DNA from: Erodium maritimum
Lineage: Eukaryota > Streptophyta > Magnoliopsida > Geraniales > Geraniaceae
Assembly (NCBI GenBank): GCA_963921825.1
Contig: OY997589.1
Span: 6,634,001 to 6,698,000, forward strand
Length of the DNA: 64,000 nt
Direction of reading: 5' to 3'
Below the pieces are notes generated by a model. That model ran no database searches, had not been told where the DNA came from, and worked only from the letters and a program-made list of their open reading frames with translations. The position numbers and the translations under genes were made by a program. Position 1 is the stretch's first letter. Each line of letters begins with the position of its first letter. Of this stretch, positions 1 through 64,000 are shown piece by piece.

Positions 1-3000
1 TTTGTCCCAATATGCTTTATGGATATTTGTCCATTTTGCACTCTTTCTTTCACAACAAGGAACTTTATGTCTATATGTTTAGACTTTGATGAGCTCCTGT
101 TGTTGTTGGAATATAAAACTGTTGAGTTATTGTCACAAAATAACTTTAGTGGTCTTTCAACATTTTCCAAAATGCGCAGCCCAGTGACAAAGTTTCGCAG
201 CCATATTCCATGGTTCGGTGCCTCATAGCATGCTACAAATTCTGCTGCCATAGTTGAAGAAGCTACTAGTGTTTGTTTAACACTTTTCCAAGATATAACT
301 CCTCCAGCCAATAAGTAAATGTAACCTGATGTAGACTTTCTGCTATCTTGGCACCCAGCGAAATCAGAATCTGAGTACCCAATAACCTCCAAGCGATCTG
401 ATTTCCTGTAAGTGAGCATGTAATGCTTTGTCCTCTTTAGATATCTCATAACCATCTTGGCTGCTATCCAATGGTCCATACCAGGGTTGCTTAGATATCT
501 GCCTAACATCCCAACAATATACGCTATATCTGGACGCGTACATACTTGAGCATACATTAGACTCCCAACAGCTGATGCATAGGGAATCTCTTGCATTTTC
601 TGAATCTCAAGGTTATCTTCAGGACATTGTGCAAGACTGAATTTGTCTCCTTTAGCCACAGGGGTGTCACCTGGTTTACAACCTTCCATGCCAAACCTTT
701 TAAGTACCTTATCGATGTAGCTCTTTTGTGATAATCCAAGAACACCTCGAGATCGATCTCGGTGTATCTGGATTCCTAAAACAAAAGAGGCGTCCCCAAG
801 ATCTTTCATCTCAAAATGAGCAGATAGAAATTTCTTGGTTTCGTGCAACAGCCCTACATCATTAGTGGCAAGTAATATGTCATCGACATACAAAACCAGG
901 AACATATACTTACTCCCACTGAACTTGTGATACACACAATCATCAACCATATTTGTCTCAAAACCGAACGAGACAATCACTTTGTGAAATTTGTGGTACC
1001 ATTGACGGGAAGCTTGCTTGAGTCCATAGATGGATTTCTTTAATTTACAAACCATTTTCTTTGGGTCACCGAACTCAAAGTTTTCTGGTTGTACCATATA
1101 CATTGTTTCTTCAATGTCACCATTGAGAAACGCAGTCTTAACATCCATCTGATGCAACTCAAGATCAAGATGAGCGACAAGTGCCATAATTATCTTGAAA
1201 GAGTCTTTCAATGAAACCGGAGAGAAAGTCTCTGTAAAGTCAATGTCTTCCTTTTGAGTATAGCCTTTAGCTACAAGACGTGCCTTATACTTTTCCACAT
1301 TACCATTTCCATCCCTCTTGGTTTTAAAAATCCATTTACAACCAATTGGTTTCGTACCTTCAGGTAATGGGACAAGTTCCCAAACTTTATTGTCTTGCAT
1401 AGACTTATACTCTTCTTGCATGGCATCAATCCATTTTAGAGAGTTTGAACTTTTCATGGCTTGAGGAAATTTGATTGGATCATCTTCCCTTATTCCATCC
1501 TCGTGTTCTTGGAGAAATATGACATAATCATCTGGAATAGCACTTCTCCTCTCTCTTATGGATTTCCTTAGTGGCACATGTTGTTGAGGTAGTTGAATTT
1601 GTTCTTCTGGAACAACTATTTCAGCCTGAATGGGGAGTTGTTCAACATTGTCTTGTTGAGGCTCCGGATTCACTTCTTGATCAATGACAGGTGTATGATC
1701 CTGAACATTATCAAAAGTGATAATAGGAATTGAGTTTGACGTCATTTCCTCCTCAAAGACAATGTTTCTAGCCTTATTTCTCCCCCCAAATTCAACATCC
1801 TCAAAAAATGCTGCAGTTCCCGCCTCAAAAATGTTTTTATTTATGGGTTCATAAAACTTATAGCCTCTAGAGTGCTAAGAATAACCAATAAAGTAGCTGC
1901 TTACAGTTTTGGAGTCCAATTTCTTTTCTTGAGGTCTGCAAGGCATTGCCTCAGCTGGACATCCCCATATATGAAAATGCTTTAAACTAGGCTTTCGGCC
2001 TGTCCAAAGCTCATAAGGTGTTTTTGCAACTGCTTTACTTGGTACTCTGTTTAGAATATAAGCTGCTGTCTTTAGAGCTTCTCCCCAGAGAGACTCGGGT
2101 AAGGTAGAATGAGAAATCATACTTCTTACCATGTCCTTAAGAGTCCTATTTCTTCTTTCATCTACACCATTCATGCTAGGTGATCTAGGTATGGTGTATT
2201 GCGGAACGATACCACATTCCTCTAGGAATTTAGCAAATGGACCTGGACGTTGTTCTCCTGAGCCATCATACCTACCGTAGTATTCACCACCACGATCAGA
2301 TCTGACTTTCTCAATTCTTGTGTTGAGTTGATTCTCAACCTCAGCCTTATAAGCTTTGAACACGTTCAAAGACTGAGATTTTTCATGAATGAGATATAGG
2401 TACCCAAAACGTGAGTAATCGTCTATGAATGTTATGAAATATTGTTGACCATTCCAAGAAGCTGTAGGGAATGGCCCACAAATATCTGTATGAATAAATT
2501 CTAAGACGCCTGATGATCTGTTGGCACCTAATCTCTTTGTTTTGGTCTGTTTTCCCTTGATGCAATCAACACAAACTTCAAAATCTGTGAAGTCGAGTGA
2601 TTCCAGAATTCCATCAGACACAAGGCGTTCCATTCTACCTTTTGAGATATGACCCAAGCGCTTATGCCATAATGATGATGAAATTTCCTTATTTAATTTG
2701 CGTTTAGTGCCCCGTGATTCCACATGCAAGGCTTCATTGTAAGATGCAATCGTTTCCAACAAGTAAAGGTTGTCATAAGCACTTAAATAACCGGTCCCGA
2801 TAACATTTGAATCAAAAGACACACTTAACTTACTGTTTCCAAATGAACAAAAATATCTCAACTTGTCCATTAAAGGAACAGAAACCAAATTCCGTCTGAA
2901 AGATGGTACCACAAAAGTGTCTTTTAAATACAAATAGAAACCGGTTGTTAACAACAACCTAAAATGTCCAATTGCTTCCACCTCCACCGATTTTCCATCG

Positions 3001-4311
3001 CCCACATAGATGTTTCTTTCAACATCACTTGGCTTTCGGTGACTCAGACAACCTTGCATAGAAACACTTATGTGGGCAGTGGCAGCCGAATCCATCCACC
3101 AAGTGTTTCTAGGCACTGAAGCTAAATTAACCTCAGAACAGACCAAAGAAAAATTCTCACTTTTCTTTGCAGCTTGAAACTGAACTTTATCGTTTTCAGC
3201 AAAACGATGTCCGATTTCGTCAAGGAAATCTTTGGCCTTAATAATCCTTTCAGATTCCTTTCCTCTAAAGTCTTCTGGAATAGTGTGTTTCATTATCATA
3301 AGACACATGCGGTTTGAACGTTCCCACCTCTCAAAATACCCTTTCTCATCATATGAGCCTTTTGCAGTGAGAAGTGTGGATTGTTCTCCCCTTAACGCAA
3401 GGTCCATATTCATGAAACCTAGCACTATTTCTAAATGTCATTTCCAATCCTTAAAATTTGTACCATTAAACATAGGTATAGAATCGATGTTAGCAGATAT
3501 CGACACAGCAGAATAATTGGCTGAAATGTAACAAAGCAAGTAAAACAAGCTCACGTCAAAATCCTGAGTAAACAATAAATTCAAAATAATGGTGACTCCC
3601 ATCTCAAGATACCAAACGCTACATTAATGTTTAGCCTTTGGGCATATCAACATTAACAGCAAGCGGTACTCTTGGTGCAGTAATCAAACATTGACAATAA
3701 AAATATGTCAAACAAACACCTATCTTTGGACCAGTGCATTGCTCACATCAAATTGCTCACATTGAACACCTTATAATTGTCACACATTTATCACCGTAGT
3801 TGTCATATGAAATTCGGCCAAATATTAACTCGCCTTTGGGTCCGTTAATAAACGCATGAATAACAAAGACAGAAAAAATCATCTTGATATTTTAAATAAA
3901 CTAATCTACACAAAAGAGGTCACTTTGGCGACATTATGTTTCAACTAATTTACAAAATACCAGACATCATCAAAATATGAATTAAATCGTTTTCCGTATG
4001 ATCATAATCATTTCTTAGCAAGAATTTGTATGATTATGCTGGGAGCAATCTAATATACACGGTAACATATATTAAATAAATATATGCATATACATGACAA
4101 TTGATAAAGGAATAACAATACCAAGCCGAACCAAACAAGCAATTCCATCATGTTTGATATCATTATCATATATGTAAACTTTGACAATCACATTAGTGTA
4201 TCATACATGTATCCAATATTACTCCTACACCCACAGAAACTCATATTCATCCAAACAAACATATATATATATATAAACAGTCAACCATAAATCACTGAAA
4301 TTATATACATA

Positions 4312-4351
<40 letters not shown>

Positions 4352-4403
4352 TCAAGCTGAAGCCGAGAACTCAACTAATTGAAGCCATTCATATATAAAA
4401 TAA

Positions 4404-5895
4404 GGGTAAATTACAAATGCATACCCTTAAGTATGCACGTTTAACCGATGAATACCTTAAAGTTTAAAGTTAACTGATGTATACCCTAAAGTTTCATGTA
4501 TTAACTCAGAACCCCTTCCGTCAGTCAGTCCATCCATTTTCTGTTAACCTTTTTTTAAATACCCAAAATACCCTCACTATAACCCTAACACCCCACTAAC
4601 TGTCAAACAATTACAAAAATACCAAAACCTAACCCTATTGTTTTTCTTAATTATATGTACTATTAATTTTTTTAATAAAAAACAAATTTAAAAAAAGTTG
4701 ACCTCCATAGTTTTTAACCAATCTTATCCTCAAAATATTATCTCCCAATTTTTTAACCACTCAAATTTTCTACCTTATCTTCATCCTTTCATGGCATCTC
4801 ATCTTCACACAGCCACAAATTTCAGAAATGTCAGGGAGTCTGCGTCAAAAACCATGTTCTATACCTTGTGTAGGAAATTTCATCTCATCTTAATACTCTT
4901 CCTTCTCCTATTCACTAATCTCATCTCCCTCTTGTTCGTCTCTCTTTCCATTGTTTAGATCTGGTTCCTAAAACTTGGTTCTACAAAACCAAGTTTAAAT
5001 CTATGAACAGCAAGGGATGTTGGGGTACGTGAACAACAAGCTCAAATATGGTTTCGTTGTCCCTCAGCCAGATCTCCCGGCTTCGACCTTGGCATCTCCA
5101 TCCCTCGAATCAACGTCGGCGTTGACTTCGGCTTCGAATCCACGACTCTGTCCTCCCTCGGCCAAAATTCAATTTTGGTTTTCATTTTGATTCTCCTAAA
5201 CCTAATCGATTTTTGTTTGGTCAATTTCTCAACTTTCAACGAATTTGAAAGAGGAAAATAAATGTTCGAAGAAAATTTTCCGACGAGCTCTGACAATTTT
5301 TTCCATATATGTTCTTCAGTTTTTACAGAAATAAAATAAAAAGAGAGATCAAAATGGAATACAAGTAATAAAAAGAAAAAGGGGAAATGAAATAGTTAAT
5401 GATTTTTTGTCAGATCTGTTGTTCAAATTCTCTGTGGTTCATTGTGATTTTTTTATTTTGTGAAAAGATGAACAATTTGAAGAAGAAAAGGATGAACACG
5501 AAGAAAAATTTTGAAAATTTTTTAATATAAAAATAAAACTAATTAACAAATATATTTAGAATTAAAAAACAATTTAAATAAGTTAAATTAAAATCTGATT
5601 TTTTTTTAAATAAATTAATTAACAAATAAGTATGAAAAATGAATTAACAATAAAAAATAAAGACAAGAAATAAAATCTGGAAAAAAGAAAGATAAAAGAC
5701 AGGTGTAATATTGAAAGATAATTGAGGGCATTTTAGACATTTTAGAAAAAGTTAACAGAAAATGGATGGAAAAACTGACGGAAGGGGTTTTTGGTTACGA
5801 GTTGTAACTTCAGGGTATGTACCAGTTAACTTTAAACTTCAGGGTAATCATCGGTTAAACATGCATACTTAAGGGTATGCATTTGTAATTTACCC
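4404..5895. mobile_element. Non-autonomous MULE nested in the copia element
   Basis: Long terminal inverted repeats of roughly 150 bp bound this 1.49-kb segment: it starts GGGTAAATTACAAATGC and ends with the near-perfect reverse complement. It is flanked by a 9-bp target duplication with one mismatch (ATAAAATAA at 4395-4403, ATAAAACAA at 5896-5904). Long inverted repeats plus a 9-bp duplication are the hallmark of Mutator-like elements. No transposase is visible inside. The interior has short T-rich reading frames of no recognisable family. Because it sits inside the copia element it is the younger insertion of the two. Confidence 0.85.
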
Positions 5896-6040
5896 ATAAA
5901 ACAATATATAACCAAAGACATCAATCATACGCCGAATCATGCACCCATCAAAATTTTGATTAAATTGAAAGGAATTCATGTAATCAAAAATCAATAATCA
6001 CGATTCATAATCTATATTCACAATTAACCCAACAAAGACG

Positions 6041-6052
6041 GCTCTGATACCA
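6041..6052 (-). other. Copia primer-binding site
   Basis: The minus strand reads TGGTATCAGAGC, the usual plant initiator-methionine tRNA primer-binding site, two bases inside the LTR edge. It fixes the orientation and the LTR boundary of the copia element. Confidence 0.85.
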
Positions 6053-6054
6053 CT

Positions 6055-6362
6055 TGTTAGAGTTTAGGGATTAAACAACTAATAAACCCTAAATCATATT
6101 TCTATAAAAGCTTTGTTGTTACTTACTTGATGCCATTGATGAACGATGAACAAAGAATCTCCAAGTTGTATTTTGGTCTTCCAATAAAGTAGACGCTCTC
6201 TAATTTGGTTATTCTCTCAGATGGGGGTGAAACAGAATAAGAGATAACACGTCTATTTATTGGGGACCATAACCACAACAACCCTAATTAGGTTTCCAAG
6301 TTTATATAATTTGTTATTCGACCCCTCAACAATTAACAAATTATGAATCCGGTATCTACACA
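6055..6362 (-). repeat. 5' LTR of the copia element
   Basis: On the plus strand this segment begins TGTTAGAG directly after the primer-binding site and ends in CA near 6360-6362, which fits an LTR of about 305 bp read on the minus strand. The inner edge is firm because of the adjacent primer-binding site; the outer edge is inferred from the terminal dinucleotide only. Confidence 0.6.
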
Positions 6363-7062
6363 TTAAATACCATGATAATATATATGATACCTATGATACA
6401 ATACTTTAAATTGGTCACTTTAATTTGTATCCACCTTTATGATAACATGTACATTAAATACATATGTGCCCAATATGATTTTAATCCAACATGATCGTGA
6501 TGATTGTCGCCTCCTCCATGGCCAAGGAGAAGACTACCAAGTGGCTTTGAAGGGCTGTCAAATCATGTTCAGTAGTGTTTGGCATCATCATCGGTCAAAT
6601 GGGCCTTCAAGCGAGGGGGAGCACAACCAAATGAGAGAGAATCGGCACTGCCACCTCGAACGAGGAAGCACTGGAGAGAGAGAAGAGCACCGGTAAGGGG
6701 GAGGCGTCGGATTGAGTCGGTGACGGAATCACCATTTCGTCGCCAAAATCCTAGTCTTGGAGGATAAGACACAATAAACTCCACTACAGAGCACATGATT
6801 CATAAAAGACCAGGAGGCAAGGAAGAACCTTGACGGGAGGATGAGGATAGGGCCGCCATCAATCGTAGCTGTTAAAGCTCATTTCAACTCAAAATCTCAA
6901 ACCTATAGTTGAAAGTTCAATTATAGTTATATTATAACACACGCTCTCATGGACAAACCCGTTTTATAGTTCTCACATACACGGGTTCAAACCCCACTCT
7001 GATACCTTATTAAACTCCAACTCAAAATGTCAAGCTAATAGTTGGAAAACTAATTCTAAATA
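6363..7062. other. Unassigned repeat-like sequence
   Basis: No gene is supported. Two related stretches (about 6873-6910 and 7011-7048, both around the words CTCAAAAT and AGTTG) bracket a segment containing a GATACC/GGTATC box next to a GGGTTTGAACCC-like string at 6975-7000, reminiscent of an LTR edge with its primer-binding site. This is inference; no second boundary was found. Confidence 0.3.
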
Positions 7063-10000
7063 GGGCAAAAGTCATCTCAATACCCTAACTATAGGGTTAG
7101 CGTCAATTCAGTACCCTAACTATTTTTAGTGGCACCTCAATACCCTAGAATGACATTTTCCGTCACTTTAGTACCCGCCGTCAACTTTCCATCCATTTTG
7201 GATGGAAAATGCTTAAAAAGTCCAAAATACCCCTCACTAACAGTCAAAATTTCAAAATATGCCATTGGTTTTCAAATTTTCTTTTTATTTATTTATTTAT
7301 TTTAGGGTTATTTCCACCTCAATACCCTACTATCGTTTTATTTCACCTCAATACCCTAACTATTTTTTGCGGCACCTCAATACCTTAAAATTGAATTTTT
7401 TTCACTTTCATACCCGCCGTTAGTTTTCCATCCAATTTTGGACAGAAAATGGCCATGTGCCTGGCACATGACCTTGACTTTTTAAAAATGCCTAAACTAC
7501 CCTTATGACTTTTAAACCCTAAAAATACCTAAACTATCTCAAACCCATTTCATTTTTCTCCTTTTTTTTCTCTCTTCAAAGTCGTGAGTCAAAAGCCAAA
7601 TCCCCAATATCTTACCTCATCATCAAAATTAAAACCACAAATGTTTTTTTTTTCTTTTCACCATTTCCTTTCTTCTTCTCTAGTATATACCCAAATCCAT
7701 TTCATATCAGCAGTGTACCCAAATCCAGTTCACATTTCCTTTCTTCTTCTTCACCAGTTCATATTAGCAGTGTACCCAAATCCAGTACCATATTGTTTGC
7801 TGGCCAAAATTATACTTATGAACCCCCAATCCAAAGAGGCTTCAAAGCCCATCTCCTTCACTCCCGTCCTCGCTCAGCCCCACTGTCACCGCACCGGCCG
7901 TTGCCCAGCTTCTAGGCAGCGACGAACAGGACGTGTCTATGTCGCAAAACACAGCGGTGTCGAGGGAGGCGCGGGAGAGGGAGAATCGAAAGAGGTGCGA
8001 GAATCGGTGGTCGGTTTCGAGGTCAGGTTCGGCCACATGCTCCGGCCATGGATGTCGTCTCTCCCCTCTCGAGTTCAAATCTCGATTTCAGATCTATACT
8101 ATCAGTTGTGTTCAGATCTGTTTTGAACGATTTTTTTCAGATCTTCTTTTTTTGAACGATTTGGATCTTGTAACACTGTATGTATATTGAATGTAAAATT
8201 TATTTGGATCTTGTTCTGCCCTTTAATTTCAACAATTTTGAGCTGGAGTTCGTCTAGATTCAATTTGCACAAGTATCAGCTCTGTTCTTCGTTGATTTTT
8301 TGAGCTGGAGTTCTCCGTGTTCTTCGGTGATTTTTTTTAATATTTAGTTTTATAAAAAATTATAAAAACAGTAAGAAAAAATAAAAAGAATTATAAAAAA
8401 AAAAGAAACTGATTTATAAAAAAATAATAAATAAACTGATTTTTTTAAACTAAATTCTGATTTTACAAAAAAAAATATTAATAACAAAAAAAATTATAAA
8501 AAATAAACTGATTTTTTAAACTAAATTATGATTTTTTTTAAAATAAAGTATTAATTTTTAAAATGAAAACTGATTTTTGAAACTAAATTTTGATTTTTGA
8601 AAAATAAAATATTGAGTTTTTTTAAAATAAAATCTAATTTTTATAAAATAAAAAATTGATATATATAAAATAAAGAAATAAAATAAATTTTTGAACACCA
8701 ATGGCATGGGTTTGAAAATTTGACTATTGGTGAGGGGTATTATAGACATTTTAGGTGTTTGGATGGAAAAATGGATGGAATATTGACTGAAACTAACGGC
8801 AGGTACTAAAGTGACGGAAAATCCCATTCTAGGGTATTGAGGTGCCACGAAAAATAGTTAGGGTATTGAGGTGAAATAAAACGATAGTTAGGGTATTGAG
8901 GTGGAAATTACCCTTTATTTTATAAAAAAACATTTTTATTTTCAAAAATCTGTTTTTATTTTATAAAAATTAGAATTTATTTAAAAATATTAATTTTTTA
9001 TTTTATAAAATCAGTTTATATTTAAAATATATATTTTTTATTTCAAAAAAACATATTTTATTTCAAAAAATCATATATTATTTTCAAAAATCATTTTTTA
9101 TTTTTAAAATTCAGTTTTATTTTTAAAAAATCGGTTTTATTTTAAAAAAAATCTGTTTTTATTTATAAAAAGCATATGGGAATTGATGAAAAATTATTTT
9201 TATTTTAAAAATTAATATTTTTAAATCAAAAATTCAGATTTTGATTTTAAAAGTACATAAAAAAAATCAGATATTATTTTTATAAATTCAGTTTTTATTA
9301 AAAAAAAATCCATTTTTTATACATAAATCATTTTTTTTATTTTTTATTCATATCTTTATTAAATTCCATTTCATTTTTACTTTTTTTTCAATTGAATACC
9401 CTTTCTTCAACCACTGCCACGAGCTCGTTTTTTTTCAATTTAGTACCCTTCTTCAACCTCTATACACAACCTGCACACAACTTTGTTCTTGCATGGATTT
9501 TCAACAAAATTTGATGTTCCCAATCTTGCATCTGTTCATTTCCTTATTCTTCATGACCATTTTTTGAGTTTTTTCCCAAACCCATACTAGAATTGAGTTT
9601 TTTTTTCAATTTCATATTCCAGATCTGACGAATCCAAAACAAAATAATACCGATCAATGTTTGGGAAAAAAAATCGGCTTGGACTACTAGACCATAGATC
9701 TGGTTTCGCATCCATGGAAGCAGCATCAAAGTCCTCGTTGATGAACCAGGTTACCCCGCCCTGGTGGAGGAGCTTCTGCACGGCGCCGGTGGCCGTGGAT
9801 CCGAGCTGCTGCACGACACCAGATCTGGCTGGAGCAGATGACCTCGCCGGAGCTGGAGCTGTGATTGCCGGAGACGAAGATGATCTCGCTGTAGCTGGAG
9901 CTGGAGTTGTGCTTGCAGATGGAAGGGTATAAAATTGAAAAAAATATGAATTAAAACAAAAAAAAAGTTTTTAAAAAACAATAAAATATTAAAAAATTGA

Positions 10001-10638
10001 TTTTTATGTATTTTTTAAATTAAAATTTGATGTTTTGAAAATAAAAATAATTTTCTTAAATAAAAACTGAATTTATAAAAATAATAACTGAATTTTTAAA
10101 AATAAAAATAAATTTTCATAAATAAAAACTAAAAATAAAAATAATTTTTCATCAATTCCCATATGCTTTTTATAAATAAAAACAGATTTTTTAAAAATAA
10201 AACTGTTTTTTTTAAAATAAAACTGATTTTTAAAATAAAAACTGATTTTTGAAAATAATATATGATTTTTTGAAATAAAATATGTTTTTTTGAAATAAAA
10301 AATATATTTTTTTAAATATAAACTGATTTTATAAAATAAAAAATTAATATTTTTAAATATATTCTAATTTTTATAAAATAAAAACAGATTTTTGAAAATA
10401 AAAAATGTTTTTTTATAAAATAAATAAATAAAAAAATTGAAAACCAATGACATATTTTGAAATTTTAACTGTTGGTGAGGAGTATTTTGCACTTTTCAAG
10501 CATTTTTCATCCAAAATGGATGGAAAGTTGACGGCGGGTACTAAAGTGAATTCTAGGGTATTGAGGTGACACTAAAAATAGTTATGGTACTGAATTGACG
10601 CTAACCCAATAATTAGGGTATTGAGATGAATTTTGCCC
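7063..10638. mobile_element. MULE with about 600-bp terminal inverted repeats (outer element)
   Basis: The 3.58-kb segment starts GGGCAAAAGTCATCTCAATA and ends with its reverse complement, flanked by a perfect 9-bp duplication, TTCTAAATA, at 7054-7062 and 10639-10647. After the nested element at 7305-8913 is set aside, the left arm continues to about 9290 and pairs with roughly 10030-10638, so each inverted repeat is about 600 bp. Long arms and a 9-bp duplication identify a Mutator-like element. No transposase is seen. The unique middle (about 9300-10030) contains a GC-richer block at 9700-9925 with an alanine/glycine-rich open frame, which may be captured host DNA (Pack-MULE). Confidence 0.85.
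7305..8913. mobile_element. Nested MULE inside the left arm of the outer MULE
   Basis: This 1.61-kb element begins GGGTTATTTCCACCTCAATA and ends with the reverse complement, with arms of roughly 150-170 bp. It has a perfect 9-bp target duplication, TTTATTTTA, at 7296-7304 and 8914-8922, and the outer element's inverted repeat resumes exactly after it. No transposase is visible. A GC-rich island at about 7820-8100 with an open frame on the plus strand stands out from the AT-rich remainder and may be captured host sequence. Its termini and subterminal motif resemble the outer element, so both belong to one family. Confidence 0.85.
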
Positions 10639-11061
10639 TTCTAAATATATTCTTAACAATAGTAGTGGCACTTAGGGTTTGGAGACCCCTCTCATCTTTT
10701 TACACGTAAATTATGTTTAACTCAGAGGGTAAATATTAACATAAAGTCGGGAAACATGTAACTCGTCCTATGTCCATCCATTCACTACTGACTTAATTTT
10801 TCAAAGAAATAATTTTCTCCCCTCTGAACCTATTTTACCAAACCTCTACCATAGATTGGATTTGGAAGCATGTTATTTTATTGTATAATTCGTATAACAC
10901 GCGACATTAGCTTGTAGTAAATGCATACCTAACATAGACGTAGGTATGAACATCCAGTGAATGCACGAGAACCAAAATGCTATGAGCCTAGAAGCTTGGA
11001 CAAACACCAATACAATTAACTTCGAAACAAGAATGAGACTGACTAAGTTCGAGTCCACTAA
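10639..11061. other. Intergenic sequence, no gene seen
   Basis: Follows the outer MULE and precedes a Harbinger-type MITE. No conserved coding sequence or repeat boundary was recognised here. Confidence 0.5.
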
Positions 11062-11370
11062 GAGCATCCATAATACTAGGTGGGAAGCTGAAGGAGAACT
11101 GTTGGCTGCGAACAATCGACTGCGGGGAGCAAGCGTAGAGCTGACGGAGAGCTCGCGGAGAGCTAGCTGGCGGTGAGGACCGACACCACCTCTTCACAAC
11201 GCCGACAGTGAGTAAATTGTGAAGAAAAAGACACTTACCATCAACTCTTTACTAACTAACAATATATATAGGGCAGTGATTATTGGAGCTGGCGGTAAAC
11301 TAACGGTAAAACTAAAAAATTATATTTCAATCGTCCCGCCAACTGTCGACGGGGAGCGTTGTGGATGCTC
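11062..11370. mobile_element. PIF/Harbinger-type MITE
   Basis: A 309-bp element with terminal inverted repeats GAGCATCCATAATAC and, on the other strand at the right end, GAGCATCCACAACGC. It is flanked by the 3-bp duplication TAA (11059-11061 and 11371-11373). GAGCAT termini with a 3-bp TWA duplication are typical of plant Harbinger MITEs. No coding capacity. Confidence 0.8.
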
Positions 11371-11373
11371 TAA

Positions 11374-12196
11374 ACTCCGAGCAAAGTCCGAGTACGATAA
11401 AGTCCACAATGCGACCCGTTGATATCTTTCCATTGCCCCAACTGCAACACCACAAACGAGACGCAGTCTTAACTTCTTGTTCAAGCTCCAACACCTATTC
11501 GCCACCTTCTACCTCGAATCAAACATAGTTAGGTGTAGTTAATGAAATGATACAATACCTATTTTATACTCTCCTTTATTCTGGGTTTCAAGGTGCAAAT
11601 GTTTTTTTTTTTTGATAAATGATGTTTTTGTTTTGTTAAACTTTTTACCCCAAGACGGGAAAAAAAATAGACCGCATAAACACGTTCTGAACCCAAGTAG
11701 CTTTGGTTTGAGCCGGGAGATTATGGATGAAGATCTCATCCATTTGAACCTCTGACTTCCGCTTTCCGGGCTTTGTATGAGATTTTGTTGTTAAGGATCG
11801 GGCTGTTTCCTGAGCAACAGAACTGCCAATTGACCCAGAGTTCGGACCAATCACCGCCTTGGCCGGCCTCTCCTCGTCACGTACCAATCCCCTGTCATCC
11901 CCTACAACTCTTCTGCGTTTTCCCTTCACCGTACCTCCTTGATTCTTTGCGGTTTGCACCTTACCCATCAACGGAGTCTTGGAAGGTCCAGTCTTTCCTT
12001 TGGCCGAAGCAGTGCGTCCCTTTCTAATCTTACGTCCAGCCCCTCCATACAAGGCACATGTGTCTGATCCCTCCTCGAATCCTTTACCTATTGATTTTAT
12101 TATGCAGTTGTCCTCTTACAAGGAAAGGAGTTCAGAAAAGAAGGACAAAAAAAGGAAGCATGGCTCCTCGTATACAGAGCATTTTTATGATATACT
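11374..12196. other. Region with one unassigned basic open frame
   Basis: Contains a 135-codon open frame on the minus strand (11645-12052), described separately, and otherwise no recognisable gene. An AT-rich spacer with an 11-T run lies at about 11600-11640. Confidence 0.4.
11645..12052 (-). CDS. Uncharacterised basic open frame, possible LINE ORF1 tail or gene fragment
   Basis: The 135-residue frame is rich in Lys, Arg, Gly and Ser over its first 100 residues and has no homologue I recognise. Its basic, low-complexity character resembles the region after the zinc knuckle in plant LINE ORF1 proteins, or a nuclear protein fragment. No splice sites or promoter support it as an expressed gene, so it is best treated as a hypothetical fragment. 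Confidence 0.25.
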   Translation of the reverse strand: MYGGAGRKIRKGRTASAKGKTGPSKTPLMGKVQTAKNQGGTVKGKRRRVVGDDRGLVRDEERPAKAVIGPNSGSIGSSVAQETARSLTTKSHTKPGKRKSEVQMDEIFIHNLPAQTKATWVQNVFMRSIFFPVLG

Positions 12197-12280
12197 GACT
12201 GTTAACTTATTAGTCGATCAGATCAAGCCTATAGATTTATGGTAATTTCACAAACTAATATTTTCTGTTAGAAATTAATA

Positions 12281-12362
12281 TTTCCGTTAGAATTGACAAA
12301 AAACGTTGGAAAAAACTCCCAAAAGTAAAAAAGTCTACAGTTAGTTTTTTAGTACAATAGTC
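12281..12362 (+). repeat. 82-bp direct repeat, left copy
   Basis: Starts TTTCCGTTAG and ends ACAATAGTC. It matches 18386-18467 in the same orientation with only a few mismatches and ends exactly where LTR-derived sequence begins. Confidence 0.8.
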
Positions 12363-13005
12363 GGTTTTATTATTTCCTAGCACGCATACTAGTAACTTTC
12401 CATAATCAAAACAGTATCCGCTACTTTCCCTATACCGTGCAAGGGTTACGATTTGTGTATTTGATATTGCCCTAATTGAACGGATAATAAATAACGAATA
12501 TGAAAAGAGTAGAATTGAACTAGTGATGCACACAACTAACTTCCAACGGAACTCGCAGCCACACTTCTCAACTCAAGACCGAACCACACTTACAAACAAA
12601 CTCAACGAACAAGCACAAACAACAACCAGCACACTAATTAACAAGTCATCACATAAAGTAAACTGTAAAAGCACAAACATGTCCCGTACCGCAGTCCCCT
12701 ACTCGGTCGGCTGTCCACAGCCCGACACCATCATATCGTACCGGAACATTATCGGCCTAGATATCTTCCCGTCAACAACCGGGGGACAATCTCAAATAGT
12801 CATACCGGAACCTCCATAGGATAGGTAAAACAACTTTCCCGGAACTCCTTCGGGCAAAGCACAGAACACGTAACCGTCGGCCTAGACGTCCCACATCGGA
12901 CTACCCCCTCGATGCAGGCTATCGTACCGGAACCACTACCCTGAGGACCGCGCATACATAGGACCACACCGTCGACCCACATATCAGATATTAAACTGAT
13001 AAGAA
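12363..13005. mobile_element. Rearranged LTR fragment
   Basis: Two pieces here match parts of the LTR at 13005-18385, but in swapped order: 12363-12440 resembles 16849-16925, and 12525-13005 resembles 13376-13540 joined to 16095-16440 (shared TCCCCTACTCGGTCGGCTGT). It is a broken, rearranged LTR fragment, probably Ty3/gypsy type. Confidence 0.6.
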
Positions 13006-16000
13006 CAGATACTCCCAAATCCGGTTTTGACCGGACTCGAGACATGAACTAAAACAGTAATAATTTTAATCGAAAATAAGGCCAACAAGTCTCCAATTCA
13101 AAATTTTAAAACCTTTACAATGCCATGAGTCGAAAACTCGGTAAAAAAACGGTAAAAAGGGTTTAATAAAAACGAATAGTATGTCTCTAGACTACTAGTC
13201 TAGGACTCTCGCAAGCTCTCAAGCATCAAGCATTCAGCTAGTACACAACCCGTTTAGGACCTGAAAAACAACAAGGTATGGGGTGAGCTTTCGCTCAGTA
13301 GGAAAAGTAGTTAAGGTTATAAGCAAGCGCTCACCACCACGGGTAACCGTCCAATTAGGGCATACTAGTACATCACACAACTAATTTCCAACTGAATTCG
13401 CAACCACAAACCTCAACTCAAAACCGAACCACACTTACAACCACAATCACCCAAACAGCACAAACAACAACCATCACACCAATTAACAAGTCATCAACAT
13501 GAAGCAAACCGTAAAAGCACAAGCACGTCTCGTACCGCAGTGTCACGCCCCAAATCCGGTTATCGCCCGGACTCGAGGCATGACGGGTAGAAGAAGACAG
13601 ATAAACAATCGGACAATAATTAAATCTTGAAAACCTCCAATAAGTACTTCAATCCATAAAATTCAACATAAAGTATAAGTAACCCTCCGGGGGTGTAATA
13701 ATAAGTCTTGCAAAAACTGTTCCTAAACAAGGAAAATAAACATGAAGTCTCTACGGAACCCACACCGAGAAGCTCCCAAGCCTCTACTCCTCAATCAAAC
13801 CTGTAAACACAACAATGAACTAACAGGGGTGAGCTTACGCTCAGTAGGGAAAACACATAACAAGACGGACCTTCAGTTCAATAAGAGCAATCAACAAGTC
13901 AACCAAAGCCAATTTATCACACACAGGTAACAGGTAAATCAACCAATGCCGTGGCACATGAAGTAACCACCCTCCGATCCACATGATGTGTCCTATCGGA
14001 TTTTCCCTCAAATCCAGGGGAGACGCATAACATTGAGGCGACCGGAAACAACCCTTCGGGGCGCTTATCATCGGGATTCTCAGAAACGTCTCCAAGGGAT
14101 TTTATGTCCTCGGGAATCAAATGTATTACTCCCATGGAGAGCATACACTTGGACAATTTAATGAGAAGTAGTTAATAATTGAATACGTACTCAACCGAAC
14201 ACGAAATAATACAAGTTCAACAACCACCAATTCAATTCCACACATGGCTCACACATCACCAATTCACCGCAACAGCAGTACACGAAATCACACAAACATA
14301 GCACATCAATCACCCAAACCCAACTTACCATTCACTTACCAGTTTCGAACCACCGGGGCATCGGTCACCTGATTGCACCGCTCGGTACAACCAGTCATAC
14401 TCGATGCTCCAAACAAGCATTCAAGTAAATCAAGTAATCAATCGAATACAATCAACGAGCAAGTACGAGTACAATCAACCAATTATAAGAACCTTCAAGA
14501 GAGCATGCATACATGCAATTCTACTAGTTTCGTTAGACTCTTTAGCCTATCCACTAAGCAATTAACAACCAAGCATGTGATCCTAACAAGCAACTAATCC
14601 GAGGGCTTTGCCAAGGCTCCTCTACCAGACAATCATATCCCAAGTATTAAGAGCGAATTACACTAGTGATTGGCATCCTAATCGGTCACCACTAGACACT
14701 TCCGGTTATTAGAAAATGAAAGACGATTATGCTAGTTATTCGCATCCTGTAGGCATATCTAGGACCTTTTCCATTTTATTAACCTAGCATGCATACTAAG
14801 CATGGTAAACGAGAGGTTAAGGCTTTCCCTACCTCAAGGTCCTCCTCTTCAACGCTTTGATGAAGTCCGGTGATCACTACTTTTCTCTTTCCTCGGTTCC
14901 CGGCGTGATCCTTGCTCCTCTAGCTTGATCCACAACGTCTTGGACACAAAGAAACGTTAATTAGGCTCCACTCAAACAGTAAGAAAGACCTCCAAAACCC
15001 TTCCAAAGTTCATCTCAAAACCAAGATGTCAAAACCCTCAGGAACCCTCAAGAAACCCTCACCCTGGTGGGTCACGGATCTGGTCACGGATCCGTGACGT
15101 TAACCCTCACGGTTACCATCACGGAGCCGTGACGAGTGCCGTCACGGACTCCCTCACGGAGCCGTGACGTCGCCCGTCACGGGATCCGTCACGGATCCGT
15201 GGCGCACCAGGGCAGTTTCGCCCTTCTTCAACCTCCAGCTCCAAAACTCCGAAAAAACCACTCTTAAACCCAGAAATTTACCCCTTCCAACTCCCAAAAC
15301 AGTCCAAAACCTTCAATACTCCTCTACCCATGGTAGGAATCAACACACAAACAAGCTTCCAAGGATTCATCAAATCAAACCCACTTCAAAATCTCCAACA
15401 ACTATTGATTTCTCAACCAAAATCCAACAAGGTTCATCATCAACATCATCTCCCACCATCTCTACTCAAACCCAACATCATCTAGCCCTTTTCACCCAAA
15501 ACCCAAGAAAATAGATGAAGGGAAAAGAGGATTAGAGAGTTCCATTACCTCTAGAATGATGAGATGAAGAGGATGCTAGTGATTTTGAGGGTGGATGGCT
15601 AGAGGAAGACCCCAAATGACTCCTTCTTCTTTGATTTTCCTTCAAACCTCCATGGGAGCTCTCCTTCCTTGCTTCCCCTCTAAGTTTCGGCTACAACAAG
15701 AGCAAAATGACTTGATTTTGCTTCTCCAATCCAATATAATACCTAGATGAGGTAAAGACCTAAAGGCCCTTGAGCTAGATTCCTTTGTAGTAGCTTTTGG
15801 GAGGGTAAAAGGGACAATGACTATCCCTTTTTCTCTCATTCAACCAAAAGGAGACAAGTGTCCCTCTAGCTCATTTAATTTTCCAAGTTACTTTCCAGCA
15901 CTTTAAAATTTAAAGCTTTAGTCGATATAAAGTCTCGTTTTGACCAAAATTGACTTTATCCGATATTACACTCAAACGAACGGGTTTTCTCCCCTGAGGC

Positions 16001-18385
16001 CAACCGTGATAGTGGCTACTTCGTTTGGTTTCCGGAAAAGTCCCGAGTGACTTCCGGAGTCACCGGTTCGACCGGAAGCGGGTCTTACACGCAGTCCCCT
16101 ACTCGGTCGGCTGTCCACAGCCCGACACCATCATATCGTACCGGAACACACAACATCGGCCTAGATATCTTCCCATCAAACAACCGGGGCACATTCTCAA
16201 ATAGTCATACCGGAATCTCCATCGGCCTAGACCTCTTTCCCGGAACTCCTTCGGGCACAGCACGGAACACGTAACCGTCGGCCTAGATGTCCTACACCGG
16301 AATACCCCCTCGATGCAAGTCATCGTACCGGAACCACTACCCGGGGGACCGCGCATACATGGGACCACACTGTCGGCCTAGGTACTACCCTACACCGGCG
16401 TACCCCCTCGGTCATAGGTACCATACCGGAAACAACTCCTCGGAACACACATCAAGATAATATTACAATTGTCATAATTAACCACGGCTTACCAAACTCA
16501 GCAATCTTACCACAACCAGTCACGTCGGTCTATCACTCACCCGACCATAACACATCCAAGGGTTCACATCAACACAAGCACGACACACTCGCCCACACAT
16601 AGCAATAACATGCTCAGCGGATATACTAAATCTTGTCTATTAAACCTAACGAAACTGACTCACACGACAGACATCTCAAACAATAACAAGCAATTCCAAA
16701 ACAACACACAACCTACGGCTCGACAAGGCCGATCTACCAGCACGGCGATTCCCAAGTATTGAAAGCAGATAAAGCAGTTAACTAGTGAAATCACGTCCTA
16801 CATGTTACTAAGACTCGTCCGGTTATTATCTGATATAAACGATCGTTCCAGTTTTATTAATCCTAGCCTGCATACTAGTAACTTTCCGCAATTAAACCGG
16901 TATCCGCTACTTTCCCTACCTCAAGACGAACCGACATCTACGCCTCCTAGCTGCTGACGTCCTGGCTCGCTACCTCCGGTTTTCTCTTCGATCGAAGCCG
17001 GACTTTACTTTACACAGAAAGCTACAAATAAAACCGGTTTCATAAATTAAGTTAAAAGGTTACGACGTTTTCGATCTAAGTTCAAAAGTTGTCTTTTAGA
17101 CTCGAGCGGGCTAAAAGCGAGATTACACGACAAATCGGGTTCAAGTACTCGAGCTCCGAGCATAGAACCCGGTGCACGTTTCCTGAGGCACAGTTTCCAA
17201 TGCACGGATCCCGAGGCATGGGTTTCGTGGCACGATTACCGAGGTACCGATTCACCGTTCCACTTTTGTCCTGTTCTAAGTCCGTTTAACATCCAGTTCA
17301 ATCGTTCAGTTTCCAAACTCGATTCCAGTTTTATTACAGGTTCGTTTAAGCAGTCCAAAAGTACGATTTAAAACAAATCTGATTTTCTTACCCTTTTTAA
17401 TTTAATTCCTTTTCATTAAATAAAACTGGTCTTCGTTTTAAAATTTGTTTCTTTCCAAATTCCTTGAATTCGATTTCAACCAATCAGAACCAAAGAGATT
17501 TCAACCCGATCCAGAGAGTTCTGGAAAACAACCAAAAGAAAAGGAAGGAGAAGGACTCGTTTTGAAGTCGGACGACCATTGGCGGTGATAAGCCGACCGA
17601 GGACTCACGGTGGTAACTCACAGTAGGGGAAAAAGGGGAGACGATGGTGGAGCACGTCGGAACACGTCGAAACTTGTCGGCTCAGATGCGGACGGCGCGG
17701 TTCCCGTCCCAGATCCGGCGAGCACGCCGGCGAGTCCGCCTCGTTTCTGGGCGTGCACCGTGACTACGAGGACTCGGCGACTCTCTGGTGAAGCAAAAGA
17801 GACGGTGAAGAAGAAGAATAAAACGGGTGAGAACTCGGGAAAAAGGGTCGGGAGAGAGAGCTCGGATGAGGTTCGAGGGAGAGGGAGACGACGCTCGGAG
17901 ACGCTAACGACGGCTGCGGCCGTGAGAGGAGGACACGGGTGAGGGCGGCCGGCGATCGGAGACGAGAGGGAGGAAAGTGGGGAGTGAGGTCGGGAGAGAC
18001 GGAGGGTCGAAGCGAGAAGAAGGAGAGGGGTACGGGTTCAATTGAGTGAGGCGCGGCGCTGAAGAGAAGAAGGAAAGGTGAAGAAGGGCGACGGGGATGG
18101 CAGCGTGAGGACGACGGTGGCGAGGAAGGGAACGAGAGAGGGTCGGGGCGAGGAAGGGATGAGGACGGCGCTGAAAATGCCCCTCAAACCCTAACTTTTG
18201 GCTTATAAGGCCGAGCTTGGGTCGGGTATGTCCGGTCCAGCCCAAACCCCCTCCTTTTTTTTCCAAATAAAATTTAAATCGAAATTCAGCTTTGTTGTTA
18301 CCAAAAACCGACCCAAATTTAAACCTCGACGTTCCGATCGAATAAAATTAAATAAATAAAACCTTTTACCGAAGTGGTCTTCACA
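13005..18385 (+). mobile_element. Large LTR of a gypsy-type element, interrupted by a solo LTR
   Basis: Begins near 13005-13014 with the word CCAAATCCGG shared with the start of the nested LTR and ends GGTCTTCACA at 18385. Both carry the motif GGGTGAGCTT followed by CGCTCAGTAGG, common in plant gypsy LTRs. Without the nested copy it would be about 2.8 kb. No gag or pol is attached, so it is probably a solo LTR or fragment. Short open frames in 17600-18260 are low-complexity and not treated as genes. Confidence 0.55.
13541..16089 (+). mobile_element. Solo LTR, 2.5 kb, gypsy type
   Basis: Starts TGTCACGCCCC and ends GGTCTTACA, with the 5-bp target duplication CGCAG at 13536-13540 and 16090-16094. 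The interrupted host repeat reads continuously across the duplication, matching the undisturbed copy at 12685-12720. TG...CA termini and a 5-bp duplication with no internal domain identify a solo LTR left by recombination between two LTRs. It looks whole as an LTR. A GGATCCGTGACG-like word recurs several times at 15070-15205. Confidence 0.9.
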
Positions 18386-18467
18386 TTTCCGTTAGAAATG
18401 ACAAAAAACGTTGGGAAAAACTCCCAAAAGTAAAAAAGTCTATAGTTAGTTTTTTAGTACAATAGTC
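18386..18467 (+). repeat. 82-bp direct repeat, right copy
   Basis: Direct copy of 12281-12362. It begins immediately after the LTR-type terminus CTTCACA at 18385. Confidence 0.8.
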
Positions 18468-18589
18468 ATATGACAGTTAGTTCTTTGTGTTTTTTCTAAT
18501 GTTTTCTGTCAATTCTAACGGAAGATGTTACTTCGTGTAATTACCTTAAGTTTAAAAGCCTGAATTGATCGACTAATAAGTCAACAGTC

Positions 18590-18904
18590 AATTCTTGAAA
18601 TTCACAAATCTATGATAACTAATAAGTGAAGTTTTTCCAATTTATAAATACAACCTTCTCGAAGGTTGAAAAGATAGTAAAAACACTGCAGTATAGTCTT
18701 TTGCAAACCCATGCAAACAAAGAGCACTGAAAATCCAGCATCCAAACTCAAAGAAAACAACGGTAAACTCAACGGGACACAAGACATTTATACATACTTT
18801 GAAAAAGGAAACTTAGAGAGGTAGATGATTCGTTCAATATCCCAACTTCATATATTGTGGAATTTATTCAATATCCCAACGCCGTGCTGCTATGGCTTCA
18901 TATA
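18590..18904 (-). other. 3' untranslated and downstream region of the cyclase gene
   Basis: Lies just after the stop codon of the diterpene cyclase on the minus strand. The word TTCAATATCCCAAC occurs twice as a direct repeat (about 18834 and 18867). No further gene is seen before the split MITE. Confidence 0.5.
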
Positions 18905-21900
18905 TCAATCTACTTTGTGAAAGAGGACTTTGGCAGCATGAATGCTGATCATATTGTCGGAGAAGAAGGCTGTGTAGTAGAAACTCTTTGCCACTGCAAG
19001 AACTATGTTCTTGATTTGGGGATCAACGTGGTTCATGGAGTTGTCCAAAACTGATTCTACTACTTGTTCCATCTTTCTCTCTATCTCTTCTGTTGTCATG
19101 CAACTCGCCATATAATCATTGTCTTCATTAACATCATCTTCTTGCTCGTCATTGCATTTGCATACCTTGTCCTTGTGGTAGAGACGAAGCTGATCACAGA
19201 CCGAGTTTGTGAGGGCAATGAGGGACTTATAGTGAGGATGAGAGATCTCTTGTAACAGTGATGAGTGTCCAGATGTATAAATTATGGTATGAACTAATAG
19301 GTCAGCTTCCCCTTCATATTTGTCTCCTTTCCATTTTGCCAACCAATCTCTCCACTGTTGTTCATTGGTATGCCAAAAATGAGAGCATTAGAAATACTAT
19401 CAGAAAACAACGATTTTCGTTTTAAATCCAATGCTTACAGCATCAAGTAAACGTTGGCCCATGTCTTGTTCGGTCGATATATGGTTTATGGTTGTAACCA
19501 ATATGCTCACCAATCTCTTATTTCCTACCTCTGTCGTATCCCAATACTCCCTGCAAAAACGATATTAATTTTTGAATTATAATAAATTAAGTAATCATAA
19601 ATTGATTGCAGATTGTTACTGTTATCTTTATTTTGTTACAAAACTTACTACAAAATAAGTATAGAGTTTAAAGAACACGATATAATTTTGTCATCATCCC
19701 TCATAATTACCTTGTGTTCGCACGAACATTATTCACATGTTTGTCAGCATGGTTGAGGAACTCACTGACGAAAGAGTTCCTCTGATCAGAGTACGACCAT
19801 ATGGCCTCCAACAAGACTGCAGTCTTGGCCCATGCAAGTCTCTCTTTCGACCTTTCTGGCTCGAAAATATTGGCTGTGGCAACAAAATAGGCTCGGAGAA
19901 GTGTCCTCTTGCTAACCCTAAAATCTCCGAGCTTAAATTCTCTGTACCACCTATTTGACATTGTTCATATATTGTGTCACATATCAATATTAACGTATCA
20001 TGTACGATGAATGTTGATGAAAGAGAATTGGGCACATATATATTTGTCTACTTACTCCTGGACAGTGTCCCATTCACGCCTATGCATTGCTTGGCAATAA
20101 TTGTAGTCTTGTTTTGCGACCTCCAAGTACGTGTTATTGTTAACGTAGTGCATCCTGAATACATTCAAACAGATTATTTATTCATGTCGACTTGCATAAT
20201 TAAATTAACGTGCACGGGAATTAAACCTGTAAAGGGTCTTGCCAATCCACACATCGTCGTCTCCACCATAATGTTCTAGATAGAATCTTGTTTCTATTCT
20301 AGGTAGACTTGCATACCACGGAACATGTAATGCATATCCCACCTGTAATATTATTACACAATTCAAGGTCATCTCATGTATGGAGATTTAATTTCACTAC
20401 CACTTTCAAATGGCTTGATGTATTATATATACCTCGCCGGGCAAGTTTTTAGCTACGATCCATTTGTCAAATAAGTCATTAGAAACCTGTTTTTCTCTTA
20501 GGGATGTGTATGCAAAGTGTTTCACTTCTTTAAGGATGTCTTCTCCGGAAAATGCCACCTGAGAACTCCGGTAGATATTAAACATTCCGGTCACTCCCAA
20601 ACTTGACATCCCACCGTAATCCAAACAGAATTCTCTGTCTTTCTTGAAGTTGCGGAACACATCTATTAACAAAAAGGAGACAAGGATTACGTAAAGTTGG
20701 TGTAATTTTATGGATTTACATAGGATATTAAGGTCATTTTGTTGAAAAGGTTAACACAAATGGGTAGAAAATTAGCGTCAAAAAGTGTACAGATCGGAGT
20801 AGTTATTCCACATAATATCTAGGTAGATATGATTAGATCTTCCTTTAGCACACAAACTGAAATTGATATGAATAGAAAATGTTATAAAGACCGTTTCTAC
20901 GTTGAATTGAACGAAACAGGATGAGATACAGTTTCGATGACGACCGAGACACTGATCCTATATCTAGGTATCCGATGTGACCCAAGGAGATACGAAGGGG
21001 TGGTTTCCTATTCTGGTTGTATGAAGTAAATGAATCTGTTGTACTTTATCCATCTCGACTTGATTGGTACTGTTGTGTCGTAGAAGTCGGTGAAGGAATA
21101 TATCGGGGAAAGAAGGAGACTGGAAGTCAAAAAACAGCTGACTCACAAAGGCCCGGGATGTGCCTCCTCAGAAGTACCCCGAGATGCCCTGGGGTAATCA
21201 TGGCGACCCGCGAGGCAGCTCTACGTGCCTCACTTCTTCCTTATTAGGGCCGTCTTCCTCAGTCGTGTGTGTGAATTCTAGACTGTCTTGGGTGGGAATA
21301 GCAGACACATCCGTCTTCAGGGAGGAGACATACTAGCTGGTTCCTCCATCCTTTGCGATGGGAGTCTAGATTCCTCCGCCCGAGGAGGAAAGGGTAGCAA
21401 TGAGAGTCCTCCCGTCGTGCCCTAAGTGTCACCAAAAAAAATTTCAGTCCAACGGTCCCTAGTCCTCCGATAGGTGTGAAATTTGTATCTCACATCTTTC
21501 ATGTGATTCATGTATTGGCGGCTGTCGAGGGATACCCGAAGTCATAGCATCATGGTCGTTGCCCAGATGCGCAACCGGAGTCATGTTCATCAGTCCATCA
21601 TCAATCGAGATCCCCGATCTGTCCTTGTCTGTGGTTGGAAGTCGGATATTGCATCCCAAGGTCTGATAGAATGCATAGGTGCTCGCCAGCGTCGTGGGAA
21701 AGGTTCGGTGCCGAAGGGCCTGTAGTAGGGGAGGGGCGGGATTACTGTTAACGGTTGTGCCCTAATGGGATCCCGAGATCCCATTTCAAGTGCCGCCTGT
21801 TTGGTTCTCTATTGGAGGAAGTGGTCTCCATCTTCCTTCGTATCGATCCAACGGCGTCGTGGTTGGACTCGAGGCTCTGGTCGGAGATGGTGTCTGTAGG

Positions 21901-24900
21901 ATGTATTGATGCTTCTCTGACGGTCCATCGGAGGACGGGGTCCCCATCTTCATCTGTGTCAATCCGATGACGTCGTGCTTGGGTTCGAGGCCCTGGTTAG
22001 AGATGGCGGTCTCCAGGGTGCAGGTTCGCCATTTCATGAGGCAGTCGTCGATAACCAGCGGCGAGGGAAGCAGTTTCCTCCCGTGGGGTGATCCACGGGT
22101 CCCATTGGATTGGTCGAGCCGTAGCCGAGCGACGAATCGGTCGGCTGGAGATTGTGGAAGGTGTCGGCGATTGCGGTGAACGAACAACCATGGTGATCGG
22201 CAAAGATAAGGATGACAGTGACGACAAAAGAGGATGGAAATTATTTTTTGGGAAAGAAGTTTTGAAAGAGGAGAGAAACTTTACGTTCTGAAAAACTTTA
22301 CAGAAATTTTCTAGTTTCCCTTGAGACACGATTAGACTTTTGTTTACATTGAGTAAAAATAAAAATATATAAAAAAATTAAAAATAGAAGGTATCAAAAA
22401 ATAAGAATTCTGAAGGTATATGTGAAGTACCGGCGGAGACATGATGACCGTGTAATCTTAGAAGCCTAAACGCCATGGCAGTGTCATCAATATCTTCAAC
22501 GCTTGTATTTCTTGCCCAGCAAATCCCTTTCTTTGTCCAATATCTGAAATTATTTTAAATGTGCGAACAAGGTTATTATTATCTGAAACTAAACTTACAC
22601 TTGCAATAATAAATTATATTGAAGGGGTTGTTAATTAGTGTACCTCTTCACGTAATTGATACATTCACAAATTTGTAGCTCGAAGTACCTCGAAATGCCT
22701 AGGCGTTGCAGACGATCAACAGCCCATATACGCTCGAACAAGTCCACAGGATAAACGTTCGGTACTAAAATAACAAAGAACATGTTACATGTTACATGAT
22801 TTAATTACAATCAGGTCTAGTGTCGGAAATACAATACCTCCACCATTAAATCTCTGCACGAGTTTGGTCAAGTATGTCAAGCAATTCTCGTCTTTGGTGT
22901 GGATGAACGCATAAGCAGTGGAGGATGGAGAGAACAAGAACGAGCCTTCTTCGCATTGTAACTTCACGATTCGTTCCCAATCCAGTCCTTCCATTCCCTC
23001 CAAGCTATAAAGCAATGTTGTAGCTACTTCGTGCATCATTTCCTTCGGTATTCTATACGTGTTAATGTACTTACGTTCTTAGCTGCGTATGAGATTACTG
23101 GTTCCAATCCTTATATTACTATTATGATCGATATCCTCATTCTTACCTTGAGAGTTTCAAATCTCTCTTGGCATAGATTTGTTGCAAAACGGGAGAATCA
23201 CTAGGGATTTGGATGCCTAAGCTTTTGGCCATCTCGAGAAGGGGAGGAAAAACAACTTCAAATCCAATTAACATGTGCTCGCTCTTCTCGTACTCAAGTT
23301 TGCATATATTTTGTGTGATGTATGAGATTCCTGTAATATATATTATGGTTAATATCATAAAACACTATACAAGTATGTACGTTTTTCAAATAATACACTA
23401 AATTACGATTTTTTTTCATGTGGCACACCTATGTACCAACAAATTATCAAAGTTTGTTGATACATAGGTGTGCCACATGAAAAAATCGTTGTTACATAAG
23501 TGTGTCACATAAAAAAATCATAACTAAAGGTTATTTAATTGGTGATCAAACCTTTTTGGCATTTTTGCGAGTAAACGTTCCAAAATTTGAGTGCAACTAT
23601 ACACGCGAGAGTGTTGATTAGTCTATCGTGTGCGAGGAACATGTGGTCGTCGCCCCAAGAACCATCGGGGAATTGGTTATCAACAATCCATTGGAGACAA
23701 GATGGGAATTGAGGAACGTTATTCCCATGAACATCTTCGATCATAGCAACCCAAGCAGTGTCATATGCTGAAACACTTATCTCTCCATCTTCCATCGACT
23801 CCAACATTGACCTGATAACCTCGACACCTTCCTTAATCTTGTTAGTTACTGTACCCTAGTATTGCACAAAACAATATATAAAATTGATAAACAACTATAT
23901 ATGTGTATGTTAAGCATGAATTCGTATAAAAAATATATATGGTTATAAAAATTACATTCAATTAACCATTTGTTTTAAACAAAAGTTACATACTTGATAT
24001 AAAAACAAGGGTTAATTTCACCTCAGTAACCTAAATCTTTTATATTTCATTTAGAGTACACTAATTCTTTTTTGTGTCACCTCAGTACCATAAATTTTCA
24101 TTAATTCATTTATAGTACCCTAAAATAAATTTTGTCACCTCCGTACCCTAAATTTTCATTAATTTCATTTTGGTACTCACTGTTAGCTTTTCCCTAAATT
24201 TAGTTGTTAGTGAGGAGTATTATGGTCATTTTACATGTTTTGGATGAAAAATCACATGAAAAGTTAATGATGGATACTAAAATGAAATTAATGAAAATTT
24301 ATGGTATTGAGGTGACACAAAAAAAATCGATACTCTAAATGAATTAATGAAAATTTATGGTACTAAGGTGACACAAAAATACTTCATCCAGATATTCCCT
24401 TTCAATCTCATCCTCCACGATCAAGGGCACGTTGCTGTGGACCACTTCTGCAAATCCCAATTGATAGATAATGATAATTTAAATGTTAACTTTACAAGTT
24501 TAAAATATAGTTCTCATGGAATATTTCAATAGGAATAGTAAATACCATGTTTGTTGGCTTTGGATATAGCATTGCAGGTAAGTCCAAAGTCACAACCGAG
24601 AGGTTTGTCCTTATTTGCCCCGGAGAGCAACGCGGAATCTGCGTAGGAATCAAAATGTAATTATAACTTTGTTAATTTGGATTTGATTTTAAAAATATGT
24701 TAGAAATTCTTTTAAATCACAACTTGAAGTTATAAATTATTTCATTAAAGGTGAACCAAAGTGTCGTATCATGGTGTTAGACGCCAACCTCTCGATGACC
24801 CTCTGGTAGAAAATTTGGAAATGGATGACGGCTTAGTAGTTAGGGAATGTCTTTGTCAGACTATTATCGAAGCTCCAAAAGGGAATGGTGTATGTGGGGC

Positions 24901-27016
24901 CGGTGGAGTCAGAGGCGGGAACGTGATTGGCGCAAGGCCATCTGCTCAGGGATGTTGTTGGACCATAGTCAGACAAGTATCTCGGAAGTGGGGTTACACT
25001 TACCGACTCAAAAACGATCTTTTGAACCATTGGTTCGGGTTCTCTTTCGGGTGGGTCCAGAAGCCCAAGAAGACGGGACGGGTCCTCACAAATTAGGTGA
25101 GGTCTGCGATGCAGTCTCGTCATACCGTATAAGTCAGGGTAGGAGGTATAGTATGGACTGATGGATGATTTTCCTATACCAAACCCAATCGGGTATCTCT
25201 GGCTAGCCTCCTCAAGGTGGGGGCGCTCAGCTTGCCCCAATAACACAAGACAAACCCCAATTTCGCCAGAGCACCCCTCTTCGGTTGTTACAAGTCCCCA
25301 ACGAAGGACCAAGATGTTATTTAAACAGCCTGGTACTACTGGTTTATTAGTCTCTTGTATTTACTTAAGTGTTAAATTTGTCTCTCTTTCGTCTGCGATG
25401 AAAAACAAATTCGATTACTCTGTCACGAGTGTTAATACATTGGACTCTTATAGGTTCTCGACTATATTCTAGATCTTGAGGAATATACATATTTTTATGT
25501 ACTTAGTGATATGTACCCGGAGAAAACAAAGTCAAAAGAGAGAAGCTCTCGCCTTACTCTAGACTTTTCTCAGTCGTATCCCTTACAGCTCTACTCCTTT
25601 CTTTTGTCGTTGTCGGTGACTTTCATGGTTTGGCTGTGTGAGTCACCGGTGGTTCTTCCCTCTCCCCCTCTCCCATTCTGTTTTCAATTTCTTCCTTTCT
25701 GTTTCCTTCTTCCTTCTGGCAAAGCTACTCCCCTCGGACGCATCGACGGTGACTCCTTTCATCTTTATCAGTGGCGACCTTTTCTGGTTCCGAGTAGGAT
25801 GCTTTTCTCCACATTCCACGATGTGGATTGAAGTGGAATTGGTCCAGCATACCTCACATTTCCCGCCCAGATCTTCTCCAGGGTTACAGATGTTCGTCGT
25901 AGTGTGATCTCCTTTCTAGATCCGCTTTTTGTATTCAACTGTTTCTCGATTTGTTTGGGTTACCGGGCCTCGTTGGAGCGTGATGGCCTCCGACAAGGGG
26001 TTAGGCAAGTATGGCCTTGGTTTTGAAGAATCAGTGTTGTAGGTGAGGACTTCTTCGGGTCGTTGCGTCGGATACTTAGATCTGGTTCCATGGAAGCTAC
26101 TCCTGGCTTCTCTTGGTTCGTTGCCTTCTCAGGTATGAATCCTATCCCTATTACTCCTATTTTCCTCTATGTTTTACAGATGTTCGGATTGACAGTTTTT
26201 TGTGCTGGTCGGCGGTTTTGTTCGTCTGATTTTGGGTGTTTTAGGGTTAGGGGCACTTTTCGGTAATTTATTTTTGCTCGGTATCACTTTCGATACCGGT
26301 CCTCCTCCCTTAGGTCACCTCTCAGCATTTGTTGGGGGTGGGTTACCGATTCGATTGCGGAGGACCAACCGTTTTTTATTTGTCCCGTCTGATTGGTAGT
26401 GTTCCTAAGCAGGGTGTTAGAGTGAGAGTGGTCGGAGGGCGTTATGTTGGTGTTGTCTGTAACATCCCGCCGTGCCAGAACCGGGCCACACGCGCGGCGA
26501 TGTTAGGTTTGCAGCCCAATACACCCCAATCCCTCTGGTGTATTGTCCACAGACAAATACCAACCTAGGTTGTTGGTGAGACTTTAACCCAAGAGCTCAT
26601 CCTTTATAGTATTTCCTTGAGTGATGCTATCACCAATTGAGCTGCAGCTCAATTTGTGAGAAAAAAAAAAGTCAAATCACGTGAGAAAAAGAATCCAGTG
26701 AGAACAGTCCATTGAAACAAGTAATGTAAGTAAACTTCTGGAAGTGCCCATATTTGTAATATTAACTCACTCGACAAACGTTGTGAAGAATAAAAATCTC
26801 CAACATAAGGTTACTGATTCTGACCTTCACATTAGCGGTTATATATTACTGATACAAAACCTAAACAATGAACAACAAATGATGGGGATTAAACTAACCG
26901 GGAGGTTTGAGGTGAAGGAGGGACGACCGTGTCGGAGCAGGCAGTAGAGTCCACCGCCGGTGCAGAGGTAGTGGTAGTGAGCTGCAGCAGAGGACATGAC
27001 GGACTGGATACATCAT
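18905..27016 (-). CDS. CPS: Class II diterpene cyclase (copalyl diphosphate synthase family)
   Basis: Cyclises geranylgeranyl diphosphate to a bicyclic diphosphate in plastids. Fourteen exons (minus strand order): 26899-27016, 24546-24638, 24383-24447, 23552-23855, 23147-23330, 22838-23052, 22644-22764, 22431-22543, 20433-20662, 20227-20342, 20056-20154, 19711-19950, 19439-19550, 18905-19354. They sum to 2460 nt, 819 aa, in frame throughout, as expected for the family. The first 39 residues are Arg/Ser/Leu-rich, like a transit peptide. Visible motifs: SAYDTAW, DGSWG, the class II acid motif DIDD (residues 384-387), and the family's C-terminal alpha domain without a class I DDXXD. Tyr270 and Arg338 replace the histidines of gibberellin-type ent-CPS, so a specialised product is likely. 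The start at 27016 is chosen because only this frame joins exon 2. The exact product cannot be read from sequence. Confidence 0.93.
20930..22330 (-). mobile_element. LINE-like insertion in cyclase intron 8
   Basis: A GC-rich block inside the large intron 20663-22430, unlike the AT-rich intron around it. On the minus strand it opens with a T/C-rich leader (about 22210-22330) followed by broken Arg/Pro/Ser-rich coding sequence starting near 22193, resembling LINE ORF1 starts elsewhere in the window. No reverse transcriptase was seen and boundaries were not fixed by a target duplication. Confidence 0.4.
23405..23489. repeat. Near-perfect hairpin in cyclase intron 4
   Basis: Two arms of about 38 nt (23405-23443 and 23453-23489) are reverse complements around a 9-nt loop; the core word is ATGTGGCACACCTATGTA. 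A third, weaker copy of the arm follows at about 23490-23525. Probably a small foldback element; in the transcript it would form a strong stem. Confidence 0.8.
24009..24382. mobile_element. MULE-type MITE in cyclase intron 3
   Basis: Begins GGGTTAATTTCACCTCAGTA, like the MULE at 7305, and contains the same GTTAGTGAGGAGTATTATGG subterminal word. The right half is an inverted counterpart (GGTACTAAGGTGACAC near 24360), but the outermost right end does not mirror the left end, so it is incomplete. Its right edge abuts exon 3 at 24383. Confidence 0.65.
24760..26660. repeat. Repeat-derived filler in cyclase intron 1
   Basis: The 2.26-kb first intron holds GC-richer blocks unlike the flanking intron. 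24770-25330 has LTR-like character, 25505-26450 resembles plant LINE leader sequence, and 26457-26660 starts TGTAACATCCCG like a gypsy LTR. No open coding family was recognised and no matched termini were found, so the classification is tentative. Confidence 0.35.
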
Positions 27017-27128
27017 AAGCTCCGGCGTTGTTGGCCGGAACCGATGGGTCTCTGTTGCAGAATAGCACTCAAAACTGTGCCTGCACTAAACTAAACTAAA
27101 CTAAACAAACCCAAAACTCCTACGCATA

Positions 27129-27140
27129 GCATATATAAGA
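27129..27140 (-). promoter_or_regulatory. TATA box of the cyclase gene
   Basis: The minus strand reads CTTATATATGC about 115-125 bp upstream of the chosen ATG. This predicts a transcription start near 27100 and a short leader of about 85 nt, which contains a run of CTAAA-type repeats at 27086-27107. Inferred from position and consensus only. Confidence 0.55.
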
Positions 27141-28189
27141 TTTGCGTAATATTACAGTCTATATTATTGATCAAGTCATTAAACAAATTGATGTGCGCAA
27201 CTTGTTCCTACAATATTAGTGTATGTTTCTTTGTTTTAACTAATTATGTGACTTCCCAGACACTGGCTTGTAATGTTATTAAATTATTATTTTGTTTTGT
27301 TGACCAACCAATAGCATCGACAATTTGACATCGAACTAATTAAATGTTGTTGTTTATCGTGTTTTTTTTGAGGAAAGGTTATGCTTACATTCAATTATAT
27401 CCTAAATGAGAATAATAATGTAGTTAAGGGATAATATTGGATACAAGTCGAGAAAACGATTGAAGTCCTCTGCTTGAAGCTAGACAGGTGATCCGACACA
27501 TTTAGCTGATGATAAAAATTTATACACGGTATAGTAGAATAGAATCGACCACTGAAGATACGTACAATGACACAAAATCAAAGAGCTAAATACCGCAAAG
27601 CATGGTTGTCTTGGCATGCTGGATGACGGGTCCCAAACTACTGTGAAGAGTCTGAAAGACTCGCTTGCTTCTGGACCCAACGAGTTTCCACTCCCCATTG
27701 GGGCTCTGCTCTCGAGGATCAGGGTCCTTGTCGATGTTGAGAGATAGACACCGACGGGCCGAAATTTCCTTTTCCTGACGGTGATAGCAACACTAGGTAA
27801 TATCGAGTAAGGGCCAAGGCATCATGGGATCAACGGTAGAATAGATCGAGGGCACTTCAAAGGTAGACTAACGAGGGAGGAAAAAAACTTCCGAGTTCGA
27901 GAAGCCTGACTGTTGAGAGCGGGAGGCAGGGAGAATCGTGCACAAATGCACAGACTCTAAAAAACCAAAATAGTTGGTGGAACTATCTCGACCCATATGG
28001 AGGCGGCCACAACACCAGCCCACATGAAGGTAGTCACAACACCGTCCCACGTGAAGGCGGCCACTAAACTTCCAAACTCCGGGAAGACAAACCGACACCC
28101 CAGCTAACCGAATGGAAAAAGGGGATGGGAACCCAAAGACCAAAACAGCAGTAGCCGAGTCTGGCATGGACTGTACTGACTAGAAGGGG
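27141..28189. other. Upstream region of the cyclase gene and unclassified repeats
   Basis: 27141-27480 is AT-rich promoter-side sequence. 27480-28190 is GC-richer and repeat-like with only broken frames, and continues into the LINE fragment that follows. Confidence 0.4.
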
Positions 28190-28690
28190 TAGACGGTTGA
28201 AGTTCTCGCCGAAATCAAATAAAGGGGAGCCAAACGCCCATTCACCACTGTTGGGGACGTATAGAGGAAAGATCGATGGAGCTCGGGGACTAACTACGAC
28301 TTCCCTACCAATGGGTAGGAAGCGCTTGGTAGGGGATATTCAAGAATCAGAATCTGAGGGTTCTACACGTTTCGATGGAGCACACCGAGTAGTGTTGGGA
28401 GGCAGCAAGCATCCTCGCCTCGCCCAATGAGGAGATCGTGGTCCAGTGGGGGTGTACGGGTACTACCACCCCATTGGACGTAGGGTGGCATCCACCAAGT
28501 ACCAGAAGAATACTCTTTTACTGTCTCGGGAACCAACACTCTCGCGTTCTTGGAATCATACATTATCGATCAAGGGATGACGACGCGTGTTGGATTCTCG
28601 AAGCAATACTTAGTCTGCCTCTGCGCCAACTTTCCGAAAATGGGCCCGTTCTGTCCTAGCTCACCGTTGGAAGTAGTTTTATCGATTTCT
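28190..28690 (+). mobile_element. LINE fragment spanning the ORF1/ORF2 junction
   Basis: The plus strand encodes a Lys/Arg/Ser-rich ORF1 tail (MGRKRLVGDIQESESEG, from about 28310) and then broken sequence resembling the start of the ORF2 endonuclease, around 28490-28620. It is degenerate and lacks reverse transcriptase. Confidence 0.45.
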
Positions 28691-28964
28691 TCGGCCAGTA
28701 TTGCAATATCCCTCTCTCAACATCCACCCAGAACATTTCAGTATATGAGCATTTTCCTTCTTCTTTTATCGTTTTTGGTCCAACGATGTTCAGATCGTTC
28801 ATTTCAATTATCTTATTTATTTGCTTTATTACTCTTAGGTTATCCCGCTTTGAGTCAGGATTTTATTTTCTTCTAATATATTAGTTACAATTACAGTTGA
28901 AAAAAATAAGTTACACCGTTTCCTTTTTACGAGAAAAATGTATTGAAAAGATACTTAATTAGAA

Positions 28965-29390
28965 AAATTACGTCTAACTACTAATTATCCATGATTTTCA
29001 CCTAACTACTTTAACTATGTTTTTCGTTTGAGAGAGACCCTAACTTTTAAAAAGAATTAATTTACTACTTCTCCGTTAGTTTCTTGACGGAAAATGAGTC
29101 ATGATACATACACATGACCATGTTTTTCAAAAAATGACATAGATATTGTCATACGCTGTTATTTTCTCAATAGCTCTCTGTTATTATTTTCCTAAAAATG
29201 TAAATGAGGTAGAAATAATAATTTTTATAAGGATGTTTATATTATTTTTGAAAAAAATTAAGTCATATGCATGACAAGTAAACTGATTTGTTTAGAAAGT
29301 TAAAGTATCTTCCATATGAAGAAAAATAGTTAAATATAACTAACTAAAATTCATGAATAATCTGGAATAACTAAGTGTAACTTTCGTATT
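28965..29390. mobile_element. Degenerate inverted-repeat MITE downstream of NUP133
   Basis: The left arm (TCCATGATTTTCACCTAACT near 28990) and the reverse complement of the right arm (about 29320-29385) are clearly related with many mismatches. Size and AT-rich arms fit a MULE-type MITE. Edges are approximate. Confidence 0.5.
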
Positions 29391-29605
29391 TAATTTGATC
29401 ACGAACAGAAGAAGATAGTAATTTATCAGAAACATATTTTTATATTGAATTCTAATCACCAATTTAATATTTTACATGCCATTAAGGAACACAAAATAAT
29501 ACGGCAAAAACAATACCATCCCTTCTTCTGTTCAAGGTTTTGTTCTCATCTCGAGATCCATACACACCCCCATTCCATCTGGGCCAGCCCATCCTAACAT
29601 TACCA

Positions 29606-32600
29606 TCACTCCATCTGGGCCGGCCCATCCTCCACCCTGACATCACCTTCAACACTACCCATCATCACAGCAGTAAGCATCAGCTTCCCAGCGTCAGGGA
29701 AATCTTTGTGCTGCATCAATATCGCCTCAACCGAACCTATCTCCTTCAAAGCCAACGATGCCTCCATATTTTCTTGCCTCAGTGGCAGAACCTCGTCGAA
29801 CCCTTCCTCATAAGTCTCTCCTAACGGCCCATAGCACCGCCCCGAAGCCTGGAACAGCACCGTGCTGCTCAAGACCTGCATGGTCTCCTCGTCCCCCCAC
29901 CCTTCGGCCGTGTAGGCTTGGTGCAGTTCGCTCCAGTCATCCCGGTCAGCGGCGTTCTTCCAGCACTCTTCTAGAAGATTCTTGTGGCTCTTCCGGAAGG
30001 ATGAGCTGGTCCACGAAAACACATCGAAGGCCCGTAATGAGAGCTCTGGAGTGCCGCCTTGTAAGCACAGTTTGATGAGGTCTTCGGGACGGAGGAGGCT
30101 ATGTGCTATGTTTTTCTTTTCTTCGATGTTGTCGGGAAGGAGATGTACTATCTCTTCCTGAAAGTGGTTAAGCATAAGTCTGTCATGAGTCTCATGAGTA
30201 CAGTGGAGAGGGTACAATGAGAACTATTGTATATATATTTTTGAACATAGTGCACCTGTAATTTCAGAAGCTTCAGATCGGCTTCAATACGCTTCATCTT
30301 TGTCAAAGAATTGGTATCTGTGCCTGCTGGTGAAGTAAAATGTAGAATTGAGGATTAAAGCATAGTAACAAAATATTTCGTTCAAGCATTTAGTCATTGA
30401 CAATGAAGCACTTGTTCCAATATACCAAATCCTTAACTAAGAAAGATAGAATTAAATTGATTTTTATATCCCCATACTCAGTTATTTGACGGGAAATAAC
30501 TACAAAATTTATCATGAACACATTCATCCTTTTTCTGTTCTTTACCAGACAAATGCCACATTAGGCATGCTTGCGGAAACAGTTAACTTTGCTCTAACAT
30601 CTATGAGAATTAATAATAAAAGGGATGATAGCAAAATAGGACTCTAAGGTATTCATTTTTTGCAATTTGTAGCCCTCTTCTTTGGTGATGGTACAATAGT
30701 GCCTTAGACTTGTATTTTGGTTGCACTTTGTATCAAGATGACAATTTTACTCTTAAAATTTAAATTTAAAAAATAATATTTAGTATACCAAAAATCCAAA
30801 ACTTCATATCCCTTGATTTTCTTCCTTTTTGTACCATACAAAGAGCAAGAAATTTAAAAGACGTGAAATTTTGGAAATTTTGCTTTTTACGTATAATTTT
30901 TAACTTAAATTTTCAATGGTAAAATCGTCAATTTGAAACAAATTTATACAAAGTGCAACCATAAAAACAATTTCATGGCACTTTTTTTTGCTACTATATA
31001 TCAAAGAAGTGGATTACAAGTTGCAAAAAGTGAATAGCTCGCATACTTTTCTGCAATTATCTCTTAGTGAAATCACATGCTCTTACCTAAATATTTGAGA
31101 ACCTGCCAATAATAAGAGCATGAACAACAGAAAGGACCTTGGTCAGGGAGTGGGAGTGCAGACATTGTGCTGACTGGACAAAAGTCAGGGAGTGGGAGTG
31201 CAGAAAAGTGGGTGTTTTGCAACAGAAAGGACCTTGAGGTCCTGGGAGTGCAGAACAGTGCTGACTGGATTATTATTTGATATTTTCCTGTTTTATTTAA
31301 TTCGTTATCAGAAACCGTTTAACCTAGTCATAATTTAAACAATTTTGGAAATAAATAATTAATGACAATCAATTATTAATAAATTCAACACGAATATAAA
31401 ATTTAATACAATAAATGAAGTGCAAAAAAGTAAAATAATAAAATAAGTGCAAAAAATTAATGCAATAAATTAAGTGAAAATTGTAACACAATGTATTAAT
31501 ATAATAAAATAATTAAAAAAATGAATACAATGCACGAGACCCAGCGTCGCCCGACATATTTCACGACAATAATTGAAACGAGAGAGAAGAATTTGGGAAG
31601 GAGAGAGTGAAGTTGGATAGTTGAAGTAGAAAATGGTGTGAAAAAAATGAGAGGGGAAGGGTAATTATAGGGGTTTTTGTGCTGATTTTTGAATTAAAAA
31701 AAAAAAAAAAACTAGCCGTTCGGGACACGTGGCAGCGCCACACGCTGCCAGCGCAGCAGAAGGCGCGCCGGCGCGTCCAGCGCACCCGGCCAGCAAGAGG
31801 GGAACGGGGAGCGGTGCAAGGGGAGCAGGAGCGCGAAAATGGGGAGCGGGGCCGAGCTTTTTGGCCTCCACAGCAGAACGGCCCGCGCGCCCGGCCAGCG
31901 AACGGCACGGCGCGGGGAGCGGGACCGTTCTGTTGTACATGCTCTAAAGCACCCCTCCAGATTTATTTAGTTGCAACCTAACTTAGTTCCCACAATCTTC
32001 ACACACATTACAGACATTTCCGTATTCTCTGTTAGATCAATATCCACTTTAGATGTATGCTTCATAATGTCATGTGCAACTTACAACAGCTCAAATATAG
32101 TTTGAACCATAAAAAACAGCAGGTAATGCAAGAACTTTGCAGGGTATCCAGGGCCCACCGATTAAAATTTAGAACGAATGTTGCAAGGGTGGGAAGAGGA
32201 GATAAACAAAACCAACATATAAATTCAGAAAAAATAAAGACAAAGAATAAACATGTACCTGCCATTGAAGCTATTTTTGAGAGATTAAGAAGACGTTTTC
32301 TGTCTGCCAATGATGGCTCCACATTTGTATACTCAAGGTCCATACTTTCTTCAGCAGGTGAAATGGAGTTCTCATACTGAGAAAGAGCTAACACATGAAG
32401 AGTTTCTGAAGCTGAGGAAAATTGGTTGAGGAAAACTTCATGAAGCCACTGTAACTCCTGGTGCTGCTTTAGAAATATAGATAGCTCATCCTGGAATTCT
32501 TCCCCAAGCCTTAAAAGCTCGGAAATTTTTTTTATCTCATACAGTTGTTCAAAAACAAAATAACTGAAGCCTCCTCTGGGTCCCACAGTCTCGCGCTGCA

Positions 32601-35600
32601 AGACATAACAATCAAAGACTCTTCAGGATAACCATGACCATCAAATATGGTAGAAAATGCCACAACAGAAAAACTTCTTCATCCCTTCAAGATAAGATTA
32701 GCACTTATGCGTAAGTACAAGCAAACCAAAAATACCATGTTCAATTGGGTACCCCAAGCTCTCCATGGTCTTAAACCACTTCAAGAGTAGACTTGGAAAG
32801 GGTGCCGCTGTTTTTAGCCCAAAATTTCTTTAGAAATACAAAACGCGATCATGATATACAGATTAACTGCCAAAATTCAGTGTCCACCAAATACACAGTT
32901 CACCACGAGCTCACATAAGATAATACATTATTACATGAGGGTAAAATATTGCTAGAGCTATTACACTTTAGTTGCTGATAATATGAATACGACCACCTGT
33001 TAAAATGTTGCATAGTGGTACATTACAGCATTACTTAGGCTAGGTGATGAAAACCAAAATATATTTTCATTTCACAAGCAACTGTAGTCATATTTGACAC
33101 TAAATTCAGAGATGGTGAACAGCTCAAACATGAGTCAATTATCCAATAGTGACAGTACGTCATGACTGGCAAAAGAAAGAGCATCAAGGACACAAACAAA
33201 AGCAAAGAACGCATACCAAAAGATGAATAATATAACATGAAAATAATCCGGGGAATACTCTTATCCATACCATAATATTTCTTAGAAGTACTGGATCATT
33301 GAGGTCACAACATAACTTCCACATAGTTTTGTAGCCTTCATGACGCTTCGCTATAGAGATCAAATGTGAAGAAAACTTCCTAAGAGCCTCATCCATTGCC
33401 TCTTCAGCTCCTTCACTCTGCCCCTATAAAAAGTTGGCATTTCAAGAATACATGTAAACCCAGCAGGGCCATACCCAGGACAAAGACATCATGTGAGGAA
33501 TAATAGACTGACCTGGAATTCAGCCTCTGCAAAGCCTTTAGCTTGTTCATACAAGGAGTCAAGAAGCGCATCCCTCCTATTCCAATACTCATCAAGTAAA
33601 CCTTTGGGTTTCTCTCCCCGCTCTACTTTTGCTGTAATAGCGCCGGCATAGGCCTCCAATATTACTTCAGCCAGTACTTCTAGATGGCGATATATATCAG
33701 ATCTTGCAGACATGTTAAATCCAGATGTTTCATTTAAAAGCTGAAGCATGAAAGAAGCGGCATTCCACAATCCATTTCGTACAACAGGTTCACAATACCA
33801 AGGCGTTAAGCCCTCAGGTGGTGGGTACCACATCTGATGCTCAGTTCTGAACTGTATTGCTGTTCGAAGTATAGTAACACATGCATTTGAAAGTTCACAA
33901 GCTCTCTGAATTTGTACCGAAGATGGCATCTCTGTGCTGATTAAATATTCTAGCTGTTTGTCCAAGCAGTGAAATACTTCCTCAAGGTCAGAAACTTTAC
34001 TATAGAACACTTCAGCATTATCTCTGTCCATGAGAAGTACAGTATTCCTGCGGGCCCTCTCACCAACTAACTGAATAAGATCCCAGAGAGCCCCTGAAGC
34101 TTCACTCTCTGGACTAGAGTACTGTGATCGGTTTTGGCTGATTGCATTTTGTAGCTCCCTCAGTTGAATCATTGCGATAAGCTTTTCACCATGTCCCAAT
34201 ATAATTTGTAAAGCATATCCTGCCAACAGAAAATTTCATATTTTAGACAGGAAAATGTCTACCTCCCTCATCATCATGCTATAATTTTTATAATATAATA
34301 AGAATAATCTGATTTAGCTGTTCAGTGGAATACATATAATATTTGAGGATGATAGAGCATTAACCAGTAAACCTTATTCGGCAAGAAAACAGTGAATTTA
34401 TGTGAGCTGGCAAAATGTAATAACCTAAAAATTAACCTCATATAAAATCATCTGAGAGCCAATGATTGGGTCTTAAATATCCTAATAGGAGACTTTAAAA
34501 GGCAGCAAATGACAGGGCCCTCCCATGTCAAATAAAGAACATAGGATTGTGGGATACGATAAAATCACATAGCAGGCACTACTAAAAATGAAGTAACAGG
34601 CCTGAAAGATTACATATGCATGGCGAAAGCAAAACAACGATCATATAATCAAAATCATTAAAATAGACAATGAATCTTACTCTGCCTAGAACAAAGCTCT
34701 TCATGGCACTTGGATAAAGCAAGAAACTGCAGAAGTTTTTGATGCTTCTGCTGCTTATCAATGAGTTGGTTGGATACAACTGCCATAGCCACAATTTCAG
34801 CACCTCTCGTGGTTGTCCAGTGTTTAGCTAATGAGTCAACAATGGATTTACTAGTGCGAGCAAAGATGTTTGTTTCTCCATCCCTTTCAAATGCCCCAGA
34901 ATGTCGTAACTTTTCAAGTGCCCCATCTACCTGCCCGGATAATAGAAAGTCATGGAAAATATGTGCGAGTATAGCGTCAGACTCTTCATCCTGGGCAGTT
35001 CGACGTGCAATCCCAGATATAGCTGCTCTTTGTTTATCTCCAGCATCCCATGCTTCAGAACTAGCCCTTCTGGGTGCAATGTTACCTGTGAATGTGAGGT
35101 TCCTTTGCTCTTCTTGAGAAGATCTTTCGTTGGAGCTCCCCTTACGTGATAAGCTACGCTCAGGTGGCTCAACTCCTCCAATTACAACAGCTTTTTCTGG
35201 TATTGCCCATATTCCTGCTTTCTCAGTAAGTACAACCCACGCACCTTCACCATCATCTGTAGAAGGAAGAACTGAAGCATCTAGAACTTTTCCAGCATCA
35301 TACGGTAGGTCAAATTGATAAAGCCGCGTAGAGTTTCTATAGTAATGGGATACTGTGGCTGTCCCGTCACCAGATAGTATAATTGCTGAACCTGAAGGCT
35401 TGCCTCCTATCCTCATTCTCATGGAAAACAAGAAGTCCTCATCTTCTACTCTTGCTTTTGGAATTATCACTTGGATGGGAGCCTTTTTCTCCAAAACCCT
35501 CTCACTTCCAGAGATGTTTACCCCAGATTTATATTGCATTGTCAGAAGAGAATACTGTGTGTAGCTTGAACTGCTCACCCGGTCCTTGCAGAAGGTTGCA

Positions 35601-37477
35601 ACAAGAATGCTGATTTCATTTCCACGATCATCTACCTGTACATCAAGAGGCCAGATTTGTTTCTGACCAGCCAGATCTTTCTTAATAGCCACATCTGCAT
35701 CAGTACCAATAAATTCACAAGACCAAAGCTTTGAAACATTTAAATCAGGAGATAGTTTGATACTAAAACATTGTATCTCATGATCTGTCAGTAGCAAGAA
35801 CTGTCTATTAAATTCCTCCAATGGATGAAACGGAAAACGCCAAATCATGGATCTAGGATACCCTTTACTCCCTATATGTTGACCACTATCAACACCCTGA
35901 GAAGTTAAACTCAATATGTTGCGGTATACTTTGCTGCGTTGAATACCAGTGGGGCTGCAGTAGAACTGCCAAAGTTCACCACTGGAACTACATGCAAGGG
36001 CAACACACACATGCCGGTTGTTAGGGATTGCAGAAGCAACCAAAGAGTTGACACAACTTGATTCAACCAAGTTACTTCCAAGCCTGCTACGTTGCCACTG
36101 CCTATTTGGGGTTGTCTTCCCATCCACTGGTGAAGAAGTGTCATAAGATTCATCAGACGGTGCTAAGCTAGTGATAGGAGCATTTCCATCATCAGAATAA
36201 ATGTCCGGCCAGTATATAACAGCTCGAGTGTGCCGATTATGTATCACAACACCAACAGAGCTGCTTTGCTGTACACCTTTGTTTGTTCTAGCACGCATGC
36301 CATCCCAGTGAACAACACAGAGCAACCAACTGTTCCGTGGGTGAGAATTTTTCCCAATATGCACATCATTTGAAACATCCGATGGAAGTTGAAGAACAAC
36401 ACATTTTCTGGAAGAAGTAGATGATAAGAGACTCCAAATAAACAGTTTGCTTCCACAGATAATCCAAGAAAGGGATGTTTCCTTGTCCATTCCACCAGAT
36501 ATGCACGTGTCCCCTGCAAGAAGAAAAAAAATCACATACCACCTCATTTAAATAAAATCCAGACTAAATTTAAAGAACCTTTGAACTATGAAATATTCAA
36601 GCCAACTGTACATACCAGACACGCGCTTCTGCAGAAAGATGGCTTCTTCATCACGTACAACTTGAGGGAACTCTCCAACATATACAGGCTTTGTTGGATC
36701 TATTTCATCCCCTTTCTCGTTTTTGTGCGCGGCTGGAATTCTAGGAAATGTGACGATATTTGAGCAAATGGTTCAGCGAACGTTAACCAGGCAAACAAAA
36801 TTACTAACTACAGTAAATTATATCAATATCAATTCAATTCCCATAGATCCAAAACCTAAGGTGAATCTGTATATGGATACAAATGTACTCTATAATTTGC
36901 ATTATACTAAAGAGGGAACAGACTCCTGAAAGCTTTCCAAAAAGCTATGGATACATAAACGAGTAAGAACTACGCCTCTAGGTTTAACTTTTGATCACAA
37001 ACACAAAAAGAGCACAATACACTGCTCAAAACTTCAATGTCATAAGAACAGTGAACTCGAAATCAAAGAGACCAGGCATATATTATTCTCACCCAATGGA
37101 TCCACACTCATCCAACAGTATACAATTTCCATATAGTTCAGTTGTTCACAACATTCAGAAAAACAAGTTACAGTGATACCGAAGTGATTAACATTGGTAA
37201 TTGCAAAAATATCAGGAAAAAAATGCAGATGCTAGAATTCGCTAGATCGATACTGAGCATAACTTCGATACACACATAGATACCTGGCGAGGACGGATAA
37301 GCGAGGGCCCCAGGGAGCGGGGGTGCCGGTGCTGGGGCGATTTGGCACCGAATCTTCGTGAAGAGATCTACGGTTGTCGGCGAGAGGAGTGACCGGAGAA
37401 TCATCCGGCGCCGAGTTCCTTGGAGTCCGCTCCTTGCGGGAGCTCAAATTCGGTCTCTTCGTTCCCGGAGAGAACAT
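29606..37477 (-). CDS. NUP133: Nucleoporin NUP133
   Basis: Scaffold subunit of the nuclear pore Y-complex (Nup107-160). Eight exons (minus strand order): 37284-37477, 36616-36740, 34681-36513, 33513-34219, 33271-33423, 32259-32595, 30256-30323, 29606-30157. They sum to 3969 nt, 1322 aa, close to the Arabidopsis protein of about 1315 aa, and every junction keeps frame with GT-AG introns. The N-terminal part (about residues 75-490) is the nucleoporin beta-propeller; the rest is the alpha-helical stack. Recognisable stretches include VRDEEAIFLQKRVSG, HEVFLNQFSSASETLHVLAL and ELSLRAFDVFSWTSSSFRKS. The gene looks intact; intron 6 carries two MITEs. Confidence 0.96.
30651..31035. mobile_element. 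Inverted-repeat MITE in NUP133 intron 6
   Basis: The left arm begins ATTCATTTTTTGCAATTTGTAG-like sequence and the right end, reversed, reads ATTCACTTTTTGCAACTTG. Both arms share TGGTTGCACTTTGTAT further in, giving arms of over 100 bp. Superfamily not determined. Confidence 0.7.
31116..31944. mobile_element. PIF/Harbinger-type MITE in NUP133 intron 6
   Basis: 829 bp with inverted termini GAGCATGAACAACAG (left) and GAGCATGTACAACAG (right, reversed), flanked by TAA at 31113-31115 and 31945-31947. Inside, the words GGGAGTGGGAGTGCAG and ACAGAAAGGACCTTG are repeated near the left end, and the last 230 bp are strikingly GC-rich. Non-coding. Confidence 0.75.
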
Positions 37478-38220
37478 TTTTTTTGATCGGAGAGAGTGAC
37501 TGTGTAGAGGAAAGGAAGGAGGTTTTGGGGTTTTAGGGCTTTTGAAAATAGAGAGTCAGTGTGAGTGTTAACGGTTTGATTAAATTGGAGGGGATGACAA
37601 TTTTTGAGAGGAAGATACAATCACATGAGATCGAGAACATGGTACAGGTGTTATTCATTTTAATATTTTCTTTTTCATCTCTAACTTAAAAGTTTTTTTT
37701 GAAACGTGAAGATGTAGATATTTTATTAATCATGTCAATCGATCGTTATAAAAATTGGTCTATGACCCTAGGTTTCAGTATATGTCCGAGGCCTTTGTAA
37801 GGCTTCTGTTGTACTTGAACCCGTATTAGTAGTTTACTTTGTATAGTAGAGAAGAAAGACAACAAATAAACACAAAAACGAGATGTCCCTCCCTGTGATG
37901 GGACTTGGTTTACAACGGAGCATGCTCCGGCTGTGACTTCACCGATACTTCTCGTCGAATCAGACCGCTCTGGCCTCCGAAAATCATCATCGGATCAACC
38001 CACCCTGACGTAACCCACTAGGGTCTGCCCAAAACTGACGTAACCCTAAAAGGTCTTCGCAAACTCGATTTTTTCGGCCGTAATGTAAAACAGTAAACAA
38101 AGCGAGAAGACTCCATAGGAGCAAGAGATAAGAAGAGGAGAGACAACATGAGAAAGCTAAGAGGAGGTAACCATCGTCGACGACGACGTCGGCTAAGGTT
38201 TAGGGGTGTATGATTTCTCA
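37478..38220. other. NUP133 upstream region and GC-richer repeat scrap
   Basis: 37478-37600 is the presumed NUP133 promoter and leader side. 37880-38220 is a GC-richer stretch with broken Arg-rich frames, probably repeat-derived. No gene supported. Confidence 0.4.
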
Positions 38221-38320
38221 TAGAGCTAGAGGCGTTATATTATGGTATAGTTAATTCTCTAACTTAAAAGTTAAAAAATAATATAATGGATAAATAAACT
38301 CTTGTGATTTCATGTCACAT

Positions 38321-38806
38321 TTACAATTCACAAACTCCATACTTTGAAGCATATAGGTATGGGTGACATGTTTTTATAGTAATGTTTGCTAATTTGATGA
38401 ATACCATTCGATTGGATCCGTTAATTTGAACAAAATCATAATTCGATACTATGTAACTAAGGATGTGAGTATGAAATCGTTGGTTCCGGTTCCTACGCCT
38501 ACAGTTTTTCTCAATATAAAGAATATGTGACGAACATCCCAGGACTTGCTTAGTAAGTGACCACAACCCTTCTTCCTCTTCCGGAGTTCTCTCCCAGGAC
38601 TTGCTTAGTAAGTGACCACAACCCTTCTTCCTCTTCCGGAGTTCTCCACGGGTATGTGATTTGCCTGAACCCATCTTAAAACGCATTTTTGAATGATTCG
38701 CTTGCATTATGAGTACAATAAAAAAGGTATTGGGTTGTAAATTGTAATCATAATTAGCCGTATTATTAGTATGAAAAATATAAATAGCGCAAAAAATAGA
38801 GCTCAA
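38321..38806 (-). CDS. Uncharacterised 161-codon open frame with internal duplication
   Basis: An open frame on the minus strand in AT-rich DNA that contains a 55-bp tandem duplication. No family, promoter or splice signal is recognised. The duplication is not a multiple of three, so its two copies are read in different frames, which argues against a selected protein. Probably not a gene. Confidence 0.12.
   Translation of the reverse strand: MSSIFCAIYIFHTNNTANYDYNLQPNTFFIVLIMQANHSKMRFKMGSGKSHTRGELRKRKKGCGHLLSKSWERTPEEEEGLWSLTKQVLGCSSHILYIEKNCRRRNRNQRFHTHILSYIVSNYDFVQINGSNRMVFIKLANITIKTCHPYLYASKYGVCEL
38538..38647 (+). repeat. 55-bp tandem duplication
   Basis: Two adjacent copies (38538-38592 and 38593-38647) start CCCAGGACTTGCTTAGTAAG and are almost identical, implying a recent event. 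Confidence 0.9.
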
Positions 38807-39154
38807 ATATGATGATTACGAAAGTGGTAGCAATGGACAAGCATAGGAAAGAGAGTTCCTGAATTGGTTTGCTTCACAACTGACCCAAACTCTCACCATT
38901 TAACTTGATAATATCACATCTCTTTGCATTCTTCTCCACAAATTGGGAAATATTTAACTACAAAATCAACAGAAATACAACATTTGAACAATAAAAAAAA
39001 ATTAAAAACTTACACATGAAATATGTAGTTCTTCAAGGAAGAACTATATCAGTAACACACAAAAGTCGAGTTTTTTCTCCTATTTCCTTTCTGTTCCCTG
39101 AACAAAAAGAAGACTGAAAATACATACACATATAACCAGAGATACACAGCATCA

Positions 39155-40915
39155 TCAAGGTTCCAGCTTCAGTGAAACAACTCGACACTGTCTATTCCGC
39201 TTTGCTGCCTTCAGAAAAACAACTGACAGGCAAGATGGGGCCCACCATGGGCGCCGAACTTTTTGCTCCCCCTTTAGGCAAGCCACTGGAAATATATTGT
39301 GCAAGTCAATATTACTCGAGACTAAATATGTATAAACCAATCTTATTCTACAAACTATAAATCACTTCAAATTCATCTAGGCCCTTGGATCAAATATAAT
39401 AGACCCAGGATTTTAAAAAAAATCGTTAATGACATAAATTGTAAATACATAAATAATATAGAGAGAGAGTAACTATCAAATAGAAATTAAGTCTTATTGT
39501 GCAACTACGAATCCTGTAATATGCTACCATTGGAACCTGTAATGCAAATTGTTGGTGTTGGAACATGTACTGTAGCACACAATAGTTCCAACGGTTTGCA
39601 TTACAGGTTCTAACACTTTGTTACACTGTTCCAATGGTTTGCATTACAATATCTGACACTTTGTTACATAGTTCCAACGGTTTACGTTCCAACGGTACCA
39701 TATTACAGGTTCCAAGGGTTTGCATCGGCTCGTAGTTTGCATGATACGAGTGGTTTGCATCAGATAGTGTCTCTCTATATACAGAAAGAGTGTATATTTC
39801 AGGTAAAACCACATCTTAGAATACAAACTATGAACCAATACTAACCCTTGATCATTAAGATGGAAGGTTCAGATTTATAAAAAAAAAATCATTAATAGCA
39901 TGAAAGGTCAGTATACAGAACTTAGAATTTATTTTTATATTTATTTTATGATTAAAAAAATCCTATCAAACCCCTCTAAAAATCACTGGTCGCTGATCCT
40001 CTGATTCAAAGACTCAGATGAATTCTAAGTTTGTATTCAAAGAGAGGTAGGGTCAGATCCACTGATTTAAAAATCTCATATGAGTTGTTAGTTTGTATTC
40101 TAAGACAGATTTATACTCGAGTGTAAGCCTATAACTAAAAAGTCAACCTTGTTAATTGGGTTTGGCTAAGTAGTATTTTTCTTATATTTTTATTCTACGT
40201 GGGTTTGTATATGTCAGCATATATAAAAGGCATGTGACACTTTACTTGGATCCTTGATGTATATATGAACATCATTTTATCTCTTAAACATGAAACAAAT
40301 AGTCTATGTGAAGAGGACCTTTTATTCGCCTGAGTTCCTTGCAGAGTGTGATAAAATCTCCCCATTTCATGTGGCAGCGCCTTATAAATCGAAGAATCTG
40401 TTCAGTGGTGAACATAGACATGCCCTCTAAGTATTCTCCATTAACACCATTTTCTTTGAAAATCTGACGGTAAGTACCCAGTTTTATTTCTTCCAGCCAC
40501 CAACCAACATCCTGGTGGAGACAAAAAAAGTTTCATGAGGCAAGATATTTAATCAAACTAACTTATTAATCTATAACTTGTAAATTCAGTATTGAAGCAT
40601 GTAGCTTCATGTACAGAAGAAGATGCTAACAATAATCTTTCACATGACTAAAACTTGAAGTGACTCAACAACTAATATCCTCAAACTATAGCAATTCATG
40701 AAATGAACTACACCAAGTGATGAACATATAACTTGATACTCTTCGTTGTCTGGCCTTACTGAAGCAAGTAACCCAAAAAGATATGACCCCTTGGAGTGAG
40801 AAAGTCCCATGTAGGGAGAATACTCAGAGCACCTGCAATGCAGGACGAATTCAACAGGTGAATCGACAAAAAAGGTGGTTTTCGACCAGTCGCGCACCTC
40901 TGGGGCTAAGGAATC

Positions 40916-40948
<33 letters not shown>

Positions 40949-42109
40949 CTCAGTTTGCCCATGTACTCAATTCACCCACCTTGTGACCACTTGTCACGCA
41001 ACACATGGCCATTCGTCCGGATTCGCCTGGCTAATCGCCTCCAATATTGTGTGAGGCTGAGCTAACTACCTCCAGTGGGCTAATCCCATTGGAGATGCTC
41101 TCAGACAGGGTTCGCAAAACTAAGGAGTGCTTGGAGGACTCATTGGTAACCGAGGCTACCAAAATGCTTTGTATGCACTAGGATGTCAACAGGGTATAGT
41201 TGTGACTCTTATGGGATTGCAATAATGGCCTATATTTAAAATCTTAGGGTCCATAATTGCAACACTACAACGGCAAATTCAGGGAAGAAGCAGCATGCCA
41301 AACATCAACTCCCGCCTTTCCTTACTTGAGAAATAGCTTCTACCATACGGGTATGTATCCAATAGAAAGAAGACCTAAAAACATTATCATACTGCACTTA
41401 GAGCACCTGTAATGCAGGGCGAGTCGGCAAAAGAGGGGGGGTTTAGCGAATCATCACCCCGCTCAATCGTCTACCTTGTGACCACTTGCCACGCGACACG
41501 AGGCTATACGCCCCTATTTTCCCATGCTGCACCGGGCTAATACCACTGTGGGAAGGCTGGGCAAATAGGACGGTAAAAGGGATATTCGCCTGCGCTGGAG
41601 GCGATTAGCATTGGAGATGCTCTTAGGCAGCATTGAACCTATGAACTTCTCTAAATTTTCACGGAATTGAATCTTGAAGCCACCCACATAGATCAGTTCC
41701 AGATGATTCATATGAGTTAAATATCCATTCTTATAACTTAAATCTCAGCAGACAGTCCTTATCATGCTATACCCTTCAAAAAGCAAAACTTCCCACTTCG
41801 TGTAGGAAGATACCCAGAAATAAAATTGCATGTTAATGTGAATTTCAACAAAACCTAAATTAAGCAAAGAACTTCGTTGAGCATATGCATATGCAAACCC
41901 AAAACAGACTTAAATTCAGGAAATGTAAATGAACCCACTAGAATTAAAGTAACAAGGCAATTAATCACATATCAGATCTCAAAAATCACTAAAAATACAG
42001 ACAATTGAAGAGGGGGAATCCATAAAAACCCAAATTGAAAAGGAACCCAAAATACCTCGACAGTCCAAATGAAGAAATCGAGAGGCTCCGGCTGGTGCTG
42101 TTTGGCCAT
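39155..42109 (-). CDS. Small plant SAM-domain protein
   Basis: Three exons on the minus strand, 42056-42109, 40319-40511 and 39155-39285, sum to 378 nt (125 aa) and join in frame with GT-AG introns. The length matches the small SAM-domain proteins conserved in land plants. Residues about 19-80 form the sterile alpha motif, with the very conserved run MSMFTTEQILRFIRRCHMKW. The C-terminal 45 residues (VACLKGEQKVRRPWWAPSCL and onward) are a plant-specific basic tail that starts in the last exon. SAM domains mediate protein-protein association; the partner is unknown. Intron 1 carries two Harbinger-type MITEs and intron 2 several repeats. The gene looks intact. Confidence 0.92.
39340..40117. repeat. 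Direct and inverted repeat family in SAM-gene intron 2
   Basis: The word CTTAGAATACAAACTATGAA at about 39818 recurs in degenerate direct form near 39343 and inverted near 40090-40117 (GTTTGTATTCTAAGAC). This looks like one or two MITE copies; superfamily unknown. Confidence 0.45.
39584..39690 (+). repeat. About 43-bp imperfect tandem repeats in SAM-gene intron 2
   Basis: Units starting GTTCCAACGGTTTGCATTAC follow one another two and a half times, with related shorter pieces from 39520 to 39760. Confidence 0.6.
40827..41100. mobile_element. PIF/Harbinger-type MITE in SAM-gene intron 1
   Basis: 274 bp with termini GAGCACCTGCAATG (left) and GAGCATCTCCAATG (right, reversed), flanked by TCA at 40824-40826 and 41101-41103. 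It contains an uninterrupted run of 31 C at 40917-40947. Confidence 0.8.
41401..41622. mobile_element. PIF/Harbinger-type MITE in SAM-gene intron 1, second copy
   Basis: 222 bp with termini GAGCACCTGTAATGCAGG (left) and GAGCATCTCCAATGC (right, reversed), flanked by TTA at 41398-41400 and 41623-41625. It is closely related to the copy at 40827. Confidence 0.85.
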
Positions 42110-42727
42110 GGCCCCCAATTTCACCTATACACCCACAACAACCAAACAGCTAGCAGCTCAATTGATACCCAATTCTCATTTCAAAACAAACCCTTCTTCA
42201 TTTCATCGGAGAAGACCCGACCCGTTTGGTTTCCGAGGAAAAAAATACGGGAATTACAGAGAGAAAATGAAACTAAACTATCAAAATCACACACACATCA
42301 GCTTAAGAGCGAGACAGTGGGAGAGAGATCCCAAATTGATAGTAATTTGCTGCTCTTGCACTTTCTCGGAACCCAAACAAGCAGAGAGAGAGGGATGCCG
42401 AACTTACTTGCGTATGATTACAGAGAAGAATGTAGACTTCGGTACATTTGGGATGGAAAATTCATCAGAGCGACAAAAAAGAAAGAGAAAGTGAAAGCTC
42501 TTACCTCAAATACTGTAAATTTCTGTGTCATACAAGTTTTCTTCTTTATTTTCTTTCTAAAACATTTATTCGGACAAAAAAAAACATTTTATTTTCATAT
42601 TTTAGAGAATAGTGCGGTTGTGCCTTACGTGTTTGAGTCTTACTCTAATAAAAAAAAATTCAATATTTTATTGTGAATGTGAAAAGAGTTTGTAATAATT
42701 AATAATTTAGTAGTTCAAAAAAAATTT
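42110..42727. other. Upstream region of the SAM-domain gene
   Basis: AT-rich promoter-side sequence on the minus strand. A long open frame on the plus strand overlaps exon 1 antisense and is judged spurious. No other gene is seen. Confidence 0.5.
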
Positions 42728-42742
42728 AAAAACTAGTATGCC

Positions 42743-44408
42743 AGAGAGGAAGAAAAAAAACTTCTTCACGGTACCTGAAACCCCTTCTCTAGTTCTAGTC
42801 GTCTATCGCTATGGTACTCCCCTCTACTACGACCGCTGCTCTACCGTCTGCAGTGCCGCCTCTTGGTAATGATGATGCTGTTGCGGATGTCGGTCCTGTC
42901 GCCCCCGTGCTCGCAGGTCCCATCCAACCCCCGCAGACCGCGTCCGGTGTGGGGGATAAGACGCGACGAAGGAGGAGGCTGAAACCACTCTCTGCGACTC
43001 CTTCCTCGGTCATCGTCCTTGGGCAGCCTGGTCCTCCTACCGGCCTCTCGTCTGATCTACTCTCATTCTCAATGGGCACTCACTCTCCCTTGCCGGCTGC
43101 GAAACCACGGAGGGGGCGTCCGACTAGGCGTGCGGTTGCTTATCCTCCAAGCAACCTTATCTCGCCGTCTCTTGCGCCAATTCTATCCCTCCCACCACCA
43201 AACCCTTAGGAGGAGGATATGGGTCCTGTTACGTCGCCAACAGCCCAGAGAGGGTTGATCGCTAGGGTTCCAGTTCCGGGTCTTGTTGCCCCGCCAACTC
43301 TTGTTGTTGTACCACCAGGCGATGGTGGTCGGATCCCTGTGGTTGTTGCTCTGCCCCCACAGTACCATCACCCACATTGTTGATACGAGACTCGGCAAAG
43401 GGGAAGGCCCTCATGGTGGACCTTCCAAGAACGGATGCGGAGGCGTTAGGGTTGGGTTGGTGCCTCTCAAATCGGGACTGTATCCCCTTTATTCATGTCT
43501 GCTTGACTAAACCAGGTGGCATCGGTTGGGGTCGTCCGGTGACACTATGCATGAAATAGCCACCCTCACCTCCAGCTATAGTGGCTTCCGAAGTCCGGGA
43601 CTCTCTCGTGGCTCTTCAGGACGGGCTGTCCTCGTGCTCAATCGAGGATGAGGATGAGGACGAGGTTGAGGTACTGGTTCCATTCTCTCTCGTCATCTCC
43701 ACTGCCATTTCTAGGCAACAATGGGGGATGGTGGGTGAGTTGTGGTCGTCGGCACCACCCCGGAAGAAGACCCTCCTTCGGATCATCACCACGGCTTGGG
43801 GAAAAGCGGCTGAAGGCTTGGTCGTCAAGGAATTGGAACCGGACACCTTTGGGTTCTACTTCATATCGGCTGAGGCTCGGTCATGGGTTCGGGATTAGGA
43901 ACCTTGGTGTTTAGATAGTCGCGCCATGTTTTTAGGGGACCTCGATCCTTGTGCTCGGGCATTTCCAGAGTTGGATCGGGTGCAACTATGGGCACATGTC
44001 TGGGGTCTGCCACCGCTGGTGCGCACTGCAGCTGGAGCACATAGGGATGACCAGGTAAGGGCGGGGAAGCAGCCTTGCTAGGAGGAATGGTAAGTCGGAC
44101 ATGCATCAAGGATTGGCCCATGGAGGGGTCCTAGGACGATACTTTGCCTCCCACTACTACTGGAGAAATCTTTGGTCATTACTGATGTGACAGTTTTCAG
44201 AGCAGGACCTTCAGTACCATCTTCTCACTCGTTTTTCTTGTTGGCCCTTATGGCATCCAAACACTGTTAGTGGCGGTTCTAGTAGTACAAGGATTGGTGA
44301 ACTTCGGTTCCGTACTGTCCTTCTTTAATGGTCAGGTAGCTTGTTCCTTGATGCACATCGTTTTTTTTTATTTTTGAAGTTTAATGAAATTTTCAACTTT
44401 CGCTCAAA
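42743..44408 (+). mobile_element. ORF1-only LINE derivative with 15-bp target duplication
   Basis: Flanked by a perfect 15-bp duplication, AAAAACTAGTATGCC, at 42728-42742 and 44409-44423, with an 8-A tail at 44406-44413 overlapping it. The plus strand carries a degenerate ORF1 with a DUF4283-like core around 43770-43910 (LVVKELEPDTFGFYF, SWVRD), related to the copy at 60800-61100. There is a 3' end (TTTAATGAAATTTTCAACTT) but no endonuclease or reverse transcriptase, so it must have been mobilised in trans or lost ORF2 before insertion. Confidence 0.85.
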
Positions 44409-44423
44409 AAAAACTAGTATGCC

Positions 44424-45560
44424 AAAAAGTTTCGGGGCACAACTTCTCACAGTAACATCAAAGTAATAACTCAAACTACATAAAACATAACATACGTAAA
44501 AATAAGATGCAACAATATCATGAAACCATCGATAAAAAAACTGTTATAAGGGTTTGACAAACCGATTTGCTCGAGTACCTCCAAGATACTGTTGATGTAG
44601 CGACTAAAGTCACAGATGAAACTGTTAATGACGATAAGAAGGGTTGAAGATAACAAGATACTGACATCATGGTTGTGCATAATTGGACTAAAACATCCTT
44701 CTTGGGTCCCAACAGGCGGCGTCCTCCCTCTGATAGATAGTGAGGGCCCCAAAAACGTTAAGATGTTGAAATCAGAAAAGATTTGCGATGCTCCTATCAA
44801 TACTTGATGGATCCTCTGTCACCTACAAACTAGAGAGGAGGTGGTGTTAGATGCCCTCTCAATGGTTCCAATCATACTCATCGGGAACATGTAGAGGTGT
44901 TTACCACTCTTTATGTGTATTCTAAAAACTGCATCTGAATCCTCCAAGTTCCTTGCATCTATGCTCAAATAATCTATAATTGATCATGTCTCCAATCTTA
45001 AGATGGATATTGTGGCTTACAACAGTAGATCATGTGTTCGATCCCCACTCCATTCCACGAGGTACGTATGGGTAGGCTCACGGTAGAGTGTGGTGTATGG
45101 GAGGGAAGTCCTCCTAATCTAGTTGCTTCCTCCACATAAATCTGAGGGGTCCCCTATGACAAGATGTGACCCTTCTTGTGAGATGGAAGGAGCAGTGGCA
45201 CGCGGGTGCCTGACGGGATGTGATCTCTTTGTTCTGATGGATCCTTCTCAAATGTCTCCATTATCGTATACTTTTCTGTTCAATTCATTAGCACTTAGGG
45301 GAGGTTGGGTCTCCTGTCTGTGAAGGTTCAGCGGCAACGTAGTTCCTCCTCAAGCCTAAAGAGTCTTAGACGTGCCTCTGCTTTGGGCCTGCCTTTTAGT
45401 TCTCCATAGTATCCAACTATCCCGAGGTTCTACTACGATTCTCATGGAAAGGCCTCGGGCCCGAAGCTAACGGGACACGTACTAGCATGTCTACCGCATA
45501 ATCATAGTTTATAAAATGGTATGATATCAGTTCATACACAAGATTAAGTAAATATCGTAC
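44424..45560. other. Unclassified repeat-like intergenic sequence
   Basis: No gene is supported. A string GTGTTCGATCCCCACTCC at about 45033-45050 resembles a pol III B box, but no matching A box or tail was found. 45060-45480 is GC-richer and repeat-like. Confidence 0.35.
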
Positions 45561-45689
45561 CTTTGAGCATGTTTGTTAGAACCAAATCTGTCATGGTAGG
45601 GGTAGATGAGCATTTAGTTGAACCCAAAACCGCATATAAAATCCCCTGCTCATTCCATATGCATCATCGTTGACGACACGATAAATTCC

Positions 45690-46765
45690 CAACTCTCCGA
45701 TGCGGAAGCCTATTCTCATGTTCTAGGCCCCGACGGGTAAGTTAGACACTCATACCCATACTGAGAAATGTGTAAAGGCAATGTCTAGGGGCGCATATGC
45801 GAACACAACTCCGTAAAGTTCACCAACGACCGTTTGAAGGATCAGAGTTCACCTGACAACACACAAGCCCTTTCCCGAGCAGTCCGAAAAAAGAACCCCA
45901 CGATTTCTCCCTTAAGAGGACGGGCCACTACCCCCAGAAGTCTCCAGAGCTATACTAACGAACCCACCAAGGATTGTCAATGGAAATTTTGGGAGGATAG
46001 AACTCGTGCGTCTACCACATAAGAGAAGTTAAGCCCTCAAGTATGAATTTCAATCGAGAGAACTACCACCTCCCTTATGGAGAGGTTGTCAAGTCGTGTA
46101 CCAAGAGACTCCACCCCTCAAAGAGGACTCGCCGCCGTGCTACCCAATTCGAGCCTCCCCACGCAGATTGTCTTGTATTCGTCGAGGGTCGTTAGTGGTG
46201 TCGGTAGCACCACCAGACGGCTGGACGAATTCCAATTGTGACGACATGCTCCCGGTTTTCCTCACGGTGCATTGGCAACACCGTGTTTTGCTCCAACAAT
46301 AGGGATCACCAGCGAGCTCGCTTCCGACTCGCCCCCTCCTCATCCCTAGCGTATGTCTTGTCGAACCAAAACCCTCCTCTCTAGCATCCATCATCGCACC
46401 CTACTACTCCACGCCCCCAATAACTGCGAACGGAAGAGGGTCCTAATGCATGGCTCCCATACCGTTCGATGCCACCCCCTGGGTCTCTTATCTGTCGTTC
46501 TCCACCGGATCTCGTTGTGGGACCGTCAATCGTGCCTCGTGTCAAGGCCGAGGACCCAGTCCGATGTTGGCGCCGCACAGGTTCGTGTAGCCGTCGCCTA
46601 GGTTGTTTTGACGCATCACCCCTTGACGAGAGGGGAGGGGCGTTATTGTTGTTACCTCGAAGGCATAGGTCTCTATTACCATCGCCACTATCGCCGTTGT
46701 TGGTTCTCATCCCTCTAGATCTAGGATTCCGAGAAAATAGAGGGAGAACGACACACTAAAATACT
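45690..46765 (-). mobile_element. LINE ORF1-like fragment, minus strand
   Basis: On the minus strand it opens near 46740 with a T/C leader and an Arg/Gly/Asn-rich frame (from about 46710) typical of LINE ORF1 starts. It then matches 51900-52560 in degenerate form, for example GAGAAATG at 45761 and 51974 followed by similar spacing of CGACC, TTCACC and AAGAAC words. No ORF2 found; edges approximate. Confidence 0.45.
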
Positions 46766-47764
46766 CTTAAACACAAAATGCATTACTTTACAACACTTCT
46801 TTTTTTGTTGTATAAATTAGCTTTACACGATAGCGATTGCGACCGTGTGAGTTTCAGGTTGAAACAGTTTGACTTTGACCCTAAGATATTGGTTAAGTGG
46901 TTAACTACAAGGCCAAAGAACATGCATGTGCACGTGCAGCACGTGCACATCTCCGTCGTTCCGGGACCGGGACCATATGTCTCCTTCTCCTTGTTGATGG
47001 GATGCCACAGCTAATTATAAATTAATTAATCAAATCATCCAGATGGACTAATTAATTACTTTTATTCAATACCATATCATTAGCAAAGGGATACGTCCAA
47101 GATTCATGTATATGTTTGTGTCTCCAACCAAGTGTACATACATAGGAATGACACGTTGTTATACATTAGATTCTAGGATAATCATAAGCATTCATTTTTT
47201 TTCTGCAAGAAGTAAAGTTTCTAGATAATAATGGAACCAACATAATATTCAGATTACATGTATAGATAGCTGGTCTCTCGTCTTCTCACCCCAAAAGATA
47301 AAGATATTTAGGGTTTTGAACCAAATCGTAACCGACGTCATGATTCTCCCTTCCCCATCCCCCATTATTTTACCTCTCCATCCTTAGTCTCTCCTACAGC
47401 TACCATCGTTCTCCAACTCGATGTCGATCTTCATAGTACGAACTAAGAGCGATGAAAAAGTCAATGTTGACACACTATTGACTGGTTCAATGTTGATTGG
47501 CGTCTCTAGCCTACTCTGAACATTTTGTTACATGCTTTAAACAACGATTTGATGTGATTTCGATACAATCTTACATTAAAAAAAAAGGAACAAACTTAAG
47601 AAAACATTTTTTTTTCAATTATCCACAATCGTGCGTGCAAGAACCATACCATCCTTTTATACCATATCAACCTCATATATAGGAATAAGAATACACAACA
47701 ACATAACATACTTAACCATATAAACATTAGATTCTAAGTGCAAAAACCAGGCAAAGAGATTGTT
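46766..47764. other. Region downstream of the GRAS gene
   Basis: AT-rich, with the palindromic word GTGCACGTGCAGCACGTGCA near 46927-46946. The GRAS 3' untranslated region should lie at about 47500-47764. No other gene is seen. Confidence 0.5.
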
Positions 47765-49252
47765 TCACTTCCATGCACAAGAAGCAACCAAATCTCTCTT
47801 CATCCAACCAAGATACAAAGCTCCATCCCTCTCTTCAAGCCTATACCCCTCACAATACTTCTCCAGCAGTTTCTTAATAGTACCGTTCACCAACGAGCTC
47901 AAAGGGTACGGAACAAAACCCGCCATTCTGAACCTCAGCCTCCACTTCCCAAGAAGCTCGTGCCTCTCGATCCTCTCACCTCCTTCACACGCTATAATGT
48001 TCACAACATCCCGAGCCAGGCAGTGCTGCTCAACGTTGATCCGATCCTTATGTTCCCTAGATAGAGTCACGTCGATGGACTCGAACATCGCTCTGTAGTA
48101 GCTAAACGTCTCCACAAACCGCGGGAAGAACGCTGCGGTATTAGTGTTTGATTCTTGCTCAACGAGAGTTACTACTTTCGGGGACAAGCTCTTCACTAAC
48201 CTCAAGAGTCTGTCCCTGTGATTCTCTGTGCTGACGCTCTCATCGGGCATGTGGTGCAGCACGAACGCGAAGTTCACAGCCAGGGCTTCCCCTGCTCGGA
48301 TGCAGAGGTTTTGTAGCTGAATTTCACAACCAGACATGGTTGCAGCGTGGAACTCGAATGGCACCTTGAACAGCTTGGCCAGCTTTGACAACCTCTTGCC
48401 TACAATATCTAGTCCTCCTCCATCATCAATGGCAGTGATACGAATGTGAGGTGGGCCGCCGGGCCTGGCTGCGAAGGCCTGGATGAGAGTGATCCATTGA
48501 CTACCTAGAGCAATGTGGAAATCAATGATGTGAACTCTGTCTTCGTCCTTCATTGCTTCTGCGATCGCGCCATTTGCAGACATGTATCCGAATTTGAAGT
48601 ATGGGCAAACCTCGTGGAGGGTGTGCATGTAGGCGAGGAGATGAGCACTTGACGGTTCTTTAGCTTTGTAGATGGAGGTTCCAGAGGAGGCCAGGCGTGC
48701 AACGAGGCCCTCTAACATGTAAGCTCCTAGCCTCTGGATTGGTTCACCGGAGACTGACACCATCTGGCGTAATTCACTCATCAACCATTGAGCCATCAAG
48801 TGTTGGTTGTTTGACACTGCTTTGGCACAGGCAAGGAGGACCTCTTTCAAGTCTCCTCTAGAGATGGCCTCAGTAGTTCTTCTCAAGTTATCGATCTTAG
48901 TTTGGTAACAGTCCTGGATATCAGAATCAGGTCCAAGCATTACAGTTTCGAGTTCCCTCAGCTTGCCCTTCAAGTCACTGACATCATCGGTTATGCAGGA
49001 ACCGGTGACTGAAGAGCCACGAGTGTTGTAAGCAGTGTAGGTGTGATTTGCTGAGGATGAGTCCAAGGTGCAATACCGTTTTTGAGGATTCTGAAACAGC
49101 AACTGGGCCTCGATGTCTTGATGGTACAATCTGTTGGACACGCTTGATGTTCTGTGTTGCTTTTGATTGGGCTGAGAGACAGAAAGTCTTCCCTTCCTGG
49201 ACTTTTGATGAGACAAAACAGCAGATTTGTGAGTTTGGTAGCATAACCACAA
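47765..49252 (-). CDS. PAT1: GRAS-family transcription regulator, PAT1 branch
   Basis: Nuclear/cytoplasmic regulator; Arabidopsis PAT1 acts in phytochrome A signalling, and relatives respond to chitin and gibberellin. The frame gives 495 aa (Arabidopsis 490). Conserved blocks in order: the PAT1-type N-terminal segment (KRYCTLDSSS, GSCITDDVSDLKGKLRELET), leucine heptad I (LKEVLLACAKAVSNNQHLMA), VHIID core (VHIIDFHIALGSQW), second heptad, PFYRE region (FAFVLHHMPDESVSTENHRD, VVTLVEQESNTNTAAFFPRF) and SAW ending SCAWK. The coding part has no intron. The start is uncertain: conserved sequence begins at about 49170 right after a possible 3' splice site, and no ATG lies there, so either the ATG at 49252 or one in an upstream exon is used. 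The VHIID core has H and AL where relatives have Q and GQ. Confidence 0.9.
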   Translation of the reverse strand: MWLCYQTHKSAVLSHQKSRKGRLSVSQPNQKQHRTSSVSNRLYHQDIEAQLLFQNPQKRYCTLDSSSANHTYTAYNTRGSSVTGSCITDDVSDLKGKLRELETVMLGPDSDIQDCYQTKIDNLRRTTEAISRGDLKEVLLACAKAVSNNQHLMAQWLMSELRQMVSVSGEPIQRLGAYMLEGLVARLASSGTSIYKAKEPSSAHLLAYMHTLHEVCPYFKFGYMSANGAIAEAMKDEDRVHIIDFHIALGSQWITLIQAFAARPGGPPHIRITAIDDGGGLDIVGKRLSKLAKLFKVPFEFHAATMSGCEIQLQNLCIRAGEALAVNFAFVLHHMPDESVSTENHRDRLLRLVKSLSPKVVTLVEQESNTNTAAFFPRFVETFSYYRAMFESIDVTLSREHKDRINVEQHCLARDVVNIIACEGGERIERHELLGKWRLRFRMAGFVPYPLSSLVNGTIKKLLEKYCEGYRLEERDGALYLGWMKRDLVASCAWK

Positions 49253-49654
49253 GTGTTCTTTTTAATAAGAAAAGGTTACTAATAAGAAAATGATTATCTA
49301 ATACTATACCTTTGTCATACTCCCAACCATCCTTCAATACACTATTTCCTGCAGGAGGCATAATTTGATACTCAGGAGACAACATATTAAGTTCAGATGC
49401 AAAAGACAGTATCTATATTGCCATCAACCATTGATGGGGAGACCGCTTATGTTCATCTTCTCCTTTTCTTTGGTAATCTAAATTGGAGATTTGTTTATAG
49501 ATTTCATATGTAAAACACAGATAATTCAGTTTTGGGGATAGTTGGTACAGTCTTGATATGCTCTTGTACATACTCAACCTCTAGCCTCTAGTCACATCTG
49601 GTTATGGGATGCCAAATCCAATGATCATATATACCATTTTTCTATCAGCAAGAA

Positions 49655-49790
49655 AGCGAAAAAATCGTACTCTAGTTCCTTTCCTAACCTTCGCCCACAC
49701 CCGCTTCCAAACAGATGTACCCACTAGGGTTGAACCTTTTACCTCAAAAGGTGAGAGAGCTATCTGACCACCAGGTCAACCCAATGGGGG
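49655..49790 (-). mobile_element. tRNA-derived SINE in the GRAS leader intron
   Basis: The minus strand begins near the word CCATTGGGTTGACC, has an A-box-like CCTGGTGGTCAGATAGC and, about 35 nt on, a B-box-like AGGTTCAACCC, then GTGTGGGCGAAGGTTAGG and a T-rich 3' end. This arrangement is typical of plant SINEs. No target duplication was found. Confidence 0.55.
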
Positions 49791-50580
49791 CAAATGATCA
49801 CACATACTCTTCTCTCACAAACCAGCAATTTAAGTGAACCCCAAACATGTAAAAATGATACCAAGGATAAAATTCCCATGATTGGTAGTTAATTCAGCAT
49901 TTTCAGAAATTGAAACACCAAATTCATCATGTTCTGTATGTAACACCAGCACCAGTATTTTAGACCTTCCATGTCTATAGCATACCAATAAAACAAGAGA
50001 CAAATTGAAGGGCATTGATCTAGAAGAAGAAAAAAAACACAATCAAACAGTTCATCATTTAGCCATAAGCACACTGAATGAAACAAAAAAAACACTCACT
50101 GTTATTCACTGAAAATCCCAATAGCTCTCTTCAGAAAAGCTCACCCAATGATTTCATCCCTGAAATGACACCAAACCTCAGCAAAACAGGAACACAAGAA
50201 TTAAGGAACAATTTGAAAAAATCCAACACTTTAATTTCACACCACACAATCTATAATACTGGAAGAAGATGGAAGAAAGAGAAAGGAGAACAAAAAAAGG
50301 TCAAACCTTTCACTGACCCACCACCAGCAACCCATCTCCAGTATTGTCATATCAGCCATGAAAGCATGTGAAGAAGAAGAGGGGATTTCAATGGGAAAAA
50401 ACAAGAACAGTAGATGATTTCATAGAATCAAAAGGCTCAGAGTAGGTTAGGTTCTGTAGACATACCCAGCACCAAAGTTGAGGAATCTTTAAGCTCCTTT
50501 GTCTCACTCAGAACCCCCAAAAAGAAAAGAGAGAGTATCATAGTCCTCTGTGCTAGAGACCGTCCTCTGTAGTCTGTGAT

Positions 50581-50588
50581 GTATATAG
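50581..50588 (-). promoter_or_regulatory. TATA box of the GRAS gene
   Basis: The minus strand reads CTATATAC, about 35 bp upstream of a C/T-rich presumed start region near 50550. Inferred by position. Confidence 0.45.
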
Positions 50589-50729
50589 GATTAGGAGGAA
50601 AATGGCTGATTAGCAAGAGCCCTGAATTATTATATAATTACATCATTGCCACTGATATATGTCTCAATGTACACAAACAATGGTAGCGCCAGGTGTAGGA
50701 GGAGCCAGCGTTGCAATTAGAGGGTTTTT

Positions 50730-50828
50730 TAGTTCTTCGATTGAATATTAGTAATTTGGACATCTCAATTAAAATATCAATAATCGAGGTGTATTAGTTG
50801 AATCAATTTTTTTCATTTCACTAACCGT
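50730..50828 (+). repeat. Fragment of the hAT MITE family
   Basis: Shares CGATTGAATATTA and TTTTTTTCATTTCACTAACC with the intact MITE at 54931-55583, and joins directly to a LINE fragment. Confidence 0.5.
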
Positions 50829-51480
50829 TGGTTTCTATCGTCGTCTATGACTGCAAATTCAATCGTTGATTCTAATCTGCATGATTCAGATCGGAAAGCT
50901 GAAGGACCCATCACGGATATCCATAGTGATCGGAACTGGATCTCTTTTATCGTCGAAGTCATTCTCATCCTCCCGACGAAACTAGTGATTCGTAAAGGGA
51001 AGGAGAAGGTGTGGGACCACGACAAAATCACCGAAAGCGTTGGTGGGATAGCGGAGCACCTTCGATCCCTTGCCCCAACCGTTTCAAGAGGGGATCCGGA
51101 GGATAAACACTGGAGTAGATAAAGGAGAAAGTGGTGGTGGTGGATTGACGGGGGATAGACGAGACAGGACCCGGGGAGGAGAACGTCGACAGCGTGAAAC
51201 CCCCACGTCCTGACCCCAGAAAAGGGAGAGCCTCCCTTTGTGGCCTTCTACCGGCACCCTCGTGTCCCCATGGAAGCTCATGTTACGACGGTGTGATCAT
51301 CCACTTACATCGTCTCGGAGAGGAAGAGGATTTGTGGAGAGTGCGTACAGAGGAGGCTCTTCAGGTGCTGATCATGACGAGGAGCAATGACCCCCTAGTA
51401 GTTTCAGGCGAGAATTCGAATAGGGTTAGGGAAAGAGGTAGTGGGGTGGTCGAAGATGGTCGGGACACTACCAAGTGAGG
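50829..51480 (-). mobile_element. LINE ORF2 endonuclease fragment
   Basis: The minus strand encodes PQILFLSETM (51309-51338), the signature of the plant LINE ORF2 AP-endonuclease, and then EGHKGRLSLFWGQDVGVS (about 51198-51255). The sequence is broken and lacks reverse transcriptase. Confidence 0.65.
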
Positions 51481-51481
51481 A

Positions 51482-52570
51482 TAAAGTTTTTTTTATAAGC
51501 TCGAAAAATTTTAAAAACTGATTCCAGAAAGAAACAGAAAGCCCTGAATCAAGAAGAAACAGGGTAGCAACCAACGATAACAAATGGGCTCCAGCAAAGG
51601 GAGCCAAAGGCTAAGCCTTTTCTAAAAAAGAAAAACAAGGAACAAAAAGAAAAAAGAAAAACAAGGAACAAAAAGAAAAAACTCCATCAACGATGAGTCG
51701 TCACATTCTTCTTCTTGGCAGCCAAATCAATCAGTACCATGAGACGAAGCTGTGACTTGAGTTTTTCCTTTGCCGATTTGCTCAACCTGCTTCCCAATAT
51801 CGTGAATACGGGAGCTCAGCTTCGAGACGCACCCAGATCCTCATGAACTCCTCCCAGACCATCTCATCTTCGTCATCATTCACCGTAAGCAGACCCCCAA
51901 GCTCTCCATGACCCGAAATCACCTCTCGATTTCAGGCTCCAACTAAGAGGTTAGTGACCAGTATCCATGCCGAGAAATGGATGAATATGATGTCCTTAGG
52001 CCACATGTGTGTCTAGAGATCTACTTGTATGACCAACGACCTTCGAAACGCCTAGGGTTCACCGACGACCCTCAACCCTCTTCCTAGTCGTTCGGAAGAA
52101 GAACACCATAAGGTCAGATATCTGTCACAGCTCCTAGCCAATCCGCGATGGCTTCTTAGTAAAAACCCTAAGGTGTCTGCACCCTCCCCGCCAGCTGTAA
52201 CCAAAGTTTACACCCCGAACACATACTTTCTTCGGCGGCACCACCACCTCCCGGGTGGTCAAGGCCCCCATATGGCTGTCACGGCGAATTCCATGGCCCT
52301 CATATGTTGTCCTGAATGTCAATCTCCACCGGTCACCTTGTCTCCTCCTCCCTCACCGACACGTCCAACGGTCTCCCCTTTCCCTGATTCCTCCCCGTAT
52401 TTGCATGGGGTTCATCGCCCTTTCTCGTGGGAGCCTCGACGTTCGATCCCGACGGGACCATCCATCTGTCGTTCGATCGAGTCCCTTTATTGCTATTCCC
52501 GAGAGGGACGGGAATAACTGCCCTCCTCCTTGTGCGGCCGCCTCGGATGCAAACGGGGCCGCCCATCGTT
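51482..52570 (-). mobile_element. LINE ORF1-like fragment with 3' tail, minus strand
   Basis: On the minus strand an Arg/Pro-rich frame starts near 52566, followed by degenerate ORF1-like sequence related to 45690-46500. A short 3' tail containing TTGGCTCCCTTTGCTGGAGC ends near 51482. No ORF2 seen. Low-complexity AAGAAAAACAAGGAAC is duplicated at 51628-51680. Confidence 0.4.
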
Positions 52571-53769
52571 ATTTGATTTTTTAAAAATGGATATCTTGTC
52601 TATCAAATTAAAATAATATGTTGAATACTTGAAGTATTACAAAATAGCCATCGTACCATTGGATAAAAATGTCATATGATTAGTCATATTTCCCAACAGA
52701 TACCCTAATTTAGACGGACGTTGTTAGCTCACGTAACATGTGTGACTATATTTAGCATGGCAACATCGAATTAATGGGAAAGAGACCCGCTGTAGATTGC
52801 CAACGGTAGGCTTAAGACAAGGTAGTGTTCCGGTTTGGCTGCTAGTAGAAGGTTATTTTGCGAAACAGAACATAGGATGAGTAAAAGCAAGAGTCAACAG
52901 GAATATTAATTAACTGTTCAAGGGAAAACACACCTCATGAACATGGAGATGACATAAAAAATAGTTATGTTCATGATAATATTTTTATCATTGGAAAAAA
53001 CAAATAAAATTCGGATAAGTAAAATAGAGGATGACATCTCATCTTCTTTCTCGATTCATCGAACGAGTCTCACTGACGGTTTTTGGCGACGATGGCAACC
53101 GCACTTCTCAACTCAACCATCTTGTCTCACGAAGTCTAAGTCTGGATGAACTCGCCGGTGGAGCGTGAGGCAAAGCTCTAGATCTACTGACACGTTGGAC
53201 TTGCAGCGGTGTCGAACAAACTCAGAAAGTGGATTTACGGACGTCACTCGTGTGCTGTTGCAAAGATTGTCAAGATGTCCGCAAATTATTTGTGAAGATA
53301 TCCTATCATCTTGGTGGAGAAGCACCCATAAATCTTTGCCGGGCCAAGATGAGCGAGATAAAACGAGTGCACCTAGAAATCATCTTCGAATTTATGTATT
53401 CAGAACAAGTGTCTCCCGGTGTTGAACATGTTATTCTCTTAGTGTAATATCAAGTGTGGCCTCGCTAAAATCCGGGATGTAAAGACGTTAGGATGACATA
53501 GATTCTGATTATTTTTTAATATTTATTATTTTTATTATTAGGAACAAAAAAAATTGATTTTTATTATTATTTCGTCTATTTCATAAACTATTCTATCATT
53601 TTAACAAGATGTAATAGTTTTTAAAAATGTTCATATTAAAAAAGAAATTTGCACTTGAACAATGCATGATTTATATAAAAAAAAACATGTTTGAATTAAC
53701 TTGTATTTAATCGTGTGTGTTTCCTCTGTTCTCTTTGAGAAAATAGTTTTTTTTAGAGTTTTCTACTAT
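52571..53769. other. Intergenic sequence with unassigned broken frames
   Basis: 53050-53450 has moderately GC-rich broken frames of no family I recognise, possibly an old repeat. The rest is AT-rich and empty. Confidence 0.35.
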
Positions 53770-53774
53770 ACTCC

Positions 53775-54717
53775 TATTGAAAGTAATCATATCAGAATAA
53801 ATCTAATTGATTTATTCTGATTTGATTTTATTTGATTTCGATAATTAAATTAGAAAATCATGTATTATTTATTTCCTTCTATGAATCTTGTAACCTCTTA
53901 TATAAAGGAGTTTAGACTCTTCAATATAATTATTCAAAGCATTTCATCTTTTATATTTTTCATGGTATCAACATTTCATATTTTATATTTTTCATGGTAT
54001 CAGAGCCTGGTTTCGATCCTTGGCAAAGTGTTATGACTCTATAGCTTTGCCCACTTGTTAACTTATGGTTCTAACAAGTGGGCAAGGCGTTTGAAGGACA
54101 TATTTAGTCCTATTTTTATTTTATTTTCATTGTTATTATTTCGCTTCCGCATTGTGGTAATCGACCACAACCGTTTTCACCTTCTATGATGTTTACAACG
54201 TCGATCACGAAGATGAAGTTTGTGCCGCCAGCCACGAGATGAGATGATGTTAGCACCGTCGACCACGAGACGAGATGCCGTTTGCACCGTCGGCCCCGAG
54301 ACGAGTAGCCGTTTGCACCGTCGGCCATGAGACGAGATGATGTTTGCACCGTCGGCCTAGAGACGAGTAGCCGTTTGCACCGTCGGCCACGAGACGAGAT
54401 GCCGTTTGCACCGTCGGTCACGAGACGAGTAGCCGTTTGCATCATTCACCAAAGGCACTAGATGTGATCTTTCTATAATCTTCTTTTCAAGTTGGAAATT
54501 ACGAATCTGTATGCTCCAATTTGAGGGGGAGTATTGAAGGCAATCAGATCAAAATAAATCTGATTGATTTATTCTGATTTGATATGAATTGATTACGTAA
54601 TTAATTAATATATTATGTAAGATTTATTTCCTATTCGTGATCTTGTAATTTCCTATATAAAGGAGTATAGAACCTTGAATAATATCATCGAAAGCATTTC
54701 ATCTTTTATATTTTTCA
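53775..54717 (+). mobile_element. TRIM-type short LTR element
   Basis: A 943-bp element with a 5-bp duplication ACTCC at 53770-53774 and 54718-54722. The 5' LTR (53775 to about 53994) is followed by the primer-binding site TGGTATCAGAGC at 53995-54006. A purine tract (TTGAGGGGGAG, 54521-54531) precedes the 3' LTR (54532-54717). The LTRs share TATTGAA at the start and TATATTTTTCA at the end. The 5' LTR edge holds a short tandem duplication. There is no gag or pol, only a 31-bp tandem array inside, so it is a terminal-repeat retrotransposon in miniature. It looks structurally whole. The two LTRs differ at many sites, so it is not recent. Confidence 0.88.
54191..54450 (+). repeat. 31-bp tandem array inside the TRIM
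   Basis: About eight units of 31 bp, with consensus start GTTTGCACCGTCGGCCACGA. The last bases alternate between GAGATGCC, GAGTAGCC and GAGATGAT, suggesting higher-order duplication of two-unit blocks. Confidence 0.9.
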
Positions 54718-54930
54718 ACTCCTTACGTCGCCGTTCTCTTTGGTTTCTCCGTACCTCTTCCTCACCAAGCTTCAATGTTCTTTTTAATGGTCCCTACTCC
54801 TCCTCACCAAGCTTCAATTGTGCATGCAACCTAAAGCGCTTGTCTTCCACCATATCATGTCCTTAAAATCCAATTGAAGAAGAAGGACTTTGGTTCCATG
54901 GACCTGCTCCCCCAACCGTTGGCCCAGAAG

Positions 54931-55583
54931 TAGGGGTGGGAATTCGATTATTCGATCGAATATTAACGATTTTTGTAACTTAAATAAAATATCGATTATC
55001 AAATTATACTAACCTAATTGAATTTTTTTCATTTCACTAACCAAATAGAATTAACCAAAAAAATCGATTCGATTCAATTATTAATCAAATTAATCGATTT
55101 TAGTTCCAATACTAAAACGTCATATAATATTTACGCTCAGTCACTTTATATAATATTATACTTCTTATACAAAAAAAACATCTTACACAGGTATTAGGTA
55201 TCATTAATTTTTCTTATAAATAAGAGATTTTGTTAGTTTGGTTCTTCACATATGAAAAATAAATTCAATTGAGAGCTTACTAGACTAGTTTCTTACATAT
55301 TCAAGTTGTTCTGCAAATGTTAGTCTATTCTCTTCCCCAAGTAAAAGGGATAAAATAGTTTAACACTATTTTGTTTATACTTACATATAATATGTATAAA
55401 TAACTTCAAACTAACATAATTATATTTCTAGTTAATTTGATTATCTAATTGTAGTAATCAAAATCAAACCTAAATTTTAAAATTAATCAAGCTAATTTAT
55501 ATTAACCAAATAATCAAAATAATCAAACTTTTTTTTCCGATTCGAATTCGATTATTATTTCCTTTATAACTGAATGTTACCCA
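54931..55583. mobile_element. hAT-type MITE
   Basis: 653 bp, starting TAGGGGTGGGAATTCG and ending GAATGTTACCCA, flanked by the 8-bp duplication CCCAGAAG at 54923-54930 and 55584-55591. Termini of the TAGGGGTGG type and an 8-bp duplication fit hAT. The interior is extremely AT-rich with repeated AATCGATT-like words and no coding capacity. Confidence 0.8.
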
Positions 55584-55768
55584 CCCAGAAGGAGGTTCAT
55601 GGCCTCGAACCTCAGGCGAGATCTACTTAGTAGTCACACCATGAGGAACGAGTCCATAAAAGTGATATAAGCCAAAGGGGAGGCTCATCCATGCCATCCA
55701 CAACCAAGCATTGTTGGCTTGCCTCTATAAGATGCGACCCATCATTCCGCCCTAGTGACAAAAACCAT

Positions 55769-56226
55769 AGGAATGGAAATGGGGCGGTTTCGGGGCGGGG
55801 ACCCCTCATCCTGTTCCCTCCCCATTCTCTCCCCGTGGGAAACATGGCGGGAATGATTCCCTGCCCTGTTTTCTCCCCGCGGAAGACAGGTACTCTCCGC
55901 CCCGTTCTTGCTCCGCACTCATGTGAGCTATGAAAATATAGAAGATCACATCCACATTTATTTTTATTTATTTAAATACATCGTATTCTTATCAATCAAC
56001 AAAGCAAATTGATGAAAAAAGATACAACATATGAAGAAAGATGTATACATTATTATAGTCTATTTATTTTAGAAATAATAATGTGGGGCGCCCCGCGGAG
56101 TAGGGATTGCTTACCTCGCCCCCGCCTCCGCCCCGTTCAAAATCCTCGTATAACGCCCCCGAACCCTCCTCGTGTGGGACGGGAACATCAGGTACACGTC
56201 AGAGTCGAAGTGTTTTTCCATCCCTA
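55769..56226. mobile_element. GC-rich inverted-repeat element
   Basis: Left end TAGGAATGGAAATGGGGCGG and right end TTTTTCCATCCCTA are inverted. Both arms are dominated by GGGGCGG/CCCCGCC words around an AT-rich centre (55935-56085). Probably a foldback or hAT-like MITE; no clean target duplication was found. Confidence 0.55.
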
Positions 56227-56559
56227 ATCATCACCCAAATCATTTAGTGTATCTCACTCCGATACTTATGCTCTCGGCGCGAGAGCAAGATGTTGTCCAG
56301 ACAATCTAGTTTTCCTGGTATGTAGGATCATGGGTTCACTTAAGATTTTTCTTGTTATTGATTATGTTCAAACTGAAGATGTAAATACGATCGGATATGT
56401 GGTCAAGAGATCTAATAAACCTGCTTTTGGTAGGATTACTAAACTATATCACGAACCTTAGATTTAAGTCTCGTTTTCATGTATATGGTACCTAATACTT
56501 TATTCGAGTATAAAAAATAAAGCATCCATTTTTTTATCAGTAGTTTTTTAGATTTAAAA

Positions 56560-57840
56560 TCCAACATCTTCAAAGTGAAGGCGAAGGATAAGGGAAGAAC
56601 CCTTATTACAACGAACAGAGCATTCCTAGAGGAACCTCAAACAAACTAACTAAACAAAGAGGTTGTCTAACAATAGCCTATACCCAAATTTTTCGAACAT
56701 GAAGCAAACAAGTGGTGGACAAAGGTCTTTAAACCCAAATAAACCTACCAATAAAAAAACAGAAGTCCCCAACCACAGAAGAGCAAAAACAAAGTGCAAA
56801 ACATAGCACAAAACAAAAGGTCTAACAAACCCAAATTTACCAAACATTAAGCACAAGTCTAAATAAAAATAAAAGGCCCCGAACCACCACGGAACCTAAA
56901 GCCTCCATCCCCACAAGTAGATGTTGGTACCCACAGAAACGAACTCAACCGACTTGAGGAGTCAAAAAAAATGCTCGGTCCTCAGATACCAGAAGGGTAC
57001 CTCACCTCCAGCCAACACTGAGAGAGACTCCAAAAGACGGAGGACCAGTATCACCAGATACCGAGCAAAGGATATAAGACCCCAAATCACAAAAGAGTTC
57101 CAGTGAAACAAGTTAACATCCCCAAACCCCACAACCCCCAAATTTGAACCAAAAGGCCTTCGACCAACTCTGGGAAACAAGACCAAGTCGAACACTCCGA
57201 TAAATGGAAAAAATAGGAGGAAGTGTGGAGGGGCCATACCTGAGTCGAAAGAGCAGGTTGTATCTCAGAAGCAACTCCAAGGAGACAAAGCAGAGAGACG
57301 CGCATCAACCACAGTCCGGACTTCTTCAAACCGAAGCCAAAGAGGCACAACCACCCGTCGGAGGGAAACAGGCTCCGAACGAGCCCCGAAACCGAAAGTC
57401 TGAGAATTGGAGAAGAAACCATATACCTGTAGGAGTAGCCGACGCACCACCACTGAGCCGCCGAGTGGTAGATCTAAGGAAGGAGGGGTTCGAAAACCCT
57501 CGCGACTCCTCGCTCTCAAACCCCACCCCTATCCCAGCCGACCCCTAAAAACCCGAGAGAGTTTCATATCCACGTCGGAGGAGGGTCGTGGAAGTTAGAT
57601 CTGAGAGCGGGAGATAGATCTGAGGAGTGAAGCCGAGGGAGAAACCCACCAGGGCGAGAATGAGACCAAGCCGATAAAGAGGTAAAAGGAAGAAGAAGAT
57701 AAAAAAAGGAGCGAAGAAAGGACCTACGGTGGTCGTGGTGGTCGTAGCCACCAAAGCCACCGTTGACGACGACTCAAAGAAAAAGAGGAAGCGAGGATCC
57801 AAAGAGAGGTCAGAGAAAATTTTCTAGAGAGAGCATGAAA
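56560..57840 (-). mobile_element. Retroelement-like 5' region, minus strand
   Basis: On the minus strand it begins near 57840 with TCTCTCTAGAAAATTTTCTC and a long T/C-rich leader with AGATCT words, then low-complexity broken frames. It resembles leaders of plant LINEs and the block in cyclase intron 1 (25505-26400). No diagnostic domain is present. Confidence 0.3.
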
Positions 57841-59856
57841 TTTTTTTTTAATATATCATCTGTTGCCTTCAAAAAATAAGAATCCTTCTAAAAATATATG
57901 TATGTTGTCACATTCAACAAATTCTAGAACAATCTTCTCAAATTGTAATAATCCTTGCATGAAGTGTTCAAAAGGCATGATGAAAAACTTATATTGATGA
58001 TCATGTGAGTAACCATGCAAGTAATTTCCCCTAAAATATGCTTTTGTGGAATCAAATTGTGGCAGAAAAAGAGAAATTATACTCTTAAGAAAAATGAAAA
58101 AGGGAAACTAGTTTAATCCTTGTCCCCTCCAAAGTAATAGTTGATAGTAAGGTTGAAGAACATTCATGTCCCACACAACTCTCTTATCTTCTATCTTCCT
58201 CAATATCACAACCCTTTCTCTCTACCCCATAAGAATTATTTGTTGTGTCATACTTTCTATTTTCTAATGAATGTGTGTAGCTTCATTTGTTGAGCTATAC
58301 TTTGTTTGCCACATGGGTTAGATACTTGAATTACTATTTAATTACATTTAATTATACTCAAAATCTCCATGCACAAGGGTTGTTGGCACTTAAAACATAA
58401 TTGATCATGAGATGTGACACTTGTCTAACTATTAATTAATGCTTTACAATTTGATGTCACTTTACTATTTGAGTGGGGATGGATTTCTTGGAGCTTTAGT
58501 GGTCCAATTGTAATTATGGGAGGAAATTGATTACAACTTATTGTGTCAAATGCATGCATAAGCAATTATTCATTATAAAGTCATAGAAACAAAGCTTAAA
58601 CTCTCAACACATTGAGTAGCCAAAACATGCAAAAGTTTTGTTTTTATAGAGACATGCAAAAAAGTTCTCACACATACTCATGGTGATGACAGGCCACTCC
58701 ATTATGCGATTCCACATGCCTCCCAAATATAGTGATACGTGTGTTCAATGACACGTAAGGATATTTCATATTTAAGTTTCACAATTATTTTATTATTATT
58801 ATTAAATAAAATATGAATTATCAGTTCTTTTTTACTCTATTCAATAGAAAGGGTGCGTCGTGTTTTCTAGGGTCATCGTATGAACTCATGTCCTATGTTT
58901 CTTTGGACATAAAACACATGTAAACATATAAAGTCAGAGTTGGGTCATTAGTTAGTAATTTGAGTTTTTAGATGAGTTGGTGTTTGGTATTAAAAATTAA
59001 GAGACTAGTATAAGACCCGTGTAGGGTTAGATTTGAACGTTGTTGATCTGGTGAACGTAGACGGAGACTCCTACTCCGATCTTGGTATTCAGGTGCGTCA
59101 TTATGTAGGTACAGTTCTCCATATCTTCTTTCGTGGTCGTTGTGCTTGTGGAGTTCTCCTATTGTCGATGAACAATTTCATGGCATGAAATTATCATGGG
59201 TTGGGAGTAGATGAGAATCGTCAATAAATGAAGGATCTGATCGGAAACCATAGGTCGGGCGTGAGCTTACTCACCGAAACCTATCACTCAGACACCCGCT
59301 CAAGCCGATTGAAGAAGACATGAAAGCAATCTGGCCATTGGGTTTGGGAACCGGTAGGTGGGACGTTAAGATGGTGTATCGTTCCCCGACACCTCAGGTC
59401 GGGTTACCCTGACGAATCAAGACAACATGTTGACAATACAAGGACGTCCCACCACTAAATCTACGGGTTTCAGATGAACTGACATCACACACTCCCTAGT
59501 TTTTGTGTCCGAATAGAAGAATTAAATTTAATTGTGATAGAAATATTACTATTACCCTTTATATTTGTTTATGAAATTAATTTTAATTACTAAAATTTCA
59601 ATTGCTATCAGTATTTTATTTCACAAAGTTCCATGAGATTGAGATCAAGCAAACACAATTATGAAAACTTGACTTGTGAACATCCTTGTCATTAGGCTTT
59701 TGTCCTCTTCTTCCCAAAAGTGAGACCAATTTGCATTCTGCTCATCTCCGATATATATTTTCATTATTTGAATTTACACTTGTTTTGAGGGAAAATGTTG
59801 TCACTATATTTTTGGTCCACCAAAACACACATAAATGGTTTTAAAGAGAGAATTTT
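57841..59856. other. Intergenic, AT-rich, no gene seen
   Basis: 57841-58800 is AT-rich and featureless. 58960-59500 is GC-richer and repeat-like with no readable frame. No gene supported. Confidence 0.45.
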
Positions 59857-59868
59857 ACTGTGAAGCTT

Positions 59869-62255
59869 AATTAACGCGGTTATTCCAATTCATGATTATT
59901 GATAAAGTTAACATGTTACCAGGTTTTGGTGGTGGAATGCTCCTGGTTTCGATTATGGTGCCTCGATCTCTATATAGTGGTTTGTTTCGGGTCTCGATGA
60001 CAGTATGTCTTGAGTAGTTGGTCTTCAAAGTAAAACTTCTGTCGTCCTTTTACTATTTATATATTCCCGTGGTGTCATGATTTTATTTGTGAATCGAATC
60101 CCTATTTGGATTTCACCTTTCCAGTCCATTAGTCGGTCGGGGCCTCGTCTGTTTCTTGGGTGTTGGCTTATAACGAGTTGTTTGAGCTTCTTTTGCCGTC
60201 CCGATCTCTCCTTCCATCTCCTCCATGATGCCTCTCCTTCCTCCCCCGACTACGACAGCCGTGGCCTTCTCCCCGGTACGTATGAACCTCCGAGTAAAGT
60301 TCGCCGAGGTCGGCCTTTGAAGAACCAAACCCTATCTTCCTCTACAAGCAACGCTAGGGTTTTGGTGAATTCAACTCCGCCGCCCCCCGACTATCGAGTT
60401 GAAGGCCCCGACGTCCGTTCCTATCAACGTGAAAGCTAGCCGCTTCCTGTGATTGTCCTTGCTCTCCAACCATCGGTGGAACCCGCTCCCCCCATCGTTA
60501 CCGCCTCAACTCCTACCATCGTTGTTCCGCTTATGACGGTAACCACCACCAACGCATTGCCCCCATTGGTCCGGGACCCTCTCAAAGGGAAAGCCCCAAT
60601 GTCTGAACATGGGAGGTCGTAGCCAGGGAGGGCGGAGGTGGTTGCTCTCTGTGAGGAGGTTGAGGTTCCCAACACCGCTCGTGTCCCCGTGATCCCGACG
60701 CTGCTCACACCACTACCGGGGATGACTTACCGTTGCAGAAATTTCAGACCTAAGGAAGTCGGCTTAACCTCGGTGGCGCCTCCCTCTTCGGCATCTCTGG
60801 ACTCCCAACTGCTCAACCTTCAGGATGGCTTCTCGGCTTACTCTTTGGAGGAAGCGGAAGAGATCGAAGTGATGGTACCATACACTCCGGTGAGTCCATC
60901 AATTCTGGCTGCAACAATTTTCCATGATGGGTAAGTTGTGGACGTCCAAGCCACTCTGAAAAGAGGTTCTCCTTCAGATCATCACCAAGGTATGTGGTAA
61001 ATCAGCTGAGGGACTGGTGATCAAGGACATCAGATCGGGTATCTTCAGGTTTTACTTTGAGACGGAGAAAGCCCGAACATGGGTTCGAGATAACGAACCG
61101 TGGTGTTTCGATGGGAGACCACTACTACTGGGTGCCATGAGTCCGATGGCTAGAGAGCCCCCCACCATGGATAGGATCCAACTATGGGTGCATGTCTGTG
61201 GCCTCCCTCTTTTAGTCTGTACCAAAACCACAGGAGAAACGATCGGTGCAACGTTGGGGCTTTGTGTCCATGTCCCATGCGATCAATGAGGTACATGTTG
61301 GGGGAGATCAGACAAGGTTCGCTTCTTCCATCTTGTGGAGCGCTCCCTCCGTAGATTGCTCCTGCTTCGCTTTCATGAATTTCCCGGCCCGGTTCGTGTC
61401 ACTCTTACTTATACAAAACTACCTATGTTTTGTTATGATTGTGGGATGATATGTCACATGGTGGCCGAGTGCGACTGGGAGGTGGTGGGTACTCCCTGGT
61501 ACGACTCCTCGATGCTTGAATTCCAGAAGGACCGTCAACTCATGGTATATGCCTATGATTAGGATGATCAAGCGTTTCGCAAATCGATATCCTCAATTTC
61601 TACACCTAAGCCCCCTTGACTTGCGGCAGGGGCCCGATAATATCCTCGGCTACTGCACTTAACGATGTGACCCACTCGACCGATCCTGGTTGGAAAAACT
61701 TAGTAATCGACCGGTCCTCGGATAACGGGAAATCCGACGCCCCGGTCCTGCTTGGGCACATAGATAGAACTGAACTTGGAGCTGGAATTGGGTCTGGTAG
61801 TGGAGCATGAACCGGGGGAGTTAAGAGAAGGTGCACTGGGGAACCTTGGGACAATCAGGACAAGGCGGGCAAACGGGCCCGCATGGAGGAACGAAAGAGA
61901 TTCAGTGCTTTAGGGACTGACCTTGGGAGGAGTCCCTGATCAGAGCTCTGCCTCCTCTTGAAATCAATGATCGTTGGTTCAGTTTAATACAATGAATAGA
62001 GCATGAAGCTACACCTTAAGCAACACTCATTGGTTTCGTCATAGTATAGTTTTATTTTCAGTACGTCTTTATAGCACTCCCAACACTTGTTGTACCAGAT
62101 CATTTGTCTCAGAGTTTTTTGTAAAGAGACCTTTTGGGGTTCCATACAGTATAACGACTCTTTTCTATTTCGTGGTTAGGAACTTCCTCCCGATGCACTT
62201 ATTTATAGTTGAAACTTAAGTTAATAAAATTGCACTTTTCTTCCCCCCAAAAAGT
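59869..62255 (+). mobile_element. ORF1-only LINE derivative
   Basis: The plus strand carries degenerate ORF1: a Pro/Ser/Arg-rich N-terminus (60230-60700), a DUF4283-type core (about 60960-61260: FRFYFETEKARTWVRDNEPW, IQLWVHVCGLPL) and a CCHC zinc knuckle (CYDCGMICHMVAEC, about 61428-61470; spacing C-X2-C-X4-H-X4-C). It ends in TTAATAAAATTGCACTTTTC without ORF2. A 12-bp direct repeat with one mismatch, ACTGTGAAGCTT at 59857-59868 and ACTGTGCAGCTT at 62261-62272, is the likely target duplication. Several frame breaks. Confidence 0.75.
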
Positions 62256-62272
62256 AGAAAACTGTGCAGCTT

Positions 62273-62832
62273 CACAAAAATGATATAATATCCATCATTA
62301 ATTGGTTTTATTTCACTTATAGAAGAGTTGAAGTAAAAAGGTCAAATTAACACATACATTTGGAAAACATATCATGATATAGTTGTGAAGAAGTGGGGAT
62401 GACAAGAATATTTGTCATTCTAAGTCAATAAAATGCTAAATCTGTTCCTTCATTGACTTTGACCACAGAGACCAACAGTATAAAGTCAAACTTCGATAAA
62501 GTCAATTAAATGCTTGACAATCAATCTTGAACAACACATGAGACTAAAAGATTAGCATCCAAATACATGATTTCCAGTCTAAGTACAAACAACAGTAATT
62601 CTAATTCTAACTCTTTTCGACGGTGTCACTTTCACACCCATACACTGCAAATAATGCCGTTTACATATTCAAGCCACCATCTCACATGTGTATTAGATAA
62701 AGTCTACATCTTGAATCTTATTTAAGGATTAGAATTATTGTACACACCTGATCGGTGCCTAATTTCCTGCCTTGCATTTCTGGCTCCAACCTCTAAACAG
62801 ATTGGTGATGAAGAGACGCGGAAAATGGCATG
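62273..62832 (-). other. 3' region of the WRKY gene
   Basis: AT-rich sequence after the WRKY stop codon on the minus strand, presumably holding its 3' untranslated region, possibly with an intron. No other gene is seen. Confidence 0.45.
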
Positions 62833-64000
62833 TTAGTCATCATCATCATTCTTGAGCTCTTCAGATAACTTCTGAATATGAACAGCTTCTGTATTTGGGG
62901 TTTGTTGCTCCTTTGATATACTTGCAGGGTCTGCACTGACATGCATAGCCATGTCAGCGCTAACATTATTGCCATCCTTTGATTTAGTTTTTGACTGATC
63001 ATCATGACCCTCCGTGTTGTTTTCTTCTGATTTGGCATCTGACTCGGTGCTCTTCACCTTATTAGATTGGCTTCCACTGATCAAACTAGATTGGACAGCC
63101 ATATTAGGGCTAACAGCATCACATACTTCAGATTTACTTCCCGACTCTCCATTTAGTTGCTCATCCGACTCACTCACAGGACCTGAATCTGTACGGACAA
63201 CTGTGTCAAGGCATACCGTATCATTGTCTCTTGCCTCAGTGCCAGTCTGGTTGTGTTTTCCATCTGATTTTTGAGTGCCCATACTTCCAGAAGGTGTGAT
63301 GCGGGGATCTGAACTTGTATTAGCAGCCATATCAAGACAGAAGGCATCATTTTCTCTAGATTTACTGCTGGTTTCTCCATCTGGGGAAATAGACTGGTTT
63401 TGTCCTACTGTGTTATGGGTGATAGTCCTTCCAGGAGGCATGTCATGGTCATGTTGTCCCTCATATGTGGCAATAACCATCTTTGGATCATGAGATGCCC
63501 TCTCCACGTGTTTCTTCACAGGGCATCCAGGACTTGAGCACCTGTAGTAACTCCTGCACAATGTAACACAGTATGAAGAGACGTCTTTAGCTAGTGCAAC
63601 TGCAGGATCAAGTACATATCCTCCACAGGTAGAAATTTGTTATAAATAACCAATAAAACCCAGTAGTATTAGCCATTAAGATAGTACACATACCTTGGAT
63701 TAGGATTCCCCTTCACTAGTTTCTGCCCATATTTGCGCCAGCGGTATCCATCATTCACAATGTCAACCTCACTCACAGTCTTAACAACAACAGGCTGCTT
63801 GGTGGTTGACTTATCCGCTGAACTTGCATCAAGATCGCCTTTCTTTCTGTTAAAAGTTTTTTTTCGAAAGTTAACCAAACATACAATAAATAGGCAACAT
63901 TATTAGGAAAAATCCAAAACAGCTAATTCATTGACATACTGCCGTTTTGGGCCTGGGACATCGTTATTATCAATCTCATCTCTCCTATTTGATTGAGAAA
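62833..64000 (-). CDS. WRKY1: Group I WRKY transcription factor, WRKY1 type, 3' part only
   Basis: DNA-binding regulator of W-box promoters. Visible exons (minus strand): from beyond 64000 to 63940, then 63694-63846, then 62833-63553. They join in frame; the intron at 63554-63693 splits the WRKY domain at the conserved Arg before SYYRC, the usual position for C-terminal WRKY domains of group I. The domain reads [20 protein letters not shown], then [20 protein letters not shown] with zinc ligands C-X4-C and HDHD. The PPGR-x-ITHN flank and [13 protein letters not shown] wording match WRKY1. A Ser/Asp/Glu-rich tail of about 190 residues follows, ending in four Asp. The N-terminal WRKY domain and start lie beyond the window. 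Confidence 0.9.

Follow-up and report, generated by a model that had tools for sequence, protein, structure and literature searches.

The ent-copalyl diphosphate synthase of Arabidopsis (AtCPS) belongs to the enzymes that open the pathway to the gibberellin hormones. Its reaction is believed to end when a water molecule bound by His263 and Asn322 removes the proton from C17 (PMC11795633). Substitution of the histidine by tyrosine or phenylalanine (H263Y or H263F) is reported to redirect the enzyme to ent-kolavenyl diphosphate (KPP) through four 1,2-shifts (PMC11795633; the product also in PMC9945934), and native kolavenyl synthases are described as carrying Phe or Tyr at this position (PMC11795633, PMC9945934). 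The KPP synthase TwTPS14 of Tripterygium wilfordii has Tyr, and the F255H variant of SdKPS, the kolavenyl synthase of Salvia divinorum, is reported to yield ent-CPP (PMC5441855); overall, two independent enzymes turned to ent-CPP when His was introduced here (PMC11795633, PMC5441855, PMC6779861). These enzymes are said to have independent origins, so a common phylogenetic grouping is not required (PMC5441855). An aromatic residue at the base position looks necessary but not sufficient, as many Phe/Tyr enzymes are described as not making KPP (PMC5441855). PcTPS1, with Phe at this position, makes a labdane according to PMC6349103, and in abietadiene synthase the tyrosine itself (PMC13142921), as part of a Tyr-His pair (PMC13142921, PMC9945934), is the likely base for formation of ordinary CPP.

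Other positions are also used to classify these enzymes. His331 of AtCPS has been linked to inhibition by substrate and magnesium, and Arg in its place to secondary metabolism and the absence of such inhibition (cited in PMC7952997, PMC12410513). The side chain at this position is described as lying outside the active site, and the FEHxW motif that contains it is tied to gibberellin CPS enzymes (PMC12410513). The same source gives the FxC(F/Y) motif, F412 apart, as more than 90% conserved among 153 verified plant enzymes (PMC12410513). In substance, the published accounts of the base position (PMC11795633, PMC9945934, PMC6779861, PMC5441855) agree with the literature invoked in an earlier, sequence-only reading of the locus described here.

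We analysed a window of 64,000 nt from Erodium maritimum (positions 6634001-6698000 of contig C2, within a 763 Mb assembly of 40 contigs). The window carries a CPS-like class II diterpene cyclase gene (gene A), whose 14 exons, complete from start to stop codon, encode a protein of 819 amino acids (Table 1). All 13 introns have an AG acceptor and a GT donor, and the stop codon ends at 18905. Protein A matches the terpene synthase N-terminal domain (PF01397, E 3.7e-42); the metal-binding domain PF03936 scores 22.7 bits, under the cut-off of 26.3 bits. The top PDB match is AtCPS (3pya, E 4e-246, full-length), a member of the same gene family with 54.7% identity. SAYDTAW at residue 121, DGSWGD at 156 and DIDD at 384-387 place the protein among class II diterpene cyclases (plant TPS-c), and no obvious class I DDxxD motif was seen when the last third of the translation was read by eye. 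Exon 1 encodes no Asp or Glu in its first 39 residues.

Table 1. Coordinates of gene A, its exons and its diagnostic codons, numbered from the first nucleotide of the window.
Feature	Position	Strand	Basis
Gene A, CPS-like class II diterpene cyclase	18905..27016	-	exon model, PF01397, match to AtCPS 3pya
Exon 1, transit-peptide-like	26899..27016	-	reading frame, phase and composition only
Exon 2	24546..24638	-	exon model; counterpart exon in copies B, D and E
Exon 3	24383..24447	-	exon model
Exon 4, SAYDTAW and DGSWGD	23552..23855	-	exon model
Exon 5	23147..23330	-	exon model
Exon 6, Tyr270 in TTLL-Y-SLEGM	22838..23052	-	exon model, alignment
Tyr270 codon TAT (AtCPS His263 position)	23007..23009	-	exon model; CAT in copies D and E
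Exon 7, VPNV (Asn329) and DLFE-R-IW (Arg338)	22644..22764	-	exon model, alignment
Asn329 codon AAC (AtCPS Asn322 position), PNV intact	22757..22759	-	exon model, codons
Arg338 codon CGT (AtCPS His331 position)	22730..22732	-	exon model; CAC in copies D and E
Exon 8, WAR motif and DIDD 384-387 (22483-22494)	22431..22543	-	exon model, alignment
Exon 9, FCLDYGG replacing FxCF loop, and DKW	20433..20662 (loop region noted as 20409-20750)	-	alignment, codons
Exon 10	20227..20342	-	exon model
Exon 11	20056..20154	-	exon model
Exon 12	19711..19950	-	exon model
Exon 13	19439..19550	-	exon model
Exon 14 with stop codon	18905..19354	-	exon model

Alignment to 3pya pairs Tyr270, Asn329, Arg338 and DIDD384-387 of protein A with His263, Asn322, His331 and DIDD377-380 of AtCPS, at a constant offset of +7. 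The rebuilt exon model and this alignment confirm the earlier assignment of Tyr270 and Arg338 to the diagnostic ent-CPS positions, which had been made for the interval 22644-23052, that is, exon 7 plus exon 6. Because both residues sit well within their exons, the choice of splice sites cannot affect them. Chance and a base-calling or splice artefact were rejected: of two further copies of the gene (below), B shares the Tyr, Asn and Arg, with a dN/dS of 0.26 relative to A, and C shares the Tyr. Protein A retains the equivalents of AtCPS I208, V323, I378, T381, A382, N425, W369 (in WAR), DKW464, W505 and Y511.

Gibberellin ent-CPS enzymes are described as having LHS with PNV as base motifs (PMC11795633, PMC9945934), His at the 331 position and the FxCF412 motif (PMC12410513). 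Protein A has LYS with PNV and Arg338, and in place of FxCF it has FCLDYGG, in which one codon is inserted and Tyr aligns with F412; at this loop A is one codon longer than AtCPS and copies C, D and E. Nine sequences were aligned (copies A to E, AtCPS, GrTPS2, OsCPS4 and the abietadiene synthase AgAS). Tyr occupies the 263 position in five of them (A, B, C, GrTPS2 and AgAS), of which A and B alone also have PNV.

At the base position, A has naturally the same substitution as the engineered AtCPS H263Y (PMC11795633); A departs from AtCPS further in its Arg and its longer loop. TwTPS14 shares the Tyr, a comparison made from its published description at that residue only (PMC5441855), and a literature search on residues of TwTPS14 and TwTPS21 and on tandem kolavenyl genes returned no additional residue data. 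SdKPS likewise has an aromatic residue at the base position and keeps the Asn of PNV (PMC5441855), but the residue is Phe rather than Tyr, the triplet is PNA rather than PNV and the magnesium position is occupied by His (PMC6349103); it is also listed with several more active-site changes that are absent from A (PMC6349103, Table 3). The labda-7,13E-dienyl diphosphate synthase of Grindelia (GrTPS2, 9b99; 50.0% identity) resembles A in its Tyr, but has PTF for PNV, Gln at the 331 position and a labdane product. The class II site of AgAS (3s9v) shares both LYS and the Arg with A, but it has PCH for PNV and belongs to a bifunctional enzyme.

A six-frame search of the genome with protein A gave at least 73 matches, from the 55 of 144 candidates that were scored. 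Four further CPS-like copies were modelled through exons of matching splice phase (exons 2-14 for B, D and E, and 4-14 for C), and none contains an internal stop across the modelled exons. Copy B is a tandem duplicate on the minus strand (C2:6624461-6628784), about 28 kb from A when measured from stop to stop and 89.4% identical to it. Copy C also lies on the minus strand (C2:6571595-6583001) and is 61.4% identical to A. Two loci about 1.07 Mb apart on opposite strands of contig C9 (C9:53019622-53023653 and C9:51946215-51950181) carry copies D and E; D is 63.6% and E 62.5% identical to A, and they are 93.5% identical to each other. Candidate first exons are present for both D and E; a search for exon 1 of copy B found no recognisable or homologous one. 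Copy E keeps a 387-base intron in its last exon, of which D has apparently lost all except 21 in-frame bases.

The copies differ at the positions of interest. Residues 263/322/331 and the acid motif are Y/N/R and DIDD in A and B, Y/H/G and DLDV in C, and H/N/H and DIDD in D and E, so that D and E have the full gibberellin signature of LHS, PNV and FEH. At the 263 position A, B and C use TAT, and D and E use CAT; at the 331 position A uses CGT, B uses CGC, C uses GGT, and D and E both use CAC. Relative to the codons of D and E, a single transition thus accounts for the Tyr of A and B and another for their Arg, and the Arg codon of A shows one silent difference besides. Copy B has FCSSYGG at the FxCF loop, which is the same kind of rebuilding as in A, together with TLS for the MFN triplet and Ala at the position of AtCPS I208. 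Over 775 codons, A and B differ with a dN of 0.056 and a dS of 0.212 (dN/dS 0.263), and from this ratio we conclude that purifying selection has maintained the array over a certain period; dN/dS between A and C is 0.22. In copy C, in which LYS and PHT replace LHS and PNV, the frame is open over exons 4-14; this copy may be on its way to decay, or it may encode a class II cyclase whose acid motif has changed.

In a tree whose references were AtCPS, GrTPS2, OsCPS4 and AgAS only, the five Erodium copies group together (support 86/95) and A, B and C group within them (89/94), neither value reaching the level starred by the tool; the pairs D+E and A+B each receive 100/100. Topology tests did not reject placement of A, B and C with GrTPS2 (p-AU 0.093), of D and E with AtCPS (p-AU 0.095), or of A, B, D and E without C (p-AU 0.0505), and dS is saturated between A and D (2.3) and between A and E (2.5). 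These sequences favour, but do not prove, that the array descends from the gibberellin CPS of this plant and not from a specialised clade of greater age. The same holds for an independent origin of the array's tyrosine, because the tree contains only four reference sequences.

Since the genome holds two other copies with LHS, PNV and FEH, gene A is unlikely to be the gibberellin enzyme, and the earlier proposal of a specialised role is well supported: D and E carry His/Asn/His, whereas A and B carry Tyr/Asn/Arg. We consider A very likely to be a class II diterpene cyclase of specialised metabolism, whose product is probably the precursor of specialised (defence-type) diterpenes, which may be clerodanes. 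That A might itself be the gibberellin ent-CPS of the plant, or a redundant one with tolerated substitutions, is highly improbable, and we reject it. In its favour are the 54.7% identity to AtCPS and the wheat enzyme LMA-1, which has Arg at the 331 position and yet appears to contribute to gibberellins (PMC7952997); however, A lacks both the LHS motif, which is reported to be conserved in CPSs of phytohormone biosynthesis (PMC11795633), and the histidine at the 331 position, and D and E have both. Arg338 had also been read as a sign of specialised metabolism. Published work does connect Arg with secondary metabolism and the lifting of inhibition (PMC7952997, PMC12410513), but the residue is weaker evidence than had been stated (PMC6349103, PMC7952997). 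As a marker of clerodane synthesis Arg338 was rejected, since the Salvia divinorum and Vitex kolavenyl synthases are described as retaining His (PMC6349103) and the wheat Arg enzyme appears to feed gibberellin synthesis. There is, in addition, a slight chance that A is a decaying or inactive duplicate within the tandem array. Copy B has neither a recognisable exon 1 nor the MFN triplet, copy C has DLDV instead of DIDD, the FCLDYGG loop is unusual, and exon 1 of A is recognised by frame and composition only; an open frame of 819 residues, 13 canonical introns, all of the catalytic motifs and the A-B dN/dS value argue against decay of A.

With respect to its product, gene A would have originated by duplication of a gibberellin-type ent-CPS. 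From the conservation of the motif, DIDD would protonate geranylgeranyl diphosphate, and descent suggests that the decalin cation would form in the ent series. Tyr270 would replace the His that helps to hold the base water, so that deprotonation at C17 would not take place; the cation would instead undergo 1,2-shifts and lose a proton at C3 to give ent-kolavenyl (clerodane-type) diphosphate as the main product, and Arg338 would remove the substrate and magnesium inhibition typical of gibberellin CPS enzymes. A clerodane-type synthase is the best reading because only A and B pair Tyr with PNV, and because of the literature on H263Y/F and on native kolavenyl synthases. The clerodane product suggested by the sequence-only reading is plausible in that Tyr with an intact PNV recalls AtCPS H263Y. 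Against it stand the many Phe/Tyr enzymes that make other products, among them GrTPS2 and PcTPS1, the likely role of the Tyr of abietadiene synthase as the base for CPP, and the fact that neither a P450 nor a kaurene-synthase gene was seen beside A. We put a clerodane-type precursor at an even chance and not above, chiefly because the FxCF loop is rebuilt; this loop, the tandem copies and the gibberellin-type copies had not figured in the earlier interpretation, which is partly supported overall. The fuller proposal, in which A is a working, probably plastidial, specialised cyclase and a duplicated CPS that acts as a natural H263Y analogue, seems to us just as evenly balanced. About one chance in three, in our estimate, attaches to a specialised cyclase whose product is an ent-labdane diphosphate without rearrangement. 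This could be ent-CPP, with the Tyr hydroxyl or a water acting as the alternative base; it could also be ent-8-hydroxy-CPP or one of the ent-labda-7/8,13-dienyl isomers. The labdane-making Tyr enzymes GrTPS2 and AgAS stand in the same alignment, alternative bases are reported to be able to yield ent-CPP (PMC11795633, PMC9945934), and the rebuilt loop touches an aromatic position of the active site (PMC12410513). Against this, GrTPS2, AgAS and copy C have lost PNV along with the His, whereas A keeps PNV, as does the KPP-making AtCPS H263Y.

Enzymes of the kind proposed for A are already known from other plants. If A makes kolavenyl diphosphate, it would be a natural counterpart of the laboratory mutation AtCPS H263Y, in which one altered base converts an enzyme of hormone synthesis into the first step towards clerodane defence compounds, and the unchanged hormone-type copies in the same genome would allow comparison. 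The rule that an aromatic residue with an intact PNV predicts a clerodane would then be directly testable in another plant, with the rebuilt FxCF loop showing if it withstands other changes in the active site. If A makes another product, an often-quoted residue-based prediction would be limited. More speculatively, copies C, B and A may be a series peculiar to this lineage, begun when a gibberellin CPS exchanged its His for Tyr and so opened a new branch of diterpene metabolism. With Tyr270, PNV and the longer loop, A and possibly also B would make a rearranged clerodane-type or an undescribed ent bicyclic diphosphate, and C would have moved to a Tyr-His pair and DLDV; we regard this scenario as doubtful, if possible.

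The surroundings of gene A were examined by a Pfam scan of 20 of the 186 ORFs of at least 75 amino acids in the window, and flanking ORFs of at least 130 amino acids were read by eye. Seven of the scanned ORFs matched, to pieces of a Nup133-type nucleoporin, GRAS and WRKY regulators, copia-type retrotransposon domains and DUF4283, and none of the 20 matched a P450 or a class I terpene synthase. None of the 124 matches listed in a genome search with PF00067 (92 of 947 candidates scored) falls within the part of contig C2 that carries the array, a search that a weakly scoring P450 could escape. A biosynthetic gene cluster around A is unsupported, as no P450 or kaurene-synthase gene was seen adjoining it. 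The nucleoporin pieces lie directly upstream of gene A (29609-36547, minus strand). Two adjoining ORFs at 3-3437 on the minus strand carry copia-type reverse transcriptase, integrase and gag-pre-integrase domains, and a GRAS-domain gene (47768-49261) and a WRKY-domain exon (62836-63639) are also on the minus strand of the window.

Elsewhere in the genome there are six kaurene-synthase-like loci, so that labdane-related metabolism looks expanded and class I partners exist. Four of them form a tandem group close to one end of contig C7 (184-220 kb) and have DEWFD or DEWLD in place of DDxxD; the others have DDWFD (C5:71.41 Mb) and DDFFD (C2:50.74 Mb).
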